Assembly: GCF_000384035.1 (NCBI RefSeq)
Contig: NZ_KB913024.1
Coordinates: 3,187,228-3,251,227 of the forward strand
Length of the DNA: 64,000 bases
Source of the DNA: Actinopolyspora mortivallis DSM 44261
Lineage (GTDB): Bacteria; Actinomycetota; Actinomycetes; Mycobacteriales; Pseudonocardiaceae
Direction of reading: 5' to 3'
In this document: positions 1-64,000 of the stretch, piece by piece
How positions within the stretch are numbered: the stretch's first letter is position 1
Layout of the letters: every line of letters begins with the position of its first letter
Translations under genes and position numbers: made by a program
The notes under the pieces: generated by a model
Seen by the model: only the letters and a program-made list of their open reading frames with translations
What the model was told of the DNA's origin: nothing
Databases searched by the model: none

Positions 1-271
1 TTCGGGCGAGTGTGCTCTTGCCCACCCCGCTGACACCGCAGATCGCGACGGCGATCGTGGTGGTTCCGCGTTCGTCCGCGGAATGGTCGAGCGCGCTGTG
101 CAGCCTGTCGTTGTCGGCGTCGCGGTCGACCAACAACGCCGGGCCGGCGGGGAGGTTGTTCCCTCGGCGGGTGGGAGGCTCCTGCCGGGCATGGCCGCAG
201 TCCAGTATCAGCTGCTCGACGTGCGCCGCCTGCAGCACGTTGTGCGCCTCGCCGTGGTGTTCGTTGCTCAT
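1..271 (-). CDS. NB-ARC/AAA-type regulatory ATPase, N-terminal part (runs off the window)
   Basis: The minus strand reads from an ATG at 271 to the window edge, giving the first 90 residues. After an N-terminal stretch ending in LLVDRDADND comes a Walker A motif, GVSGVGKST, preceded by hydrophobic TIAVAIC. This arrangement is typical of actinomycete STAND/NB-ARC proteins (AfsR/SARP-like or LuxR-like), where a short head is followed by the nucleotide-binding domain and, further on, WD40 or TPR repeats or an HTH. Only the head and P-loop are visible, so effector domain and role cannot be stated. The upstream 272-449 region separates it from the tRNA gene on the other strand. Confidence 0.7.
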   Translation of the reverse strand, partial: MSNEHHGEAHNVLQAAHVEQLILDCGHARQEPPTRRGNNLPAGPALLVDRDADNDRLHSALDHSADERGTTTIAVAICGVSGVGKSTLAR

Positions 272-449
272 CGCCGCCCCAGGTCCGTTCTCGTGCACAC
301 GGTAGCGATCAGCTGACCATACGCGAAACCCGGCTTTCCACTGGGACGATGGACGTGTTCCGCCGTGGGGCCGGGCCGGTGTCCGAGCGCGCGCACCGAG
401 GGGGTATCGTGTGGGTAGGCTGGTCACACCGGCCCGACGACAAGCGAAT

Positions 450-522
450 GCCCTCGTAGCTCAGGGGATAGAGCACCGCTCTCCTAAAGCGGGTGTCGCA
501 GGTTCGAATCCTGCCGAGGGCG
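450..522 (+). tRNA. tRNA-Arg (anticodon CCT)
   Basis: A complete 73-nt cloverleaf: acceptor arms GCCCTCG (450-456) and CGAGGGC (515-521) pair perfectly, the anticodon stem is CCGCT/AGCGG around the loop CTCCTAA (anticodon CCT, reading AGG), and the T arm is GCAGG-TTCGAAT-CCTGC. CCA is not encoded. Its 3' half (from 481) is duplicated at 8836-8881, so the gene served as the attachment site of the island to its right and keeps a complete sequence after integration. Confidence 0.95.
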
Positions 523-526
523 CACA
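481..526 (+). repeat. Left attachment repeat of the island (inside tRNA-Arg)
   Basis: These 46 bases, from the anticodon loop to just past the tRNA 3' end, recur without mismatch at 8836-8881 in the same orientation. Position 480 (T versus C) and position 527 (G versus A) differ, which fixes the repeat edges. The repeat and the adjacent integrase gene identify it as one end of an integrated element. Confidence 0.93.
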
Positions 527-615
527 GCTTGACCAGCGAAAACGACTTTTCGAGGTCGAGAGTTCGAAGCTCGTGGGCATGGTTGTGGGCATAAGTTGCC
601 CTAGACTTGATGTCC

Positions 616-2042
616 ATGGCGACTCGTAAGCGCCGCTCGCGCGGCAACATCGAGGAACGTGGCGACGGCTTCCGTGTTCGGGTCTACGCCGGTGTCGATC
701 CGCTGACGGGCAAGCAGCACTACCTCAAGGAAACCCACGGCAGCTACCGCGAGGCCGAGAAGGCGCTGACCCGGCTGCAGAACCAGGTCGACGAGAAGCG
801 GCACCCGCGCAGCAACGTCACGGTCTCGCAGGTGCTGGAGCAGTGGCTGGAGGTCGCACGGCACGAGGACAGCACCCGCGAGCGCTACCAGGACCTGATC
901 CGGCTCTACATCGAACCGACCTTCGGCACCACGGCCGCGGCGAAAATCGACGCCGAACTGCTGGAGCGCTTCTACGCCCGGCTGCGGGACTGCAAGGACC
1001 TGTGCGGCGGGAAACGCGCGAAGGACCACGAGTGCACCCCGCTGGCCGCGAACACCGTGCGCAAGATTCACTTCATCTTCCGCTCCGCCTTCGACCGGGC
1101 GGTGCGGTGGCGGTATTTGTCGGTCAACCAGGCCGAAATCGCCCAGCCGCCGTCGTTCGAACGCAGCGAACCCGACCCGCCTTCAGCCGCCGAGGCCGCG
1201 AGCCTGCTGCGGGAAGCGTCGGAGGATCCACAGTGGTGTCTGCTGCTGTGGCTGACCATGGTCACCGGCTGCCGCCGGGGTGAGTTGTGCGCGCTGCGGT
1301 GGGGCGATGTGGACCTCGCGGCAGGGATGCTGTCCATCGAGCGCAGCTACTCCAAGACGCGCGAGCGTGCCCGGGAGAAGAGCACCAAAACAAGGCAGCG
1401 CCGCCGCATCGCGCTGGACACCACACCGTCGAGCTCCTGCAGGAGCATCGAGAGCAGGCGCGGTCGAACTGCGCCGCCCTCGGCACGGGTTTCGACGACA
1501 ACGCGTTCGTCTTCAGCACCGAACCCGACGGGTCGGCCCCGCTGCTGCCCCGCAGCGTCAGCCAGCGCTACCGGCGCCTGGCCCAACGCCTCGAACTGCG
1601 CAGCACCCGGCTGCACGCACTACGGCACTACTCCGCGACCGAATTGCTGGCCAACGGCACCGACCTGCGCACCGTGGCAGGTCGCCTCGGCCACGTCGAC
1701 GGCGGCGTGACCACGCTGAACACCTACGCCGGCTGGGTCACCGAAGCCGACCGCAAAGCGGCCAACACCATCGCCGACACCGTCCCCAGACCCCAGCCCG
1801 CCAACCGCCGATCCCGCAGCCCCTACGAACATCTCGCCGCCGAACTCCGCGACGCCATCACCAACGGGACCTACTCCCCCGGCGACGAACTCCCCACCGT
1901 CACCGACCTCGCCGCCACCCACGGCCTCTCCGCCGGCACTGTGCAGCGGGCGATCACGATGCTCCGAGAGGAAGGACTCATCAACGTCGCCCGCGGACGA
2001 CGCGCGACAGTTGCTCATAGAGGTCCCCAAGCAGCTCACTAG
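616..2042 (+). pseudogene. Tyrosine site-specific integrase with C-terminal GntR-like HTH, frameshifted
   Basis: Two frames together encode one tyrosine recombinase of about 475 residues. The first frame gives an N-terminal arm-binding region (GNIEERGDGFRVRVYAG), a SAM-like core-binding domain and the first catalytic arginine in TGCRRGELCALRW. Near 1420-1424 the frame must change by one base: the first frame reads into nonsense, while the other continues with THTVELLQEH. That part carries the remaining catalytic set: HALRHYSA (HxxR), GRLGHVDG, and the nucleophile in LNTYAGW. The last ~75 residues form a GntR-like winged helix (YEHLAAELRDAITNG... TVQRAITMLREEGLI). ATG codons at 610 and 616 are both possible starts. 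The shift is not in a homopolymer or slippery site, so mutation or sequencing error is likelier than programmed frameshifting. Confidence 0.88.
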
Positions 2043-2477
2043 ACACGCAGATCCTCATGTCTCAGTTAAGAAACTCGCTTCGATTCTATGGCACCAACCA
2101 AAGCGGAGTTGCGGACACGTCGCTTGCCTACGGAGGTCTCAGCCCTTCGCTAGGTGTGGCGCAGAGCGGTTGTGCTGGTTACAGTCGGCTTGCGCATTTG
2201 ATGCGCCCTGCAGGACCCTCCGATTCAACCTGACCTGGCCGACCTAGGTAGGAGCCCCTATAGCCGGTTGGCGCTGACTTTCGACGCGTGCCACAGCTAT
2301 TGACTGTCATGATCGCAGAATCATATAGAGCATTTTTTCTGGGAGCTCCAACCACTCAAAAATTTGACCATAAACAGTCGTCGAACCAGGGATGTAACAG
2401 TTCAACACCGCAAAAGCGATACATAGACCGAGCACACACTAAAACCTGACAGCATTTCTCCACAAACAAGGATACAG
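2043..2477. other. AT-rich intergenic region with a promoter
   Basis: These 435 bp hold no convincing gene; the short open frame at 2011-2247 has no family character. Composition falls sharply from the GC-rich integrase to AT-rich DNA after about 2050. A promoter-like pair sits at 2300-2329 and is listed separately. Confidence 0.5.
2300..2329 (+). promoter_or_regulatory. Sigma-70-type promoter upstream of the 605-aa unknown gene
   Basis: TTGACT at 2300-2305 and TATAGA at 2324-2329 are separated by 18 bp, close to the housekeeping consensus. It would start transcription near 2336 and leave a ~140-nt leader before the TTG start at 2478. AT-rich DNA gives such matches by chance more often, so confidence is moderate. 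Confidence 0.5.
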
Positions 2478-4295
2478 TTGGGACGAAAAAGAAATCAGCG
2501 CCGACAGAAACATGCAAACCGAGGATACTTCAAAGGGAAAAGACTCGAAGAATACGGAAAAACTGTCGGATCAACAGTTTCGGAATATGAACGTGCCGCT
2601 ACTAGAGGAATTGATTCACTTTACGGAGCGTTGGTATCGCGCCACAATCAACGTATGAAGCTAGTAGGGACCGCGCACCCAGAGATTCTTTCTCGTGCAA
2701 GATCCATATCATCGCGCTTGTTTCCAGTATTCCACGGACTACGCAGAACCGGCACCCACTTCCACAAATCACTTTCTCCTCATGGAATCAACTGGATCCA
2801 GCATTTGAACTGGGGGGCAGATAGCATCCTTGGGTCGATTAGATTTTTGACAAGCGGACAGATAGTGGGGGCAGCGCAGATTTCGCGATCGCAACTCGAG
2901 CGTTGGTCTATCAATCTTGAACACAACGGGAATTTTCAACGCCAAGAAGGCGAAACGACCGCAAATTATTTCGATCGCATTTGGACATCTAAACGTCCAC
3001 CAAATCCACTAATTCGCAACAATCAAGAACGATCGAAAAATCAAGGGAATCATGTCTGGCTCCCATCTGGAAATCGCTACGTCTCAATAGGACAAGTATA
3101 CAACGACCTTTCGGAGATTCTTCACGCTCGCGGTCGTGGCGTTGATCTCATTTTTCATGACACTGCTAACCTTCTTCAAGTCAATCGAGAATTCGAACTC
3201 GATCTATTGTTTGCCGGAAACCGTATCCTTGATGCTCTTGAAGCCTGCGTCGAGAGGCTCTACGTGTGCATTATAACTCTATACGAAGAGTCAGGAAACC
3301 TAGATGGTGTCCGGTATCAAGAAATGCAAAAATGGCAGGACACACAGTCAGGATCGTATCCGTATCCGTCGCACTGGTTGTGGCCACTCACACCAAATCT
3401 GATCTATGAAAGCAATATAAAAAACGAGCTCAAGACAGGTCATGAATACGCTGAATCAGTTTTCCGGGGCCAAAGACCACTCGAGCGGCATTTTACAAAT
3501 GCGGAAATTTCAGACATCCAGTTCTCTGATTTCAGATATCGCGCACTCCGAGAGGCCGAACATTCCTTCTCGATCGAGGAATCTATACTCGGTGAAGAGT
3601 TAGACTTCGCCCCGCTAAATAATAAACTGATTAGAATTATTGTAGTATCCGAAGCCCTGGGGCTCGCATCTATTTGGTCTTCAAATAAATATAAGCGCAA
3701 TTCATGCGCACTTATTTGCAGTGGTCTTCGGTCGAGCTTATGGTTGTGGCTTGAAGATGACGATCGAGCTATGGGAGTCCTGCGTCCAGTTGTTGAAGCA
3801 ATTTGTCGCTTGGAGGCGCACCGTAAGAAACCTGAGAAAGCAATGCGCCTAGAAGAACGCGGAGTTCGCACTTCTCCTCGAGATTGGTTAGCCGCATCCG
3901 GGCTTCGCAAACTCACGGTACTAAATTACGCACTAGGAGACCTTGCACATACGCGTATCAGTTCGCAGTGGGATGGATCTCGAGACCTCCTCATAGCATT
4001 GCAGCCGCCCGATGAAGACCCTGAAATCGCACCTTTTCGTGGAAGGGGATACACACTTGACGCGGTTGTGAGCATGGCTGCCAAAACGACACTTGAAATC
4101 ATCAAAGAATCATCTCCGCATGTCAGCGAAGTTTTATCGAGACTCTTCGCAAAGGTTGGGGTTTATGACCAACTACAGGAAAATGAACTACAGAATTGGA
4201 TCAATCGAGCATGGAATAGCCGCAATCATGACTTTGGAGATCCCACTTTCAAAAGACCACCACCGAACGAACGCAGTTTCACTGAAAACAAGTAA
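2478..4295 (+). CDS. Unknown 605-aa island protein
   Basis: No family is recognised. The start is a TTG at 2478 preceded by AAGGA (2468-2472) at 5 nt. The protein begins with a very basic stretch (RKRNQRRQKH), is otherwise soluble-looking and probably mostly helical, and has aromatic-rich segments such as WLWPLTPNLIY. Near the C-terminus RAWNSRNHD fits the loose RX4-6H pattern of HEPN ribonucleases, but such a short match can be chance. Base composition is strikingly AT-rich against the window, with many codons ending in A or T, which marks recent transfer from a lower-GC source. It stands alone behind its own promoter, next to a phosphotransferase remnant and an R-M set. A phage-defence or toxin role is a contextual guess only. 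Confidence 0.75.
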   Translation: MGRKRNQRRQKHANRGYFKGKRLEEYGKTVGSTVSEYERAATRGIDSLYGALVSRHNQRMKLVGTAHPEILSRARSISSRLFPVFHGLRRTGTHFHKSLSPHGINWIQHLNWGADSILGSIRFLTSGQIVGAAQISRSQLERWSINLEHNGNFQRQEGETTANYFDRIWTSKRPPNPLIRNNQERSKNQGNHVWLPSGNRYVSIGQVYNDLSEILHARGRGVDLIFHDTANLLQVNREFELDLLFAGNRILDALEACVERLYVCIITLYEESGNLDGVRYQEMQKWQDTQSGSYPYPSHWLWPLTPNLIYESNIKNELKTGHEYAESVFRGQRPLERHFTNAEISDIQFSDFRYRALREAEHSFSIEESILGEELDFAPLNNKLIRIIVVSEALGLASIWSSNKYKRNSCALICSGLRSSLWLWLEDDDRAMGVLRPVVEAICRLEAHRKKPEKAMRLEERGVRTSPRDWLAASGLRKLTVLNYALGDLAHTRISSQWDGSRDLLIALQPPDEDPEIAPFRGRGYTLDAVVSMAAKTTLEIIKESSPHVSEVLSRLFAKVGVYDQLQENELQNWINRAWNSRNHDFGDPTFKRPPPNERSFTENK

Positions 4296-4463
4296 CCTGC
4301 CCATCCATCTCGCCTGGCGCTAGCTTGCCTTACTTAGCAGATAGTGAGGCGGTGGCGCTCGCCGGATGTACCAGCTCACCAGGCAGTTCAGATTTGTATC
4401 GCTTAATAGCGAGGAGGAACTCTGCACACCTGTTCCGGGTCTCCAAAGCGATATGGTCGAGGT

Positions 4464-5447
4464 ATGACGCGTAGCCAGGACGAGGCAGCCGAGACCGTCG
4501 AACCGCTCACCCGCGAGACCGCCGCTCAGACCCTGAAGCAGGTGTGCCAGCGCACGGGCCTGGAATCGGCCGGAGCCGAGCTGGTCAGGATCGGTGAGAA
4601 CGCCGTGTTCCGGTTGCGGGAGCCGGTGATCGTGCGGATCGCCCGGACCTCGCGGTATGCCGACGCGGCCGCCAAGGAGGTGGCGGTCGCGCGGTGGCTC
4701 GAATCGGCCGACTATCCGGCTACGCGTGCTCTCGACGTGGAGCAGCCCATCGTGGTCGACGGTCGTGTGGCGACCGTGTGGGAGTCGGTGTCGGAGCACG
4801 AGGAGTACGGCGACATCGGCCAGGTCGCCACGCTGATCCGCGACCTGCACCGACTCGATCCTCCAGAGACGCTGGAACTTCCCGAACTCGACCCGTTCGT
4901 TCGCGCCGACACCCGCTTGGCCAAGGTCCGCGGCGTCTCCGACGACGACCTCGCGTTCCTCCACGAAGGGCTCGCCGACGCCCGCCGCAAGTGGAACGAA
5001 CTGGAGTTCGTGCTGCCACACGGCCCCGTGCACGGTGACGCGAGTATAGGCAACGTCATCCGGGCGTCCGACGGCCACGCCGTACTCATCGACCTGGACG
5101 GCTTCGCCACCGGCCCTCGCGAATGGGACCTGATCCAAACGGCCATGTACTACGACCGCTTCGGCTGGCACACCCGCGAAAAGTACGAGACCTTCGTCGG
5201 CATCTACGGCTACGACCTACTCGAATGGTCCGGCTACTCCGACCTGGCCGCCATCCGGGAAGTGCTCATGACCATCTGGCTCAGCCAGAAAGCCGGCGAC
5301 GACGAACGCGACACCCTGACTTCAACCTATCTATGTCGAGCATCCATGAGACCACTCCACATGGCCCTTCAGTTTCATTTGATTGAAAAATTACCGACAA
5401 GTACCCACCGTCACAAGGACCTGTTTCATGAGCACCCCCACCAATAA
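4464..5447 (+). CDS. APH-family phosphotransferase with replaced 3' end (possibly a pseudogene)
   Basis: This is a choline/aminoglycoside phosphotransferase-fold (APH, PF01636-like) protein. Visible elements are an N-lobe with GENAVFRL and VIVRIAR, the catalytic loop HGDASIGNVI, and the metal-binding LIDLDGF. After MTIWLSQKAGDDER (about residue 282) the expected family ending is lost: from about 5310 the DNA turns AT-rich and the next 45 residues (TLTSTYLCRAS...) look non-native. The first ~845 bp are GC-rich like the chromosome. The join suggests a deletion or insertion that cut the 3' end, leaving a hybrid C-terminus. The catalytic residues remain, so activity is possible. Substrate is unknown; the fold also covers hydroxyurea, homoserine and small-molecule kinases, and resistance should not be assumed. 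Confidence 0.75.
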   Translation: MTRSQDEAAETVEPLTRETAAQTLKQVCQRTGLESAGAELVRIGENAVFRLREPVIVRIARTSRYADAAAKEVAVARWLESADYPATRALDVEQPIVVDGRVATVWESVSEHEEYGDIGQVATLIRDLHRLDPPETLELPELDPFVRADTRLAKVRGVSDDDLAFLHEGLADARRKWNELEFVLPHGPVHGDASIGNVIRASDGHAVLIDLDGFATGPREWDLIQTAMYYDRFGWHTREKYETFVGIYGYDLLEWSGYSDLAAIREVLMTIWLSQKAGDDERDTLTSTYLCRASMRPLHMALQFHLIEKLPTSTHRHKDLFHEHPHQ

Positions 5448-5621
5448 ATAATCTTAATTCACAATCTGCTGACTGAAATTTTAATCATTTTATAAACATA
5501 CGATCCCAATTTATACAGCTTCCAATCCAAGGATCGCGAATATCTAAGAACACGTGCGCGTATCCGTCAAGTTCGCTGTCGCAACCAGGTTACACGCCAT
5601 GAGAACCACCACCCGTTGATC

Positions 5622-6524
5622 ATGCCCGGACGATGCGATATGTTGTCATATGTGGCTGAATCCACTACATCGCAAGCTTTCGCTGAGTTCAAGCTCAGCA
5701 TCACACGCGCTATGGCGGACCAGTTGGCGGAAGCCTTGGCCCGACTCGAACCCGCTCCTCTCACGAAGGAGAACGTAGAAGCTCTGGAAGAACGTCCTGG
5801 AGTGTATGAGCTGTTTCTGCGCGGTGAACGCGTCTACGTGGGTAAAGCGAGCAAGAGCAAGTCAAGCAAGGATCTTCCCGGGCGTCTTGGTGATCACATC
5901 CGGAAACTCTCGGGACGAGCGGGGATCTCACTTAGTGAGATAAGTTTCCAGTGCTTGTATGTCGACGAGGACCTGGAAGCGGCCGCTCCGGAAACTATGT
6001 TGATCAACAAGTACAAAGATAGGCGGCGACAGACGCTACCTTGGAACTTCAATGGGTTCGGCAACAATGACCCTGGGCGCAATCGCGACCACTCGGTGGT
6101 CAAATCCAATCACTTCGACGCGTGGTATCCAGTGGATCTCGACGTCCTCGTCTCCACGGGTCTCGAGCCAGGTTACTACCCCGTCACGAAGTATTTGGAG
6201 GCGGTCAAGACCGCTTTACCTTTCAATCTGCGATACGACAGCAAAGCGTTGTCTCCGCGGAAGGCTGACACGACTTACCTCGCGAAGATCCCCGCTCATG
6301 AGACGTCCGCGCGAGACTTGCTACGCGAAGCGGTAGAGGCTTTGCCCCGAGGGTGGCAAGCCACGGTGCTGCCTGGGTACGTAATCCTGTACCAGGAGGA
6401 AACCTCCTACAAGAGTGCCCGCTTGTACTGGCGCAAACACGACGACGAGGTGGTCGAGATAACTGGATTGAATCTCCGTGATCCCCAGGGCGAGGCGGGC
6501 GAAGAGCCTCCTCCAAACGAGTGA
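5622..6524 (+). CDS. GIY-YIG type II restriction endonuclease, Eco29kI-like
   Basis: The core reads PGVYELFLRGERVYVGK (GIY and YIG-like elements), followed by a conserved arginine segment (GRLGDHIRKL), a glutamate/asparagine region (ETMLINKYKD), and GFGNNDPGRNRDH. The last block matches what I recall of the Eco29kI/NgoMIII group of homodimeric GIY-YIG enzymes, whose known members cut CCGCGG. It would cleave unmodified DNA and depends on the methyltransferase that follows 57 bp downstream. The start is uncertain: ATG at 5622, 5640 or 5712 are in frame; the N-terminal helix up to the GIY motif favours 5622 or 5640. Specificity is inferred from the family and not readable from sequence. Lower GC than flanking chromosome. 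Confidence 0.82.
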   Translation: MPGRCDMLSYVAESTTSQAFAEFKLSITRAMADQLAEALARLEPAPLTKENVEALEERPGVYELFLRGERVYVGKASKSKSSKDLPGRLGDHIRKLSGRAGISLSEISFQCLYVDEDLEAAAPETMLINKYKDRRRQTLPWNFNGFGNNDPGRNRDHSVVKSNHFDAWYPVDLDVLVSTGLEPGYYPVTKYLEAVKTALPFNLRYDSKALSPRKADTTYLAKIPAHETSARDLLREAVEALPRGWQATVLPGYVILYQEETSYKSARLYWRKHDDEVVEITGLNLRDPQGEAGEEPPPNE

Positions 6525-6563
6525 CTAATCTTTCACCGTATCGCACGTGCGTTCGAACCAAAA

Positions 6564-6575
6564 CCGCGGTATAGT
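6564..6575 (+). promoter_or_regulatory. Methyltransferase promoter: CCGCGG abutting a TATAGT -10 box
   Basis: TATAGT at 6570-6575 lies 6 nt before the GTG start at 6582, the spacing of leaderless actinobacterial promoters. CCGCGG, the site recognised by known Eco29kI-type enzymes, occupies 6564-6569 directly against it. Methylation or binding at this site could couple methyltransferase expression to its own activity. The hexamer is common in high-GC DNA, so this is suggestive only. Confidence 0.5.
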
Positions 6576-6581
6576 CCTGTC

Positions 6582-7853
6582 GTGTTCACCGAATCCGCTG
6601 CTCAGATGACCTTGCCCTTGTCAAGTCCTCCGGAACTCGGCACCAGCGTCGAGCTATTCACCGGCGGTGGAGGACTGGCCTTGGCGATGCACGACGTGGG
6701 CTTTCGCCATCTGATCGCCGTGGAGTCGGATCGCCGCGCGTGTGAGACGTTACGGGCCAATGTCGCGGAGCCGTTCGCCCCCGAGACTCGTCAGGCGGAG
6801 ACCCTGAACTCCCAGTGGCCACTCATCGAGGGTGATATTCGTGAGGTGGACTTCACGCGGTGGACTGGTGAGGTCGATGTGGTCGCCGGCGGTGTCCCGT
6901 GCCAACCGTGGTCACTCGGTGGTGTTCACAAGGGCTACGAGGACGACCGCAATCTCTGGCCCGAGCTGTTTCGAGTCGTACGTGAGACACGTCCACGCGC
7001 GGTCATCGCCGAGAACGTCAAGGGGCTGCTGCGACCCTCGTTCAAGCCGTACTACGACTACATTCTCAACGAACTCCGTGCCCCCTTCGAGAAACGTGTC
7101 GAAGACGAAGAATGGCGCGATCACGACAGGCGCCTCCGCCAGGCCCTCACTAAGGAGGGCGCGGACCCGACAGAGCGCTACGACGTCGCCCACTTTCTGG
7201 TCAACGCCGCCGACTACGGCGTTCCCCAGATTCGCTGGCGAGTGTTCGTTATCGCCTTTCGTCGTGACCTTGGCTTGGCGGGATGGGAATTTCCCAAACC
7301 GACGCACTCGGAGTCAGCGTTGCTGTGCGCGCAGGCCAACGGTGAGTACTGGGACGAGCACAAAGTCTTCAAGAAGAACCGCTATAGTCCGGAACTATCG
7401 TCGCGAATCCTTGAGGAAGCGGAGAAAACTCAGAGATGGCGAACACTGCGTGACGCGATCACGGAAGAGCCCAAGCTAGGTGAGCCAGTGCACGAGAAGA
7501 TCGAACACCCGGATAACGGGTTTCTGCACCACTTCGCCTGGCCGGGCGCTCGTGAGTATCCTGGTCATACCCCCAACTTGTTGGACCGGCCCGCCAAGAC
7601 CATCAAAGCGGGAGTACACGGCGTGCCAGGTGGTGAGACCGTACTGCGTAAGCCGGATGGTTCTATTCGCTACATGACCGTACGCGAAGCCGCGCGTGTC
7701 ATGACCTTCCCTGATGATTGGGAAATCGCGGGCCCCCGGAGCGAGAAGATGCGTCAGCTCGGCAACGCGGTCCCCGTCGAACTTGGTCGCGTCACGGCCA
7801 ACGCTGTCGCGAAATCACTGAAACAGCGCCTTCATTCACACGCCGCGTCATGA
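6582..7853 (+). CDS. DNA (cytosine-5-)-methyltransferase of a type II R-M system
   Basis: All hallmark motifs of C5 methyltransferases are present in order: motif I (VELFTGGGGLALAMHDVGF, SAM binding), motif IV with the catalytic cysteine (GGVPCQPWSLGG), motif VI (AENVKGLL), motif VIII (QIRWRVFVIAF), and motifs IX/X (RYMTVREAARVMTFP, QLGNAVPVELG). Length, 423 aa, is normal. A GTG at 6582 is 6 nt behind a -10 box; ATG at 6606 is an alternative and both precede motif I. It follows the Eco29kI-like nuclease and overlaps the Vsr gene by ATGA (7850-7853), so it should protect host sites and be co-expressed with the repair nuclease. The target recognition domain lies between VIII and IX; its specificity cannot be read. 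Confidence 0.95.
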   Translation: MFTESAAQMTLPLSSPPELGTSVELFTGGGGLALAMHDVGFRHLIAVESDRRACETLRANVAEPFAPETRQAETLNSQWPLIEGDIREVDFTRWTGEVDVVAGGVPCQPWSLGGVHKGYEDDRNLWPELFRVVRETRPRAVIAENVKGLLRPSFKPYYDYILNELRAPFEKRVEDEEWRDHDRRLRQALTKEGADPTERYDVAHFLVNAADYGVPQIRWRVFVIAFRRDLGLAGWEFPKPTHSESALLCAQANGEYWDEHKVFKKNRYSPELSSRILEEAEKTQRWRTLRDAITEEPKLGEPVHEKIEHPDNGFLHHFAWPGAREYPGHTPNLLDRPAKTIKAGVHGVPGGETVLRKPDGSIRYMTVREAARVMTFPDDWEIAGPRSEKMRQLGNAVPVELGRVTANAVAKSLKQRLHSHAAS

Positions 7854-8692
7854 CGAACTCACACCCACTATGGAAAGAATCCAAGCCACCCGACACGGCA
7901 TGGAAGACACCCCGTGGACTAAGCAGGTCTGAACGCGCCGCGGAGCAGGACAACGCGGCCGGAGGTCGGGAAGCGCGCGAAATCCTCCTCCCAGAAGGAC
8001 GCAAGGTACACGCTTCCATAGCCCTAAGAGTCCTTCGTCAAAGTCGACGGATCTACGCGTACCTGCGCTGGTCCGTCAACGGAAAAACACACGAACGCTA
8101 TGTCGGGGAGGTCACTCGGGATACGCGAGAGGCTAATCTCGCCGAAGCGTGGTATACGGTGCGACGAGAAAATTTACTCGACATGAATACCTCAGACGAC
8201 ACCGTCAATCGGGCGGTAAATTCTGAGTCTTGGGCGACCACTCCTGCCTCACGGACGATCATGCGAGCGAACAAGAGACGTGATACTCGCCCGGAGAAGG
8301 CACTACGTTCAGCCGTACACGCTCTCGGCCTCCGATACCGTGTGGACACTCGACCGATCAAGGATGTTCGCCGCACCGCCGACCTCGTCTTTCCCAAACA
8401 GAAGATCGCTGTTTTCCTCGATGGCTGCTTCTGGCACGGTTGTGATGAACACTACCGTCCGGCCAAGGGTACTACGGCCACCTTCTGGAACAATAAAATC
8501 GCGGATAATCGTCGTCGTGACCTCGACACCGACCGACGTCTCCAACAAGCGGGATGGGAAGTCATCCGTGTATGGGAACACGACGACCCGATACACGCGG
8601 CTGAGCGCGTAGCCCATAGAGTCAACCAACTAAGATCATCTGCTCATGATCACACATCAGATTCCCCTCACGATTCAAAAGGTGATAATTAG
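7850..8692 (+). CDS. Vsr-type very-short-patch repair endonuclease with N-terminal extension
   Basis: Residues from about 142 form a Vsr domain: IMRANKRRDTRPEKALR, the catalytic-aspartate strand TADLVFP, FLDGCFWHGCDEHY, WNNKIADNRRRDLDT and GWEVIRVWEHD. Vsr nicks 5' of the T in T:G mismatches formed when 5-methylcytosine deaminates, so it belongs logically beside a C5 methyltransferase, with which it overlaps by 4 bp (ATGA). Unusually there is an extra ~140-residue N-terminal region. It contains YAYLRWSVNGKTHERYVGEV, which resembles small DNA-binding modules with an LRW/GKxxxRYVG pattern. Standard Vsr proteins are about 130-160 aa. The extension could read sequence context or bind the companion enzymes; that is inference. 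Confidence 0.88.
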   Translation: MTNSHPLWKESKPPDTAWKTPRGLSRSERAAEQDNAAGGREAREILLPEGRKVHASIALRVLRQSRRIYAYLRWSVNGKTHERYVGEVTRDTREANLAEAWYTVRRENLLDMNTSDDTVNRAVNSESWATTPASRTIMRANKRRDTRPEKALRSAVHALGLRYRVDTRPIKDVRRTADLVFPKQKIAVFLDGCFWHGCDEHYRPAKGTTATFWNNKIADNRRRDLDTDRRLQQAGWEVIRVWEHDDPIHAAERVAHRVNQLRSSAHDHTSDSPHDSKGDN

Positions 8693-8835
8693 TCTGAATT
8701 CTCTGTTCGATTTCCTGGTAGGAATCAGCCTTCGTGAGCATGAAGTAGGTGAATCGGGCGAGACAGTTGGAACGACAGCGACACATGGAACAACCATCGA
8801 CGCAGGTCAAACGCCTGCATGCGGTGTCGGCAGTC

Positions 8836-8881
8836 CTCCTAAAGCGGGTGTCGCAGGTTCGAATCCTGCCGAGGGCGCACA
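8836..8881 (+). repeat. Right attachment repeat of the island (tRNA-Arg 3' fragment)
   Basis: These 46 bp are identical to 481-526 and comprise the 3' part of tRNA-Arg(CCT). The 5' half of the tRNA is absent here, so this is not a tRNA gene. It marks the distal end of the island. Confidence 0.93.
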
Positions 8882-9269
8882 ATAGATTAGCCGGTTGACC
8901 TGCGACGGGACGCCAAATCGATCACCGTCGCCTGATCATCACCACTCGCTTCGTGGGGCACATGTGGGGCGGATTTCGTGCCTTGTCTGCCGAGACCGTG
9001 TGAGAGCTGGATGTCGAAAGCCGTACGGCTGCCCGACCTCCTCGATGTCCGTCAGCCCCGATGACAGCGGGAGCCCAGCCTCCGCGGACCCGTCGCACGC
9101 GCGAAGCAGTGCTGCTCCGGTCAGGTGATAAGCCCCGGAGAGGCGTTGGTGCCGGTGACGCTTCGTTGTTAGCGTGTTCGTCCCGAAAGCCGGATCCCAC
9201 CTGCGGACAGCACCGCCCTCGCGGTGGTCGCGATGACACGTGACCTCCTCTCCCCACCTGGCAGGAGGA
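8882..9269. other. Intergenic, no gene recognised
   Basis: About 390 bp of high-GC chromosomal DNA just outside the island. Short open frames on both strands lack family character and run antisense to one another. No clear promoter or structured RNA was seen. Confidence 0.4.
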
Positions 9270-9275
9270 ATGACC

Positions 9276-9473
9276 TTGGACGAGAGGAAAGTAAGTTACG
9301 TCAAGGCGTTTTCCGTGATCCCGGGGATGGTGCTCGTGGCGACCCGCGGAGGAGAACTGGTCCTCGGAGAGACCACGTGGGAAGTTCTCATCGCCCTTTC
9401 CGCGGGAGTCCTCATGACACTGTTCGGAGGGCTCCACTGCGCGTACCTGTTCTCCCGGAAGTTCTCCGAATGA
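9276..9473 (+). CDS. Small membrane protein (65 aa)
   Basis: A short protein with two hydrophobic segments: AFSVIPGMVLVAT near the N-terminus and a stronger helix around VLIALSAGVLMTLFGGLH, ending in basic SRKFSE. AGGAGG at 9263-9268 sits 7 nt before a TTG at 9276; an ATG at 9270 is in the same frame but only 1 nt from the Shine-Dalgarno sequence, so the TTG is preferred. It lies directly beyond the island's right end. No function can be assigned. Confidence 0.55.
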   Translation: MDERKVSYVKAFSVIPGMVLVATRGGELVLGETTWEVLIALSAGVLMTLFGGLHCAYLFSRKFSE

Positions 9474-9545
9474 CGAGTTCCTCTGGGGTGTGAAGGCACC
9501 CACCTCACTCAGGCCCCTGTCGGGGTCGCGAACCCACGACCCGGG

Positions 9546-10613
9546 TTATCGAGTGTGTTGGGCCTTGAGGTACTCGTGACACGAGGGAAGCGTGTTCAGC
9601 AGGTACTTCTGCTCGTCACGAATCCTGTCGAAGACCCGGTGCACGGTTTCCACGGCTTCGGGCATGTGCCGAAGCTTCGGAAGCGGCTTGTCGGGAAGGT
9701 AGCCCAGCCCGGCCAGCACCGAGTAGTAGTTGCTGTTGTTCCAGAAGTTGCGGAACTCCTCCTCGAAGTTGCCGTAGTAGACCTGTGCGTCGTCGGCGGA
9801 CGGAGCGTTGATCGCGAGACCGGCGTCGTAGCAGCGCATCTTCCCCCGTGTCTCCACCACCTCACGGACGGACGTCTCGTCGGAACCGCCGATGTTGAGG
9901 CACAGCCCGTCGGCAGCGGGGGTGGAGGCAGCGCGCAGCGTCGCCTCCACCGCGTCGTCGACGAAGGTGAAGCACCGGGTCTGCCCACCGTCGTCGTAGA
10001 CCACCGGGGGGACACCGCGCAGCGCGCGGTGCACGCCGCGGCTGATGACGAAGGCGGGCCGTTGGCCGGGACCGTACACGTTGAAGTAGCGCAGCACCGT
10101 CGCCCGGAGACCGTGCAGGCGCGCGAACGCGAACGTCACGTGCTCGGCCAGTGCCTTGCTCGTGGAGTAGCACCAGCGGTGTGCCGTCGTGCTGCCCAGA
10201 ACCCGGTCGTCGTCCTCGTGCCACGGCACGTCCGGGTTCCTGCCGTAGACCTCGCTCGTGCTCGCCAGCACCACCTTGGCGCCGGTCCGCTCGGCCGCGT
10301 GCGGCACGTTCCTCGTGCCCTCCAACGCGGTGTCGACGACCTCCAGCGGCCGGTCGAGATAGCGGTCGACACCGACGGTGGCGGCGAGGTGGAAGATCGC
10401 CTCGACCCGCTCCGGCACGACGCGGGTGAGCTGCTCCGGAACACGGACGTCGACACGGACGTGGCGCACCGTTCCGGGGTGTCGCGCGGGATCGTGCTCG
10501 TGTGGCCACGGGGCGGCGTCCACGACGACCACGTCATCCCCCCGTGCGAGCAGGCGTTCCACGAGGTGGCTGCCGATGAAACCGCACCCGCCGGTCACCA
10601 CGAAGCGGGACAT
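9546..10613 (-). CDS. NAD-dependent sugar epimerase/dehydratase with a foreign C-terminus (chimera)
   Basis: The first ~255 residues are an extended SDR sugar-nucleotide enzyme: FVVTGGCGFIGSHLVE (NAD-binding GxxGxxG), FHLAATVGVD, the catalytic YxxxK in YSTSKALAEH, and LRYFNVYGPGQ. After ETSVREVVE the expected epimerase ending stops and ~97 residues follow that do not fit the fold: RMRCYD-like start, INAPSADD, FWNNSNYYSVLAGLGYLP, and LLNTLPSCHEYL. From memory this resembles the C-terminal region of FAD-dependent halogenases. A deletion that fused two genes would explain it. The start is ATG 10613 behind GGGAGG; the gene follows the UDP-sugar dehydrogenase by 4 nt, so they are probably co-transcribed. 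Enzyme activity after loss of the native C-terminal substrate domain is doubtful. Confidence 0.75.
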   Translation of the reverse strand: MSRFVVTGGCGFIGSHLVERLLARGDDVVVVDAAPWPHEHDPARHPGTVRHVRVDVRVPEQLTRVVPERVEAIFHLAATVGVDRYLDRPLEVVDTALEGTRNVPHAAERTGAKVVLASTSEVYGRNPDVPWHEDDDRVLGSTTAHRWCYSTSKALAEHVTFAFARLHGLRATVLRYFNVYGPGQRPAFVISRGVHRALRGVPPVVYDDGGQTRCFTFVDDAVEATLRAASTPAADGLCLNIGGSDETSVREVVETRGKMRCYDAGLAINAPSADDAQVYYGNFEEEFRNFWNNSNYYSVLAGLGYLPDKPLPKLRHMPEAVETVHRVFDRIRDEQKYLLNTLPSCHEYLKAQHTR

Positions 10614-10617
10614 GGAC

Positions 10618-11970
10618 TCACCTCCCGACTCCGCCATAGCGGAGTCCGCACCTCTCGATGCTGCCGATCACGTCCCCGGTGAAGTAGGCGCGGCCGTCGA
10701 ACACCAGGCATCCCTCGGCGGTCGAGCGGGCGAGCTCGCCGAAATCGAGGTCCTCCATCACCCTGTGCCACGCCAGAACCGCGACGCAGTCGGCGCCGGA
10801 GGCTGCCTCGTAGGCCGAGACGCACGGGGTCACACCGAACATCGTCTCGACCTCGCGGGGGTCGGCGAGGGGGTCGTACACCGACACCGCCACCCCGCGG
10901 CGGCGCAACCGTTCGACCACCGGCAGCGTCGGGGTCTCGCGCAGGTCACCGGTGTTGTTCTTGTAGGCCAGCCCGAGCACGGCCACAGTGGACTCCCGAG
11001 GGGCGCGGCCCCGCACCCGCAGGTCCTCCAGGATCATCTCGCAGGTGTGGTGCGGCATCGAGTCGTTGACCTCGCGGGCCGTGGGGACGGTTCGCAGCCG
11101 CACGCCCCGTTCCCGCGCCGCCCGGTGCACCATCCACGGGTCCTTGGTCAGGCACGAGCCGCCGACACCGACACTGGGAAGCAGCACGTTGACCGGGCCG
11201 TTGCCGCGACGGATGGTGTTCGCCGCGGCGATGACCCGGAGCGAATCGACCCCGAAAGCCGTGCAGAACCTTCCCACCTCGTTGGCCAGGGCGATGTTGT
11301 GGTCGATCCACCAGTTGTTGACCAGTTTGACGATCTCGGCGGCCTCGACCGGTTCCACCGGGTGCACCTCGACGCCGAGACCGCGCCGCCAGAACGCCTG
11401 CGCCGCGCGGGAACTGTCCGGACACCATCCCCCGACCACGATCGGGAAGGTGCTCAGCTCGTGGAGTGCACTGCCTTCGGAAAGCCGTTCGGGGCTGAAC
11501 GCGAGACCGAAGTCCTCGCCGCAACGCAGCCCTCCGCTCTCCAGCAGCGGCACGAGGAGGTTCCTGGTCGTTCCCGGCGGCACCGTGCTCTTGGCGATCA
11601 CGAGCTGTCCCCGCCGCAGACGCCGTCCGAGCTCGTGACAGGCGTGCCTGAGTTGCTCGTCGTCCAGGGTTCCGTCGTCCCGCACCGGGGTGCCGACCGT
11701 GACCAGCACCACGTCGGCCTCGGAGGTGACACGGCAGTCGTCGGTGACCGACAAACGCGGGCCACCGAGCCACCGCCCCATGAGTTCGCTCAACCCGGGC
11801 TCGTTGAGCCGCACGTACCCAGCGTTGAGCTCCGCGACGCGCCCGGCGTCGCTGTCGACACCGATGACACGCGCCCCCCGCTCGGCCAGGGCGGCGGCCA
11901 CGCACGAGCCCACGTACCCGAGCCCGACGACGGCGACGGTCGGCTGTTCGGTATCCGCGAAAAAGCGCAC
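10618..11970 (-). CDS. UDP-glucose/GDP-mannose dehydrogenase family protein
   Basis: A 450-aa NAD-dependent four-electron sugar-nucleotide dehydrogenase that oxidises a C6 hydroxyl (or the C6 of an N-acetyl-hexosamine) to the acid. The N-terminal Rossmann domain has VAVVGLGYVGSCVAAALAE; STVPPGTT and the lysine-bearing EIVKLVNNWW follow; the catalytic cysteine is in VGGSCLTKDP; the C-terminal UDP-binding domain contains LGLAYKNNTGDLRETP. The GTG start at 11970 has a purine-rich GGGAGCGGG before it. It forms a two-gene unit with the chimeric epimerase downstream, an arrangement seen in polysaccharide or glycosylation clusters. No glycosyltransferase is adjacent, so this may be the remnant of a larger locus. 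Exact sugar is unknown. Confidence 0.88.
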   Translation of the reverse strand: MRFFADTEQPTVAVVGLGYVGSCVAAALAERGARVIGVDSDAGRVAELNAGYVRLNEPGLSELMGRWLGGPRLSVTDDCRVTSEADVVLVTVGTPVRDDGTLDDEQLRHACHELGRRLRRGQLVIAKSTVPPGTTRNLLVPLLESGGLRCGEDFGLAFSPERLSEGSALHELSTFPIVVGGWCPDSSRAAQAFWRRGLGVEVHPVEPVEAAEIVKLVNNWWIDHNIALANEVGRFCTAFGVDSLRVIAAANTIRRGNGPVNVLLPSVGVGGSCLTKDPWMVHRAARERGVRLRTVPTAREVNDSMPHHTCEMILEDLRVRGRAPRESTVAVLGLAYKNNTGDLRETPTLPVVERLRRRGVAVSVYDPLADPREVETMFGVTPCVSAYEAASGADCVAVLAWHRVMEDLDFGELARSTAEGCLVFDGRAYFTGDVIGSIERCGLRYGGVGR

Positions 11971-12399
11971 ATCCCGCTCCCCTCAACCCTCGTTCGGGTG
12001 AGATCGACGGCGAATCAGTGAATCCCCGGCGGATGCGGACAGCTCCGACGGAGTTTCTCCGGACCCTAGTCGTTCCCGGGTGTGCGGGACGCGGTTCCGT
12101 TTTTCCGGAGGGAATTCCTACTCGCGTACGTGATGCCGACCCTCGTGGAAGGAGCCCGCGTTCCCACGACGGCACTGCGATCTCGTCGTTGCCGGCACCG
12201 GCACGAACTCGTGGGCGACCGAGCGCCCCCGGCGACGGTTCCTCCCGGCCGGACGACCCAGGTAAGGAGAATCGGCGGTCGTGTCAAGCCTTTTCCGACA
12301 ATTCTGTGAATCCCGCACGAGCATCCACGCCGATTTCCCGGCGGCGCGTAGCATGGTCGCCGGAAAAGGGAAACGTCTTTTCGCAGAACGGGGCGCGAC
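11971..12399. other. Divergent intergenic region, nothing recognised
   Basis: About 430 bp between the minus-strand dehydrogenase and the plus-strand helicase. Open frames here look like GC-rich shadows. Promoters for both divergent genes should lie here but no clear -35/-10 pair was identified. Confidence 0.4.
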
Positions 12400-14289
12400 T
12401 TGTCGATCACTTCTCCGTCCCGGCCGCACGCCCCGCTGCCGGGCAACCTGCAGGCGAGTTTCGTGGTCGAGTCGGACGGTTTCGCCTGGTGGGGGGTCGA
12501 CGATCCGGCCGGGACCGCCGAGGAACTCGGCCTGCCGCCGGGGGACGAAACCTCGTTGACCCTGGCGCTGCCGGACAGCACCGGAAGAAGGATCACACCC
12601 CGCACGGTGCCGGCGACGCTCGTCGCCGCGGAACCGGCGGTGGTAACCCTGTCTTCCTGGTCACCGCCGGAGAAAGTCGGATGCTCCCTGCGGGTCTGGG
12701 CCCGCATCGCCGCCGCGATCCACCACGGCGAGCCCACCGACGGGCTCGTCGGACTCCTTCCCACCGCCGGTCACGCCGTTCTCGGTCTGGACCGCACCAC
12801 GATCTGGTCGGCCTCGGCCGCCGTCGACGCCGCGCGCCGCGCTGTCACCAGGGCCCGGACCCGCGACTCCTCCTCGCCGCAGGCGGTGCTGCGCCCCTAC
12901 CAACGCGCCGGGGTGGCCTGGCTGCGCGCCGCCTCCGAACACGGCGGCGGCGTGCTCGCCGACGACATGGGACTCGGCAAGACCGTGCAGGCGATCGCGC
13001 TGTTGTGGGAGTGCCGAGAGCAGCCCAACCTGGTCGTGTGTCCCACCTCGCTGCTCGGTAACTGGTCCCGCGAGCTGGCCCGGTTCGCCCCGGACGTCGA
13101 CGTGCTGACCCACACCGGCCCGGACCGGTCGCGGACACTGGAGACGGCACGGCCCGGAACCGTCGTGCTCACCACCTACGGGGTGCTGCGCGGCGACGCG
13201 GCCCTGTCCGACAGGTCCTGGCAGGCTGTGGTCCTCGACGAGGCCCAGCAGATCAAGAACCCCGACTCACTGGGCTCCCGGGCAGCACGCGAGTTGCGGG
13301 CCGAACTGCGCATCGCCATGACCGGTACACCGGTCGAGAACCGGCTCGACGAACTGTGGTCGCTGATGGCGTTCACCAATCCCGGTCTGCTCGGCACCCA
13401 CGCGCGCTTCAGAAGGCGTTTCGTGGGGCCCGTCCAGCGGAACAACTCGCGGGCCGCCGCCCAACGGCTGCACGAAATCGTCGGTCCCCACATTCTTCGC
13501 CGTCGCAAGGAGGACGTCGCCCCGGAGCTGCCGAGCAAGCTGGAGACCAGCGTCGTGTGCGCGATGACCGACGAGCAGGAACGACTCTACCGAGCCAGCC
13601 TGAACGAGGCTTTCGAGGAGGGGTTCGGGTCCGGAACGAGTCGCCGCGGCCGGATCCTGGCCCTGCTCACCCGTCTCAAGCAGATCTGCAACCATCCCGA
13701 ACTCGTGAGCGCGGAGGGCAAACCGCTGGCCGGCCGGTCCGGCAAACTCGACCGGGCTACCGAGATGCTCGCCGAGCTCACGTCGAACGGGGCCCGGGCC
13801 CTGGTGTTCACGCAGTACCGCGGGACCGGGGAGCTGCTCGCCGAGCACTTCCGCGACGAGCTGGCCACGGACGAGGTTCCGTTCCTGCACGGCGGTCTGG
13901 GCACCGGGGCACGACAGGAGATCGTCACCCGTTTCCAGGACGATCCCCAGGGGCCCGCCGTGCTCATCCTGAGCCTGCGCGCGGCGGGTTTCGGTCTCAA
14001 CCTGACCCGCGCCACACACGTGCTGCACTACGACCGGTGGTGGAATCCGGCTGTGGAGGACCAGGCCAGCGACCGGGCTCACCGGATCGGCCAGGACCGC
14101 ACGGTCACCGTCCACACGCTACTGACCGAACGCACCCTGGAAGAAGCCATCGCCGAGATGCACGAGGGCAAACGGTCCCTCGCGGGAACGGCCACGGGCG
14201 AGAGCACCGGCATCGACACCGATCTGACACGACTGTCGGACGAGCAACTCCACGAACTGCTCCTGCCGAGACACGAGGGCCGACCTTGA
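12400..14289 (+). CDS. SNF2/SWI2-family DNA-dependent ATPase (HepA/RapA-like helicase)
   Basis: A 629-aa superfamily 2 motor. Motif I is DDMGLGKT, motif II is DEAQ (VVLDEAQQIKN), motif III is MTGTPVENRLDELWS, and the second RecA-like lobe carries VFTQYRGTG, GLNLTRATHVLHYDRWWNPAVE and the arginine-finger block QASDRAHRIGQ. The N-terminal ~170 residues contain a bacterial SNF2-associated region. Such proteins translocate on duplex DNA to remodel protein-DNA complexes and assist transcription or repair. The TTG start at 12400 is weakly supported. The stop overlaps the next gene, which encodes a SWIM zinc-finger protein, a pairing seen widely in actinomycetes. Confidence 0.93.
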   Translation: MSITSPSRPHAPLPGNLQASFVVESDGFAWWGVDDPAGTAEELGLPPGDETSLTLALPDSTGRRITPRTVPATLVAAEPAVVTLSSWSPPEKVGCSLRVWARIAAAIHHGEPTDGLVGLLPTAGHAVLGLDRTTIWSASAAVDAARRAVTRARTRDSSSPQAVLRPYQRAGVAWLRAASEHGGGVLADDMGLGKTVQAIALLWECREQPNLVVCPTSLLGNWSRELARFAPDVDVLTHTGPDRSRTLETARPGTVVLTTYGVLRGDAALSDRSWQAVVLDEAQQIKNPDSLGSRAARELRAELRIAMTGTPVENRLDELWSLMAFTNPGLLGTHARFRRRFVGPVQRNNSRAAAQRLHEIVGPHILRRRKEDVAPELPSKLETSVVCAMTDEQERLYRASLNEAFEEGFGSGTSRRGRILALLTRLKQICNHPELVSAEGKPLAGRSGKLDRATEMLAELTSNGARALVFTQYRGTGELLAEHFRDELATDEVPFLHGGLGTGARQEIVTRFQDDPQGPAVLILSLRAAGFGLNLTRATHVLHYDRWWNPAVEDQASDRAHRIGQDRTVTVHTLLTERTLEEAIAEMHEGKRSLAGTATGESTGIDTDLTRLSDEQLHELLLPRHEGRP

Positions 14290-14828
14290 ACAGCGAATTC
14301 GGTACCACGGCCTGGGGACGGGACTGGCGACGTCTCGCCGAACCCACCTCACTGACCCGACCTGATCCGGCCCTGCCCAAGGCGCGTTCGCTGGCGCGTC
14401 GCGACCACGTCACCGACGTGGAACTCCGTCCCGGCGAGATCACGGCCGTCGTGCACCACAGCGGTTCGCACCGCGTGCGCGTGGACATGCCGGTCTGGGA
14501 CCGGGAACACGTCGAGCGGGCCCGGGAGCTGGTGACCGGCCACGGCGACGACCTCCCTGACACCGTCCACAGCGCCCTCGTTCGGGCCGGCCAACCACCC
14601 GCCCCCCAACCGGACGTGGTGACCACGAACTGTGACTGCACCGGGCGCAAGCGCCCGTGCGTGCACATCCTGGCCGCTTTCTTCGAGATCGCGCGCCAGC
14701 TCGACCACCGACCGCGGCTGGCTCTGGCGCTGCGCGGCGTGGAGGACTCACACTCGCCACCGAGCACGGCACGCGTTCCGATCGGTCTCCTCGACCCGAC
14801 GGACTTCTACGGCGAGACCGGCCGGTGA
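14286..14828 (+). CDS. SWIM zinc-finger protein
   Basis: A 180-aa protein with the SWIM zinc-binding signature CDC-(6 residues)-CVH (CDCTGRKRPCVH) about two thirds along, preceded by VDMPVWDREHVERAREL. SWIM domains bind DNA or partner proteins. The TTG start at 14286 overlaps the helicase stop codon (14287-14289), indicating translational coupling; it is probably a partner of that SNF2 motor. The downstream hairpin at 14945-14983 ends this operon. Confidence 0.85.
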   Translation: MNSEFGTTAWGRDWRRLAEPTSLTRPDPALPKARSLARRDHVTDVELRPGEITAVVHHSGSHRVRVDMPVWDREHVERARELVTGHGDDLPDTVHSALVRAGQPPAPQPDVVTTNCDCTGRKRPCVHILAAFFEIARQLDHRPRLALALRGVEDSHSPPSTARVPIGLLDPTDFYGETGR

Positions 14829-14944
14829 ACGGTTCCGGTCACGGTGCCGCTCCCGGGGGCGGCGCGGACGCCGGACCAGAACCGCCGTCCTCGTCGCGGC
14901 CTGTTCCGCCCCCGGGGAGGAACACACGACCTCCCATGTGCACG

Positions 14945-14983
14945 CCACGCCCCGGACCTCACGCGGAGGTTTCCGGGGCGTGG
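14945..14983. terminator. Hairpin terminator between convergent genes
   Basis: CCACGCCCCGGA (14945-14956) and TCCGGGGCGTGG (14972-14983) form a perfect 12-bp stem with a 15-nt loop, between the plus-strand SWIM gene and the minus-strand DUF4190 gene. No clear T-tract, as is common in actinomycetes; likely bidirectional. Confidence 0.7.
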
Positions 14984-15020
14984 TGCGCGTTCACCCCGAA
15001 CCGGATCAGGAGGGGCAGCC

Positions 15021-15689
15021 TCAGAATCCGGTGTTGCCGTTGCAGTTCACCACGGCGTGGGGCCCGTTGCTGGTGTTCTCGGCGAGCACCTCACCGTCGA
15101 CGGTGATCTTGCAGGCGATCTCACCGCCTTCCTGACCGTTCTGGGCGGTCAACGAGTAGAACTCCACCCCTTCGGCGGCCTCGGTCTTCTGGGACCACGG
15201 CAGTTCCGCGTTGGTGTCCTGGCTGGTCTGAGTGCCCTTGCCATAGGTGACCGAAGCGACGCTGCCCGAGCCGGTGATCTCGTAGACCACCTGTCCGGCA
15301 CCGTCGCCCTGCTCGGTCCCCGAACCACCCTGCTCGTCCCGGGACGGAGCGCCCTGTCCTCCTCCAGGGCCGGTGTTCATGTTGTCAAGCTGCTTGTCCA
15401 CCTCGTTGACGAGCACGGTGAACACCACGATGGACACGACGAGGGCGACCACACCGGCGGCGAGCCCGATATAGCTCATGACCATGTTGGTCGCCGTGCC
15501 CTTGTGCGCGCGCACCACGGCGATGACGCCGAAGATGATCGCCAGAATCCCCAGAATGAACCCGAGAAAACCGATGACCGGGATCCAGGCGAGCAGGATC
15601 CCGACGATTCCCAGCACGAGGGCGGTGATCCCCATGCCGTTCTTGGGCGCCGCAGCCGAGCCCCCCGACTGCTGATGCGTGTCCGTCAC
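15021..15689 (-). CDS. DUF4190/MmpS-like membrane protein
   Basis: The N-terminal half has two membrane segments with glycine-rich helices (ALVLGIVGILLAWIPVIGFLGFILG region and GLAAGVVALVVSIVVF), typical of DUF4190. After a low-complexity linker (GPGGGQGAPSRDEQGG) comes an extracytoplasmic domain with VVYEITGSGSVASVTY and ELPWSQKTEA, which resembles MmpS-type accessory domains. Two cysteines near the C-terminus (IACKIT, VVNCNG) may form a disulfide. GTG start at 15689 with AAGGAGAGA upstream. 222 aa. In mycobacteria MmpS proteins assist MmpL exporters; no MmpL gene is nearby, so the partner is unknown. Confidence 0.75.
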   Translation of the reverse strand: MTDTHQQSGGSAAAPKNGMGITALVLGIVGILLAWIPVIGFLGFILGILAIIFGVIAVVRAHKGTATNMVMSYIGLAAGVVALVVSIVVFTVLVNEVDKQLDNMNTGPGGGQGAPSRDEQGGSGTEQGDGAGQVVYEITGSGSVASVTYGKGTQTSQDTNAELPWSQKTEAAEGVEFYSLTAQNGQEGGEIACKITVDGEVLAENTSNGPHAVVNCNGNTGF

Positions 15690-15835
15690 ACTCTCTCCTT
15701 GTCACAACGCCAGCGGCATCCTTCAGGGATATCGTCGGAGGAGACACAGCCGTTTCGGAACGTGTGGTCACGAAACGGACACGATCAAACAAAACCACCG
15801 TGGCCACCTGCTCGAAACAGGTCGTGCGGAACCCG

Positions 15836-17353
15836 TCAGGCCCGCACGGCCCGGCTCTCCGAGTCCGGTTCGGTCATGGGCCCGGACCAGTCCCGCTGGG
15901 GACGGTGGCCGATCCCGTTGCACACCACGATGGCCAGCAGGGCGACGATCCAGCCGGGGATCATCTCGTAGACGCCGGTGCCGCTGAGCGCCTCCACGTT
16001 CTGCCACACCACGACGGTGACGGCCCCACCGACGATGCCGCCGAGAGCGCCGGTCCAGGTCATCCGGGGCCAGAACAGCGACAGCAGAATCACCGGTCCG
16101 AAGGCGGAGCCGAAGCCCGCCCACGCGTAGGAGACGATGTCCAGCACCGCTCCCCCGCCGAGCGCGATCACGTAGGCGACGATCGCCACCAGGATCACCG
16201 TGGCACGCCCGACCCACACGAGGGCGCGTTCCGAGGCGGCCCTGTGGACGAAGGCGCGGTAGAAGTCCTCGGTCAGCGCGGTGGAGGCGACGAGCAGCTG
16301 ACTGTCGGCGGTGGACATGATCGCGGCCAGCACCGCGGCCAGCAGCACGCCCGCGACCCAGGGGTTCAGCAGTTCACGGGCCAGGGCGATGAACACCCGC
16401 TCCGGGTTGTCCAACGGCTGGTCCAGCAGGCCGATGCCGACCAGCCCGACCAGGGAGGCACCGAGCAGGGTCACCAGCACCCAGCTGGTGCTGATGCGGC
16501 GGGCCACGGGGATGTGGTGCACGCTGCGGATGCCCATGAACCGCGCCAGGATGTGCGGCTGACCGAAGTAGCCCGGTCCCCAGGCGAGCAGGGACACGAT
16601 CGAGACGAAGCCCAGTCCGCCGCCCGCCGACCAGGTGCCGTCGGTGAAACTGGCCTGCCGGCCCATGTCCAGCAACGCCGGGGTGCGTTCGGCGAGCGCA
16701 CCACCCAGGCCACCGAAACCGCCCAACAGGGCGATGCCCATCAGCGGGAGCACCAGCAGCGCCAGGAACATCATCGTTCCCTGCACCACGTCGGTGAAGC
16801 TCACCGCGAGGAACCCGCCGAGGAAGGCGTACATCACGATCACCGCCACGGACACGGTGATCGCCAGCCTCGAGTCCACGCCGAAGACGTCCTCGAACAG
16901 CACACCGCCCGCGACGAGACCGCTGGAGACGTAGACGGTGAAGAACACCACGATCACCAGCGCCGACACCAGGCGGAGCGAACGGGTCCCGTCCTCGAAC
17001 CGCGACTCCAGGTAGGCCGACAGGCTCACCGCGTTACTCGCCCGTTCGGTGTAGGTACGCAGCCGCGGAGCGACGAGCAGCCAGTTGAGGTAGGTGCCCG
17101 CGGCCAGCCCTATCGCGATCCAGGTGGCTCCCACTCCCTGGGCGTAGACCGCCCCGGGAAGACCGAGCAACAGCCAGCCGGACATGTCACTGGCCTGCGC
17201 CGACAGCGCCGCCGTCGGCGCGTTCAGGCGGCGACCGCCGAGCGCGAAGTCCGCGAGGGTGTTGGTCCGCCGGTACACCCACACCCCGATCACGATCATG
17301 ACGACCAGATACGCGGCGAAGGTCGTCAGCACCGATGGGCTGATGTCAAACAC
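15836..17353 (-). CDS. putP: Sodium/solute symporter, PutP-like (proline)
   Basis: A 505-aa SSS-family (LeuT-fold) transporter with about 13 membrane helices. The start region FAAYLVVMIVIGVWVYRRT, then ALSAQASDMSGWLLLGLPGAVY, GYFGQPHILARFMG and IMSTADSQLLVASTAL are signatures of PutP-type Na+/proline symporters, with sodium- and substrate-binding residues in the ASDMSGW and STADSQLL stretches. GTG 17353 was chosen because AAGGAG is 6 nt upstream and the membrane region begins at once; a longer open frame upstream has no family character. Proline uptake fits osmoadaptation, but substrate could also be another amino acid. Monocistronic. Confidence 0.88.
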   Translation of the reverse strand: MFDISPSVLTTFAAYLVVMIVIGVWVYRRTNTLADFALGGRRLNAPTAALSAQASDMSGWLLLGLPGAVYAQGVGATWIAIGLAAGTYLNWLLVAPRLRTYTERASNAVSLSAYLESRFEDGTRSLRLVSALVIVVFFTVYVSSGLVAGGVLFEDVFGVDSRLAITVSVAVIVMYAFLGGFLAVSFTDVVQGTMMFLALLVLPLMGIALLGGFGGLGGALAERTPALLDMGRQASFTDGTWSAGGGLGFVSIVSLLAWGPGYFGQPHILARFMGIRSVHHIPVARRISTSWVLVTLLGASLVGLVGIGLLDQPLDNPERVFIALARELLNPWVAGVLLAAVLAAIMSTADSQLLVASTALTEDFYRAFVHRAASERALVWVGRATVILVAIVAYVIALGGGAVLDIVSYAWAGFGSAFGPVILLSLFWPRMTWTGALGGIVGGAVTVVVWQNVEALSGTGVYEMIPGWIVALLAIVVCNGIGHRPQRDWSGPMTEPDSESRAVRA

Positions 17354-18020
17354 TGCTACTCCTTCGGCCGAGGGGACACATGCTTTCCCGACGAGGCGGA
17401 CTGCTGGGGCGGTGTTCGCGACTTGAGGCCGGCATGTGTGTTCGCGGTAAGTGTGCGGTGGATAGTAGGTGACCTCGCCCACGGCGTATTCATGTGGTCC
17501 GACATGAGTTCCCGTGTTTTCTTGTCCGGACGAACAACGGGCGGGTCGGCGCCGAGGGGGTCGGCGCGGGGTTCGCACGTGATTCCCGGGATTTCTCGCG
17601 CTGTGTCATCGTTCCCACACGAAACGTGCCGGTCTCCGGAGACCGTGAATCCGTTTCCTTCCCCTGGTGAGACGCGCCGGGGAATCACCGGAGTCCCCTC
17701 GCCCGGCAAGACGGAAAACCCCCGGAATCCGGAAACGACGAAAAAGAATCTCCGCGCGAACGCTCCCGACGGGAAACGTTCTCCCCGACCCCCTGGCCGG
17801 GACGGGCCGTTCCGCCGCTCACCGCCCCCGCGTCGTGGAATATTCACCGTCGTCGGTGGGCACACGCCTTCTCACTCGTTCAGCGGGCGATATCGCTTCC
17901 GTGTCCGACATATCATCGCGTGTTCCGATGTTTCCGACGGGCACGGACACGTTTCGGTTCGACACGTCGGAACCCCGAATCGGAAGGATCCGATCGACAT
18001 CGTTCCCGACGGGAGTCGTC
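17354..18020. other. Long divergent intergenic region
   Basis: About 670 bp between the symporter (minus) and the P450 gene (plus). Open frames spanning it on both strands look non-coding. It must hold both promoters; no strong consensus or riboswitch fold was recognised. Confidence 0.4.
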
Positions 18021-19226
18021 ATGAGCGCATCGTCGCAGGCACCACCCGTTTTCCCGTTCGACAACTCGACCGTGCACCACCCGGACCCGTTGTACGCGCG
18101 GTTGCGCGCCGAACAGCCGGTCACACGCGTCGACTTCCACGGGCACGAGGCGTGGCTGGTCCTCGGCCACGAGCAGGCCCGCAGCGTGCTCGCCGACCAG
18201 CGGTTCAGCCTCGCCGAAGCGTCCAAGCCGCACATTCCCCGTCTCGGCACGCTCTCCGTGCCACCGGGCGCGATTCTGGCGCTGGACCCGCCCGAGCACA
18301 CCCGGGTCCGGAAACTGGCCACGAAGGCGTTCACTCCCAGACGCATCGAGGCCCTGCGCCCACGGGTGCGGGAGGTGGTCGACGAGTTGCTCGCGGACCT
18401 CGTCACCACGACCCCGCCGGTGGACCTGATCGAACGGTTCACCGCGCCGCTGCCGATCAGGATGATCTGCGAGATCCTCGGCGTCCCTCTTTCCGACCAG
18501 AAGGACTTCGAGCGGTGGACCGAACTGATCACCAGTGTCGAGGGAGCACCCTCGGAACAGGTGCAACACGGTTGGGAGAGTCTGCGGGACTACATCGCGG
18601 GGCTGGTCGCCGAGAAACGTCGCCAACCGGCGGAGGACCTGCTCAGCGCCCTGGTCGAAGCCCGCGACGTCGACGACCGGCTGGACGAGAACGAGCTGGT
18701 GCTGTTCGGTCTCATGCTGCTGGCGGCCGGGCACGAGACCACCAAGAACCAGCTCGCCAACTCGGTGCTGGTGCTGCTCGGCAGGCATCCCGAGCAGTGG
18801 CGGGCGCTCACCCACGACCCGGAGCGTGTGCCCGCGGCCGTGGACGAGCTGCTGCGCTACATCTCGCTGTTCAACTTCGACGTCACTCTGCCCCGCGTCG
18901 CCGTCGAGCGGGTCGAGGTGGGCGGGGTGACTATCGAGGAGGGAGAGGTGGTGCTCGTCGCGTTGTCGGCGGCCAACCGTGACGAGCGGGAGTTCGACCG
19001 CCCGAACGAGCTCGACGTGGAACGGCGGGACAACCGGCACCTCGCCTTCGGCAGTGGGATCCACCGGTGCCTGGGAGCGCAGCTGGCCAAACTGGAACTC
19101 GACGTGGGGCTGCGCGGGCTCGTCGGTGCGCTGCCCGGTCTGGAACTGGCCGTGGCCGAGGACGAGGTGACCTGGAAGACGGGCAGTTTCATCCGCGCGC
19201 CCCGACGGCTGCCGGTCACCTGGTGA
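18021..19226 (+). CDS. Cytochrome P450
   Basis: A 401-aa soluble bacterial class I P450. The I-helix oxygen-activation motif is LLAAGHETTKN, the K-helix ExxR is in DELLRY, and the heme-thiolate loop is FGSGIHRCLGAQLAKLE with the axial cysteine. Other family marks are LDPPEHTRVRKL and RDNRHLAFG. It needs a ferredoxin and reductase for electrons; none is adjacent, so partners are elsewhere. The ATG at 18021 lies behind GGGAG. It resembles CYP105/107-like actinomycete enzymes in layout, but substrate cannot be told. Monocistronic; the downstream cytidine deaminase is convergent. Confidence 0.92.
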   Translation: MSASSQAPPVFPFDNSTVHHPDPLYARLRAEQPVTRVDFHGHEAWLVLGHEQARSVLADQRFSLAEASKPHIPRLGTLSVPPGAILALDPPEHTRVRKLATKAFTPRRIEALRPRVREVVDELLADLVTTTPPVDLIERFTAPLPIRMICEILGVPLSDQKDFERWTELITSVEGAPSEQVQHGWESLRDYIAGLVAEKRRQPAEDLLSALVEARDVDDRLDENELVLFGLMLLAAGHETTKNQLANSVLVLLGRHPEQWRALTHDPERVPAAVDELLRYISLFNFDVTLPRVAVERVEVGGVTIEEGEVVLVALSAANRDEREFDRPNELDVERRDNRHLAFGSGIHRCLGAQLAKLELDVGLRGLVGALPGLELAVAEDEVTWKTGSFIRAPRRLPVTW

Positions 19227-19268
19227 TCGGCGTTTTCGACCCGTCTTCGCCCGGTCCGACACCCGGGT

Positions 19269-19703
19269 TCAGGGGGAGTGAATCCCGGGTGCGGGCCAGG
19301 CGTCGCCGTCGGCGAAGTACCGTCCCCAGTAGAACGGGTTGAGTTCCCGGAGGCTGCGCACTGCCCAACCTGAGTCCGTCTCCGGGGCGGCCACCCCCAC
19401 CAGGACGTCCGGCCCCCATGGAGCGAGACGTTCCTGACAGATGCCGCAGGGGGCGAGCACCGAGATCCCGGAGTCGTCCTCCCACGCGCTGACGAACACG
19501 GAGGCGGTGATCGTGGCGCCGAGCGTGTGAGCTCGGCAGATCGCGCCGGTTTCCGCGCACAGGTTGGCTGCGGCGTTGAGATTGTCGAGTGCCACACTGG
19601 TCAGGATGCTGCCGTCGTGCAGGTACACCGCAGCAGCCTCGGTGCGGGCACGACGCCGCATCTGTTCCACGGCAGCGTCCACGAGCCGCTGGTCCGGTCG
19701 CAT
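19269..19703 (-). CDS. Cytidine deaminase-like protein
   Basis: A 144-aa zinc-dependent deaminase. The catalytic glutamate and first zinc ligand are in CAETGAIC (C-x-E) and the other two ligands in APCGICQERL (PCxxC). This is the homotetrameric CDA layout, deaminating cytidine or deoxycytidine for pyrimidine salvage. The chosen ATG at 19703 (MRPDQRLVDAAVEQM) gives the normal family length; a longer frame reaching 19931 adds residues with no family character. The C-terminus NPFYWGRYF is slightly longer than classical CDA. A blasticidin S deaminase-like role is possible given similar folds. Confidence 0.85.
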   Translation of the reverse strand: MRPDQRLVDAAVEQMRRRARTEAAAVYLHDGSILTSVALDNLNAAANLCAETGAICRAHTLGATITASVFVSAWEDDSGISVLAPCGICQERLAPWGPDVLVGVAAPETDSGWAVRSLRELNPFYWGRYFADGDAWPAPGIHSP

Positions 19704-19748
19704 GTGATCCAGCCTGCCCCACAGGCGGCGTCGGAGGAAGGGGATTGA

Positions 19749-19916
19749 CAGGATCCGCCGGTCACACGCGAGCAACTCGCCGTCTTCGCGCTGACCACCG
19801 AGTGCCTGTGGGACTGGAAGGACTATGTCGCCATGATGGGAGAGATCTGCGGAAGCATCACCTGGAACCAGGAACAGCGAAGTTCCATCCTCTCCAGACT
19901 GGAAGGAAACACGTGA
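19749..19916 (+). pseudogene. 5'-truncated remnant of a small gene
   Basis: An open stretch after a stop at 19746-19748 encodes 55 residues ending at TGA 19914-19916, with protein-like composition (EQLAVFALTTECLWDWKDY, QRSSILSRLEG) but no start codon before two internal methionines. Codon use fits coding. It lies directly before two frame-damaged genes, so the whole stretch 19749-21176 looks decayed or misassembled. Function unknown. Confidence 0.4.
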
Positions 19917-19944
19917 ACGAAACCGAAACAACGAAAGACAAACA

Positions 19945-20512
19945 ATGATCTTCTACTACGTATTCTTGGCCGTGTTCGGAATATTTTCCCTCATGCTCCT
20001 GATCGGGATCATATTTTTTGGTCGAACAACGGCGCCAATCTTTGCAACAGCATCTGGACAAGGTCCGCCAGGACCTACGTAAAAACGAATCCACTACAGG
20101 AAGTTCAAAACTGTACTCCGGCGCTTACTCGAAGATATCTGACGAGATGCTTCGAGATATGGCCGAAAAGGAGGGTTTCGATTTCGTCAGCATGATCTCT
20201 CGCACGATCAGCTTCCGAAAGAGAATCACTCAGGACGACGAGAATAATTTGTTGTCCGGCACGGAAAACAGACCCATACATCCCAGGGACGGCATTAGTG
20301 GAAGGCGACACCGACGGAAACTTGCCTCACTCCTCGAGGAGAACACCGCTGCGGACACCATGACGTTGCGTCGGGACGAGTTGGGGGAGCTGCCGAAGGC
20401 CGAGATCCTGCGCACCGCCGAGGAACACGGCTGGACCTACCACGACGAGAACATCACGGACAACGCGTGGAACCTGCTCTTCCGCCGCCACACCCCCGAG
20501 AGCACCCCATGA
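19945..20512 (+). pseudogene. Membrane-anchored protein with AExxGW-type repeats, one-base frameshift at a T6 run
   Basis: The ATG at 19945 opens a strong membrane anchor (FYYVFLAVFGIFSLMLLIGI). At the six-T run 20014-20019 the anchor frame runs out after 19 more residues, whereas the +1 frame continues as a charged coiled-coil-like segment (VEQRRQSLQQHLDKVRQDL) and a soluble domain to 20512. Removing one T joins them. The soluble part holds two copies of a short motif: AEKEGFDF...FRKR and AEEHGWTY...LLFRRH, which recurs in the next gene. The stop overlaps the next gene's ATG (20509-20512). It is either a real frameshift, RNA polymerase slippage on T6, or a sequencing error. Function unknown; lower GC than neighbours. 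Confidence 0.5.
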
Positions 20513-21176
20513 CCCCCTCGAACGACGCGACCAGACACGAGTTCCTGGAACGACTCGACCACGCCCGCCCGGACGCCTCGGGAATCGTCCGAGTGAACCT
20601 GGACGCCCCCCGAGCAGGCTCACGATGCCGGAATACCGCGAACTCGCCACCAACCGCGGCTGGAAGGTGGACCGAATCGAGCGCTCCGGCGACGCGGTCT
20701 GCCTGCTGCTGCGACGTCACGGCTCCTCCCCCGTGCACCACGACATGGGGTTCGACTTCCTCGACGGTCCGGGGCTCGCCGAACTGCGTGGCAACGCGAC
20801 CGCGCGGGAGGAGGCGGCGCGGGTTCTGCACGAAACCGGTGTGGACGTGCTCTCCGAGGAGGTTCTCGACGAGAACCGGCGACGCCACCTCGTCCTGCGT
20901 CGCAGGGTCCTGCGGTTGACCTGGTTGAGTGTGCTGTCCGGAGTGTTCTCCCTGACGGGGTTGTTGTTCTGCCTCGTGCTGTGGAGAGAGGGCGACGTGC
21001 GGGCGGGCAACGTCCTCGCCTTCGTGTCCCTGGGGACGGGGCTGCTCTGCCTCGCGGCACTGCCGTTGCCGATCCGGGCGGAGAGAACCCGCAAAGCCGC
21101 CGTGGGCGCCTACAAGGACGCCTACGAACGTGTCGTCTCGGCCGCGCTCTCCGCGAGATCCCACCCGCCCGAATGA
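20509..21176 (+). pseudogene. Membrane protein with AExxGW-type repeat, one-base frameshift at a C6 run
   Basis: ATG 20509 overlaps the previous stop (ATGA). The first frame gives MTPSNDATRHEFLERLDHAR and VRVNLDAP up to a run of six C at 20606-20611, then loses sense. The other frame continues through LTMPEYRELATNRGWKVDRIE and LLLRRHG, a motif matching the repeats in the preceding gene, then a soluble stretch and two membrane helices (WLSVLSGVFSLTGLLFCLVL; VLAFVSLGTGLLCLAALPL) with a basic tail. Adding one C joins the frames. If the gene is intact it may instead start at ATG 20625. No known family; probably a partner of the upstream gene. Confidence 0.5.
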
Positions 21177-21200
21177 GGCTCGGCCGCCCCCTTCACCGGC

Positions 21201-21545
21201 TCACAGCCGCCGAAGCCCGTCGCGGACACGACACAGCAGCGCCAGCGTGGGATCCTCCCCGGCCGCCGGAAGGACGGTGTCCTGCTCCCGGATCCCGGTG
21301 GAGTGGGAAGGCCCGTGCCGGTCCGGGTCCACCGTGGGCCAGCTGATCAGCTCCCCGGTGGGCGCTCCCTCCATGGCGAGCTGCCCGAGGTGGGCCAGCG
21401 CCAACCGCCGTGCCGCCGGGCCGGAACCGCCCTCCTGCCGTGCGTGCCTCGGGGACCGACCGGCGCGTTGACCGGACACCGCCAGGACCACCGCCACGGC
21501 GAACAGCGTCGATGCCGTGGCCACCACGGCCGCCAGCTCAGACAT
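21201..21545 (-). CDS. Small membrane-anchored protein of cassette 1
   Basis: A 114-aa protein starting with a hydrophobic helix (AAVVATASTLFAVAVVLAV), then a basic and low-complexity region and a C-terminus CRVRDGLRRL. The last part resembles the end of the minus-strand protein at 56350-56571 (ARVLAGLRRL), which holds the same position in the second cassette. The ATG at 21545 overlaps the end of the next upstream gene, so the three minus-strand genes form an operon. Function unknown. Confidence 0.6.
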   Translation of the reverse strand: MSELAAVVATASTLFAVAVVLAVSGQRAGRSPRHARQEGGSGPAARRLALAHLGQLAMEGAPTGELISWPTVDPDRHGPSHSTGIREQDTVLPAAGEDPTLALLCRVRDGLRRL

Positions 21546-21780
21546 CGCAATCGTCCTCCGGCGTGATGAGGAACGGGCCCGTTCCGTTTCCACAGCTCCG
21601 CTCGAAGGGCAGCCGGGCCGCGTACTCCCGCAACACGGCGGACAATCGCTCCAGCACCGTCGCCGCCTCGCAGCACTGCCGCGCCGTACACCGCCGCCTC
21701 GCCACGTCGTAGGACAACTGTTCCAGCCGCCACTGCTCGTGCGCCAGCAGTGTGGCCAACTCCCCGTGCCGGGTACTCAC
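21538..21780 (-). CDS. Small helical protein of cassette 1
   Basis: An 80-aa helical protein. Its core (LLAHEQWRLEQLSYDVARRR... CCEAATVLERLSAVLREYA) aligns by eye with the 77-aa protein at 56564-56797 (LLTQGQWLLEQTAYEVGGRR... CREVAEALDELAAALREHA), showing the same spacing of QW, LEQ and C. This is good evidence that both are real genes. GTG start at 21780 overlaps the preceding stop. No known function; likely a small regulator or antitoxin-like partner of the XRE-DUF397 pair across the divergent promoter. Confidence 0.7.
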   Translation of the reverse strand: MSTRHGELATLLAHEQWRLEQLSYDVARRRCTARQCCEAATVLERLSAVLREYAARLPFERSCGNGTGPFLITPEDDCDV

Positions 21781-22028
21781 GAGCACTCACCCCGCTCCGG
21801 GGAGATCTCCGGACGCGGAGGTGCTCCCACGATCTCCCGGGCCGCGTCGTCACAACTCGGGCAGGTGGTCCACAACCAGGCCAGCTCCCCGGTCGCCGAG
21901 GTCACCTCCTGTCCGCACAACGTCGAAACCACGACACCCTCCGGAAACTCCATACCCGGAGGTGGGACCGGATCCCTGCTCACATGCCGCTGCCACGCGG
22001 CGGGCACCCAGGTGAACGGATGAGGCAT
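21777..22028 (-). CDS. Small zinc-ribbon-like protein of cassette 1
   Basis: An 83-aa protein with cysteine pairs spaced like a zinc ribbon (STLCGQEVTS and TTCPSCDDAAREI), starting MPHPFTWVPAAWQRH. Similar small proteins commonly lie next to XRE-DUF397 genes in Saccharopolyspora-type actinomycetes, from memory. It is first in the minus-strand operon and divergent from the XRE gene, sharing the 22029-22155 control region. Start ATG 22028. Confidence 0.65.
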   Translation of the reverse strand: MPHPFTWVPAAWQRHVSRDPVPPPGMEFPEGVVVSTLCGQEVTSATGELAWLWTTCPSCDDAAREIVGAPPRPEISPERGECS

Positions 22029-22053
22029 GACGTCCTTCCTCTCTAGTGGTTCA

Positions 22054-22155
22054 CTGGTGTTTCTGGTGTGCACCAGCATGACCTCTTGCACCAATGGCCG
22101 CAATAACACGATCGAAGGAAGGAAGCGCCAACTCTTCCACCTCTAGGATTGGTGT
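22054..22155. promoter_or_regulatory. Divergent control region of cassette 1 with GGTG/CACC repeats
   Basis: CTGGTGTGCACCAG (22063-22076) is an inverted repeat with 6-bp arms. CTGGTGT at 22054-22060, TTGCACCAAT at 22086-22095 and ATTGGTGT at 22148-22155 repeat the half-site in both orientations. TAGGAT at 22144-22149 lies 6 nt before the XRE ATG (22156), suggesting a leaderless promoter overlapped by a half-site. The pattern suits autoregulation by the XRE protein. Confidence 0.55.
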
Positions 22156-23010
22156 ATGGCTCGCACCAACAAAGGAACTCCTCGTGCGCGTGCTCTGGGA
22201 GCTGAGCTGCGGCAAGCGCGTGAGGAACGCGGGGTAGGAGTACGAGAGCTGGCGCGCCGTCTCGGAACTGATCACTCAAAGATCTCTCGTTACGAGAGCG
22301 GACAATCGACGGCTCCCACCTCGGAATACGTAGCCAGTGTTCTTACTGCGCTGGGAGTTCCCGAAAGTGAGCGGGAACGGCTCACGAGCATGGCTCGTGG
22401 AGCCAATGAACCGAACTGGGTGTCAACCGGTGTTCCTGGTGCGCAACACGAGTTGACCACACTGATCGAGTTCGAACGGGATGCCGCACAGGTCCTGGAG
22501 GTCTCGACGATGGTCCTGCCAGGGTTGTTTCAGACTTCGGCCTACACGCGAGCGGTGATGACAGGCGCCTCGAACAGCGATGTCGAAGCGCGAGTGGCGT
22601 TACGTCAGGGAAGACGCGAAGTGTTGACACGCGAAGACGGTCCTCACTTCACCGCGCTGATACTCGAAACAGCCCTGCGGAACCCCATCGGTGGTCGCGC
22701 CGTACTCGCCGAACAGCTCAGACAGATCACCGACATGGCCGGGTGGCCGAACGTGACGGTCCAGGTCATTCCGATGGACCTCGAAATCTGGCACCCCGCC
22801 CATGCTGGGGCTTTCATCCTGTTCGAATTCGCGAGTTCGAGGCCCATCGTGCACATCGAGCAATACAGCTCGGCCGTGTTCCTGCACGAACCCGAAGATG
22901 GTCGTGCCTATCAAGAAGCGGCCGGTAAGCTCCGGCAACTGGCGATGAGCACTGCGGAATCGACAGACCTCATCACCCGTGTCGCCAAGGAGATGGAGAA
23001 CTCGCGATGA
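22156..23010 (+). CDS. XRE-family regulator with DUF5753 (cassette 1)
   Basis: A 284-aa regulator. Residues ~10-70 are a lambda-repressor-type HTH (LRQAREERGVGVRELARRLG... SKISRYESG). The rest is DUF5753: NWVSTGVPGAQHELTTLIEFE, PGLFQTSAYTRAVM, GRREVLTREDGPHFTALILE, and IEQYSSAVFLHEP. Such proteins (WhiJ-like in Streptomyces) act with a small DUF397 partner to control development or secondary metabolism. The stop overlaps the DUF397 start (ATGA at 23007-23010). A close paralogue sits at 57129-57977. Confidence 0.93.
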   Translation: MARTNKGTPRARALGAELRQAREERGVGVRELARRLGTDHSKISRYESGQSTAPTSEYVASVLTALGVPESERERLTSMARGANEPNWVSTGVPGAQHELTTLIEFERDAAQVLEVSTMVLPGLFQTSAYTRAVMTGASNSDVEARVALRQGRREVLTREDGPHFTALILETALRNPIGGRAVLAEQLRQITDMAGWPNVTVQVIPMDLEIWHPAHAGAFILFEFASSRPIVHIEQYSSAVFLHEPEDGRAYQEAAGKLRQLAMSTAESTDLITRVAKEMENSR

Positions 23011-23201
23011 CAGCACGAAGGCGCGCTGTATGGCATAAGTCCAGCCACTCACAGCACCAAACCGCCTGTGTCGAGGTGGGGCGGTTAGGTGACGGCGCGG
23101 CCGTCCGGGACACCAAGAACCGCGCGGCCGGCTATGTCACCACCACCCGCGAGCAGTGGCGGGCGTTCGTGGAGGCCGTCAAGACCGACCGTTTCGCCTG
23201 A
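23007..23201 (+). CDS. DUF397 protein (cassette 1)
   Basis: A 64-aa DUF397 protein: WHKSSHSQHQTACVEVGRLG, then GAAVRDTKNR and EQWRAFVEAVKTDRF. The family includes partners of WhiJ-like XRE regulators and is likely to modulate their DNA binding. The start overlaps the XRE stop by 4 bp, implying coupled translation at a fixed ratio. It closely resembles the DUF397 protein at 57974-58165 (same VRDTKNR and AVK.(N/D)RF ending). Confidence 0.93.
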   Translation: MTARRRAVWHKSSHSQHQTACVEVGRLGDGAAVRDTKNRAAGYVTTTREQWRAFVEAVKTDRFA

Positions 23202-23214
23202 GCGCCCGCGACAC

Positions 23215-23242
23215 CGGGCACCCCGGACGGCCGGGGTGCCCG
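23215..23242. terminator. Hairpin terminator after cassette 1
   Basis: CGGGCACCCCGG (23215-23226) pairs perfectly with CCGGGGTGCCCG (23231-23242) around an ACGG loop, between the convergent DUF397 and PPE-like genes. No T-tract; probably serves both strands. Confidence 0.75.
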
Positions 23243-23251
23243 CCACGGCGC

Positions 23252-24562
23252 TCACCGTCCACCTTCGTGTGGGGTCTCACCGATGACCGGTGGGGCCACT
23301 CGCTGCATGTCGTTGGTGAACACGTCCTCGGTCTCCACCAGCCAGCCGGGACGCTCGTGCTCCTCGTCCTGACCTTCGCCCTGTTTACCGGCACCGGCCA
23401 TAGGCATCCCGCGCATACCGCCACGCCCGGCGGGCTGGCCGACAGCGGCACCTCCCGGAGCCGCGCCGCCGCTTCCTTTCGGCCCGAAACCACCGACCCC
23501 GGAACGTCCCCCCGGAGCCAGTTCGCCACGCCCGGCGCCACCCGGCACCCGACTCACACCACCGCCGCGTGGCGGCGCACCACCCACACCGCGTGCACCA
23601 CCCGCCGCGCCGGGTGGTCCGTGCGGGGCCGGGGCCCAGCGCCCGTTGTACGGGTTCTGGCGCTGCCAGGTGCCGTCCGGGCCCTGCCGGTACACCGTCC
23701 CGTCCGGTCCGCGCACCGTTCCCGGTGGGGTCGTCCAGGCCGAACCCGAACCGGCGGGCGGAGCGGACGTCCCGGATCCGGAGGGAACGGCACCGCCCCC
23801 TCCAGTGGGCGCCCCGGCTGTTCCGGCCGCACCGGGTGTTCCGGCCACACCGGGAGAACCACCCGCCCATGCCGAGGAGGATCCGGCGGGGGCGGAACCA
23901 CCGGCCCCTGCCGCGCCGAAGGAAGCGCCGGAAACGAAACTTCCCGCGTCCGGGCCGTAGCTGGCCCGCCGTCCCGGATCGACCTCTCCGGCCTTGTCGG
24001 GGTCGAACTTCTCGGTGTTGCGGGTGGACTCGGCGGTCCGGGTGCTGTACTCGGTCATCACCCGGTTGGCCTCGTCGTTGGTGGCCTGGAACCGGGCCTG
24101 CTTCTCCTCGTAGTCACTCGTCCAGTCGAAACCCGGAACACTGGACAGACGCGTGTGGTCGGCGAAGTTCTTGTCCGGCGGCTGCAGCTGTGTCGGACGG
24201 CCGTCCGGAAGACGCCCGCCCTCCACGGGAAGCGCGCGGAAGGTCTCGTGCTGTGCCCGCGTCTGCTCGTCCAGTGCCTCCCCCAGCTTCCGGGAATGCT
24301 CGGCGGCCTGCTCCACCACCGGCCGCACCTCGGCGATCGACGCCCGGGCGGCCTCGGCCGCCCGACCGGAATGGCCTCGCTCCAGTTTGCCCAGCCCCGA
24401 GTCGATCTTCTCCAGAATCGAGTCGAACTTCTTGGCCGCGTTGCCCAACGCCTCGGCCCCCTTCGAGCTCGGAGCGGGCAGACTCGTCGCCTCCTCCGAA
24501 CCCGCCATGGCCTTGCGCAACTCCTTGGCGGTGCTGGCGTAGCACATCCCCAGTACGGTCAT
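23252..24562 (-). CDS. PPE-like/WXG100-associated protein with Gly/Ala/Pro-rich C-terminus
   Basis: A 436-aa protein. The N-terminal ~190 residues are helical and hydrophilic (KKFDSILEKIDSGLGKLERG; RPVVEQAAEHSRKLGEAL), like the helical-bundle part of PPE or ESX substrates. The middle is a long GAGGSAP-type low-complexity region containing GTVYRQGPDGTWQRQNPYNGRW. The end, RPGWLVETEDVFTNDMQR, looks conserved and may be a recognition tail. ATG 24562 is chosen for the GAGGAG 6 nt upstream. It is last in a run of minus-strand WXG100-like and lipoprotein genes (23.25-29.47 kb). Secretion by a type VII system is an inference from neighbours; no EccC-type ATPase is in the window. Confidence 0.7.
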   Translation of the reverse strand: MTVLGMCYASTAKELRKAMAGSEEATSLPAPSSKGAEALGNAAKKFDSILEKIDSGLGKLERGHSGRAAEAARASIAEVRPVVEQAAEHSRKLGEALDEQTRAQHETFRALPVEGGRLPDGRPTQLQPPDKNFADHTRLSSVPGFDWTSDYEEKQARFQATNDEANRVMTEYSTRTAESTRNTEKFDPDKAGEVDPGRRASYGPDAGSFVSGASFGAAGAGGSAPAGSSSAWAGGSPGVAGTPGAAGTAGAPTGGGGAVPSGSGTSAPPAGSGSAWTTPPGTVRGPDGTVYRQGPDGTWQRQNPYNGRWAPAPHGPPGAAGGARGVGGAPPRGGGVSRVPGGAGRGELAPGGRSGVGGFGPKGSGGAAPGGAAVGQPAGRGGMRGMPMAGAGKQGEGQDEEHERPGWLVETEDVFTNDMQRVAPPVIGETPHEGGR

Positions 24563-24580
24563 CACGAACTCCTCACACCA

Positions 24581-25177
24581 CTACGCGTCCGGCCACGACG
24601 ACACCGACAACCTCAACGCCTTCCTCGCCAGAGAACAGGGATCAGTCTTTCCGACCTGCTCGACAGGAAGAGTAACAAAAGATTGCACGAGCTGTTTTTC
24701 CTGCGCGACAAGAAACATACCGCATGATCCGGCCTCCGACGGTTTAACTCTGTTAGCCTGAACAACAGAGTATCCGCTGATTTCGAATTCTTTGTAGTCC
24801 ACGTACTCCGATTTGTGTTGTCGATAAGTCCGAATCGAACGCCCCGGAGCAGGAGACAAAGACACCTTGGTCTTTCCCTCTCGGCTCTCCCATGTGCAGG
24901 CGGGAGTTCCACTCCCGGCAAGGTTGTTCGTGCTCTTCTCACCCTGCTGTTGCACTCCGAGTGACGTCGCTGCTTCCTCGGGAAGCAGGTCGCACACGTC
25001 CACAGCGGCAGCGTCCTTCGGGTGCGCGATCTCCATCCCGGACCCCGTCTCCGGGCTGGAACTGCTCGGCTGCCCCTCCGGCGGATCCTGCTGCCCGGCC
25101 CCGGCCGAACACCCCGCCAACACCACCACCAACACACCGGCCCCCAAACGGGCAAGACGACGCAGTGTGATGTCCAT
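24581..25177 (-). CDS. DUF3558-like lipoprotein
   Basis: A 198-aa lipoprotein with signal peptide and lipobox VVVLAGCSAG, then a flexible low-complexity region, and a soluble domain with VDVCDLLPEEAATSLGV, ACTWESREGKTKVSLS and DPCSLARKALR. That pattern of conserved cysteines and DLL is typical of DUF3558 actinobacterial lipoproteins. Anchored on the outer face of the membrane. The ATG at 25177 starts the signal peptide directly. Sits 14 bp after the small WXG100-like gene. Lower GC in the second half than neighbours. Confidence 0.8.
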   Translation of the reverse strand: MDITLRRLARLGAGVLVVVLAGCSAGAGQQDPPEGQPSSSSPETGSGMEIAHPKDAAAVDVCDLLPEEAATSLGVQQQGEKSTNNLAGSGTPACTWESREGKTKVSLSPAPGRSIRTYRQHKSEYVDYKEFEISGYSVVQANRVKPSEAGSCGMFLVAQEKQLVQSFVTLPVEQVGKTDPCSLARKALRLSVSSWPDA

Positions 25178-25191
25178 AGCGTGCACCGTAC

Positions 25192-25518
25192 TCAGCTCTC
25201 CCTCCGGGACTGCTCGGCCTCCGCGGTGTCCTCGGCCCGGCCGTACTCGCCCAACGCCTCCTCATAGGCCTGAATCCGCTCGTCCAACAGCAGACGAATC
25301 TCGCCTGCCGCACTACGCACCGAGCCCTCACCAGTGGTCATCCGCTGCTGGAACACCTCCCGAGCCCCCTGCGTATTCCGATCCTCAGCGGTCAACTCAC
25401 CCGGTTCAATGGCCACTGTCTCTACCCAGAGATCCCAGGCCTCGTCCCGGGCCTGTCTCAGCTCCTCCAGCCCCTGCTGGACCAGATCCCCATCAACGAC
25501 GAAACCGTCCCGCCCCAA
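25192..25518 (-). CDS. WXG100-like small helical protein
   Basis: A 108-aa, all-helical acidic protein (LVQQGLEELRQARDEAWDLW; RLLLDERIQAYEEALGEYG) of the length and hairpin shape of WXG100/ESX effectors or their chaperones, but without a clear WxG turn. TTG start at 25518. It lies between two lipoprotein genes in the type VII-like locus. Assignment rests on shape and context. Confidence 0.6.
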   Translation of the reverse strand: MGRDGFVVDGDLVQQGLEELRQARDEAWDLWVETVAIEPGELTAEDRNTQGAREVFQQRMTTGEGSVRSAAGEIRLLLDERIQAYEEALGEYGRAEDTAEAEQSRRES

Positions 25519-25707
25519 CGGACACCTCCCCCTGTATCAACCACGTTCCACGCGGCGGTGGCACCGGGCCGAGACGCCCACCCGTCGGCACACTCCGGCC
25601 ACAGCCACCACAACGGATGACACCCTATCGTGTGGCACGAGCGCACAGTGCTCGTTCGGACACACACGGGGTCAGATTCGACACACCCACTCGCCGGGAC
25701 CCCGCAC

Positions 25708-26760
25708 TCAGGAACTCGGACAACCGGCTCGTCGGGTGTCCTCGTGGACGAAGCGGGACAACACATTCTCGTAGACCGGATCGTCCGGCAACTCCCGCAA
25801 CCAGGCATGTCGGCTTCCGGGCTCGGACAGATACATCCGGTACGACACCGGCTGGCCCTGACACACGAGGTCGTACTCCGGCCACGAGTACTCCGCCGAC
25901 TCCTGCCGCGCCCGTGCCAACACCCCCTTGTAGGTCACAAACGCCACCTTCGGATTCCCGGGCACGGTCCCCCGCGTACCGCCGCGGCCGACCCGGATCT
26001 CACACGTGCTGAGCAGGCTGCTGGGCTGTGGCGTCTCCATCACCCACGGCAGCTCCTCACCCACCGCCCCCGAAGACCGCGGCTCGTAACCGGGCAGGGC
26101 CTTCACCAGGTCGACGCTGCACACCCGACGATCGAAACCGTCCCGCGGCTCCACACGCCGCGCCTGGTCCAACCCCGGGATCTCCGGCAACTCGCCCGGC
26201 AGGGACAACGCCCGCTCGGAACACCCGAACCGGTCCCGCGCCCGATTGGTCGTGTCCACCAGCACCCGCGCCATCGCCAACCGCGTCCGCGGATTCAACA
26301 ACTCATCCGTGTCAATGCTGATCGAGCTGTCGAGAGTAAGCGTCTCGGAGCCACGGGTACACGAAACATACAGAACCGCATGATCGTGCATCACAAAACC
26401 GGGCAACTCCGGAATCGGAACCAACAACGGGTCGGGTGGTGGACTGAGGGTACGAGCCATGTACTGAGGATCAGCAGGATCAGTGCCAAGAACGAGCTGG
26501 TTCTGCAGGAGTGGATGGCACTCGGTCGAAGGTTCCTCGGGATCCACCTCGGCCGTAGCGTCCTCGGGATCGGGATCGATCAGATCACCCGCCCGGATCA
26601 GCTCGACCACCAACCGCGGGTCCACCATCCCCGCACACGACAGATACTCCGGCGGCGAACGCACCCACTCCGGCGGCCCCTCGTCCGCGTCGTTCCCCGA
26701 ACACCCCGCCAGCACCAGCACACCGACCACGAAAGCGGCCAGCAACCGTATCCGCGGCAT
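25708..26760 (-). CDS. Secreted lipoprotein of unknown function
   Basis: A 350-aa lipoprotein: positively charged start, hydrophobic AAFVVGVLVLAGC lipobox, then a large cysteine-containing extracytoplasmic region (YLSCAGMVDP, STECHPLL, YVSCTRG, RFGCSERAL, RRVCSVDLV, STCEIRVG). The paired cysteines suggest disulfides outside the membrane. ATG 26760 begins the signal peptide. It is 11 bp downstream of the 790-aa gene and probably in the same operon. No family recognised; distantly DUF3558-like in style. Confidence 0.7.
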   Translation of the reverse strand: MPRIRLLAAFVVGVLVLAGCSGNDADEGPPEWVRSPPEYLSCAGMVDPRLVVELIRAGDLIDPDPEDATAEVDPEEPSTECHPLLQNQLVLGTDPADPQYMARTLSPPPDPLLVPIPELPGFVMHDHAVLYVSCTRGSETLTLDSSISIDTDELLNPRTRLAMARVLVDTTNRARDRFGCSERALSLPGELPEIPGLDQARRVEPRDGFDRRVCSVDLVKALPGYEPRSSGAVGEELPWVMETPQPSSLLSTCEIRVGRGGTRGTVPGNPKVAFVTYKGVLARARQESAEYSWPEYDLVCQGQPVSYRMYLSEPGSRHAWLRELPDDPVYENVLSRFVHEDTRRAGCPSS

Positions 26761-26771
26761 CGCTTCCGACC

Positions 26772-29144
26772 TCACTCCGTCTCGCTCACCCGCACCGGGC
26801 GGCGCCCCGTGGCGTTCGCGTAAATACTCGCCCCGGTGTCATAGGTGTTCTGCACCGTCTGCCCCTCGAATCCATACGGATTGGATTCGCCGAGCCACCT
26901 GTCGTAGTCTCTTGGCAGGTCTCCGTTCGAATCGACAAGTCGCGACGGACCATCCCCACCCTCGTCGGGCATCAGATCCGCGGGCGGTCCCATCCCCTCC
27001 CGCCACATCCGGTTCTCCCACAACGACTGCTGCAGCAGCTTGTGGGCGTCCTTGTGCCCTTCTTCCCTGAGGTCGGCGGTGTCCCGGGTCACGATGTTCG
27101 AACTGTCCTGTTTGAGCTGGTCGGCCAGCGCCGTGGCCCCGTCGGCCAGCGCCACGCTGCCTCCCGCCGCCAGGGGAGCCCCCACGGTCTCCACGACCCC
27201 CGAGGCCGCACCGGCCCCGATCAGGGACCACGAGGCCAGACTCCCTCCGAATTCGATCTTGGAGTTGTAGGCGGCGTCCTTGCCGTCGTAGAGCTCGTCC
27301 ACGGCGTAGGCACGGGCCTCATCCAGCGCACCGAACACGGCCGCGGCCTGGTTCGCCTCCTTCTTCATGGAGAGCCTGCGATCCTCCGGCGACTTGCTGT
27401 CGTCCTGGGCGATGTCGTCCAGAGTCAGACCGGTGTAGGCCATGTTGGCGTCACGCAACTGGGCGTAGACCTCGGGGTCGTAGGCGGCCGACCCCATCAC
27501 CTTGTACACCTCGTACTGACTGAACAACGGGCTCATGCGTCCCGCCTCGCCCGTCGCCCAGTCCGGGTCGTCACCGTCCAGACCGAGCGATTCGCTGCTG
27601 TGCACGACCGGTGCACCGGAGTCGTGCACCGCGTTCATGTAGTTGGACAGCATGTTGCCGAGGTTGTCGCGCAGCGGCTCGGGCACCGTCCCCTGTCCCG
27701 GGTCCTCCATACCGGCCTCCCTGTTGGCCAGCGTGTGCACCAGCCCCGCCAGGCTCCGGGCGCCCTCCGCGCTGCCGTGCTGCTCGCCGAGGGTGGCCGA
27801 CTCCAGGGCGTTACCGAGCAGATCGAGCCCGAGCGTCTTCTCCCGCTCGGTCGGGGAGGAGTCGTGCCTCGGTCCCTCGGCGTGGTCGTAGGTGTCCACC
27901 GGCCAGTCCCGCTCGACGAGATGGGCCAGGTTCTCGTCGTTGCGGGCGGGATCGAAGAAGGAACTCGCCGCCTCCGGGCTGTGCTCCAGAGCCGTCATCA
28001 ACCCCACCAGCGGGTCCCCGCCGCGCCCTCGGTCGTCGACGTGATTGAGGTTGGTCCCCCGCAACGGCTCGAACGGGTCCTTCCTGTCGGCCTCGACGAG
28101 CCCGTCTCCCACGGTGTTCAGGAACTCGCTGGAGTACTCGCCGCTGTGCAGCAGCATCCCGAGTGAGCGGTATCCCGCGTCCTCGTCACCGAGCCCGAGG
28201 AAACCGCCTCCCCAGTTCTCCGCCGCCTTCAGCAGTCGTCGGCCGTAGTTCTGCGCCCGCTGCTCCGTGCTCTCTTCCTCCTCCGGCCCGTGCAGGTCCT
28301 CACCCAGGTACTCGCGTCCCTCCGGGCCGGTGCCGGTGGCCAACGTCTCCCCCAACCACCGCTGCAGACCACTGACCAGTTCGGAGCTGTTCGTCCCGGA
28401 CCCCTGACTCTGCCGCGCCCAGTCCCCCTTGATCGTGGACTGCAGGTCGTCGGTCAGTTCGAGCAGCTGCTTCGGACGTACCCGTTCCAGGAACTCCCCG
28501 GCGAAGGCGGGGTCCCCGCCGTTCTCCCGCAACAACCGCAGGAGTTTTCCGGCCTCCTCGAAACCGAGCTCGTCCGGGGATTGGGAAGCCAGCTTGGCGG
28601 CCTCCTTGGCCTTCCGCTCCTCCTCCCGGCGCTCCTCGGCCAGTACCCTGTCCAGGTATTCGAGCGTGTCATCGGCCTCGGCCAGCGCCCGGGCGGCCTG
28701 CCGGTCCGCCTCGGCGGCCCGCGACAGGATTCCCTCGACCTCGGCGACGTAGGCCTCGTAGGCGCTCCGCTGGTTGTCGGGATAGGTGATGGTGCCGTCC
28801 GAGTCGAAACGCCACCCCTCGTCCCTCCTGTCGTTGATCTCGCCGGCCACGTCCTCGATCTGCTTCTGGCAGTCCAGCAGTTCCTCCGCCGCGGTGTTCA
28901 ACGCCTTGCCCACCGGTACGATGCGGTCGCGGTACTCGCGCATACTCCGGTGGATCCGCAGCCCGTGCGCGGCGGCGAGCTCCTTGGCCTCACCGCGCCA
29001 GAACTCCCCCTCCTCCAGGGGATCGCACACCTCGGAACGGAACTCGGCGATGATCCTGTCGAACTCCTCCACCAACGAGGTCCACGCCTTGCCCGCCTCG
29101 GAGAGGCTCGCGGGGGAGGCCTCCTTCAACGTCCGGTAGTCCAC
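26772..29144 (-). CDS. Large WXG100-headed protein (DUF6571-like)
   Basis: A 790-aa protein whose first ~100 residues resemble a WXG100 hairpin (AWTSLVEEFDRIIAEFRSEV; EFWRGEAKELAAAHG), followed by a coiled-coil stretch rich in E, R and K (LAEERREEERKAKEAAKLA) and a long helical region with repeated GLMTALEHSPEAASSFF-type segments. This recalls the actinobacterial DUF6571 family near type VII loci. A hydrophobic, glycine-rich segment lies near residues 640-680 (GAGAASGVVETVGAPLAAGG). GTG start at 29144; the small WXG100-like gene ends 7 bp upstream. Probably a secreted or surface effector or a structural substrate; function unknown. Confidence 0.7.
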   Translation of the reverse strand: MDYRTLKEASPASLSEAGKAWTSLVEEFDRIIAEFRSEVCDPLEEGEFWRGEAKELAAAHGLRIHRSMREYRDRIVPVGKALNTAAEELLDCQKQIEDVAGEINDRRDEGWRFDSDGTITYPDNQRSAYEAYVAEVEGILSRAAEADRQAARALAEADDTLEYLDRVLAEERREEERKAKEAAKLASQSPDELGFEEAGKLLRLLRENGGDPAFAGEFLERVRPKQLLELTDDLQSTIKGDWARQSQGSGTNSSELVSGLQRWLGETLATGTGPEGREYLGEDLHGPEEEESTEQRAQNYGRRLLKAAENWGGGFLGLGDEDAGYRSLGMLLHSGEYSSEFLNTVGDGLVEADRKDPFEPLRGTNLNHVDDRGRGGDPLVGLMTALEHSPEAASSFFDPARNDENLAHLVERDWPVDTYDHAEGPRHDSSPTEREKTLGLDLLGNALESATLGEQHGSAEGARSLAGLVHTLANREAGMEDPGQGTVPEPLRDNLGNMLSNYMNAVHDSGAPVVHSSESLGLDGDDPDWATGEAGRMSPLFSQYEVYKVMGSAAYDPEVYAQLRDANMAYTGLTLDDIAQDDSKSPEDRRLSMKKEANQAAAVFGALDEARAYAVDELYDGKDAAYNSKIEFGGSLASWSLIGAGAASGVVETVGAPLAAGGSVALADGATALADQLKQDSSNIVTRDTADLREEGHKDAHKLLQQSLWENRMWREGMGPPADLMPDEGGDGPSRLVDSNGDLPRDYDRWLGESNPYGFEGQTVQNTYDTGASIYANATGRRPVRVSETE

Positions 29145-29150
29145 GGCCGG

Positions 29151-29468
29151 TCAGACTCCGCTTCCCCGCAGTTTGTCCAGGGCCCACTCGTCGGTCTCCT
29201 CGTAGTTGCGGGCGACCGCCGTCAACCGGTCCTCCAGGTCGTCGAGCCACCGGCCGAAGCCCTCGATGTTGTGTTCGCAGCTGTGCCGCACGCTCTCCAG
29301 GGGATCCGCGAGTTCCCATCCCCGGTGCGCCCGTGCCGCCGCCGTGGACTCCTCCGTGACGGCCCGCACCAGCCCCAGCAGCTCGCTGCCCAGCTCTCCC
29401 GACCGTGCGCCGATCCTGGTCAGTTCCCCAGTACGGACGGTATAGCCGCCCCCTCCTTCGGAAGACAC
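29151..29468 (-). CDS. WXG100-like protein (ESX substrate-type)
   Basis: A 105-aa helical protein with the general ESX-substrate layout: helix, HRGWELADPLESV turn region, second helix, and near the C-terminus NYEETDEW, matching the YxxxD/E secretion signal. GTG start at 29468. It leads the minus-strand series 29468 to 23252, preceded by the palindrome at 29539-29563. A type VII secretion substrate or chaperone is the likely role. Confidence 0.7.
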   Translation of the reverse strand: MSSEGGGGYTVRTGELTRIGARSGELGSELLGLVRAVTEESTAAARAHRGWELADPLESVRHSCEHNIEGFGRWLDDLEDRLTAVARNYEETDEWALDKLRGSGV

Positions 29469-29538
29469 GTTCGTCCCTCCCCCTAGGCTGGTGACACGAT
29501 CTTCCGAAGGGCGAAGATTATCACCTCTTCGAGTAACC

Positions 29539-29563
29539 TTCTAGATACTTGAAGTATTCAGAA
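29539..29563. promoter_or_regulatory. 25-bp imperfect palindrome upstream of the WXG100 locus
   Basis: ATACTTGAAGTAT (29545-29557) is a perfect inverted repeat flanked by TTCT (29539-29542) and AGAA (29560-29563), giving 10 of 12 paired positions around base 29551. It lies ~75 bp upstream of the GTG at 29468 in the one AT-rich stretch of the area, the place for an operator. The cognate regulator is unknown. Confidence 0.5.
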
Positions 29564-29707
29564 GAAGCAGGTCACAGCCACCCGAACGCCCTCCCCAGAA
29601 AAGCGACGGGCCACGGACGAGCCGGAGTGGAGCACCCCGCGACACGACTCGGACGGGGCATCCGCGCACGCGGACACCCCGCCCTCCGGATCGGGCACTC
29701 GCCCCGG

Positions 29708-30151
29708 TCAGTCGTCCCGGTCGGTCTCGTAGCCGAGGACGTCACCGCTGCGGGCGTCCACAGTGACCTCGTACTCGGTGTCGGCCTCGCGCAGTTCCAC
29801 GTCCCACTCGAACTCGTAGCAGCGGTCCAGCTCCACCTCGGTCACCCGCGCCGTGCCGGGCACCCGCTCCAACGCGGTCTTCCGCGCCTGCTCGGCACTG
29901 ACCTCCGGGGCATCCTTCGTGCAGTCCCCCGGTCGGGGACCGTGATAGAACTCCTCCGGGCCGGTATGGATCTCGTCCCGATCCGGGCCGGTGTAGGGCT
30001 GTCCCGAAGCCTCGCGCACCACGGGGGAACCGTCCCCCGCCGGAGCCTGCTGCTGTCCGTCCCCACCGCCGAAGGCCACGGCGGTGCCGCCCAGGGCGAG
30101 CACCCCACCCGTGACCGCCAGCGCCGCGACCAACTTCCTCGTAGCCGGCAC
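29708..30151 (-). CDS. PepSY-domain secreted protein
   Basis: A 147-aa exported protein with a signal peptide (KLVAALAVTGGVLALGGTAVAF), a linker, and a C-terminal PepSY domain: VSAEQARKTALERVPG, VTEVELDRCYEFEWDVEL and YEVTVDARSGDVLGYE. PepSY domains are thought to inhibit proteases or sense envelope state. Two cysteines (GDCTK and DRCYE) could pair. GTG 30151 has AAAGGAG upstream. A PepSY protein beside an OmpR-type two-component system, here 148 bp away on the same strand, is a recurrent pairing; it is likely a target or accessory of that system. Confidence 0.85.
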   Translation of the reverse strand: MPATRKLVAALAVTGGVLALGGTAVAFGGGDGQQQAPAGDGSPVVREASGQPYTGPDRDEIHTGPEEFYHGPRPGDCTKDAPEVSAEQARKTALERVPGTARVTEVELDRCYEFEWDVELREADTEYEVTVDARSGDVLGYETDRDD

Positions 30152-30299
30152 GTCGATCTCCTTTCCCGGTAGAACCCTGTTCTCCGTCACTGCCGACAAC
30201 CACGGTCACAGCGCGGGCACTAAACGGTCCCTACCCGAACACTAAAACGAGGTTAAGGATCCCCACCGGGTCGAGCGACGGGCGCGGGTCCCGGCAGGG

Positions 30300-31592
30300 C
30301 TACCGCTCGGGCACCCCGAAGTCCACGGTCACCCGGGCTCCCCCACGTTCGCCGGTTCCCAGGGTCACCGCCCCACCGGACTCGTCGGCGGCCCGTCGCA
30401 CGATGTCCAGCCCGATCCCGGTGGATCCGCTGCCGCTGGCACCGCGACTCAACGGCTCCCCGGAGGTGACCGACTCCCCGAAACCGGTCCCGTCGTCGGC
30501 CACCACCAGCCGCACGAACCCCTCGTGGGGGAACAGCCGCACGTCGAAGCCGACCCCGTCCTCGGTGTGGGCGAAGACGTTGCCCAGCAGCGCGTCGACG
30601 CAGTCGGACAGCTCCGAGGCCTCCAGCGTCACCCGCAGCGGGCCGGGCGCGAGGTCCACCCGCATCTCGCGTTCGGTGTCCTCGGCCAGCACCGCCCAGA
30701 ACTCCACCCGCTCGGAGACCACCGCCACCGCGTCGCAGCCGCTCGGGGCCGACTTCGCGGAGCTGCGTCTGCCCGCCTGTTCGATGATGCGGGTGACCTC
30801 ACGGTGCAGCGTGTCCACGTGCTCGGTGATGCGTTCGGACTCCTGCCGGTCCCGCAGCGCCTCCGCGTCCAGCCGCAGCGACATCAACGGGGTGCGCAGC
30901 CGGTGGGAGAGATCGGCGACGTACTCGCGCTCGGCGGCCAGCAGCTCGCGGATCCGCCCGGCCAGGTGGTTCAGGGCGGTGGCCACGTCCCGCATCTCCC
31001 GGGGCGAGTCGACCCGTGCCCTGGCGTCCAACTCGCCGTTGGCCAGCCGGTGGGAGACCTCGGACAGTTCCCGGGTGGGACGGACCAGGGAACGGGCCAG
31101 ACGGTCGGCGACCAGCACACTGAGCCCCAGCAGCACCACCCCGAGCCCCGCGAGCAGCAGCCAGGCCCGGTGCACCCCGCGCATGAGCTCCCGCTCACCG
31201 ACCTCACTGCGGATCACCGCCTGACCACCCGAGGCGTCCCCCACCGACACCAGCACGGCCACCCCGCTGTCGGTGTCCACGGTCAGACTGCGCCCCCGGG
31301 CCGCCAGCCGCACCGCCGGGGTGCGTTCGGCCTCCGCCCCCAACACCGTGCCGTCCCGGAGGAAGACGGTCAGGGGAAACCGGCCCTGGGCGTTGGCACG
31401 CTGCACGCTCAGTTCCAGCGTCGACCGGTCGACCGTCCCCACCACCGAGGTCAACGCCTGGGCCTCGGTGGTGGCGGTGTTCACCGCACGGTCGAAGGCC
31501 ACCGTGCGCACCAGCACGGCCAACGGGATGAGGAAGGCCACCAACACCAGGGTGGTGGTGGCCACCACCAGCACCGCGATACGCCGCCGCAT
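30300..31592 (-). CDS. Sensor histidine kinase
   Basis: A 430-aa membrane sensor kinase. The first helix (AVLVVATTTLVLVAFLIPLAV) and a second at about 140-165 bracket an extracytoplasmic sensor of ~110 residues; a HAMP domain follows (RPTRELSEVSHRLANGEL), then the phospho-acceptor DLSHRLRTPL, the N box DALLGNVFAHTEDG, G1 DDGTGFG and G2 STGIGLDIV. ATG start at 31592 overlaps the response regulator's stop by one base, so the two are translationally coupled. Together they form an OmpR/EnvZ-type system; signal unknown, perhaps envelope or redox given the PepSY neighbour. Confidence 0.93.
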   Translation of the reverse strand: MRRRIAVLVVATTTLVLVAFLIPLAVLVRTVAFDRAVNTATTEAQALTSVVGTVDRSTLELSVQRANAQGRFPLTVFLRDGTVLGAEAERTPAVRLAARGRSLTVDTDSGVAVLVSVGDASGGQAVIRSEVGERELMRGVHRAWLLLAGLGVVLLGLSVLVADRLARSLVRPTRELSEVSHRLANGELDARARVDSPREMRDVATALNHLAGRIRELLAAEREYVADLSHRLRTPLMSLRLDAEALRDRQESERITEHVDTLHREVTRIIEQAGRRSSAKSAPSGCDAVAVVSERVEFWAVLAEDTEREMRVDLAPGPLRVTLEASELSDCVDALLGNVFAHTEDGVGFDVRLFPHEGFVRLVVADDGTGFGESVTSGEPLSRGASGSGSTGIGLDIVRRAADESGGAVTLGTGERGGARVTVDFGVPER

Positions 31593-32290
31593 CACCGGTC
31601 CCCGGACTCCTCCGGCGCGGCCAGGCGGATTCCCACCCCGCGCACCGTGTGCAGGTAACGCGCCTGCCGCGCCGTCTCCCCGAGCTTGCGGCGCAGCCAG
31701 GAGACGTGCACGTCCACGGTCTTGTCGGCACCGCCGTAGGGCAGCTGCCACACCTCGGTGAGCAGTTCGCGTTTGCTCACCACCTGCCCGGCCCGCGCGG
31801 CGAGGTAGTGCAGCATGTCGAACTCCCTCGGGTTGAGCTCCAGTGGCTCGCCGTCCAGACTCGCCGACCGCGTCGCCGGATCCACCCGGAGTCCGCCCAC
31901 CACGATCGCCTCGGGGGCGGTCTGCTGCTCTCCCCCTCGGCGCAGCACGGCGCGGATCCGGGCGTCCAGGTGTCCCGCGCTGAACGGTTTGACCACGTAG
32001 TCGTCGGCCCCCGAGTCCAGCACGGAGACGATCTCGTCCTCGCCGCCGCGCGCGGTGCCCACGATCACCGGGACCCGGCTGGCCGCGCGCAGCATCCGCA
32101 GCATCTCCCGCCCGTCCAGGTCCGGCAGGCCGATGTCCAGCACCACGATGTCGGGCTTGTGCGCCACGATCCGGTTCAGTCCGTCCATCGCGGTGACGGC
32201 CGAGGTGACCGCGTGCCCGCGCTCGCTCAGTCCTCTGCTCAACGACGTGCGAAGAGCCGAGTCGTCCTCGACAAGCAGCACCTGTGCCAC
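31592..32290 (-). CDS. OmpR-family response regulator
   Basis: A 232-aa regulator: receiver domain with acidic pocket LVEDDSALR, phospho-aspartate in VVLDIGLPDLDG, and lysine in YVVKPFSAGHL; then an OmpR winged helix (LELNPREFDMLHYLAARAGQVVS, KTVDVHVSWLRRKLGE, YLHTVRGVGIRL). The GTG at 32290 puts the receiver strand at residue 3; a longer frame upstream is antisense to the next gene. Cognate to the kinase downstream. The 54-bp gap to the divergent secreted-protein gene suggests that gene is a target. Confidence 0.93.
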   Translation of the reverse strand: MAQVLLVEDDSALRTSLSRGLSERGHAVTSAVTAMDGLNRIVAHKPDIVVLDIGLPDLDGREMLRMLRAASRVPVIVGTARGGEDEIVSVLDSGADDYVVKPFSAGHLDARIRAVLRRGGEQQTAPEAIVVGGLRVDPATRSASLDGEPLELNPREFDMLHYLAARAGQVVSKRELLTEVWQLPYGGADKTVDVHVSWLRRKLGETARQARYLHTVRGVGIRLAAPEESGDR

Positions 32291-32344
32291 CGTTGCACGG
32301 TAACCGGAACCGCTCGTTCGTTCCGGCTTGGCATAGTGGTGCCC

Positions 32345-32806
32345 ATGAGGGTTCCCACCGGAAAGACCCGTACGGCACTGGCGGTGTTGGGGTGGTGCTG
32401 TGCCGCGGCTGTCGCCGTGGCGGTGGGGTTGACGGCCGTGTCCGTCCTCGGCCGGGGCATCCTCGACGGGGGAGCACCGATGAGTTCGCCCGAACAGGTG
32501 CGTCGCGAACTGGCGCGGGCGGGTCCCACCGTCCCCGGCGACGGCCCCGAACGGACCGATCCCACCGGGGAAGGCTCCAGCGAGGTCGAACGCACTCCCG
32601 GTGGCACGGTGACCGTGGGCTGTTCCGCCGAACAGCGGGCCTCGCTGCGTTCCTGGAGCCCGTCGCAGGGCTTCCAGGCCCAGGACGTGGAGGACGGCCC
32701 CGCCGAGGAGGCCGAGCTCACCTTCGAGTCCGCGGACACGGAAGTGGAGATCACCGTGGTGTGTGACGGGGACACCCCGCTGGTCTCCACCGAGATCGAC
32801 CGGTGA
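32345..32806 (+). CDS. Small secreted or membrane-anchored protein
   Basis: A 153-aa protein with a long N-terminal hydrophobic segment (ALAVLGWCCAAAVAVAVGLTAV), a Gly/Pro/Glu-rich linker, and a compact acidic domain with two cysteines (TVTVGCSAEQ; ITVVCDGD). It is likely outside the membrane. ATG 32345; 54 bp from the divergent response-regulator start. Family not recognised. Confidence 0.65.
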   Translation: MRVPTGKTRTALAVLGWCCAAAVAVAVGLTAVSVLGRGILDGGAPMSSPEQVRRELARAGPTVPGDGPERTDPTGEGSSEVERTPGGTVTVGCSAEQRASLRSWSPSQGFQAQDVEDGPAEEAELTFESADTEVEITVVCDGDTPLVSTEIDR

Positions 32807-32837
32807 GTGACAGGACCCGCGCGGGCTCGGGAAGCAC

Positions 32838-33422
32838 TCAGTCCGACGAGGCGGTGAGAAGGGTGTCCCAGAGGCGTGTGACCACGGCCTCGTCCAGCCA
32901 CGAGGAGTCCCTCCTGGACAACACCTCCACGCCGACGGTGGCGGAGACGAGCAGGCGGGCCAGGGCCTCGACGTCGACGCTCCTGTTGAGTCCTCCCTGC
33001 CAGTGGGCCAGCGACAACAGCCGGTGCACCACCCGCGACCACTCCCGGTTCGGGTCGCTCGGCAGCATCCCGCCGACGCTTCCGTCGTTGGCCAACCGAA
33101 CGGCCGCACGGGCCACCACGTCGTCCCGAACGAGGCGCACCAGCTGCCGGCAGAGGGTCGCCAGCCGTTCGAGGGCGGGGCTCCGTCCGCGGTAGCACTC
33201 CCGCACGAGGGAGTTCATGCGGTCCATGCCCTCCAGACACACCGCTCCGGCCAGTTCCTCCTTCGACCGGAAGTGGAAGTACAGCGCTCCCTTGGAGACC
33301 TCGGCCACCTCGGTGATCCAGGCCAGGCTGGCCGTGCTGATCCCGTCCCGTTCGAAGACCTCGGCCGCGGCGCGCAGGATGAGCTCCCGCGTGCGTTCGG
33401 CCCGTTTCTGCCGTGTCGACAT
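32838..33422 (-). CDS. TetR-family regulator, ScbR/ArpA-like (gamma-butyrolactone receptor type)
   Basis: A 194-aa TetR protein. The HTH region (RTRELILRAAAEVFERDG... SKGALYFHFRSKEELA) has the KGALYFHFxSKE signature found in gamma-butyrolactone receptor homologues such as ArpA and ScbR, which control antibiotic production and morphological differentiation. The C-terminal ligand domain has tryptophans in EWSRVVHRLLSLAHWQGG. ATG 33422. A 22-bp imperfect palindrome at 33460-33481 precedes it, consistent with autorepression. No butyrolactone synthase (AfsA) is adjacent, so it may be a pseudo-receptor. Confidence 0.82.
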   Translation of the reverse strand: MSTRQKRAERTRELILRAAAEVFERDGISTASLAWITEVAEVSKGALYFHFRSKEELAGAVCLEGMDRMNSLVRECYRGRSPALERLATLCRQLVRLVRDDVVARAAVRLANDGSVGGMLPSDPNREWSRVVHRLLSLAHWQGGLNRSVDVEALARLLVSATVGVEVLSRRDSSWLDEAVVTRLWDTLLTASSD

Positions 33423-33459
33423 CACTTCGTCCCCCGACTTGTTCAACATCCCACTCAGA

Positions 33460-33481
33460 TTAAACCAACCGAGCGGTTTTA
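33460..33481. promoter_or_regulatory. 22-bp operator-like palindrome upstream of the ScbR-like gene
   Basis: TTAAACC (33460-33466) and GGTTTTA (33475-33481) are near-perfect inverted arms, 6 of 7 paired, around AACCGAGC. Length, AT-rich ends and GGTTT cores resemble the autoregulatory elements bound by gamma-butyrolactone receptors. It is 38 bp upstream of the ATG at 33422. Confidence 0.6.
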
Positions 33482-33892
33482 TCTATTTCCACGTCTTTCC
33501 CAAAGTGCCAGTCGCCCCACGAACGGAGAACGGTGACCAGCCCTGCTAAGCGACCAGCCGGGAAACGAACCACCTCCCCTGACGGGAATCCGACAGATCT
33601 GCGGGGCGATCTCCATCCGAAAAACCGGACAAACACCCGAAAATCATTCAACGCGGAAGCCGACTCCTTCCGCCGCCGACCGGGAACGACCACGGGAGTG
33701 TGAGAGCTCTCACCGCACCCGGCCCGAGTACACTGTGTCGGTGGCCGCTCCGGAACATTGCGGCGTCGAGCGACGACGCCGACGGACCACCTGTTCCACT
33801 ACCGACCGCGGGTGCGGTCCACCGTGGAGTCCGGCAGTCGTTGGAAGCCGAGCCGGAGACCGAGACCGCGAACCCCGACCAGGGAGACCACG
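33482..33892. other. Divergent intergenic region, otherwise empty
   Basis: About 410 bp between the TetR gene (minus) and the rhodanese gene (plus). Apart from the operator beside it, no coding or structured element was recognised. Confidence 0.4.
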
Positions 33893-34492
33893 ATGTCCTT
33901 CGAGGACGGATCCGTACTGGACACACCCGAGGCGCGCGCACTGCTCGACGACAATCCCACCGTGCGGGTCGTGGACGTGCGCACACCGGGCGAGTTCACA
34001 GCCGTGCGCGTTCCCGGGTCGTACAACGTGCCGCTGCGGCTGCTGCGTGAACACGCCGAGGACCTGCGTGTCGAACACCGCGACCCGGTGCTGCTCGTGT
34101 GCTCCTCGGGAGAACGGGCCGAACAGGCGCGCGGGCTCCTGGAGGGCACCGGTCTCGAACGGCTGGCCGTGCTGCGGGGCGGGGTGAACTCCTGGAGAGA
34201 ACACGGGGCGCCGCTGCGGCGGAGCTCCGGCGGTTGGGAGATGGAGCGGCAGGTCCGGTTGGTGGCCGGGTCACTGGTGCTGGTGGGGGTGCTCGGCAGC
34301 CTCGTCCACCGTCCGATGAAGTGGGTGGCCGGTTTCGTCGGGGCCGGACTGACCTTCGCGGCCCTCAGCGACACCTGTCCGATGGCGCGTCTGCTCGCGC
34401 TGCTGCCGCACAACCGCACCGGCGAGCGGAGTCCGGGGGTCGGACTCGACGCGCTGACCGCACCACGTCCCCCGGCCGAGCTCCGCGGGTGA
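33893..34492 (+). CDS. Rhodanese-domain protein with C-terminal membrane domain (DUF2892-like)
   Basis: A 199-aa protein. The N-terminal rhodanese domain has VRVVDVRTPGEFTAVRVPGS and the active-site cysteine loop LLVCSSGERA, followed by LAVLRGGVNSW. The second half has two membrane helices (LVAGSLVLVGVLGSLVH; WVAGFVGAGLTFAALSD) as in DUF2892. It moves sulfane sulfur at the membrane, as in sulfide detoxification or thiol metabolism. ATG 33893 starts the conserved region. It lies upstream of the BlaI-M56 and DsbA-CcdA genes, all concerned with thiol or envelope chemistry. Confidence 0.9.
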   Translation: MSFEDGSVLDTPEARALLDDNPTVRVVDVRTPGEFTAVRVPGSYNVPLRLLREHAEDLRVEHRDPVLLVCSSGERAEQARGLLEGTGLERLAVLRGGVNSWREHGAPLRRSSGGWEMERQVRLVAGSLVLVGVLGSLVHRPMKWVAGFVGAGLTFAALSDTCPMARLLALLPHNRTGERSPGVGLDALTAPRPPAELRG

Positions 34493-34633
34493 GTTCCCCT
34501 CCCAGCAGACGCCATCGGAACCCACCGACTCCGGTCACGGCTCGGACCCTCCCACCGCTCCGCCGAAGGGGTTCTCCGACGAACGGGGGACACCGCGCGA
34601 ACAGCCGAGGCGACGCTCCGTAGAATCACCGGC

Positions 34634-35005
34634 GTGCTCGGTTTGGGTGAGCTGGAACTGAAGGTCATGAACGTACTCTGGGCGGCCGAGAAACCGTTGC
34701 GGGTGCGCGACGTGCTGGAACGTCTCCCCGGCCAGCGCAAACTGGCCTACACCACGGTGATGACCGTGCTCGACCACCTGCACACCAAGGGCTGGGCGAA
34801 CCGGGCCAAGGACGGTCGAGCCTACCGGTACACCCCGGCCCGCACCAGGGAGGAGGCCGGTGCCGGACTGATCCGCGAGGTGCTGGAGTCCTCCGGCGAC
34901 GCGGACTCGGTGCTGCTGCACTTCGCCCGCTCCGCCTCCGGACACGAGTCGCGGCTGCTGCGCCGCGCCCTGGACCGGTGGGAACCTCCCGAGAACGGTT
35001 CGTGA
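34634..35005 (+). CDS. BlaI/MecI-family transcriptional repressor
   Basis: A 123-aa winged-helix repressor: LGELELKVMNVLWAAEKPLR, LAYTTVMTVLDHLHTKGW and GRAYRYTPARTREE are the family hallmarks. In staphylococci and mycobacteria such repressors are removed by proteolysis triggered by an M56 sensor; the next gene encodes one and overlaps by TGATG (35003-35007). GTG 34634 follows TAGAAT (34620-34625) closely, suggesting a leaderless transcript. A TAGTA-type operator lies 1 kb downstream before the DsbA gene (35987-36010). Confidence 0.93.
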   Translation: MLGLGELELKVMNVLWAAEKPLRVRDVLERLPGQRKLAYTTVMTVLDHLHTKGWANRAKDGRAYRYTPARTREEAGAGLIREVLESSGDADSVLLHFARSASGHESRLLRRALDRWEPPENGS

Positions 35006-35952
35006 TGACCCTGGCACTGGGTTTGCTGGCCGCCGCGCTGCTCGTGGCGGTCACGGGGCCGCACTACCTGGACAAGACCCTGTCCCCGCGCATCCCGCCG
35101 GGACTGGCGCTCACGGCGTGGACGGTGTCCACACTGTTCGTCGTCGCGGCCGCCTGCGGCGGGGCGGTGCTGCTCGGGATTCCGCACAACGAGTCGGTGG
35201 ACGGCCTGGTGGGGATGGCCAACACCTGCATCAACACCGGCCGCTACCTGGAGCAGACCATCGTCCGCGTGACGGGGATCGGCGTGGTGGCCTGTGCGGG
35301 CCTGCGCGTGCTGGTGGTGGCGGTGCGCCGGAGCCGACAGCACACGGCACGCCGGGACGAACACCTGTCGCTGCTGCGTTTCCTCGGGATCAGGGAGGCA
35401 ACCGACCCCCGCGTGTTCTGGCTGCCGGAAAACACCCCGGTCGCCTACAGCATGGGGGGACGGCGCGGAACCGTGGTGGCCACGACCGGCGTCACCGGGC
35501 TTGACCCGCCGGCGCGGGAGGCCATCCTGGCCCACGAGCGTGCCCACCTGCGCGGACGCCACCACGAACTCGTGGCGCTGGCCGAGGTGTTGGCGTGGGC
35601 GTTGCCGTTCGTGCCGCTGTTCCGGGCCGCTCCCACCGCCGTCCGGGTCTCGGTCGAGTTGGCCGCCGACACGGCCGCGGTACGCGTCTGCGGAAAGGAA
35701 GGGCTGCGCAGGGCGCTGTGCGCGGTGGAGTCCCACACCACGCCGCGGGAGTCGCTGGCGATGTCCAGGGAGGCCGTGGAACTACGGCTGCGCTGGCTGG
35801 ATCCGGCCCGTCAGCCGCCCGGAAACACCCTGCGACGGCGTGCCGAGTACCTGGTGGCCTCGTTCGCCTCGCTGCTGCCCGGTCTCACGGGTGTGGTGCT
35901 CTTCTCCGGGTGTGCGCTGGTCGGCTGCCTGGCCCTGCGGACGTTCGGCTGA
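35005..35952 (+). CDS. M56-family membrane metallopeptidase (BlaR1-like sensor protease)
   Basis: A 315-aa integral membrane zinc protease. The motif HERAH (AILAHERAHLRGRHHEL) provides zinc ligands and catalytic glutamate; ELAADTAAV gives the downstream acidic ligand. About four membrane helices are seen, starting TLALGLLAAALLVAV and ending LPGLTGVVLFSGCALVGCLAL. It lacks the penicillin-binding sensor domain of BlaR1/MecR1, as is normal in actinobacterial M56 proteins. It should relieve repression by the co-encoded BlaI homologue after an unknown envelope signal. ATG 35005 overlaps the repressor stop. Confidence 0.92.
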   Translation: MTLALGLLAAALLVAVTGPHYLDKTLSPRIPPGLALTAWTVSTLFVVAAACGGAVLLGIPHNESVDGLVGMANTCINTGRYLEQTIVRVTGIGVVACAGLRVLVVAVRRSRQHTARRDEHLSLLRFLGIREATDPRVFWLPENTPVAYSMGGRRGTVVATTGVTGLDPPAREAILAHERAHLRGRHHELVALAEVLAWALPFVPLFRAAPTAVRVSVELAADTAAVRVCGKEGLRRALCAVESHTTPRESLAMSREAVELRLRWLDPARQPPGNTLRRRAEYLVASFASLLPGLTGVVLFSGCALVGCLALRTFG

Positions 35953-35986
35953 ACGCACCGGGTCGGTCCACCGTGCCCGCCAAGAA

Positions 35987-36010
35987 CTACTATCCTTCCT
36001 AGTAGGAAGG
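35987..36010. promoter_or_regulatory. BlaI-like operator over the DsbA promoter
   Basis: CTACTA (35987-35992) and TAGTAG (36000-36005) are perfect 6-bp arms with a 7-bp spacer, the TACTA/TAGTA half-sites of BlaI-type operators. CCTTCCTAGTAGGAAGG (35994-36010) is a second, perfect overlapping palindrome. TACTAT at 35988-35993 could be the -10 of the DsbA gene starting at 36035, so a bound repressor would block it. Confidence 0.7.
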
Positions 36011-36034
36011 TGGCGACGGGAACGGAAGTCACGC

Positions 36035-36757
36035 ATGGGCACTGTGGACACACGCACCCGTATCCGACGCACGAACGCCGCGATCGCGATACTCGTGGTG
36101 GTCGTGGCCGTGCTGGTGGTTTCCGTGCTCGCCAGACACCACGGTTCCGGATCCACCGGCGCCCCGGACAGCGCGGCACGGCAACGATCCGGCTCGGTGG
36201 ACTCACCGGCCCGCAGGAACCCCGGTGACCCGCTGGCCCTCGGCTCACCGGAGGCCCCCGTGGTCCTGGTGGCCTACGAGGACTTCCGCTGCCCGTTCTG
36301 CGCGGAGTTCGCCACCGACGCCCTGCCGAAACTGGTGGACCGCTACGTGGAACCGGGAGTGCTGCGGGTCGAGTGGCGGGACTACCCCATATTCGGTGAA
36401 CAGTCGATCCGCGCGGCCAAGGCCGGTCGTGCCGCGGCGCGGCAGCACCGTTTCTGGGAGTTCGAGCGAACCGTCTACTCCCACGCCCCGGAGCACGGGC
36501 ACCCCGACCTGCCGCCGGAGAAGCTGGTCCGCTACGCCGAACAGGCCGGCGTGGCCGACATCGAGCGGTTCCGCGCGGACATGCGCTCCCCCGAGGTGGC
36601 CACGGCCCTGCGGGCGGACCGTTCCGAGGGAGTCCGGGTGGGGGTGTCGAGCACCCCGACCTTCCTGGTCAACGGCAGGCCGATCATGGGGGCCCAGCCG
36701 TTCGAGGTGTTCGCCTCGGCCGTCGAGCAGGCCGCCGAACAGGCGGGGCCACGGTGA
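36035..36757 (+). CDS. DsbA-like thioredoxin-fold protein, membrane-anchored
   Basis: A 240-aa protein with one N-terminal membrane anchor (AAIAILVVVVAVLVVSVL), a linker, and a DsbA-type thioredoxin domain outside the membrane. The redox motif is CPFC (YEDFRCPFCAEFA), and the cis-proline loop is SSTPTFLVNGRPIMG. It catalyses disulfide exchange in exported proteins. ATG 36035 begins just before the anchor. The stop overlaps the GTG of the CcdA-like gene (36754-36757), so the pair is coupled. The BlaI-like palindromes directly upstream link it to the neighbouring BlaI-M56 switch. Confidence 0.93.
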   Translation: MGTVDTRTRIRRTNAAIAILVVVVAVLVVSVLARHHGSGSTGAPDSAARQRSGSVDSPARRNPGDPLALGSPEAPVVLVAYEDFRCPFCAEFATDALPKLVDRYVEPGVLRVEWRDYPIFGEQSIRAAKAGRAAARQHRFWEFERTVYSHAPEHGHPDLPPEKLVRYAEQAGVADIERFRADMRSPEVATALRADRSEGVRVGVSSTPTFLVNGRPIMGAQPFEVFASAVEQAAEQAGPR

Positions 36758-37626
36758 GCCAGGTCGGTCTGCTCGGCGCGTTCCTGGGGGGACTGCTCAC
36801 TCTGGTCAGTCCCTGTTCGGCGTTGCTGCTGCCCTCCTTCTTCGCCTACGCCTTCGGTTCCCCGACGAGGCTGCTCGCCCACACCGCCGTCTTCTACGTG
36901 GGACTGTGCACCACCCTGGTCCCGCTGGGGGTCACCTCCGGGCTGCTCGGAGCCCTGTTCACCGGCTACCGCCGGGAACTGACCCTGGCCGGGGGACTGC
37001 TGCTGATCGGTCTCGGCCTCGTCCAGCTCACCGGCGGGGGCACCGGGATCGGGGCGGCCCAACGTATCGCCGGAGGAGTCCGGATCTCCTCGGCGGCCTC
37101 GGTGCTCGCGCTGGGCAGCGTCTACGGTCTCGCCGGGTTCTGCGCGGGTCCGCTGCTCGGGGGCGTGCTGACCGTGGCCGCCACCGGCGCCAGCCCCGGC
37201 TACGGAGCCGTGTTGCTGGCCGTGTTCGCCCTGGGAATGGCCTGCCCGCTGTTCGTGCTGGCAGCGCTGTGGGAGCGACTCGGGCGACGACGATGGCTGC
37301 GCGGTAGGGAGGTGAGCGTGGCCGGTTTCCGGGTGCACACCACCAACCTCGTCTCCGGCCTGCTGTTCGTGGGCATGGGAGTGCTCTTCCTGACCACGGA
37401 GGCCACGGCCGGCCTCGGCGGGCTCGTGGACACCGAGACCCAGTACGAGCTCGGCTCCGGGATACGTGAGTTGTCGACGCGGCTGCCGAACTCCCACGTG
37501 CTGATCGCGGTGGCGGTGGGCGCGCTGCTCGCGATGCTGTGGCGACGTCGCCGGCTGCTGCGGGAGGAGGAACTCCGCAAGGGACGCTCCTGTTCCCACG
37601 GCGGCCGCCAGCGGAACCACCGGTGA
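36754..37626 (+). CDS. CcdA/DsbD-like transmembrane thiol transporter
   Basis: A 290-aa polytopic protein of the CcdA/DsbD family. Cysteines lie in the conserved helix starts: LLTLVSPCSALLLPSFF and LAGFCAGPLLGGVLTVA, where paired cysteines carry reducing equivalents across the membrane. About seven hydrophobic segments. GTG 36754 overlaps the DsbA stop. It probably keeps the DsbA-like partner in its working redox state, or supplies reductant for cytochrome c maturation, though no ccs genes are near. A basic tail follows the last helix. Confidence 0.9.
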   Translation: MSQVGLLGAFLGGLLTLVSPCSALLLPSFFAYAFGSPTRLLAHTAVFYVGLCTTLVPLGVTSGLLGALFTGYRRELTLAGGLLLIGLGLVQLTGGGTGIGAAQRIAGGVRISSAASVLALGSVYGLAGFCAGPLLGGVLTVAATGASPGYGAVLLAVFALGMACPLFVLAALWERLGRRRWLRGREVSVAGFRVHTTNLVSGLLFVGMGVLFLTTEATAGLGGLVDTETQYELGSGIRELSTRLPNSHVLIAVAVGALLAMLWRRRRLLREEELRKGRSCSHGGRQRNHR

Positions 37627-37817
37627 CGACCCGCCGAAAAGGACCTTCCGGACGAAGTGACTCCTCCGGTGGCCGCGACCGTGTCGAGCGGGAAACCCCT
37701 GTTAAGCTGCGCGTCCGGAATCCGTTCTTCCCGTTCGACGGCCCGTCGACGACCGCTGGCCACGACACGGCGGGCTCGCACCGGGAATCCCACTCGAAAC
37801 GCTACAGGGGAGCAGCG

Positions 37818-38147
37818 ATGATTTTCATCACCGCCAAGTTCCGCGTGCTCTCCGAGCACGCGGACCGGTGGCCCGAGATCGCGCGCGAGTTCACCGAGGC
37901 GACCCGCGCGGAAGAGGGCTGCCTGTGGTTCGACTGGTCGCGCAGTGTCGAGAACCCCGAGGAGTACGTGCTGGTCGAGGCCTTCCGCGACGAGGACGCC
38001 GGGGCCGCGCACGTGCAGTCCGAGCACTTCAAGCAGGCCCAGCGCACCCTGCCTCCGTACCTGGCCGAGACCCCCCGGGTCATCAACACCCAGGTCCCGC
38101 AGGACGACTGGTCGCTGCTCGGCGAGATGGCCGTGGAGCGGGGCTGA
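37818..38147 (+). CDS. ABM-domain (antibiotic biosynthesis monooxygenase-like) protein
   Basis: A 109-aa dimeric alpha/beta-barrel protein of the ABM/YgiN superfamily: ITAKFRVLSEHADRWPEI, CLWFDWSRSVENPEEYVLVE and AHVQSEHFKQAQRTLP. Members include quinol monooxygenases and heme-degrading enzymes; residues specific to IsdG heme oxygenases are not obvious. ATG 37818 has AGGGGAG upstream. Stand-alone; ends in a strong hairpin. Confidence 0.88.
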   Translation: MIFITAKFRVLSEHADRWPEIAREFTEATRAEEGCLWFDWSRSVENPEEYVLVEAFRDEDAGAAHVQSEHFKQAQRTLPPYLAETPRVINTQVPQDDWSLLGEMAVERG

Positions 38148-38177
38148 TCCGCACGGGGTGTTCCCACGCGGAGCACG

Positions 38178-38203
38178 GCGCCGGGTCCGGTCGGACCCGG
38201 CGC
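38178..38203. terminator. Hairpin terminator between convergent genes
   Basis: GCGCCGGGTCC (38178-38188) pairs perfectly with GGACCCGGCGC (38193-38203) over a 4-nt loop, between the ABM gene and the minus-strand ABC permease. No T-tract; likely bidirectional. Confidence 0.8.
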
Positions 38204-38273
38204 TCGCTCGTCTCCGCGCCCCTCGTGGCGGGCGAGGTCACGCCCCGGAGACCGCGCGGGTTCCGGGCACGGC

Positions 38274-39116
38274 TCACAGGGGACGCCGGAAGCCCCGCAC
38301 CGCGAAGGCGGCGCCGATCGCGAGCAGCATCACGCTGGTGCCCACGGCGGACCAGACTCCGGCCCCCACGGGAAGAGCCAGGCAGAGATCCCGGGAGGCG
38401 TCCACGGCGTAGGTGAGCGGGTTGACGCGGGCCACCACCCGCAACCAGCCGGGCAGCGCGTCCAGGGGGACGAACGCGCTGGAGGCGAACATCAGCGGGA
38501 ACATCGCCACGAAGCCGATGCTCTGCATGACCTCCTCCTTGCGCACCCAGGAGGCGATCGCCAGAAACACCCAGGCCAACGACCAGCTGACCAGCAACGC
38601 AAGCAGCCACGCGCTCACCGTCCCCGCCAGGCCGCCCTCGGGGGAGAACCCGAACAGCGCCGTCGCCGCCAGCAGCAGGATCACGAGCTGCAGGGCGGTG
38701 CGGAACAGATCGGCCAGGCTGCGCGCGATCAGCACCGAGCCCATCCGGATCGGCAACGCGCGGAAGCGTCCGATCACTCCGTTCTTCATGTCCGTGACCA
38801 GCCCCACCCCGGACTGCAGCGCCGCCCCGATTCCCGTGGTCACCAGGATCGCGGGCATCAGGTAGTTGATGTAGCTGTCCGTCTGGGCGGCGATACTGCC
38901 CATCAGGGCCTTGCCGAAGACCTGGCTGAACAGCGTCAGCATGATCAGCGGATGTAACAGGCTGAACACGACGATCTGCGGGTCCTTGAGCATGGCCCGC
39001 AGGGATCTGCCGGTGAGCACGACTATCTGGGTGGGGAAGTTGGCACCGTGCCAGTTGCCGCGCTCCGGTTCCGTGCTCTCCGGGGTGGTCGGCGGCGCGT
39101 GCACTGTGGTGGTCAT
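38274..39116 (-). CDS. ABC-2 type permease, DrrB-like
   Basis: A 280-aa membrane protein of the DrrB/ABC-2 class: N-terminal cytoplasmic part, then VVLTGRSLRAMLKDPQIVV, HPLIMLTLFSQVFG and six membrane segments with the family loop PALPIRM-like (GRFRALPIRMGSVL) and LPGWLRVVARVNPLTYAVDA. It forms the channel of a drug or lipid exporter together with the ATPase encoded upstream, whose stop it overlaps (ATGA, 39113-39116). The operon is headed by a TetR gene. Substrate unknown; DrrAB homologues export anthracyclines and other hydrophobic compounds. Confidence 0.92.
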   Translation of the reverse strand: MTTTVHAPPTTPESTEPERGNWHGANFPTQIVVLTGRSLRAMLKDPQIVVFSLLHPLIMLTLFSQVFGKALMGSIAAQTDSYINYLMPAILVTTGIGAALQSGVGLVTDMKNGVIGRFRALPIRMGSVLIARSLADLFRTALQLVILLLAATALFGFSPEGGLAGTVSAWLLALLVSWSLAWVFLAIASWVRKEEVMQSIGFVAMFPLMFASSAFVPLDALPGWLRVVARVNPLTYAVDASRDLCLALPVGAGVWSAVGTSVMLLAIGAAFAVRGFRRPL

Positions 39117-40084
39117 GTGTTCTTCCGCTCCTCGCTTCGGACCGCGGATCCGGTCGAGTGTCCGGTCAGGGTGAGGTAGACGTCGTCCAGGGTGGGTTCG
39201 CCGAGACCGAGCCCGTCGACCTCGACACCGGCCTCGTCCAGGGCCCGCACGACCACGGCGAGCTCGCGCGAGGAGTCCACGGGGGCGCTGACCACGTGCC
39301 GCTCCTGGTCGTGCACGGGGTTGAGCCCGTGGGCGGTCAGGGCGCTCAGGGCCCGTTCCGCGTCGGCGGGGTCGGCGAGGGTGGCGCTGGCCGTGCGCTG
39401 GCCCACCTCGGCCTTGAGTTCCTCGGCCGTGCCGGAGGCGATGACTTTTCCGCTGGACAGCACGGTGATGGAGTCGGCCAGCCGGTCGGCCTCGTCGAGG
39501 TACTGGGTGGTCAGCAACACGGTGGTGCCGTCGTCGACCAGGGTCTCCACGATCTGCCACAACCCCATGCGGCTGGAGGGGTCCAGGCCGGTGGTGGGCT
39601 CGTCGAGGAAGATCACGTCGGGGCGGCCGACGAGGCTCGCGGCCAGGTCCAGTCGGCGCCGCATCCCTCCCGAGTAGGACCGCGCGGGCCGTTTCGCCGC
39701 CTCGGTGAGTTCGAACAGCTGCAACAGCTCCTCGGCGCGCCGGGTGGCCGCGCGTTTGCCCGCTCCGAGCAGCCTGGCTATGAGCACCAGGTTGTCCAGC
39801 CCGCTCAGCTGTTCGTCCACGGCGGCGAACTGGCCGGTCAGTCCTATGCGGGAGCAGACGCTCCTGCTCTCGCGCACCACGTCGTAGCCGGCCACCCGCG
39901 CGGTCCCGCTGGTGGGCGGTGACAGGGTGCTCAGAATGTTGACCAGTGTGGTCTTGCCCGCGCCGTTGTGCCCCAGCAACCCCAGCACCGATCCCCGTGG
40001 CACCGCGAGACTCACGTCGTCCAGTGCCCTGAACCTGCCGAACTCCTTGCTGACGTGGTCGACCTCGATCGGTGGTCTTGTCAT
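39113..40084 (-). CDS. ABC transporter ATPase, DrrA-like
   Basis: A 323-aa ATPase with Walker A GHNGAGKTT, signature YSGGMRRRLDLA, Walker B VIFLDEPTTGLD and the switch histidine region replaced by LLTTQYLDEADRLAD, typical of DrrA. The C-terminal ~90 residues (GEPTLDDVYLTLTGHSTG) are the DrrA-specific extension. It powers the permease encoded next. ATG 40084 lies 11 bp after the TetR gene's stop, so repressor, ATPase and permease form one minus-strand operon. Confidence 0.93.
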   Translation of the reverse strand: MTRPPIEVDHVSKEFGRFRALDDVSLAVPRGSVLGLLGHNGAGKTTLVNILSTLSPPTSGTARVAGYDVVRESRSVCSRIGLTGQFAAVDEQLSGLDNLVLIARLLGAGKRAATRRAEELLQLFELTEAAKRPARSYSGGMRRRLDLAASLVGRPDVIFLDEPTTGLDPSSRMGLWQIVETLVDDGTTVLLTTQYLDEADRLADSITVLSSGKVIASGTAEELKAEVGQRTASATLADPADAERALSALTAHGLNPVHDQERHVVSAPVDSSRELAVVVRALDEAGVEVDGLGLGEPTLDDVYLTLTGHSTGSAVRSEERKNT

Positions 40085-40095
40085 GGCGTCCTTCT

Positions 40096-40731
40096 TCAGC
40101 GGTGTCGTTCTGGACCTCGTTCGGCCAGTGCCCCACGGAGCAGCACGTCGACGCGCAGCGCGAGCGCCGTGTGCTCGTCCTCCTGGGCCGTCGGGTCGAA
40201 CCGCATGCTCATCAGCAGCCCGAACAGCATCCGGACCAGCGTCTCCGGGGGAACCCGGAAGCGCTGTCGGTCCGGTTCCGTCAACGTCACACAGGCCGCC
40301 AGCAGCTGGCGAACGAATTCCGGTTCGCAGTCGGCGTGGTCGTGGCCGACCCCGTCGTGCCGGTGCACGTCGTAGCCCGAGGCGGAAAGGCTGTGCACGA
40401 GTCTGCCCAGGCGACGGAAGTAGTCCAGGAGGACGGATGCGGCCCGTTCGAGCCGTTCCTCCACGTCGTACTCGGCCGGGATCCCTCTGATGCGAGCACA
40501 CGCCTCGTCGGTGCGAAACGCCTCGGACACGCAGGCGCGCAGCAGTTCCTCCTTGTCGGTGAAGACGCGGAAGACGGTGCCCTCGGCCACTCCGGAGGCC
40601 TGTGCCACGGCCCGGGTGGTGAGGTTGGCCCCGTGTTCGACCAGCAGCGGAAGAGCGGCCCGCACGATCTCGTCGCGCCGCTGTTCCACGCTCATCGCCG
40701 GCGCCCTGCGCCGAGGATGTTCCGCGTTCAC
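40096..40731 (-). CDS. TetR-family repressor of the DrrAB-like operon
   Basis: A 211-aa TetR regulator: VEQRRDEIVRAALPLLVEHG, then the HTH VAQASGVAEGTVFRVFTDKEELL; the C-terminal domain is divergent as usual and contains a histidine-rich stretch (VHRHDGVGHDHADC). GTG 40731. The perfect palindrome at 40745-40762, 14 bp upstream, is its likely operator, giving ligand-released autorepression of the exporter operon. The ligand is probably an exported compound. Confidence 0.92.
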   Translation of the reverse strand: MNAEHPRRRAPAMSVEQRRDEIVRAALPLLVEHGANLTTRAVAQASGVAEGTVFRVFTDKEELLRACVSEAFRTDEACARIRGIPAEYDVEERLERAASVLLDYFRRLGRLVHSLSASGYDVHRHDGVGHDHADCEPEFVRQLLAACVTLTEPDRQRFRVPPETLVRMLFGLLMSMRFDPTAQEDEHTALALRVDVLLRGALAERGPERHR

Positions 40732-40744
40732 GTCCTCACCGTAC

Positions 40745-40762
40745 TGAGTGAGTACTCACTCA
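40745..40762. promoter_or_regulatory. Perfect 18-bp TetR operator
   Basis: TGAGTGAGTACTCACTCA is a perfect palindrome centred between 40753 and 40754, directly upstream of the TetR-DrrA-DrrB operon. Sequence and position match operators of TetR-family exporter repressors containing TGAGT/ACTCA. Confidence 0.88.
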
Positions 40763-40793
40763 TCAACGTGAGGGACACCACGAAGCCGGGAGG

Positions 40794-42179
40794 TCACTCC
40801 CCGACGGCGAGCACCCCACCCGCCCGGCTCGGGCGCACGCTACGGCTGCCCTCCTCCGTGTCGAGCAGGAAGTCGCAGCGCTCCACCCGTCCGGAGCGGG
40901 CCGCCAGCCTGTCCACGGCCGGTTGCATCCCGGAGGCCGAAGCCACCACGGTGACCGGCTCCTCCGGCAACTCCCGCACCTTGTAGCCACCGTCGGGAGA
41001 GGTCAGTATCCGCGCCACCTGCACCCCTCTGGTGTCCGTCACGGTCACGCTCGCCCCCGGCACGGCGGCGCCGGATCCGTCCGTGACGGAACCGGCCAGG
41101 GTTCGGTGGTGGACCGGCTCCGGAGCCTCGAAGGCGGGGTCCACGGTGACGTCGCCGTCGTCCTCGTGTTCGTAGCCGCCGCCGTGGTCGGTGACGGCGA
41201 CCGGTTCCCCGGAGGAGGCGGCCCGTGCCCTCCTGCGCACCAGGAACTGGTTGAGCAGCACGAGCGCGACCCCCACGGCCACCCACGCGCACAGACCGAG
41301 CACCATGCTGGGCGCCCCCGTACCGTCGAAGTAGAGGATGCCGCGCATCGCGTGCACCGCCTGGCCCAGCGGCATGATCGGGTGCAGGGCCTGGAAGAAG
41401 CCCGGCACCAGCTCCTTCGGGATGGCACCACCGCTGGAGGGCAGGCTCAGCAGCACGAACAGCCCCATCGCCACACCGGGGATGAACTGCTTGACGAAGG
41501 GAACCAGTCCGAAGCTGGTCCAGGCGATCGCCTGGGTGAGCAGGAAACCGACCAGCAGCAGGGTGGGATCGTTGTAGATCACGTCCAGGGACAGGGCCGT
41601 CCCGTAGACGATCACCGTTCCCAGTGCCCCCACGCCGACCAGCGCCCCGAGCTTCTGACGCGTGGTCAGTTCGGCACGCAGCAGCATCATCACCGAGATG
41701 TACGGCGGGATGTTGAGCGCCATCAGGCAGTAGAACAGCCCCGTGCCCATGACGTCGCCCGGGGCCGTGGGCCCCAGGTCCGTGGTGCTCAACCGTTGCC
41801 CGGCCTGCTGGGCGATCGGGGCGAAGACCTGCCGCAGCATCTGCAGCGAGGCCTTGCCGTTGGCCGAGGCGTAGAACAGCTCCCCGTGGGCGGGGTCGTA
41901 GGCGGCGGTGGCCTGCCGGTCGGCGATCGCCCGCTCGGCCGCCTCCTCGTCCGGCACGGCGGTCACCTCGAAGCCTCCCGGAAGGGACCTCTCCAGCGAG
42001 GTGTCCAGGCGTTCGGCCGCCTGCTGCCCCACCACGGCCAGCGACATGTCACGCGGCTGCGGGGCGTGGAACGGCAGCAGGTAGCACACCATGAACCCGA
42101 CGACGAAGAACACGGGAAACCACAGCGACGACACCAGCGTGCGTGCCAGCTGCTTCTGCTGTTGCTGGAGCACCGACAC
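40794..42179 (-). CDS. YhgE/Pip-like ABC-2 membrane protein with C-terminal carboxypeptidase-regulatory-like domain
   Basis: A 461-aa protein. A membrane helix near the start (SLWFPVFFVVGFMVCYLLPF) is followed by an extracytoplasmic region (PRDMSLAVVGQQAAERLDTSLE) and five more helices between about 150 and 320, as in YhgE/Pip or DUF3533 proteins. The C-terminus is a cytoplasmic or exposed beta-sandwich with LAGSVTDGSGAAVPGASVTVTD and SPDGGYKVRELPEEPVTVV, resembling CarboxypepD_reg domains; this fusion is unusual. Divergent from the TetR gene at 42425 with a shared 245-bp region bearing a palindrome, so it is probably that regulator's target. Role may be export. Confidence 0.8.
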   Translation of the reverse strand: MSVLQQQQKQLARTLVSSLWFPVFFVVGFMVCYLLPFHAPQPRDMSLAVVGQQAAERLDTSLERSLPGGFEVTAVPDEEAAERAIADRQATAAYDPAHGELFYASANGKASLQMLRQVFAPIAQQAGQRLSTTDLGPTAPGDVMGTGLFYCLMALNIPPYISVMMLLRAELTTRQKLGALVGVGALGTVIVYGTALSLDVIYNDPTLLLVGFLLTQAIAWTSFGLVPFVKQFIPGVAMGLFVLLSLPSSGGAIPKELVPGFFQALHPIMPLGQAVHAMRGILYFDGTGAPSMVLGLCAWVAVGVALVLLNQFLVRRRARAASSGEPVAVTDHGGGYEHEDDGDVTVDPAFEAPEPVHHRTLAGSVTDGSGAAVPGASVTVTDTRGVQVARILTSPDGGYKVRELPEEPVTVVASASGMQPAVDRLAARSGRVERCDFLLDTEEGSRSVRPSRAGGVLAVGE

Positions 42180-42293
42180 TCCTCACCACGAATCCGGACA
42201 CGGGATCACGATCGGAAACGGACAACCGGTCGCCTCCCCGAGGGCGGCCGGCGGCGCCACGGCGCGCCGCACAATACTTTGCAAGGCTAACAG

Positions 42294-42316
42294 TTTTGTG
42301 CAGTCACTGCAAAAAG
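42294..42316. promoter_or_regulatory. Operator-like palindrome between divergent TetR and membrane-protein genes
   Basis: GCAGT-C-ACTGC at 42300-42310 is a perfect inverted repeat, extended by TTTTGT on the left and AAAAAG on the right, in an AT-rich island of otherwise GC-rich sequence. Its place between the two divergent starts suggests the TetR protein represses both genes here. Confidence 0.65.
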
Positions 42317-42424
42317 ACAGTGGTGTCAGTGCGGCTGGTGCCCGCTTTGCCCTGCGTGAACGGCCACGACTACGATGAGTCCCGGATCAACCCAGTGCCC
42401 AGCAGGCCTCCAGGAGAAGCCCCG

Positions 42425-43087
42425 ATGGCCGGATCCGCGCACCCAGCGTCGACGGCGACCGAACGCCCCGCGGACACCGGCGTGGGAGTGAGCTCCGGCG
42501 GGCTCCGCGAACGCAAGAAACGCGCCACCCGGCAGGCGCTGCAACGCTCCGCCGTCACCCTGTTCCGGGAACACGGGCCGAACGCGGTCACCGTCGAGGA
42601 CATCTGCGCCCACGCCGAGGTCTCCCCCAGGACCTTCTTCAACTACTTCACCTCCAAGGAGGAGGTCCTCGTCCCCTGGGCACCGGAGACGATCACGAAC
42701 ACCTCGGGGCGGGTGGTGTCCCGCCCGACCGAGGAGGACCCCCTCAGCAGTGCCCAGGCCGTGCTCGGCGAGGCCCTGGACACCGCCATGAGCGGGGAGG
42801 TGTGGCGTGACCAGGCCCTGGTGCTGCGGGACCACCCGGAACTGTTCGAACGCGTGGTCACCTCGTTCCGGGCACTGGAGTCCTCCCTGGTGGAGGGACT
42901 GGCCCGGAAAACGGACACCTCCACCGAGGACCCCTACGTGCGACTGGTCGGGGCGAGCGCGATCACCGCGCTCCGCGTGGCGGTGCGGACCTGGCAGGAA
43001 TCCGAACCGGACGAACGCCTGCGCGACTGCCTGGACGAGGCCTTCGAACGACTGCGCCACGGGCTGCGCCCGCCCCACCGGCGCTGA
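42425..43087 (+). CDS. TetR-family regulator
   Basis: A 220-aa regulator with a ~25-residue flexible head, then LRERKKRATRQALQRSAVTLF and HTH VEDICAHAEVSPRTFFNYFTSKEEV, the variant found in regulators of MmpL/YhgE-type exporters. The C-terminal domain has WRDQALVLRDHPELFERVV. ATG 42425 was preferred over upstream in-frame starts, which precede a region without family character. Divergent from the membrane-protein gene at 42179. Confidence 0.9.
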   Translation: MAGSAHPASTATERPADTGVGVSSGGLRERKKRATRQALQRSAVTLFREHGPNAVTVEDICAHAEVSPRTFFNYFTSKEEVLVPWAPETITNTSGRVVSRPTEEDPLSSAQAVLGEALDTAMSGEVWRDQALVLRDHPELFERVVTSFRALESSLVEGLARKTDTSTEDPYVRLVGASAITALRVAVRTWQESEPDERLRDCLDEAFERLRHGLRPPHRR

Positions 43088-43344
43088 GCACCGCTGTCTC
43101 CTCCACCCCGCGACGCCCCTCCCCGAACGGACACGTTCCCCACGCGGACGAACAGCACCCTCCACTCCGGAGCCACCGGGCCTTCCCCCGAAGATTCCGA
43201 CGATCGAGCGAAATCACGCCACACCGGCTATGGTCCTTGACACATCAGGGCGACACTGTCCAGCACCCACGACGCCGGAACACCTCCCCCACCGTCCTCG
43301 GACCCGAGCGGCTGACTCCGTTTCCCCGGGAGAGAGGAGCAGCG

Positions 43345-44889
43345 GTGGCGATCGCCGAAGCGACCCAGGACGAGACCGAACCGCCCACGGACAGACCGTC
43401 ACCAGCCGCGCACCCGCCCCGAGGCCGAGCGGCGCTGTTCACCGCCGGCGGTGTCGGGCTGTTGGCGGCGGTGCTGTTCGTCCTGATCCGTGGCGGGTTG
43501 ACCGACGACGCCTACATCACCCTCGACTACGCGCGCAACGTGGCCTTCCACGGGCACTGGGGAGTGATCGAGCAGGAGTTCGCCAACACCGCCACCTCCC
43601 CGCTGAACGTGCTGGTGCTGGCCGCCGTCACGGCCGTGCTACGCCAGCCGGTAGTGGCCCTCGGCGTGGTGTTCGTGCTCGCCAACGCCGTCCTGGCCCA
43701 CTCCCTGCACCGCAGCGCCGAACACAGTGGGCTACCCGCGCCCACGGGAGCGGCGGCGAGCCTGTTCGTCCTGCTCAACCCGTTCCTGCTCTCCTCGGCC
43801 GGTCTGGAGATGTCGCTGGCCTCGGCCCTGCTGGGACTGCTCCTGCTGGGGGCCGTGCGCCCGCACCGGGTGCTCTTCGGCGTGGCCGCCGGGCTGCTCG
43901 CCCTCACCAGGCTCGACCTGGGGGTGTTCGTGCTCGTGCTGCTGCTGGGCAGACCGACACTGTGGCGGGCGTGGTGGCGCTGGCTGGTGCCCGCCTGCGC
44001 GGTCGCGCTGCCGTGGTTCACCCTCAGCTGGTGGTCCTTCGGCTCGGCCGTTGCCGACACGCTGGTGATCAAACAGCAGCAGGAGCACTGGGGACAGTGG
44101 ACCTTCGGCAACGGGTTGCGGCTCTACCACGACGCCTACCCCGCCGCCACGGCCGCCGCGCTCACCGCCGCCGTCATCGCCCTCCTCGCCCTGCCGGTGT
44201 GGCTGGTCTCCCGCCTGCTGCGCCGCCGCACCGCACGGTTGCTCCACTGCTGGGCGTTGTTCGGACTGGCGGGAGCCGCGTACTTCGGCGTGTACACCAC
44301 GCTCGGCGTGCCCCCTTACCACTGGTACTACGTACCGGCCATGATCGGACTGTCCGTGTTCGCCGCCGCCGCGCTGGCGGCAGTGAGTTCGATGTGGCGG
44401 GGACAGGGCGGGACCGTGCCGCTGCTGGCCACCACGGCCGCCGTGGCCCTCGGAGCGGGGGTCGTCGTCAACCAGGTCCGGGTGGTGCTGGAGACCGGGG
44501 TGCCGTGGCGCCATGCCACGATCACCACGAACTGGGCGACGCCCTCCGACTACGCGCGGATCGGCCAGCTGGTCGGTGAGACCGTCGGTGAGGGCACGGT
44601 ACGCAGCCCCGGCGAGATCGGAACCCTGGCCTACTTCTGCGAGTGCGCCGTCGTGGACGGGCTGTCCGACCGCGGCTATCTCGCCCCGCGGAAGCGGGAG
44701 CGCATCGAGGAGGCCGGACCGGTGACCGCCGCGCTGCTGCGGTTCAACTACCGGCACTTCACCCCCACCGAGCCCAGGGAGGTGGACTACGTGCTGCGCC
44801 GGGTGCCGGGCCCCGCACCGGACCCGGTGTGGACCATCGACTCCCCCTGGAGCGAGCCCTCCCACCTGGTGCTGGAACGCGCGCGATGA
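43345..44889 (+). CDS. GT-C family glycosyltransferase, arabinofuranosyltransferase-like
   Basis: A 514-aa polytopic membrane protein with about ten helices. The first loop has the GT-C signature DD (GGLTDDAYITLDYARNVAF), as in the mycobacterial lipid-linked arabinofuranosyltransferase AftB group. A C-terminal extracytoplasmic domain follows (ISLS-like PGEIGTLAYFCECAVVDGLS). It would transfer a sugar from a polyprenyl-phosphate donor onto cell-wall or lipid glycans. GTG 43345 has AGGAG 7 nt upstream. Convergent with the siderophore genes and alone in its unit. Confidence 0.82.
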   Translation: MAIAEATQDETEPPTDRPSPAAHPPRGRAALFTAGGVGLLAAVLFVLIRGGLTDDAYITLDYARNVAFHGHWGVIEQEFANTATSPLNVLVLAAVTAVLRQPVVALGVVFVLANAVLAHSLHRSAEHSGLPAPTGAAASLFVLLNPFLLSSAGLEMSLASALLGLLLLGAVRPHRVLFGVAAGLLALTRLDLGVFVLVLLLGRPTLWRAWWRWLVPACAVALPWFTLSWWSFGSAVADTLVIKQQQEHWGQWTFGNGLRLYHDAYPAATAAALTAAVIALLALPVWLVSRLLRRRTARLLHCWALFGLAGAAYFGVYTTLGVPPYHWYYVPAMIGLSVFAAAALAAVSSMWRGQGGTVPLLATTAAVALGAGVVVNQVRVVLETGVPWRHATITTNWATPSDYARIGQLVGETVGEGTVRSPGEIGTLAYFCECAVVDGLSDRGYLAPRKRERIEEAGPVTAALLRFNYRHFTPTEPREVDYVLRRVPGPAPDPVWTIDSPWSEPSHLVLERAR

Positions 44890-44917
44890 CCGAAGCGGCG
44901 GGGCGTCCCGAGTCCAC

Positions 44918-46885
44918 TCACGCGCCGAGGTGGTGCAGCGGATTGGGACGTGGACGGTAGACGTCCCCACCGGTGGCGTACAGCCGCATGGTGACCAGGG
45001 CCTTCTGTGGCAGGCTCGGCCCGAGCAACGCCGCGAGATCGGAGCGGGCGGACTCCTCGCAGCCGGCGGAGAAACGCTCGACCGTGTCCACGGCGGCGGC
45101 GCGCACGATCCGCCACGCCCGCCCGCCAGCCAGGGCGTGGGACTCCCCCAGCAGCCGGACCACCTCGGCCAGGTTGGCCCACACCACGGAGTGAAAGAGC
45201 TTCTCGTGCAGCTGGCGCACGCCCTCGGCCACCGTCACCCGCGCACGCCGGGCGAACCCTTCCCGCATCGCCAGGGACATCCGTCCCCGGTACACCCGCA
45301 TCCCGGCGAAGTCCCGCAGCAACAGCCGGGCGGGACGAGCGTCGCGCAGCACCAGCAGCGTGTTCTGCATGTGCGCCTCCAACGCCACCCCGTGTCGGGA
45401 GAGCAGGGGCAGGGTGGCCGCGAACAGCAGCTCGCCGTAGTCGCGCAGGAAACGTCGCGCGGCTTCCGCGCCGCTCACACGGTCACACCTGGCCAGGTGG
45501 TCCACGAGATCCGCCGCCAGCACCCGGTCGGAGACCGGTGAGCACGCCCGCAGCGCGGAGACCGGAACGAGCCGCTCCCCCTCCCCGAGCCGGTCGGCCG
45601 GGTCCTCCCGCACCAGCGCGGAGAGCCCTCGCCCTCGGGGCGAACCCTCCTCCGCACCGCTCGCGGCGAAGGCCACCCCGGCCAGGTCGGCCACCGTGTC
45701 CACCCGACCCGCCGCCACCGGCTCCCGGGCCAACAGCTTCCGCAGCAGCACGCTCGTGGCGGGTCCGTCGCGTGTGGTGCCCGCCGACATGGTGCGGCGG
45801 GTGGAGGTGAGCAGCACGTCCAGCGAGGTCTTGACCGTCAACCGCCGCCCGTGTCGTCCCGGGAAGACCGTCACCAGGGTGCGCAGGGACAGCGTGGGCC
45901 GACAGGACAGCCGGGGGCGCTCCAGCGGGACGAGTCCGCCGCTTTCCACCTCCTCGCGGTACTGCCGGGACACCGCCACCCGCAGCTGCCACGGGTGCAC
46001 CGGCACGAGCGCGTAGGCACGCGGGTCCCCGTCCCGTTCCCGCAGTTCCCGCACGGCCCGCCCGTGCACCCGGGGGAAGTGCTCTCCCACCAGTTCCCCC
46101 ACCGAACGCCCCCGGTGATCGGCGGTGGAGGCCAGCAGCTCCCTGCGCACGGCCACGAATCCGAGGTCGACCCGTCGGCCGCCCTCCGGGGCGTAGTTCA
46201 GGCAGTCCCCCGGCTCGAAACCCAGCCGTACCTTGCCGCACGGGTGCAGACCGTGCCCCTCGGCGGTGAGCGCGTCGAGTTCCACCGCCGTGTTCTCCGT
46301 CGGCCCGAACACGGACAACGGATCGAGCCCGTCCCAGGCCCGCGGCGGAAACCGTTGCCGCCCCCGTTCGACGAGCACTCTGGACAGCGCGAGGTTGCAG
46401 GCCGAGTCGACCAGTTCCACGCTCACCGCGTCCCACCGGGCGGTGGTGTCGCTGTCCCGCAGCAGTCGGACCAGCTCTTCGGGCCGCCGCACCGGAAGAA
46501 CCCCGTCCTCGGTGACCAGCACCGGCCCGGACATCCGCCCCGTGCCGGTTCCCCCCTGCCACAGTGCGCCGAGGGAACCGCCGCTCAGGCGCACGAGCTC
46601 CACCGTCCCCACGTGGTCCCCGAAGTACGCCGCCAGCTCCTCGGGTGCCTCCGCGTCGAACCGGTGGGGAGGCCACCGGAGACAGCGGCGGCGCCCGCGA
46701 ACCACGGGAGTCCGCTCCCCGAGCAGCGCCTCCAGGAACGCGCGGCAGGTGTCCGCCCGCGCGTGGGGCAGGGCCGACCACCACCGGCGGGCCAGCTCCG
46801 GATCGTGCTCCTCCAGCCGTCGCCCCACGGCGGCCTCGTGCTCGTTCGGCGCGGCGTGGTCGCCGTCCCCGGAGGCCCCGGTCAC
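44918..46885 (-). CDS. NIS siderophore synthetase, IucA/IucC family (second)
   Basis: A 655-aa NRPS-independent siderophore synthetase. Recognisable elements are the carboxylate/ATP-binding part (TENTAVELDALTAEGHGLHPCGK, LVPVHPWQLRVAV), KTSLDVLLTSTRRTMSAG, and EAHMQNTLLVL, with a C-terminal FhuF/IucC-like region. It adenylates a carboxylate (often citrate, succinate or similar) and condenses it with an amine or alcohol. GTG 46885 overlaps the end of the upstream synthetase (GTGA at 46882-46885). Two NIS synthetases in a row suggest successive condensations. No amine-modifying monooxygenase, decarboxylase or siderophore transporter is in view, so the product is unknown. Confidence 0.92.
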   Translation of the reverse strand: MTGASGDGDHAAPNEHEAAVGRRLEEHDPELARRWWSALPHARADTCRAFLEALLGERTPVVRGRRRCLRWPPHRFDAEAPEELAAYFGDHVGTVELVRLSGGSLGALWQGGTGTGRMSGPVLVTEDGVLPVRRPEELVRLLRDSDTTARWDAVSVELVDSACNLALSRVLVERGRQRFPPRAWDGLDPLSVFGPTENTAVELDALTAEGHGLHPCGKVRLGFEPGDCLNYAPEGGRRVDLGFVAVRRELLASTADHRGRSVGELVGEHFPRVHGRAVRELRERDGDPRAYALVPVHPWQLRVAVSRQYREEVESGGLVPLERPRLSCRPTLSLRTLVTVFPGRHGRRLTVKTSLDVLLTSTRRTMSAGTTRDGPATSVLLRKLLAREPVAAGRVDTVADLAGVAFAASGAEEGSPRGRGLSALVREDPADRLGEGERLVPVSALRACSPVSDRVLAADLVDHLARCDRVSGAEAARRFLRDYGELLFAATLPLLSRHGVALEAHMQNTLLVLRDARPARLLLRDFAGMRVYRGRMSLAMREGFARRARVTVAEGVRQLHEKLFHSVVWANLAEVVRLLGESHALAGGRAWRIVRAAAVDTVERFSAGCEESARSDLAALLGPSLPQKALVTMRLYATGGDVYRPRPNPLHHLGA

Positions 46886-48852
46886 GGGTCGACCAACGGG
46901 TTGGGGCCGGGCACGTAGCGCTGCTCGGTCACCAGCCCGGACAGCCGCATGGCCAGCATGGTCTTCAGCGGCCAGGGCTCGTGGAACAGGGCGTTCCTCT
47001 CGACGGCCACCTCGGCGGCCTCGTCCGGGCAGCGGGCGGTGGCGGCCAGGCGGGCGAATCCCCTCGCTGCTCGTTCGGAGACCACCCGCCACAACACCCG
47101 CTGGGGGCAGTCGGCCGCCCGGGCCAGCGCGGCCACCAGCTCCCCGAGTTGGTTGACGAACAACGGGAAGAACAGCTTCCGACGCAGTGTCACCGGGTCT
47201 GGGCAGTGCAGCGCCGACCCCTCCAGCAGCCGCGGTTCCCGTCCGGCCCGGGCCAGCCGCTCGTGCAGCACCCGCGCCCCGCCCAGATCGCGCACCAGGC
47301 ACCGGTGCGGCATCCCGTCGCGCAGCACCAGCACGGTGTTCTGCGGGTGCGGTTCCACGGCGATCCCGTAGCGCACCAGCAGCACCAGCGGCGGAACCAT
47401 ACCCACCCGCAGGTACCGGTCCAGCCACCGGCACGCCGCCCGCTGCCGTGTCCGTCCGGCGCGGACCTCGGTCAGCACGTCGTGGACCAGCCGGTTGCCG
47501 GTCAGCGGGGAGCGGGAGAGCAACGTGGCCACCGGAAGCGCCACCTCGTCGGCTTCCTGCTCCGGTTCCGCACGCAGGATCGCGCCGAGGGACCGTTGTC
47601 GTGCCCGCCCGGATCCGGCGGACTGTCCGGATCCTGGCTCGCTCCGGGGGACGTGGCGGATGCCGAGGAGCTCGCGGCACACCTCGAAACCCGGCCTGCC
47701 CCGCTCGTCCGGGACGGCGAGCTCGGGGTCCTCGGAAACCAGCTCCCCCAGCAGCGCCGACAGTCTCGGCCCGTTGTGCACCGCCTCCTCGGAGACCCCG
47801 CGCACCGCCCCGGTCAGCCGCACCTCCACGGCGGTTTTGACGTGCATCCCCGCACTCCCGCCCGGTTCACGCGCGTCGAGGGTGCGCAGCGACATCAGCG
47901 GTCGGGCAGCGACGGTGGTTCCGAGCACCCGCAGGGTGCCGTCCCGGATCGCGTCCCCGTGCAGCCGGGGCAGGACGTGACGGAGCTGGTACGGGTGCAC
48001 GGGGATCAGCGCGTAGTCGGCGGGAACGGCTCCGGCCCCCTCCAGTTCCTCGGCGGCCTCCCGCACCGCCCGGGGGAAGACACGCCGCAACTCCCGCCAC
48101 CCCGCCGCCCGGGGGCTCTCCCCACCCACGGAGTCCACGCCGGAGACGGTGTGGGCGGCCACCGCGACCAGGCGCAGCCCGATCCCCACTCCGAACTCGG
48201 GGGCGTAGTGCCGCGCCTGTTCCGGGGACATGCCGGTCCTGGTCCTGGCCACCGGTTGCCAGGGATGGCCGTCGAGCGCCCACTGTTCGAGCACCGTCGA
48301 CAGCGGGAACTCCGCGCACTCGGTCCGCCGCAACGCGTCGAGCAGCGCGGAGAAGGGCGGGAAGCGCTCCGGCCGGGCCGCACGGGACACCCGGTCCGCA
48401 CGGCGCAGTCCCGCCCGCACGGACCGGGCCAGCCCGGAAGCACTGTCCGCGAGGTCGCAGCGCAGTTCCCGCCACCTGGTGGGATCGAGCGGCACCAGGC
48501 CGGTCGACCACAGCACGTCGAGCATCCGCACCGGGTCCCGGACGTACTCCTCGGTCCCGCCCCGGGAAGGGGCGAGCAGCACCGGAGCGGTGAGCTCCTC
48601 CCGGCCCGTGGCCGTGACCGGGCGGGTGCCGAACCGCACCCCCCGCCGGCGGGCCTCGGAGGGATCGAGCATGCCCTCCCGCACCAGCGCGGCGAGCAGC
48701 GTCGACAGCACCACCCACCGGGCCCACGGGCGGGGATCCGTTCCACGCCCCCGAGCGGCCCGGACGGGTCCGAGCGGCGGCCGCGGCACGGACGGAACCC
48801 GTGCGGAACTCTCCACGTCCCCGTTGCCCACCACCTCATGTTGATCTCTCAC
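46882..48852 (-). CDS. NIS siderophore synthetase, IucA/IucC family (first)
   Basis: A 656-aa homologue of the next gene and first in the operon. Marks are LIPVHPYQLRHVLPRLHGD, SLRTLDAREPG, HVKTAVEVRLTGAVRG, ARVLHERLARAG and EPHPQNTVLVL. The residues before VRDQHEVVG have no family character, so GTG 48852 was chosen over an upstream start at 49020. The two synthetases share the HP(Y/W)QLR and E(P/A)H(P/M)QNT motifs but are otherwise divergent, consistent with different substrates. Expected to be iron-repressed; no clear DtxR/IdeR box was identified by eye. Confidence 0.92.
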   Translation of the reverse strand: MRDQHEVVGNGDVESSARVPSVPRPPLGPVRAARGRGTDPRPWARWVVLSTLLAALVREGMLDPSEARRRGVRFGTRPVTATGREELTAPVLLAPSRGGTEEYVRDPVRMLDVLWSTGLVPLDPTRWRELRCDLADSASGLARSVRAGLRRADRVSRAARPERFPPFSALLDALRRTECAEFPLSTVLEQWALDGHPWQPVARTRTGMSPEQARHYAPEFGVGIGLRLVAVAAHTVSGVDSVGGESPRAAGWRELRRVFPRAVREAAEELEGAGAVPADYALIPVHPYQLRHVLPRLHGDAIRDGTLRVLGTTVAARPLMSLRTLDAREPGGSAGMHVKTAVEVRLTGAVRGVSEEAVHNGPRLSALLGELVSEDPELAVPDERGRPGFEVCRELLGIRHVPRSEPGSGQSAGSGRARQRSLGAILRAEPEQEADEVALPVATLLSRSPLTGNRLVHDVLTEVRAGRTRQRAACRWLDRYLRVGMVPPLVLLVRYGIAVEPHPQNTVLVLRDGMPHRCLVRDLGGARVLHERLARAGREPRLLEGSALHCPDPVTLRRKLFFPLFVNQLGELVAALARAADCPQRVLWRVVSERAARGFARLAATARCPDEAAEVAVERNALFHEPWPLKTMLAMRLSGLVTEQRYVPGPNPLVDP

Positions 48853-49009
48853 GGGCTCCGCCGACAACGCCCCGTCCCGGCAGTCACCCGCTTTGCGTAG
48901 TGGGCCGGAACCGATGATTGACCGCGGCGGAATCCGGGTACGCCCCGGACACCCGGGATCGCCGCGGCACGGGCCCGGGGCGGCACGAGGGTCGGCTGGA
49001 GGTTTCGCG

Positions 49010-49228
49010 ATGGTCAACACCGCTCATTTCAGGCTGGGTGACACGGCGGCCAACCCCTCGGTGATCGTGCGGGACGACCGCGGAGCCGAGGTGGTCGAGC
49101 TGGAGCTGCCCGCCACGATCGGCGAACCGGTGGAGGCGGACGAGGAGCTGCGCGCGGCGGGATGGAACCGCAGCGCCGACTGGACGACCACCGACGACGG
49201 CTGGGTGGCCCCGGTGGTGTCCACGTGA
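49010..49228 (+). CDS. Small conserved-looking protein (72 aa)
   Basis: A short acidic protein (AHFRLGDTAANPSVIVRDDR; VELELPATIGEPVEADEEL; AAGWNRSADWTTTDDGWVA) with coding-like composition. ATG 49010 follows GGAGG at 49000s. It lies 34 bp upstream of the DUF8129-like gene, probably in one unit. No family known to me. Confidence 0.65.
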   Translation: MVNTAHFRLGDTAANPSVIVRDDRGAEVVELELPATIGEPVEADEELRAAGWNRSADWTTTDDGWVAPVVST

Positions 49229-49261
49229 CACCCGGAAAACCCCGGACCGTAAGGAGCCACG

Positions 49262-49597
49262 GTGACCGAACAACTTCCCATTCCCGACTACGACGAGCTT
49301 CCGCTGTCCGCGCTGCAGCACCGGATCCGCTCGTTGGACGAGGACGAACTGAACACGGTGATCGAGCACGAGCGCGCACACGCGAACCGCACACCGGTGC
49401 TCGAACAGCTCACCGGCAGGCTGGAGGAACTCCGGCAGGGGGCGAGCCCCACCTCGGGTGGTGAGGAGGAGCCGGTGGACACGCCTTCGCACAGCCGCTC
49501 CGGATCCGAGGTCACCCCGGAACCGCCGCGCGGCAAGGGACGGCCCACCATGCACGGCACGTCGAGCAGGTCCGGATACGGCATCGAACACCGGTGA
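49262..49597 (+). CDS. DUF8129-like small protein
   Basis: A 111-aa protein whose first half, PIPDYDELPLSALQHRIRSL and ELNTVIEHERAHANR, matches a conserved actinobacterial domain (I recall DUF8129, often in lipid droplet-associated proteins). The second half is low-complexity and basic. GTG 49262 has AAGGAG 7 nt upstream. Likely cotranscribed with its neighbours. Confidence 0.8.
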   Translation: MTEQLPIPDYDELPLSALQHRIRSLDEDELNTVIEHERAHANRTPVLEQLTGRLEELRQGASPTSGGEEEPVDTPSHSRSGSEVTPEPPRGKGRPTMHGTSSRSGYGIEHR

Positions 49598-49648
49598 CGA
49601 CCCCGGTCGCCGAGCGAGGTCGAGGCTTCCCGGAAGAGAGCGAGGGCG

Positions 49649-50779
49649 ATGCCGCGTCTGGGGCTGATCAGCGATCCGGACTTTCCCGACCACGTGGCCA
49701 GGTCGTTGGTGCACCAGCTGCCCGACCGGCTCGAACGACACGTCGACGACGGTTCCGGGTGGGACGTCGAGGTGGTGTGTGATCCGGTGGCGGCCGGACG
49801 CAGCAGCGGCAAGGACATCCTCGACGCCGTCGAACACCAGCGTGCCGCCCACGAGTGGGACTACGCGGTCGGGGTGACCGATCTTCCGCTGCGTTCCGAG
49901 GGCAGGCCGGTGCTGGCCGACACCGGCGGGGAGCACGAACGCGTCGGGTTGGTGTCCCTGCCCGCCCTCGGCGGTCTCCAGCCCCGACGCCGGGCACGCC
50001 AGATGGTGCTGCAAACCGTGGAGGAGCTGGTCGAGGCCACCTCCGGCCGGGGGGACAGCGCGGCCGAACTCGAGGAGAGCGGGCGACGACGGGGGCTGCA
50101 CAGCGGGCTGACCGAGCTGTTCGCCCCGATCCGGCGGGAGGAACCGGGCGGTGCCGTCGCGGTGCGGTACCGGGCCACGAAGTGGCGTGGGCGCGTCCGG
50201 CTGCTGTCGGGGATGGTGCGCAGCAACACCCCGTGGCGACTGGTGCTGGGCATGTCCGGGGCGTTGGCGGCCTCGCTGGCCACCTCGGTCTTCGGCCTGA
50301 TCTCCAGCACCGTCTGGCAGATCACCGCCATGGTGGGGCCGGTGCGGCGCACGGTGGTGCTCGTCGGCGTGATCGCGTTGATGGTCACCTGGCTGATCGG
50401 CACCCACCACCTGTGGGAACGACCACGGCACTCGCACGACCGGGAGCAGCGCATGTTCTACAACCTCTCCACCGCCGCGACCGTCACCATCGGCGTCGGC
50501 CTGCTGTACGGGGTGCTGTTCCTGGTGAACCTGGCCCTGGCGAGGCTGCTGATCGACCCGCGACTGCTGGTCAGCAGTATGGGCCAGCCGATCACGCTCG
50601 CCAGTTACCTGGCCCTGGCGTGGGGGGCCACCTCCATGGGCGTGGCGGCCGGAGCCCTCGGCTCCGGGCTGGAGGACGACGCCACGGTACGCAGGGCGGC
50701 CTACGGCTACCGTGAGGCACGCCGCCGGGAGCACCAGCAGCGGGTCGAACAGCGGGAACGCTACGGCGAACACGGCTGA
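49649..50779 (+). CDS. Conserved membrane protein
   Basis: A 376-aa protein with a soluble N-terminal half (LGLISDPDFPDHVARSLVHQ; GWDVEVVCDPVAAG; WDYAVGVTDLPLRSEGRPV, reminiscent of a peptidase-like fold) and four to five membrane helices after residue ~190 (LVLGMSGALAASLATSVFGL; VVLVGVIALMVTWLIG; ATVTIGVGLLYGVLFLVNLALA). The C-terminal tail is coiled-coil and basic. ATG 49649. No function known; the layout recurs in actinomycetes. Confidence 0.75.
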   Translation: MPRLGLISDPDFPDHVARSLVHQLPDRLERHVDDGSGWDVEVVCDPVAAGRSSGKDILDAVEHQRAAHEWDYAVGVTDLPLRSEGRPVLADTGGEHERVGLVSLPALGGLQPRRRARQMVLQTVEELVEATSGRGDSAAELEESGRRRGLHSGLTELFAPIRREEPGGAVAVRYRATKWRGRVRLLSGMVRSNTPWRLVLGMSGALAASLATSVFGLISSTVWQITAMVGPVRRTVVLVGVIALMVTWLIGTHHLWERPRHSHDREQRMFYNLSTAATVTIGVGLLYGVLFLVNLALARLLIDPRLLVSSMGQPITLASYLALAWGATSMGVAAGALGSGLEDDATVRRAAYGYREARRREHQQRVEQRERYGEHG

Positions 50780-50827
50780 CCCGGCGGGAGCGGCCCGCCC
50801 GAGCCGTCCCCAGCCCGGAACCACGCC

Positions 50828-53545
50828 CTAGCCCAGCATCCGGGCCAGCTCCACCCGCGAACGCACCCCGAGCCGGACGAAGACGTTGCGCAGGTGGTGT
50901 TCGACCGTGCGTTCGCTGAGGCACAGCCGCTGGGCTATCTCCCGGTTGGTGGCCCCCTCGACGACCAGCTCGGAAACGCGGGCCTGCTGACCGGTCAAGC
51001 CGGGGTGTTCCCGAGCACCGTCCGAGGGCACGGACCTGCCCGTGGCCCGGAGTTCGGCCCGGGCCTTCTCCGTCCACCCGCCCGCCCGGTGGTACCGGAA
51101 CACGCCCAGCGCCTCGTCGAGCAGCCTGCCCGCCTCGCGGGGACGACGTGCCCGGCGCAGCCGGCTCGCGTACAACAGCTCCGTGCGGGCCAGTTCCAGG
51201 GTGCTCCCGCTGTCGCGGTGCAGTTCGATGGCCGCCCGGAACCGCTCCTCCGCCTCGGAGGGGCGTTCGGCCAGCAGCGCGTGACACCGGTGGGACAGCG
51301 CCAGCCGCGCCGGGCTGCCGGTGGGAGCCACCCACCGGTCGAAGGCCCGCAACAGCCGCCGGGCGCTGTCGTGCTCCCCGCAGGAGACGGCGGCCTCCAC
51401 GAAGTAGGGGGCCGCCATCACCCGCACCACCGGGTTGCATCCACCGCTGTCCGAACCGATCAGTCGTAGCCTGCGCGCCGCCTCGGCGGGTTTGTCGTGG
51501 GCCAGCTCGGCGCAGGCCGCTCCCCAGTTCCCGAACGCGTCCGGCCTGCCCAGCCCCTCCCCGGAGAGATCCCGGGCGAAGGCCTGGTCCAGCCGGATCC
51601 CCACCGTTTCGAGGTCCCCACGCAGAGCCGCCACCAGCGCCAACAGCACAAGATGGTCGACCGCCCTGTTCCACTGCCCGTGGGCCCGGGCCGAACGCAG
51701 CCCCTCCAGTGAGGAGGTCTCCGCCTCGGCGTGGCGGTCCAGCAGCAGCGCGGCGAGCGAGACGTAGACACACGCCCAGGGCTCCTGGGATCCCTCGCCG
51801 CGGCGGCGCTCCTCGTGCCTGGCCCGCAGCGCGAGGTCCCGGGCCTGGTGAGGCAGCCCGAGCGTGAACGCCGCCTGGCTGCCCCACAGGGCCGAGTCGG
51901 AGTCGGTGGTGGACTCGGCCAGGTGAACAACCTTCCGCAGGGCGGGCACGGCCCGCACGTGCTCCCCTCGGAAGGTCGCCGATATGCCCGCGAAGTGCTC
52001 GAACATCAGCGCGGTCTCCGGTGGCTCGTCCGGGCTCCGCAGCAGGGCCACCCGGTCGGCCAGCTCGTGGTAGGAACGGTAGTCCCCGCCCAGGCAGCTC
52101 GCCTCTCCCGCGAACATCAGGGCCCGTACGGCGGCGTTCCGGTCGGTGGTCACCAGCGCCCTGCCCGCCGTGGTGAAGCTGCGCCGGGCCGCGTCCGGGC
52201 TGCCCGCGCAGAGTTCGACCCCGCCGCGCAACAGCTCGTTCGCCACCAGGGAGCCGGTGGTGCGGGTCAGCGGGCGGGCACGTCGGGCCAGGGAGAGCGC
52301 TCGTTGCGGGTTCCCACTCGTCCACGCGTGGACTCCGGCCGCCAGCAGTCCCGAGGCGCTGGCTTCGCGGTCCGGTTCGAGCAGGGCGGCCCACTCGTGG
52401 AGTCGGGAGGAGAGCCCGTGCTCGCCGTCGCGCGCCGCCTTCGCCGCGGCTCGGGCCAGTCCGGCCCCCACCGGGACGGGAAGCGGTCCTCCGGCGGCGC
52501 AGCGGTGTTCCAGCGCCCTGGCCTCCTGTCCCTCCTCCTCGAAAGCGGCGGCCAGTCGGTCGTGTGCCGCGCACATCTCGGCCGGGTCCCACTCCCCCTC
52601 CAGCGCGGAACGCGGAAGTTCCCCGGAGAACCACGTGCTTTTCCCGGAAACAGCCACCAATCCGGTCGCGAGGAGCTCGCTCCAGGCCGTGCCCGTGGCG
52701 TCCGTGCCCGCCGCCCGGTGCAGCACGCGTGTGTCCAGCCGTCCTCCGGCGATCACCAGTGTCGCCAGCCGCCGCGCCCGCTCCGAGAGCTCGTACAGCA
52801 GCTGCCTGGCCTGCCCCAACAGCCTGCCGTCCGGCGGAAGCGCGGGCGGTTCGAGCCCGGCCGCCCGTTCGACGGTGAGTGCCTCGGCGAGTTCGCCGAG
52901 GGCGAGCGGGTTGCCGCCGCAGCGGACGAGGAGGTCCTCGACCACCTCCGGTGCCGGAGGCACCCGTGCCCGGTCGCGCAGCAGCCGCCTGCTGTCGAGC
53001 TCGTCCAGCGGGGCGAGCGGGTACCGGGTGAACTCCCGGGGGATCACCGGGGTGAGTTCCCGGCCCAGGGCGTCGGTGGACACGGTCAGCACCAGCAGCA
53101 GCGGCAGGGCGCCACTGCGGTGTCCGAGGGAGACCAGCGCACGCGCCGAGGCGCGGTCCAGCAGGTCGGCGTCGTCCACCCGGAACAGCAGCGGCTCCTC
53201 CGCGCAGTGTCGCGCAGTCTGGCGGTGCAGGGCGTGGCACGCGGAAGCCTCGTCGGCGGCCTCGCCCACGGCGGCGAAGCCCGCGGAGGCGGCCAACCGT
53301 GCCAATCCGGCCAGCGGCAGGTCGCGTTCGGCACGCACCCCGGTGAGCTCCACGGTGCGCAGCCCCGTCCCGGCCTCGAGCCTGTCGAGCAACGCGGTCT
53401 TCCCGCCGCCCCGGTCTCCGGTCACGACCACGGCCGTGCCCGCACCCTCTCGGGCGAGCCGGGCCGCCTCACGCAGTGCCTCCACTGTGTCCTCCCGGCC
53501 GTACAGCCGGGGTTCGTTCCGGGAGAAGGTCCGCGCCTGCGTCAT
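50828..53545 (-). CDS. LAL-type LuxR-family regulator
   Basis: A 905-aa large ATP-binding LuxR regulator. The N-terminal AAA module has Walker A TGDRGGGKTA and Walker B FRVDDADLLD; the middle ~500 residues are helical TPR-like repeats; the C-terminal LuxR HTH is LTGQQARVSELVVEGATNREIAQRLCLSERT followed by VEHHLRNVFVRLG. Such proteins (MalT-like) activate pathway-specific genes, often in secondary metabolism. ATG 53545. It ends 48 bp from the convergent membrane-protein gene and is divergent from the lipase gene. Its target is unknown; the lipase is one candidate. Confidence 0.93.
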   Translation of the reverse strand: MTQARTFSRNEPRLYGREDTVEALREAARLAREGAGTAVVVTGDRGGGKTALLDRLEAGTGLRTVELTGVRAERDLPLAGLARLAASAGFAAVGEAADEASACHALHRQTARHCAEEPLLFRVDDADLLDRASARALVSLGHRSGALPLLLVLTVSTDALGRELTPVIPREFTRYPLAPLDELDSRRLLRDRARVPPAPEVVEDLLVRCGGNPLALGELAEALTVERAAGLEPPALPPDGRLLGQARQLLYELSERARRLATLVIAGGRLDTRVLHRAAGTDATGTAWSELLATGLVAVSGKSTWFSGELPRSALEGEWDPAEMCAAHDRLAAAFEEEGQEARALEHRCAAGGPLPVPVGAGLARAAAKAARDGEHGLSSRLHEWAALLEPDREASASGLLAAGVHAWTSGNPQRALSLARRARPLTRTTGSLVANELLRGGVELCAGSPDAARRSFTTAGRALVTTDRNAAVRALMFAGEASCLGGDYRSYHELADRVALLRSPDEPPETALMFEHFAGISATFRGEHVRAVPALRKVVHLAESTTDSDSALWGSQAAFTLGLPHQARDLALRARHEERRRGEGSQEPWACVYVSLAALLLDRHAEAETSSLEGLRSARAHGQWNRAVDHLVLLALVAALRGDLETVGIRLDQAFARDLSGEGLGRPDAFGNWGAACAELAHDKPAEAARRLRLIGSDSGGCNPVVRVMAAPYFVEAAVSCGEHDSARRLLRAFDRWVAPTGSPARLALSHRCHALLAERPSEAEERFRAAIELHRDSGSTLELARTELLYASRLRRARRPREAGRLLDEALGVFRYHRAGGWTEKARAELRATGRSVPSDGAREHPGLTGQQARVSELVVEGATNREIAQRLCLSERTVEHHLRNVFVRLGVRSRVELARMLG

Positions 53546-53744
53546 GTCAACAGTGTGCGTGCGAGAACACACTCAGCAAAGCCACAGCCGGAGTAGTGGT
53601 CCCGCCTGCGGCTCAGGACCCGACCGAGAGGTGTCCACGACGTGGAACTCCCTCTCGGACGAACACCGGTGATTTCACCGATGTGTCGGCACGAGCCGTG
53701 CCCGCAGACTCGGCGCGTCCTGTCGAAACGTCGAGGAGGACTTC

Positions 53745-54410
53745 ATGCGCAGGATATTCGTGTCGTTGCTCGCCGGCATCGCGCTGGCGGTGTTCGGTAC
53801 TCCGGCGGTCGCCCAGGCGGCCGGGCCGAACCCGGTGGTGTTCGTGCACGGTTACATGGGCAGCGCCTCCAACTGGTCGTCTGCCATGACGCAGTTCCGG
53901 TTGAACGGCTACGCGGACTCCCAGCTGTACGCCTTCGAGTACGACTGGAGCCAGTCGAACAAGCAGAGCGCGGCCGAACTGGCCGGGTTCGTGGACCATG
54001 TCCGCGCCGAGACCGGAGCGGACAAGGTGGACATCGTCAACCACTCCATGGGCGGTCTGGTCAGTCGCTGGTACATGAAGGAGCTGGGCGGACACGAGCA
54101 GGTGGGGCACTGGGCCTCGTTGGCCGGGGCCAACCAGGGAACCACCGCGGCCAGTTCCTGCCTGCAGTACGCCTCCTGCCGGGAGATGACACCCGGTTCG
54201 GACTTCGAGGAGCGGCTCAACTCCGGCGACTGGACACCGGGCGCCTCCGAGTACGCCACCTGGTACTCGGCCTGTGACGGGGTCATCATCCCCTACACCA
54301 ACACGCGGGTGCTGGGCGCGGACAACAACCGCACCACCTGCACCACGCACCTCGGTTTCCTCAGTGACACCAGCGTACTCGGCGACGTGATCGATTTCCT
54401 GGAGAGCTGA
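53745..54410 (+). CDS. Secreted lipase/esterase (class 2, EstA-like)
   Basis: A 221-aa alpha/beta-hydrolase with signal peptide (SLLAGIALAVFGTPAVAQA). The oxyanion strand is PVVFVHGYMGSASNW, the nucleophile elbow is NHSMGG, and the family block ASLAGANQGTTAA plus aspartate and CDGVIIPYT follow; histidine in TTHLGFL completes the triad. Four cysteines likely form disulfides (ASSCLQYASC; SACDG; RTTCTTH). The layout matches Streptomyces class I.7-like triacylglycerol lipases (Lipase_2). ATG 53745. Monocistronic and probably exported by Sec. Confidence 0.93.
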   Translation: MRRIFVSLLAGIALAVFGTPAVAQAAGPNPVVFVHGYMGSASNWSSAMTQFRLNGYADSQLYAFEYDWSQSNKQSAAELAGFVDHVRAETGADKVDIVNHSMGGLVSRWYMKELGGHEQVGHWASLAGANQGTTAASSCLQYASCREMTPGSDFEERLNSGDWTPGASEYATWYSACDGVIIPYTNTRVLGADNNRTTCTTHLGFLSDTSVLGDVIDFLES

Positions 54411-54528
54411 GCAGGGAACGCGCGTGTGCCGCGTGTGTGGTCCGCCCCGCACGCGGCACGTTTCCGTGCCGTGGCCCCGAGCTCGCCGGGCGTGTCCCCG
54501 TGTCGTGGTCGTCGGATACCTTCGTGGC

Positions 54529-55302
54529 ATGAACGATTCCGCTCAGTCGTGGGCCGACGGGCCGTTGCTGGCTCTCGACCTGGAAACGACCGGCACCGAC
54601 ACGGACACGGACCGCATCGTCACCGCCACGGTGGTGTCCGTGGTTCCGGGCAGCCCGGCCGAGTCCACCGACTGGCTGGCGGATCCGGGTGTGGAGATCC
54701 CGGCGGAGTCCGCCGAGGTCCACGGGATCAGCACCGAGTACGCCCGCGCGCACGGCAGCCCCGCCGCCACCGTGGTGGCCGGCGTCGTCGAGTTCCTGGC
54801 GGCGAGATGGTCGGAGACGACGCCGCTGATCGCGTTCAACGCCAGTTTCGACCTGTCCCTGTTGGACTCCGAAGCCCGCAGGCACCTGGGGGTTCCGCTG
54901 TCCCTGGGCGGGCCGGTGGTGGATCCGTTGTGCATCGACCGGCACATGGACCGCTACCGCAAGGGCAAACGCACCCTGGCCGCGCTGTGCGAGCACCACC
55001 GGGTGAAGGCCGAGGACGCCCACACGTCGAGTGGGGACGCCATCGCCGCCGCTCGCCTGGCCTGGCGACTGGCCAAGACCTATCCCGAGCGGGTCGGCAC
55101 CGTGCCGCTGCGGACGCTGCACGAGCAGCAGGTCGAGTGGTACCGCTCCCAGACCCGTGGGTTCGCGGTCTACCTGGAGAAGCAGGCCGACAAGGCCGAC
55201 GACGAGGCCGAGGCCCAACGGCTGCGTCAGCGCGCCGCCCGCGTGCGCAGCGACGCCGAGGGGTGGCCGCTGCGCCAGCAGGAGCTCGTCAGCGGGGTCT
55301 GA
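54529..55302 (+). CDS. DnaQ-like 3'-5' exonuclease
   Basis: A 257-aa DEDD exonuclease. Exo I is LALDLETTGTD, Exo II is AFNASFDLSLLDSE, and Exo III contains HTSSGDAIAA (DEDDh type). The C-terminal ~70 residues are a charged coiled-coil (LEKQADKADDEAEAQRLRQR). Such free-standing epsilon-like enzymes act in repair or small-nucleic-acid degradation. ATG 54529. The end overlaps a possible gene on the other strand at 55289 by 14 bp. Confidence 0.92.
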   Translation: MNDSAQSWADGPLLALDLETTGTDTDTDRIVTATVVSVVPGSPAESTDWLADPGVEIPAESAEVHGISTEYARAHGSPAATVVAGVVEFLAARWSETTPLIAFNASFDLSLLDSEARRHLGVPLSLGGPVVDPLCIDRHMDRYRKGKRTLAALCEHHRVKAEDAHTSSGDAIAAARLAWRLAKTYPERVGTVPLRTLHEQQVEWYRSQTRGFAVYLEKQADKADDEAEAQRLRQRAARVRSDAEGWPLRQQELVSGV

Positions 55303-56130
55303 TCCCGGTCCGAGCGTGGACGAGTTCGCGCAGGGGCCGGGCTCGGGGTGGTCGCCGGTCTCGACGCGGCGCAGCAGGCGCGCGGCCACGTGCAGCAGCG
55401 CGGTGGTGCCGCTGGGGGACTCGAGCACGTCGGCGAAGGTGTGCCACACGGTCGCGGCGGTTCGTGGGGCCAGCAGGCTGTAGCAGTACAACGTGGCCGC
55501 GTCGGTACCGGCGGGGCCGCGTCCCCACAGGCTCCAGTCCAGCAGCCCGAACTCGGGGTACAGCAGGTTGGCCCAGTGCAGGTCACCGTGGACGGTTTCC
55601 CAACGGGGAACCGAGCCGGAGGCACCGACCCGATTGAGCCGTTCGGTGATCTCCGGCTCGGTCCTGTGCCTGCGCTCTGTGGGGAAGTCCGCCAGCGTGT
55701 CGATGCTGTCGCGGAGCCGGTGCCACCACGAGTTCGGCAGGTCGAGTTCCTCGTGGAGTGCGTCCTCGTTCGCGCAGGGCCTGCCGGACAGGTGGGTCAT
55801 GAGTTCGGCGCGCTGGTGGCGGACACCGGGGATCTCCCACTCGTGGGTGTCGAGCACGTGGGGTTTGCGGAGCCCGGTGATGACGTTGGCCTCGGCGTTG
55901 CCGACCCACCACTCACCTCGGGCCCACTGGGGCTGTTCGGTGACCACCCGCAACCAGCGCCGTCCTTCCGTGCTCTGTGCCGGGGCGCCGACGGACAACA
56001 GTCGCCAGCCGTACACCGGCTCGCCGGTGAGCACAAGGCCGAAGTGCTCGGCGGCGTGGTCGAGGTTCTCCCGCATCCAGGCGGCGAACCGCCGGTCGGC
56101 CTCGGCTACCTCGAAGTCGGACGGGCTCAT
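55289..56130 (-). pseudogene. APH-family phosphotransferase, probable 3' frameshift
   Basis: The ATG at 56130 starts a protein with the APH catalytic loop VHGDLHWANLL and LLDWSLWGRGPAGTDA. After VETGDHPE (near 55350) the frame runs on antisense through the exonuclease gene to 54361 with a non-protein-like composition, while another frame gives a natural ending RPLRELVHARTGIRPR to a stop at 55289. One base change in the CCCC/GGCCCC stretch near 55345-55355 would join the two. If the long frame were used the protein would be about 589 aa with 330 unrelated residues. Substrate unknown. Confidence 0.6.
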
Positions 56131-56238
56131 GTGTCCAGTATGTGGCGCAGGTAGGCCTCGGGGTTGTCGAGGTAACGTCGCCAGTGGTCGACCAGCTCCA
56201 GGTCGCGCCACCGGAACATGCGTCCGGTTTCGTCGAGA
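56127..56238 (-). pseudogene. 3' remnant of an unknown gene upstream of the APH-like gene
   Basis: On the minus strand a protein-like ending (DETGRMFRWRDLELVDHW, then NPEAYLRHILDT) terminates at 56127 overlapping the APH start by 4 bp (ATGA), the sign of a former operon partner. Upstream the frame has no start and degenerates into low-complexity sequence. The five-gene regulatory cassette lies beyond, so its arrival may have cut the gene. Confidence 0.35.
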
Positions 56239-56300
56239 ACGGGTGGAGACCCCACCCGGCCGGGGCGAGAGTGGGGAGGAATCCCGGCCGGGCGGGGCGA

Positions 56301-56338
56301 ACGGCCCCGGTGCCGGGTGGAGGCAGGCACCGGGCCGT
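56301..56338 (-). terminator. Hairpin terminator of the cassette 2 minus-strand operon
   Basis: ACGGCCCCGGTGCC (56301-56314) pairs with GGCACCGGGCCGT (56326-56338) with a single bulged C, just downstream (minus sense) of the gene ending at 56350. Confidence 0.65.
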
Positions 56339-56349
56339 GGACCAGGGGG

Positions 56350-56571
56350 TTACAGGCGGCGCAGCCCGGCCAGCACGCGGGCCAACAGCTCCCGATCCGG
56401 AGACAGCGACAGCTCCGGGCTAGGCTCGGGCCGCCGACCCGGCAGGGTGGAGCCGCCGGGTCGGCGCCTGGCCACCGCCGCCAGCGGCAGAGTCCCCGAC
56501 CAGGACACCCGGCGGGGCCAGCACAGCCCGGCCAGACCCAGCCCGGCCGGCCGTGAGGACGGCCTAGACAT
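56350..56571 (-). CDS. Small protein of cassette 2
   Basis: A 73-aa basic, proline-rich protein ending ELLARVLAGLRRL, similar to the end of the corresponding protein in cassette 1 (CRVRDGLRRL). Weakly hydrophobic start (AGLGLAGLCWP). It overlaps the next upstream gene by 8 bp. Real-gene status rests mainly on synteny with 21201-21545. Confidence 0.5.
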   Translation of the reverse strand: MSRPSSRPAGLGLAGLCWPRRVSWSGTLPLAAVARRRPGGSTLPGRRPEPSPELSLSPDRELLARVLAGLRRL

Positions 56572-56797
56572 CGGTGCCGCCGTGGCTGGCCGAGTTCTCC
56601 CCAGTGGCGGGAGCCGTTTCCCGTGTCTCGGCGTGCTCGCGCAACGCGGCGGCCAGCTCGTCCAACGCCTCGGCGACCTCCCGGCACTGCCCGGCGGTGG
56701 CGCGGCGCCCGCCCACCTCGTAGGCGGTCTGTTCCAGCAACCACTGGCCCTGCGTCAACAACCCGGCCAACCCGGCCGCCGCACTCGGCCCGCTCAC
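56564..56797 (-). CDS. Small helical protein of cassette 2
   Basis: A 77-aa helical protein (GLLTQGQWLLEQTAYEVGGR; EVAEALDELAAALREHAE), paralogous by eye to the protein at 21538-21780. GTG 56797 overlaps the stop of the preceding gene (GTGA, 56794-56797). Its conservation between two otherwise divergent cassettes argues that it is functional. Confidence 0.7.
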   Translation of the reverse strand: MSGPSAAAGLAGLLTQGQWLLEQTAYEVGGRRATAGQCREVAEALDELAAALREHAETRETAPATGENSASHGGTDV

Positions 56798-57000
56798 GCC
56801 TGCTCCCGGATCGCCGCATCCAGCACGTCCCGCAGCCGCCGGGCCTGCTCGACCGTCCACCGTGTCCTGTTGAATATCGTCGGCGTCTTGATACGGATTG
56901 CTCCCTCGCAGACCGAGACCCGGAGCGACACCGCCCCGCCCTCGGACTCGCACGACACCCGGACGCCCGAACCTTCCAGTGATCTGTGTCTCGTCGACAT
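56794..57000 (-). CDS. Small beta-rich protein of cassette 2
   Basis: A 68-aa protein (GVRVSCESEGGAVSLRVSVC then TRWTVEQARRLRDVLDAAI) starting at ATG 57000. It takes the place of the zinc-ribbon-like protein in cassette 1 but is not related to it. It leads the minus-strand operon, divergent from the XRE gene. Confidence 0.6.
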   Translation of the reverse strand: MSTRHRSLEGSGVRVSCESEGGAVSLRVSVCEGAIRIKTPTIFNRTRWTVEQARRLRDVLDAAIREQA

Positions 57001-57039
57001 CGAGTACGCTCCCGGTAGTTGATTGCCAACCGCCTGTAC

Positions 57040-57104
57040 TTACCTAATTACCATCACTTACCGGTAAATCCGTCGCAATACTTCTTTCGTGTGTTTGCTG
57101 GTAA
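57040..57104. promoter_or_regulatory. Divergent control region of cassette 2 with TTACC/GGTAA repeats
   Basis: TTACC at 57040-57044, 57048-57052 and 57058-57062, and GGTAA at 57063-57067 and 57100-57104, include the perfect palindrome TTACCGGTAA (57058-57067). They lie between divergent genes starting at 57000 and 57129, in AT-rich DNA. The half-site differs from the GGTG/CACC of cassette 1, so the two XRE proteins probably have separate operators. Confidence 0.6.
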
Positions 57105-57128
57105 GCTAGCGTTGTTTACGCTCATTTC

Positions 57129-57977
57129 ATGGCTGGTAACAACGAGCATCCCCCGAAAGCGCGAGCGCTCGGCGCTGAACTGCGTGAATGCCGAATTTCA
57201 GCAGGAGTAAAACAGCGCGAACTAGCAAATCAGCTCGACGTGAGCTACGTGTCGATCTCTCGCTACGAAACCGGAGCGCGCACCCCAAAACCTGAAGATG
57301 TCGCACAGATCCTCGCCACGCTCGGCGTCACCGGCACAAAGTACGAAGAGCTGGTCGATATGGCCCGCGACGCTGACCAGCCGAACTGGTTGGATACCAG
57401 CCATACCGGTATCCGTCGCGAACTCACCACGCTGATCGAGTTCGAGCGCACCGCACAACGCATCACGGACGTAGCCACCATCGTGATTCCGGGTCTACTG
57501 CAAACCTCGGACTACGCACGAGCCATCCTCGGCGAAACCAGCAGCGACGTGGATGCTCGCGTAGCCATGCGCGTTGGACGCCGCGATGCACTGATGCGCC
57601 GTAACGCCCCCGAGTTCGTGGCTCTGATCTGGGAAGTCGCACTTCGCGAACCACTCGGTGGGTACAGGACGATGGCCGACCAACTCCACCACATCATGGC
57701 GATGGCCGAACGCCCCAACATCACCGTTCAGGTCCTTCCAGCGGGAAGCACCCGTTGGCACCCCGCTCACGCTGGGTCGTTCATCCTGTTCAACTTCCCG
57801 AAGTCAGCACCGATCGTGCACATCGAACACTTCCAGTCCAATGCTTTCCTGCACAAACGCAAGGACGTGATCGCCTACGAAAAGGCGGCGACTACCCTGC
57901 GACAGTTGGCGATGAGCCCAGAGGAATCGACCGAACTCATCGCCACAATACGGGACGACCTGGAAGGACGAGCATGA
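57129..57977 (+). CDS. XRE-family regulator with DUF5753 (cassette 2)
   Basis: A 282-aa paralogue of the regulator at 22156-23010. HTH: LRECRISAGVKQRELANQLDV... VSISRYETG; DUF5753 part: HTGIRRELTTLIEFER, IPGLLQTSDYARAILG, NITVQVLPAGSTRWHPAHAG and IVHIEHFQSNAFLHK. The two share most of the C-terminal domain but differ in the recognition helix (SYVSISRY versus DHSKISRY), in line with their different upstream repeats. ATG 57129. It overlaps the DUF397 gene by ATGA. Confidence 0.94.
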   Translation: MAGNNEHPPKARALGAELRECRISAGVKQRELANQLDVSYVSISRYETGARTPKPEDVAQILATLGVTGTKYEELVDMARDADQPNWLDTSHTGIRRELTTLIEFERTAQRITDVATIVIPGLLQTSDYARAILGETSSDVDARVAMRVGRRDALMRRNAPEFVALIWEVALREPLGGYRTMADQLHHIMAMAERPNITVQVLPAGSTRWHPAHAGSFILFNFPKSAPIVHIEHFQSNAFLHKRKDVIAYEKAATTLRQLAMSPEESTELIATIRDDLEGRA

Positions 57978-58165
57978 CAGTACACCCCGAAGGCTGGCGC
58001 AAGTCGACGCGCTCCCAACAACAGACCAGCTGCGTCGAGGTTGGCCGCGTCGGCGACGGTGCGGCGGTGCGCGACACCAAGAACCGCGACCTCGGGTACT
58101 TCACCACCACCCGCCAGCAGTGGACCACGTTCCTCGAGGCGGTCAAGAACAACCGCTTCGAGTGA
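57974..58165 (+). CDS. DUF397 protein (cassette 2)
   Basis: A 63-aa DUF397 protein: GWRKSTRSQQQTSCVEVGRV, AAVRDTKNR and QQWTTFLEAVKNNRFE. It is translationally coupled to the XRE gene (57974-57977) and ends before a strong terminator. Close paralogue of the protein at 23007-23201. Confidence 0.94.
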   Translation: MTVHPEGWRKSTRSQQQTSCVEVGRVGDGAAVRDTKNRDLGYFTTTRQQWTTFLEAVKNNRFE

Positions 58166-58179
58166 GCCGCTGACACAGC

Positions 58180-58210
58180 AGCGCCCCCGGCACGCCGGGG
58201 GCGCTTTCTC
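58180..58210 (+). terminator. Intrinsic terminator after the cassette 2 DUF397 gene
   Basis: AGCGCCCCCGG (58180-58190) pairs perfectly with CCGGGGGCGCT (58195-58205) over a CACG loop and is followed by TTCTC. It separates the regulator pair from the CRISPR array. Confidence 0.85.
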
Positions 58211-58262
58211 GTGTCATACCCCGCGTGTACGGGGAGTACGTTGTCCAATTTTGCCTAAAACT

Positions 58263-58656
58263 GGCCCACCCCCGCTCGCGCGGGGAACACTCCCACGCTT
58301 CCGAGATCGGCATCTCGTCCCGGGGTCCACCCCCGCTCGCGCGGGGAACACGCATCCAACGATGGGAGTCTCTACGAGTAGACGGGTCCACCCCCGCTCG
58401 CGCGGGGAACACCGGGTGCACCGCCGTGGAACAGATCGGTTCGTAGGCCCACCCCCGCTCGCGCGGGGAACACGAAGAAACCACCTCAATGTACGAGCCG
58501 GTGGCCGGTCCACCCCCGCTCGCGCGGGGAACACGCATGGGTGTCCGTAGTCCCTAGCCTGTCTGGGGGTCCACCCCCGCTCGCGCGGGGAACACACTCA
58601 AACGGTGTCTCATCCGCTAGGTCGTTTAGGTCCACCCCCGCTCGCGCGGGGAACAC
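58263..58656 (-). CRISPR. Type I-E CRISPR array, 7 repeats and 6 spacers, no cas genes nearby
   Basis: 28-bp repeats start at 58263, 58324, 58385, 58446, 58507, 58568 and 58629, exactly 61 bp apart, leaving six 33-bp spacers. In transcript sense (minus strand) each repeat reads GTGTTCCCCGCGCG, then AGCGGGGGTGGACC, with a CCCCGC...GCGGGG stem, matching the I-E class. Repeats 1 and 4 have C instead of T at position 3 of the plus-strand form (GGCCC versus GGTCC). A degenerate, shorter relic sits at about 58212-58239. The E. coli I-E comparison and the degenerate left end place the leader on the right (after 58656). No cas1-cas2, cas3 or Cascade genes occur within 58 kb left or 5 kb right. Confidence 0.95.
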
Positions 58657-58924
58657 ACGTATTGACCTGCGGTTTCGCAGCCCCGTTATCCAGTTGTGAT
58701 CTCTCGTGATGACGCCCGCATCCTAGGCGCACCCGCCGAAGAACCACAACACCGGCCGGGAACCCGAGCCCACTCCTCGTTGGACACAGTGGAGGCTCCC
58801 GTGCGTGGCAACTCTTCCGTGGAAGTCCCCTGTGGACGGAATCCCGCGATCTCGCTCCGCGACGCCGGGACGAACACCTCACACGAGGCCCCGCCGGAAC
58901 CCGGTCTCCTACTAGGCTCGGCGC
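58657..58924. other. Probable CRISPR leader and upstream region of the MOSC gene
   Basis: The first ~80 bases after the last repeat are less GC-rich (for example GTTATCCAGTTGTGA) and lie at the predicted leader end of the array. The remainder precedes the MOSC gene start at 58925. No gene recognised. Confidence 0.45.
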
Positions 58925-59752
58925 ATGGCCGAGATCACCCAACTCGTCTGCTATCCGGTCAAGGGATGCGCCGGAATCACCTTACGCGGCGGTTTTCTCA
59001 CCCACGCCGGACTGCGTCACGACCGCAGCCTCATGATCACCGACGCGCACGGCGGGTTCCGCAGCCAACGCAACACCCCCCGGATGGCCGTGCTCACTCC
59101 GGAGATCGACGAGGAGGGTACCCGCCTCACGCTGCACGCCCCCGGAACCGAACCGCTGGTGGTCACCACCACCGACAGCGGGCGGCGCGAGACGGTGGAA
59201 CTGCACAGGGCGAACTACCTGGGTGTGGATCAGGGAGACCGGGCCGCCGAATGGCTGTCCGAGGTGCTCGGCGGCCCGTGCCGCCTCGTACGGGTCCCCA
59301 CCGAACACGACCGGGTGACCGACGGGCTCACCCCGGGAACCTCGGCCTACGCGGACAGCTGCCCGGTGCTGGTGACCTCCCGAGCCTCCCTGGACGAGCT
59401 GAACGAACGCCTCACCGCCCGAGGGCATCCGCCGCTGCCGATGGACCGGTTCCGGCCGAACGTCGTGGTGGACGGCTGGGAACACCCCCACACCGAGGAC
59501 CTGGCACGCAGCGTCACCGCCGGCGAGGCCGCCCTGGGCTACGCCAAGATCGCCAAACGCTGCGCGGTCACCACGGTCGAGCAGTCCAGTGGGCACAAGA
59601 ACGGCCCCGAACCGCTGCGCACCCTCGCCGAGTACCGCCGCACGGGCCACAACGGGGTCGCCTTCGGCAGCAAGTTCGCGGTGACCCGACCGGGCCGGAT
59701 CTCGGTGGGAGACCCGTTCCGGGTCACCGAGTGGGGCGAGTCCGAACTCTGA
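58925..59752 (+). CDS. MOSC-domain protein (YcbX/mARC-like)
   Basis: A 275-aa protein with the N-terminal MOSC beta-barrel (LVCYPVKGCAGITL; DRSLMITDAHGGFRSQR) and the MOSC core including PMDRFRPNVVVDG and the molybdenum-ligating cysteine in AKRCAVTTVEQ. It should bind a molybdenum cofactor and catalyse reduction of N-hydroxylated compounds, as in the mARC/YcbX family. No fused 2Fe-2S ferredoxin domain, so an external reductase is needed. ATG 58925. Confidence 0.92.
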   Translation: MAEITQLVCYPVKGCAGITLRGGFLTHAGLRHDRSLMITDAHGGFRSQRNTPRMAVLTPEIDEEGTRLTLHAPGTEPLVVTTTDSGRRETVELHRANYLGVDQGDRAAEWLSEVLGGPCRLVRVPTEHDRVTDGLTPGTSAYADSCPVLVTSRASLDELNERLTARGHPPLPMDRFRPNVVVDGWEHPHTEDLARSVTAGEAALGYAKIAKRCAVTTVEQSSGHKNGPEPLRTLAEYRRTGHNGVAFGSKFAVTRPGRISVGDPFRVTEWGESEL

Positions 59753-59850
59753 GAACACCGGCTGCCCGCCCCGCGACCGCCGGAAACGAGGTCCGACCCC
59801 GGCGGTGACCGACATTGACGACTGTCCGCTGTCCTTCGAGGCTGGAGAAC

Positions 59851-60852
<1,002 letters not shown>

Positions 60853-60953
60853 GCGGGGAGCCGACTCCGGAAACGGCTTCCCGAGGCGGGGTTCCGACGG
60901 GTTCCCCTCGTCGCGACAACCGGTTGCACACAATTCACTGCTACCCTGCGAGT

Positions 60954-61469
60954 GTGCGGGATACGCAGGAAACCGGCCGGCAGTCCCGAGGGGACGTGAC
61001 CGAGCGCGTGGACTCCGAGGAGCTGTTGCGTCTGGAGCGGCAGCTCTGCTTCGTGCTGCACGCCACCTCCCGTGCCTTCGACGCGCTCTACCGACCGGTG
61101 CTCGGCGAGCTCGGGCTCACCTACCCCCAGTACCTGGTCATGCTGACGGTGTGGGAGCGCGGTGAGCTCACGGTCAAGGAGCTCGGGCGGGTGTTGCGGC
61201 TGGACTCCGGGACACTGTCCCCGCTGTTGAAGCGCCTGGAGAAGGCCGGGTTCGTGCGTCGGGAACGCAGCCGGGAGGACGAGCGTTCCGTGGTGGTCCA
61301 GGCGACCGAGCAGGGAACCCGGCTGCGTGAGCAGGCGCGGGACATCCCGCGCCGGGTGCTCTCGGCCACCGGCCTGGACGAGCGGCAGCTGAGTCAGCTG
61401 CACGCCGACCTGATCAGGGTGACCGAGGCCCTGGACACGGCTGCCGCGCGCCTCGAACAGGGGCAGTGA
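60954..61469 (+). CDS. MarR-family regulator, OhrR-like peroxide sensor
   Basis: A 171-aa MarR protein: QLCFVLHATSRAFDALYRPV contains the N-terminal cysteine used by OhrR to sense organic peroxides, followed by YPQYLVMLTVWERGELTVKELG and LSPLLKRLEKAGFVRRERS. GTG 60954 is chosen because the preceding residues lack family character. The inverted repeat at 61528-61561, upstream of the next gene, is a plausible binding site. It may control the flanking reductase and dehydrogenase genes. Confidence 0.9.
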   Translation: MRDTQETGRQSRGDVTERVDSEELLRLERQLCFVLHATSRAFDALYRPVLGELGLTYPQYLVMLTVWERGELTVKELGRVLRLDSGTLSPLLKRLEKAGFVRRERSREDERSVVVQATEQGTRLREQARDIPRRVLSATGLDERQLSQLHADLIRVTEALDTAAARLEQGQ

Positions 61470-61527
61470 GTCCGACGACCGCCCGGCGGGCGGGAAGAAC
61501 CGGGGACTGACCCGCCGATATGTATTT

Positions 61528-61561
61528 TACGCAACACAAAAGCAGTCATTTTAGTTGCGTA
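61528..61561. promoter_or_regulatory. Inverted repeat upstream of the MDR oxidoreductase gene
   Basis: TACGCAAC (61528-61535) and GTTGCGTA (61554-61561) are perfect 8-bp inverted arms 18 bp apart, in an AT-rich stretch between the OhrR-like gene and the oxidoreductase at 61630. TACAAT (61560-61565) is close to the right arm and may be a -10 box. A likely operator for the adjacent MarR protein. Confidence 0.7.
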
Positions 61562-61629
61562 CAATGTAATTGGGTTCGTCCTTCCGGACGGGCCGGAAAC
61601 ACCGCCGGACACGCGACGCAGGAGAACGG

Positions 61630-62643
<1,014 letters not shown>

Positions 62644-62686
62644 GCACACGCACTGCCCGCCACGGCCACGAAGGACGGAGGAACGA

Positions 62687-63730
62687 GTGAAGGCGACCCT
62701 GATACACGGGCCGGGCGACATCCGCGTGGAACGGGTTCCCGACCCCGAACTGCATACGAGCACCGACGCGATCGTCCGCGTGACCCACAGCTGCATCTGC
62801 GGCAGTGACCTGTGGCCCTACCGCGGGATCGACCTCTCCTCGACGGAGGAGGGACCGAAACGCATCGGACACGAGTTCCTCGGCGTGGTCGAGGAAACCG
62901 GTTCGGAGGTGAACTCCCCGCGTCCCGGTGACGTGGTGGTGGCCCCGTTCACCTTCTCGGACGGGGACTGCGCCTTCTGCCGGGAGGGTCTGCCCACCTC
63001 CTGCGTGAACGGGGGAGGCTGGGGGGCCGACGGGGTCGACGGCGCCCAGGGCGAGGCCGTCCGGGTGCCGTGGGCCGAGGGCACCCTGGTCACGCTGCCC
63101 GCCGACGGCGACGACGAGCTGAACGCCTCGCTGCTGACCCTCTCGGACGTGTTCAGCACCGGTCACCACGCCGCGGTGTCCGCCTCGGTGGGGCTGGGAT
63201 CCACGGTGCTGGTGATCGGTGACGGGGCGGTCGGTCTCTCCGGCGTGCTCGCCGCCGACCGGCTCGGCGCGGAACAGGTGATCATCATGGGTCGACACCC
63301 CCGCCGCACCGAACTGGCCCGGCGTTTCGGAGCCACCGATGTGGTCGCCGAACGCGGTCCCGAGGGGGTCGAACGGGTGCGTGAGCTGACCGGCGGCCAG
63401 GGCGCCTCCAGCGTGCTGGAGTGCGTCGGCACGGCGGAGTCACTGGCCACCGCCGTGGACGCGGTCCGCGCGGGCGGAGCGATCGGACGGGTCGGAGCCC
63501 CGGTCTACGAGAACATCCCCCAGCCGGGCCGGACCTTCCTCAAGAACGTGACCATCAGCGGTGGTGTCGCCCCGGCCCGCCACTACATCCCGAAGCTGCT
63601 GCCGGACGTGCTGGAGGGCCGGATCCGCCCGGGACAGGTGTTCGACCACACCCTCGGCCTGGACGAGATCGCCGAGGGCTACCGCGCGATGCACGACCGC
63701 GAGGCACTCAAGGTGTTGGTCCGCCCATGA
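62687..63730 (+). CDS. Zinc-dependent alcohol dehydrogenase
   Basis: A 347-aa zinc MDR enzyme. The catalytic zinc site is CICGSDLW and GHEFLG; the structural-zinc lobe has only CAFCREGLPTSC (three of the usual four cysteines visible), and the nucleotide fold is VLVIGDGAVGLSGVLAADRLG. GTG start at 62687, GGAGG upstream. It probably shares a transcript with the oxidoreductase upstream. Substrate could be an alcohol, aldehyde or polyol. Confidence 0.92.
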   Translation: MKATLIHGPGDIRVERVPDPELHTSTDAIVRVTHSCICGSDLWPYRGIDLSSTEEGPKRIGHEFLGVVEETGSEVNSPRPGDVVVAPFTFSDGDCAFCREGLPTSCVNGGGWGADGVDGAQGEAVRVPWAEGTLVTLPADGDDELNASLLTLSDVFSTGHHAAVSASVGLGSTVLVIGDGAVGLSGVLAADRLGAEQVIIMGRHPRRTELARRFGATDVVAERGPEGVERVRELTGGQGASSVLECVGTAESLATAVDAVRAGGAIGRVGAPVYENIPQPGRTFLKNVTISGGVAPARHYIPKLLPDVLEGRIRPGQVFDHTLGLDEIAEGYRAMHDREALKVLVRP

Positions 63731-63801
63731 CCGGCTCCTGAACCTCCCGCACGGCGACCCCGCCGGGTCTGCCCGGTGCGGAAAACCGTGTTTCACCGAC
63801 C

Positions 63802-63838
63802 AGGCCCTCCCGTCCGTTCGGGGCGGGCGGGAGGGCCT
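63802..63838. terminator. Strong hairpin terminator between convergent genes
   Basis: AGGCCCTCCCG (63802-63812) pairs perfectly with CGGGAGGGCCT (63828-63838) around a 15-nt loop. It serves the dehydrogenase (plus) and the partial gene on the minus strand. Confidence 0.8.
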
Positions 63839-63844
63839 CGGGGG

Positions 63845-64000
63845 TCACCGGGCGCCGAGTTCGCGCAGCAGTGGGGACAGCGCCTCCACCAGTTCGGCCG
63901 CCCCCGAACTCGCCTCCACAGTGGACGAGGGGCCCGGTTCGGCGACCTGGAACTCGGCCACCTCCAGCCCCACCGGTTCGCGGTCGGCGAGCAGTTCCGC
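63845..64000 (-). CDS. C-terminal fragment of an arginase/agmatinase-like protein (partial)
   Basis: The minus strand ends in TGA at 63845-63847 and the window cuts the gene at its 5' side, leaving 51 residues. AELLADREPVGLEVAEFQVA resembles the last strand and helix of arginase-family hydrolases; the tail GAAELVEALSPLLRELGAR is family-like. Only the end is visible, with no metal ligands, so the name is tentative. Confidence 0.45.
   Translation of the reverse strand, partial: AELLADREPVGLEVAEFQVAEPGPSSTVEASSGAAELVEALSPLLRELGAR

Follow-up and report, generated by a model that had tools for sequence, protein, structure and literature searches.

Our study of a window of 64,000 nucleotides from Actinopolyspora mortivallis DSM 44261 (the whole stretch of DNA that was analysed) has revealed an 8.4-kb integrative element in a tRNA-Arg gene, which is real, decayed and carries a restriction-modification (R-M) load. 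It probably belongs, in reduced form, to a family of integrative elements that have tyrosine integrases targeting the 3' ends of tRNA-Arg genes and two slots for defence DNA. The backbone would run in the order att, integrase/GntR, slot 1, APH-family gene, slot 2, right end and att, slot 1 being occupied here by a 605-aa gene and slot 2 by a type II R-M-Vsr operon. The features are given below with their positions in the window; genomes are designated by G numbers (G000 being that of the window) and sequence loci by L numbers.

450-523, + strand: tRNA-Arg(CCT), integration target, whole (ARAGORN)
481-526, + strand: left 46-bp att copy (exact direct repeat)
573-592, + strand: two GTGGGCAT copies near the left att, candidate integrase arm sites (read from the sequence, function putative)
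622-1410, + strand: N-terminal piece of the tyrosine integrase, SAM-like domain and first catalytic Arg (Pfam PF14659, PHROG 1)
1440-2042, + strand: C-terminal piece of the integrase in another frame, remaining catalytic domain and GntR winged helix (Pfam PF00589, PF00392)
2015-4448, no strand: slot 1, 48.6% GC, with no corresponding DNA in the elements of G117 and G134 (DNA comparison)
2478-4295, + strand: candidate defence effector of 605 aa, all-helical, its actinobacterial family unnamed (family searches, AlphaFold2)
4464-5447, + strand: APH-family phosphotransferase (Pfam PF01636; homologous DNA 4449-5309)
5310-8732, no strand: slot 2, 56.6% GC, with no corresponding DNA in the element of G117 or of G134 (DNA comparison)
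5616-6524, + strand: GIY-YIG restriction endonuclease, Eco29kI type (Pfam PF09517; six active-site residues)
6582-7853, + strand: DNA cytosine-5 methyltransferase (Pfam PF00145, E 2e-54; PADLOC MTase_II, E 6e-99)
7850-8692, + strand: Vsr-type mismatch endonuclease (Pfam PF03852 and TIGR00632, both above cut-off)
8733-8835, + strand: right-end segment conserved in the element family (DNA homology to G117, G134 and G177)
8836-8881, + strand: right 46-bp att copy (exact direct repeat)

The two copies of the 46-bp direct repeat are identical and lie 8355 bp apart, start to start. The left copy forms the 3' portion of the tRNA-Arg(CCT) gene, the sole tRNA gene called by ARAGORN in the whole window, and the sequence shows that integration duplicated these 46 bp while leaving the tRNA gene whole. 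The 41-bp core of the repeat, with up to 3 mismatches allowed, has two occurrences in the single-contig genome of 4,233,350 bases, both of them the element ends, and a reversed control pattern of the core has 0 occurrences in the same genome. An exact repeat of 46 bp at the 3' end of a tRNA gene is far beyond chance. The identical copies, the ARAGORN call and the genome-wide core count thus bear out the exact 46-bp ends, the 8.36-kb size and the tRNA-Arg(CCT) target given in an earlier note on this DNA. Of the features of tRNA-targeting elements, a tRNA-derived direct repeat and an integrase gene adjoining one att copy were both found, the gene being frameshifted. The G117 and G177 elements have GTGGGCATG at their right ends as well. 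The GC content is 67.8% in the integrase region, 66.9% in the phosphotransferase, 48.5-48.6% in slot 1, 56.6% in slot 2 and 57.3% in the 103-bp right end.

This tRNA-Arg site is a hotspot occupied by different elements across the genus. Two copies of the repeat core within 3 mismatches were found in eight of the ten genus genomes, G097 having a second copy with 4 mismatches and G150 one copy. The window integrase occurs at 90% identity or more in five of the ten (G000, G117, G134, G038 and G177); the four congeners share it at about 95% DNA identity and in two of them it is intact, namely in G117, whose 27.2-kb element occupies the same tRNA, and in G134, whose element is about 6.5 kb long with a decayed right repeat (9 mismatches). 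Incomplete integrase copies occur in the elements of G038 (about 9.8 kb) and G177 (10.3 kb), the former without the first 53-54 residues and the latter retaining only about residues 54-262, and their DNA between repeat and integrase differs in type from that of the window and G117. Other islands with the same integrase, for which the earlier note suggested a search, therefore exist, and the presence of this integrase with other cargo at the same tRNA in G117, along with varied elements there genus-wide, supports integration as the cause. The description as a compact carrier is better replaced by that of a reduced relative of larger elements of 13-27 kb. A gene for a secreted-looking protein of about 430 aa, recognized by eye, also recurs in the hotspot (L057, L087, L088 and L090, from G097, G165, G188 and G038).

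The window and the G117 element are homologous in three blocks, 450-2014 (95.4% identity), 4449-5309 (95.4%) and 8733-8879 (98.6%), the only other match inside the element being that of the att copies against each other; homology to G134 covers 485-2007, 4507-5309 and 8733-8872. The right-end segment together with its att copy is 98.6% identical to G117 and 83% to G134, and 8733-8970 is 82% identical to G177. Because these breakpoints are sharp, the slots may be supposed to acquire foreign defence DNA by recombination which spares the integrase and the att sites. The DNA left of the tRNA is similar to that of congeners, and the right flank matches other genomes in part, up to 8970 in G177 and G038. 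The piece 8882-8970, right of the right att, is common to these two genomes and resembles the DNA 3' of tRNA-Arg(TCT) in G000:C1 (near 2755890), G177 and G038; it may represent one end of an older element.

The earlier note had looked for confirmation to an empty site in a closely related strain; no clean one was found among the 10 genus genomes, G150 being the one with a single core copy. G150 is without the element, its sole integrase match at E 1e-60 is some 480 kb distant, and no integrase-like ORF was seen by eye in the first 7 kb behind its tRNA. The DNA that it has in common with the region behind the G188 element starts about 1.0 kb from the tRNA, so G150 is without that 14.7-kb element. 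Its first 77 bp or so behind the tRNA resemble the elements of G188 and G134 at their tRNA-side (left) ends, and G150 was rejected as a clean empty site because of this element-like end. About 66 bp of the same type also adjoin the G117 element on its right side; the G150 sequence is likely a scar, and G117 has likely undergone accretion. The window is homologous to the G150 region again only from 21,211 onwards.

The integrase frame is broken between about 1400 and 1440, and the two pieces are 98.5% (N-terminal) and 91.5% (C-terminal) identical to the intact G117 integrase. The first catalytic Arg falls in the N-terminal piece and the His-x-x-Arg, His and Tyr region in the C-terminal piece. 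The element's own integrase, claimed in the earlier note, is therefore supported as a gene but not as a working part. While the frame is broken, the element is probably without excision by its own integrase and, given also that the phosphotransferase has no normal end, it is probably immobile alone; the intact integrase of a related element could excise it in trans. A still mobile element, in which the break is an assembly error or is bridged in translation, would have both ends exactly identical and all catalytic regions present across the two pieces, as is observed here, but integrase decay is also found elsewhere in the family (G038 and G177), and we consider this reading unlikely in comparison with an element that has lost its mobility. 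The GntR winged helix (PF00392, 6e-16) is fused to the integrase C-terminus at 1821-2012, and the integrase matches in G122, G082 and G050 stop before it. Integrase-region DNA was found in none of the plasmids searched.

The element is comparable with the AICEs and decayed AICEs (DAICEs), which are accreted at tRNA-Arg of Streptomyces according to the accessible part of PMC9513070. The same part of that report describes 46-nt repeats in one AICE family at tRNA-Val, as well as cargo with R-M and phosphotransferase genes and frequent pseudogenes. The window element resembles them, as far as described there, in having an integrase, a tRNA-Arg target, direct repeats and variable, often broken cargo, and decaying, accreting tRNA-Arg elements with restriction genes are thus already known from Streptomyces. 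More generally, actinobacterial defence systems are often located on mobile elements (PMC10482375, from the portion consulted). The window element differs from AICEs in lacking a replication or FtsK/TraB gene and in its integrase-APH pair with a recurrent cargo gap between. Neither an FtsK/TraB transfer gene nor a replication initiator was found in its seven gene pieces (the initiator was sought with Pfam, PADLOC and NCBIfam, and for six pieces also with PHROGs); the earlier statement that transfer genes are missing holds for these pieces. PF01580 (FtsK/TraB) also has no match inside the 27-kb G117 element; descent of this branch from an AICE is thus at most putative, and the AICE label was lowered to 'related to'. 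An FtsK/TraB-type transfer gene is present in the distant G064 element.

The phosphotransferase was regarded as cargo in the earlier note, and a backbone gene is the better description, as it has 95% DNA identity with two other elements and lies near the integrase in at least 7 genomes. It was found at E 1e-60 or better in 25 of the 200 family genomes, G000 included, and within 6 kb of an integrase of the same family in at least 7 of the 25. Homology to relatives ends at 5309, the last 45 codons or so being not homologous; since G117 and G134 agree beyond this point, with 97% identity continuing past the stop of their phosphotransferase, the window gene has lost its normal end. An island which is chiefly a carrier of antibiotic resistance through this gene, with the R-M set as passenger, would accord with the APH family match, with a weak match to the APH(3') model and with the aminoglycoside phosphotransferase among AICE cargo (PMC9513070, in the part available). 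The APH(3') score of 20.3 against a cut-off of 205, the lost C-terminus and the sharing of the gene as backbone by relatives argue against it, and such a role is very improbable; a backbone gene between two defence slots is preferred. A regulator-like gene of about 465 aa (L056:9386-10777) adjoins the phosphotransferase in the opposite direction, and similar genes are seen in G122, G050 and G012 and are absent from the window (all by eye).

The integrase-phosphotransferase gap measures 64, 45 and 45 bp between ORF ends in three distant relatives (G122, G050 and G082), or 64, 84 and 90 bp by homology ends, and is filled with about 1.7-4.3 kb in others: 2.4 kb in G000, 4.3 kb in G117, 1.7 kb in G134 and about 3.4 kb in G005. 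Slot 1 of G134 holds a KwaA-like frame (8e-15) and a frame matching the C-terminal part of KwaB (3e-10); that of G005 holds Cas1 (4e-53), Cas2 (5e-13) and a CRISPR array (L112:8828-10052) whose repeats, about 30 nt long, mostly recur every 64-70 bp; and that of G117 holds an AT-rich gene of 711 aa (L056:11724-13859) with no Pfam or PADLOC match above cut-off. On these sequence comparisons the gap behaves as a cargo slot. In G122 an ATPase-like gene (P-loop by eye) directly follows the phosphotransferase, which is the position of slot 2. The integrases lie at tRNA-Arg(TCT) in G005, tRNA-Arg(ACG) in G082 and G050, tRNA-Arg(CCG) in G199 and G166 and tRNA-Arg(CCT) in G002 and G135; in G122, the 18 kb analysed contained no tRNA gene. 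Apart from the element, cas1 and cas2 (G000:C1:2773009-2774237) lie about 17 kb from tRNA-Arg(TCT) of the window's own genome.

Thirteen elements in which an integrase of this family adjoins tRNA-Arg or a repeat copy were viewed by eye (the window, G117, G134, G038, G177, G002, G135, G199, G166, G064, G113, G084 and G125), and PADLOC was applied to selected genes of 11 of them, G002 and G166 being left out and the G134 ORF between the KwaA and KwaB frames (L091:6495-6896) lying outside the scan. Defence matches were obtained in 7 of the 11: the window, G134, G199, G084, G064, G113 and G117 (an HNH protein). Among these, distant tRNA-Arg elements have defence-like genes near the integrase or the right end, namely PDC-M07A (9e-58) in G199, Ppl (2e-44) in G084, PDC-S58 (2e-58) with an ApeA-type HEPN in G064, and PDC-M34A and B (2e-50 and 6e-34) in G113. 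The genes scanned in G038 (2), G135 (3) and G125 (1) gave no match, and the single G177 gene gave a weak mad2 match only. Slot 1 resembles the core defence hotspots of Pseudomonas aeruginosa, where one position holds different defence systems per strain, and differs from them in being a gap within the integrase module of tRNA-Arg elements (PMC10250203, to the extent that it was available). No description of an integrase-phosphotransferase defence slot was found in the titles and abstracts of the literature searched, which covered few subscription papers.

The AT-rich gene of unknown family named in the earlier note is indeed present in slot 1 and encodes 605 aa with 0 matches in Pfam, NCBIfam, PADLOC and PHROG. 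Since the gap is filled by different defence genes elsewhere, its family becomes a candidate defence gene, and from its position the protein is probably anti-phage too. The AlphaFold2 model is confident and all-helical (pLDDT 87.7, pTM 0.90); a fold search with it gave no match at E 0.001 or better, the best being E 0.14 in the PDB and E 0.086 among BFVD viral models. A search with only close relatives within its reach found 31 loci of the family among the genome contigs searched, all titled actinobacterial, and an alignment of 26 members has 30 strictly invariant columns, including a WLWLE-DD-R stretch; W424, E426, D428, R430 and H491 are among the invariant residues. Among 150 family genomes, G000 and, in part, G058 alone have it, and it occurs in 2 plasmid records (one strain for both) and 0 phage records. 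A presumed tyrosine integrase gene family lies within the fetched flanks of 8 of the 31 loci, three of which (L013, L020 and L026) have many further genes in common. An internal duplication was rejected (HHalign of the two halves, probability 0.6%), as was a HEPN RNase, there being no HEPN Pfam match in the 26 members and no PDB fold match; in the R-x6-H like stretch ending at His491, the Arg is Tyr in the window protein and variable among members.

Neighbour scans covered 25 of the 31 loci (L009, L020, L023, L024, L026 and L032 were omitted by judgement as near-duplicates), with the own-family loci L054 and L055 excluded. Within 3.5 kb of the 605-aa gene, PADLOC matched 104 families among 132 proteins, and beyond 6 kb it matched 41 among 123, with several unrelated defence genes in each list. 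As defence genes occur at both distances, the case for defence rests on the slot and not on neighbour counts. Alternatively, the gene may serve stabilisation, be of toxin type or be a passenger that brings no benefit; the protein's lack of matches to solved folds, viral models or families and the absence of a sharp contrast between near and far neighbours are compatible with this, whereas the Kiwa-like or CRISPR-Cas adaptation genes held by the same slot in other elements and the invariant columns, which point to selection, speak for defence, so that a non-defence role seems rather unlikely. The fuller proposal, that the gap is a dedicated defence-capture slot of the tRNA-Arg element family throughout this actinobacterial family and that the 605-aa protein founds an anti-phage family whose all-helical fold is without a solved relative, is put forward tentatively, our confidence in it falling slightly short of even. 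A PAPS reductase-like gene family is also seen at four of the 31 loci (L030, L021, L023 and L024), of which three are Rhodococcus/Rhodococcoides with identical matches; in L030 the gene (6019-6867) is directly upstream of the 605-aa gene and matches BrxP, SspD and DndC models.

In slot 2, an Eco29kI-like type II R-M system was found, with a nuclease having the Eco29kI active site and an adjacent methyltransferase; the R-M set proposed earlier as defence load is thus supported and also includes the Vsr-type endonuclease, which has an N-terminal extension of about 130 aa and whose start overlaps the methyltransferase stop. Eco29kI is a GIY-YIG nuclease recognizing CCGCGG with active-site residues Y49, Y76, R104, H108, E142 and N154 (PMC1952068, in the part seen), to which Y64, Y74, R90, H94, E126 and N144 of the window nuclease correspond when placed by motif. 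The likeness extends to the GIY-YIG signature, these six residues and the neighbouring 5mC methyltransferase; the differences from the system, as described in that part, are a PF09517 match that narrowly misses the cut-off (29.4 bits, cut-off 30.8; E 8e-7) and the Vsr gene that follows, and Eco29kI specificity is putative here. Avoidance of CCGCGG was rejected as evidence, as the depletion (59 sites in the window, 89.5 expected) is also seen for other GC palindromes. Judged by their families, the methyltransferase is expected to mark the host's DNA, the GIY-YIG nuclease to cut DNA that lacks the mark and Vsr to repair T:G mismatches arising from deaminated 5mC.

This element illustrates how mobility can be lost with the protective load retained. 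The recurrent slot for cargo and the still unnamed family of the 605-aa protein are worth following: one fixed position which takes up Kiwa-like or CRISPR adaptation genes is a place to seek unknown defence genes, and the two unnamed proteins, of 605 aa in the window and 711 aa in G117, are candidates for testing.
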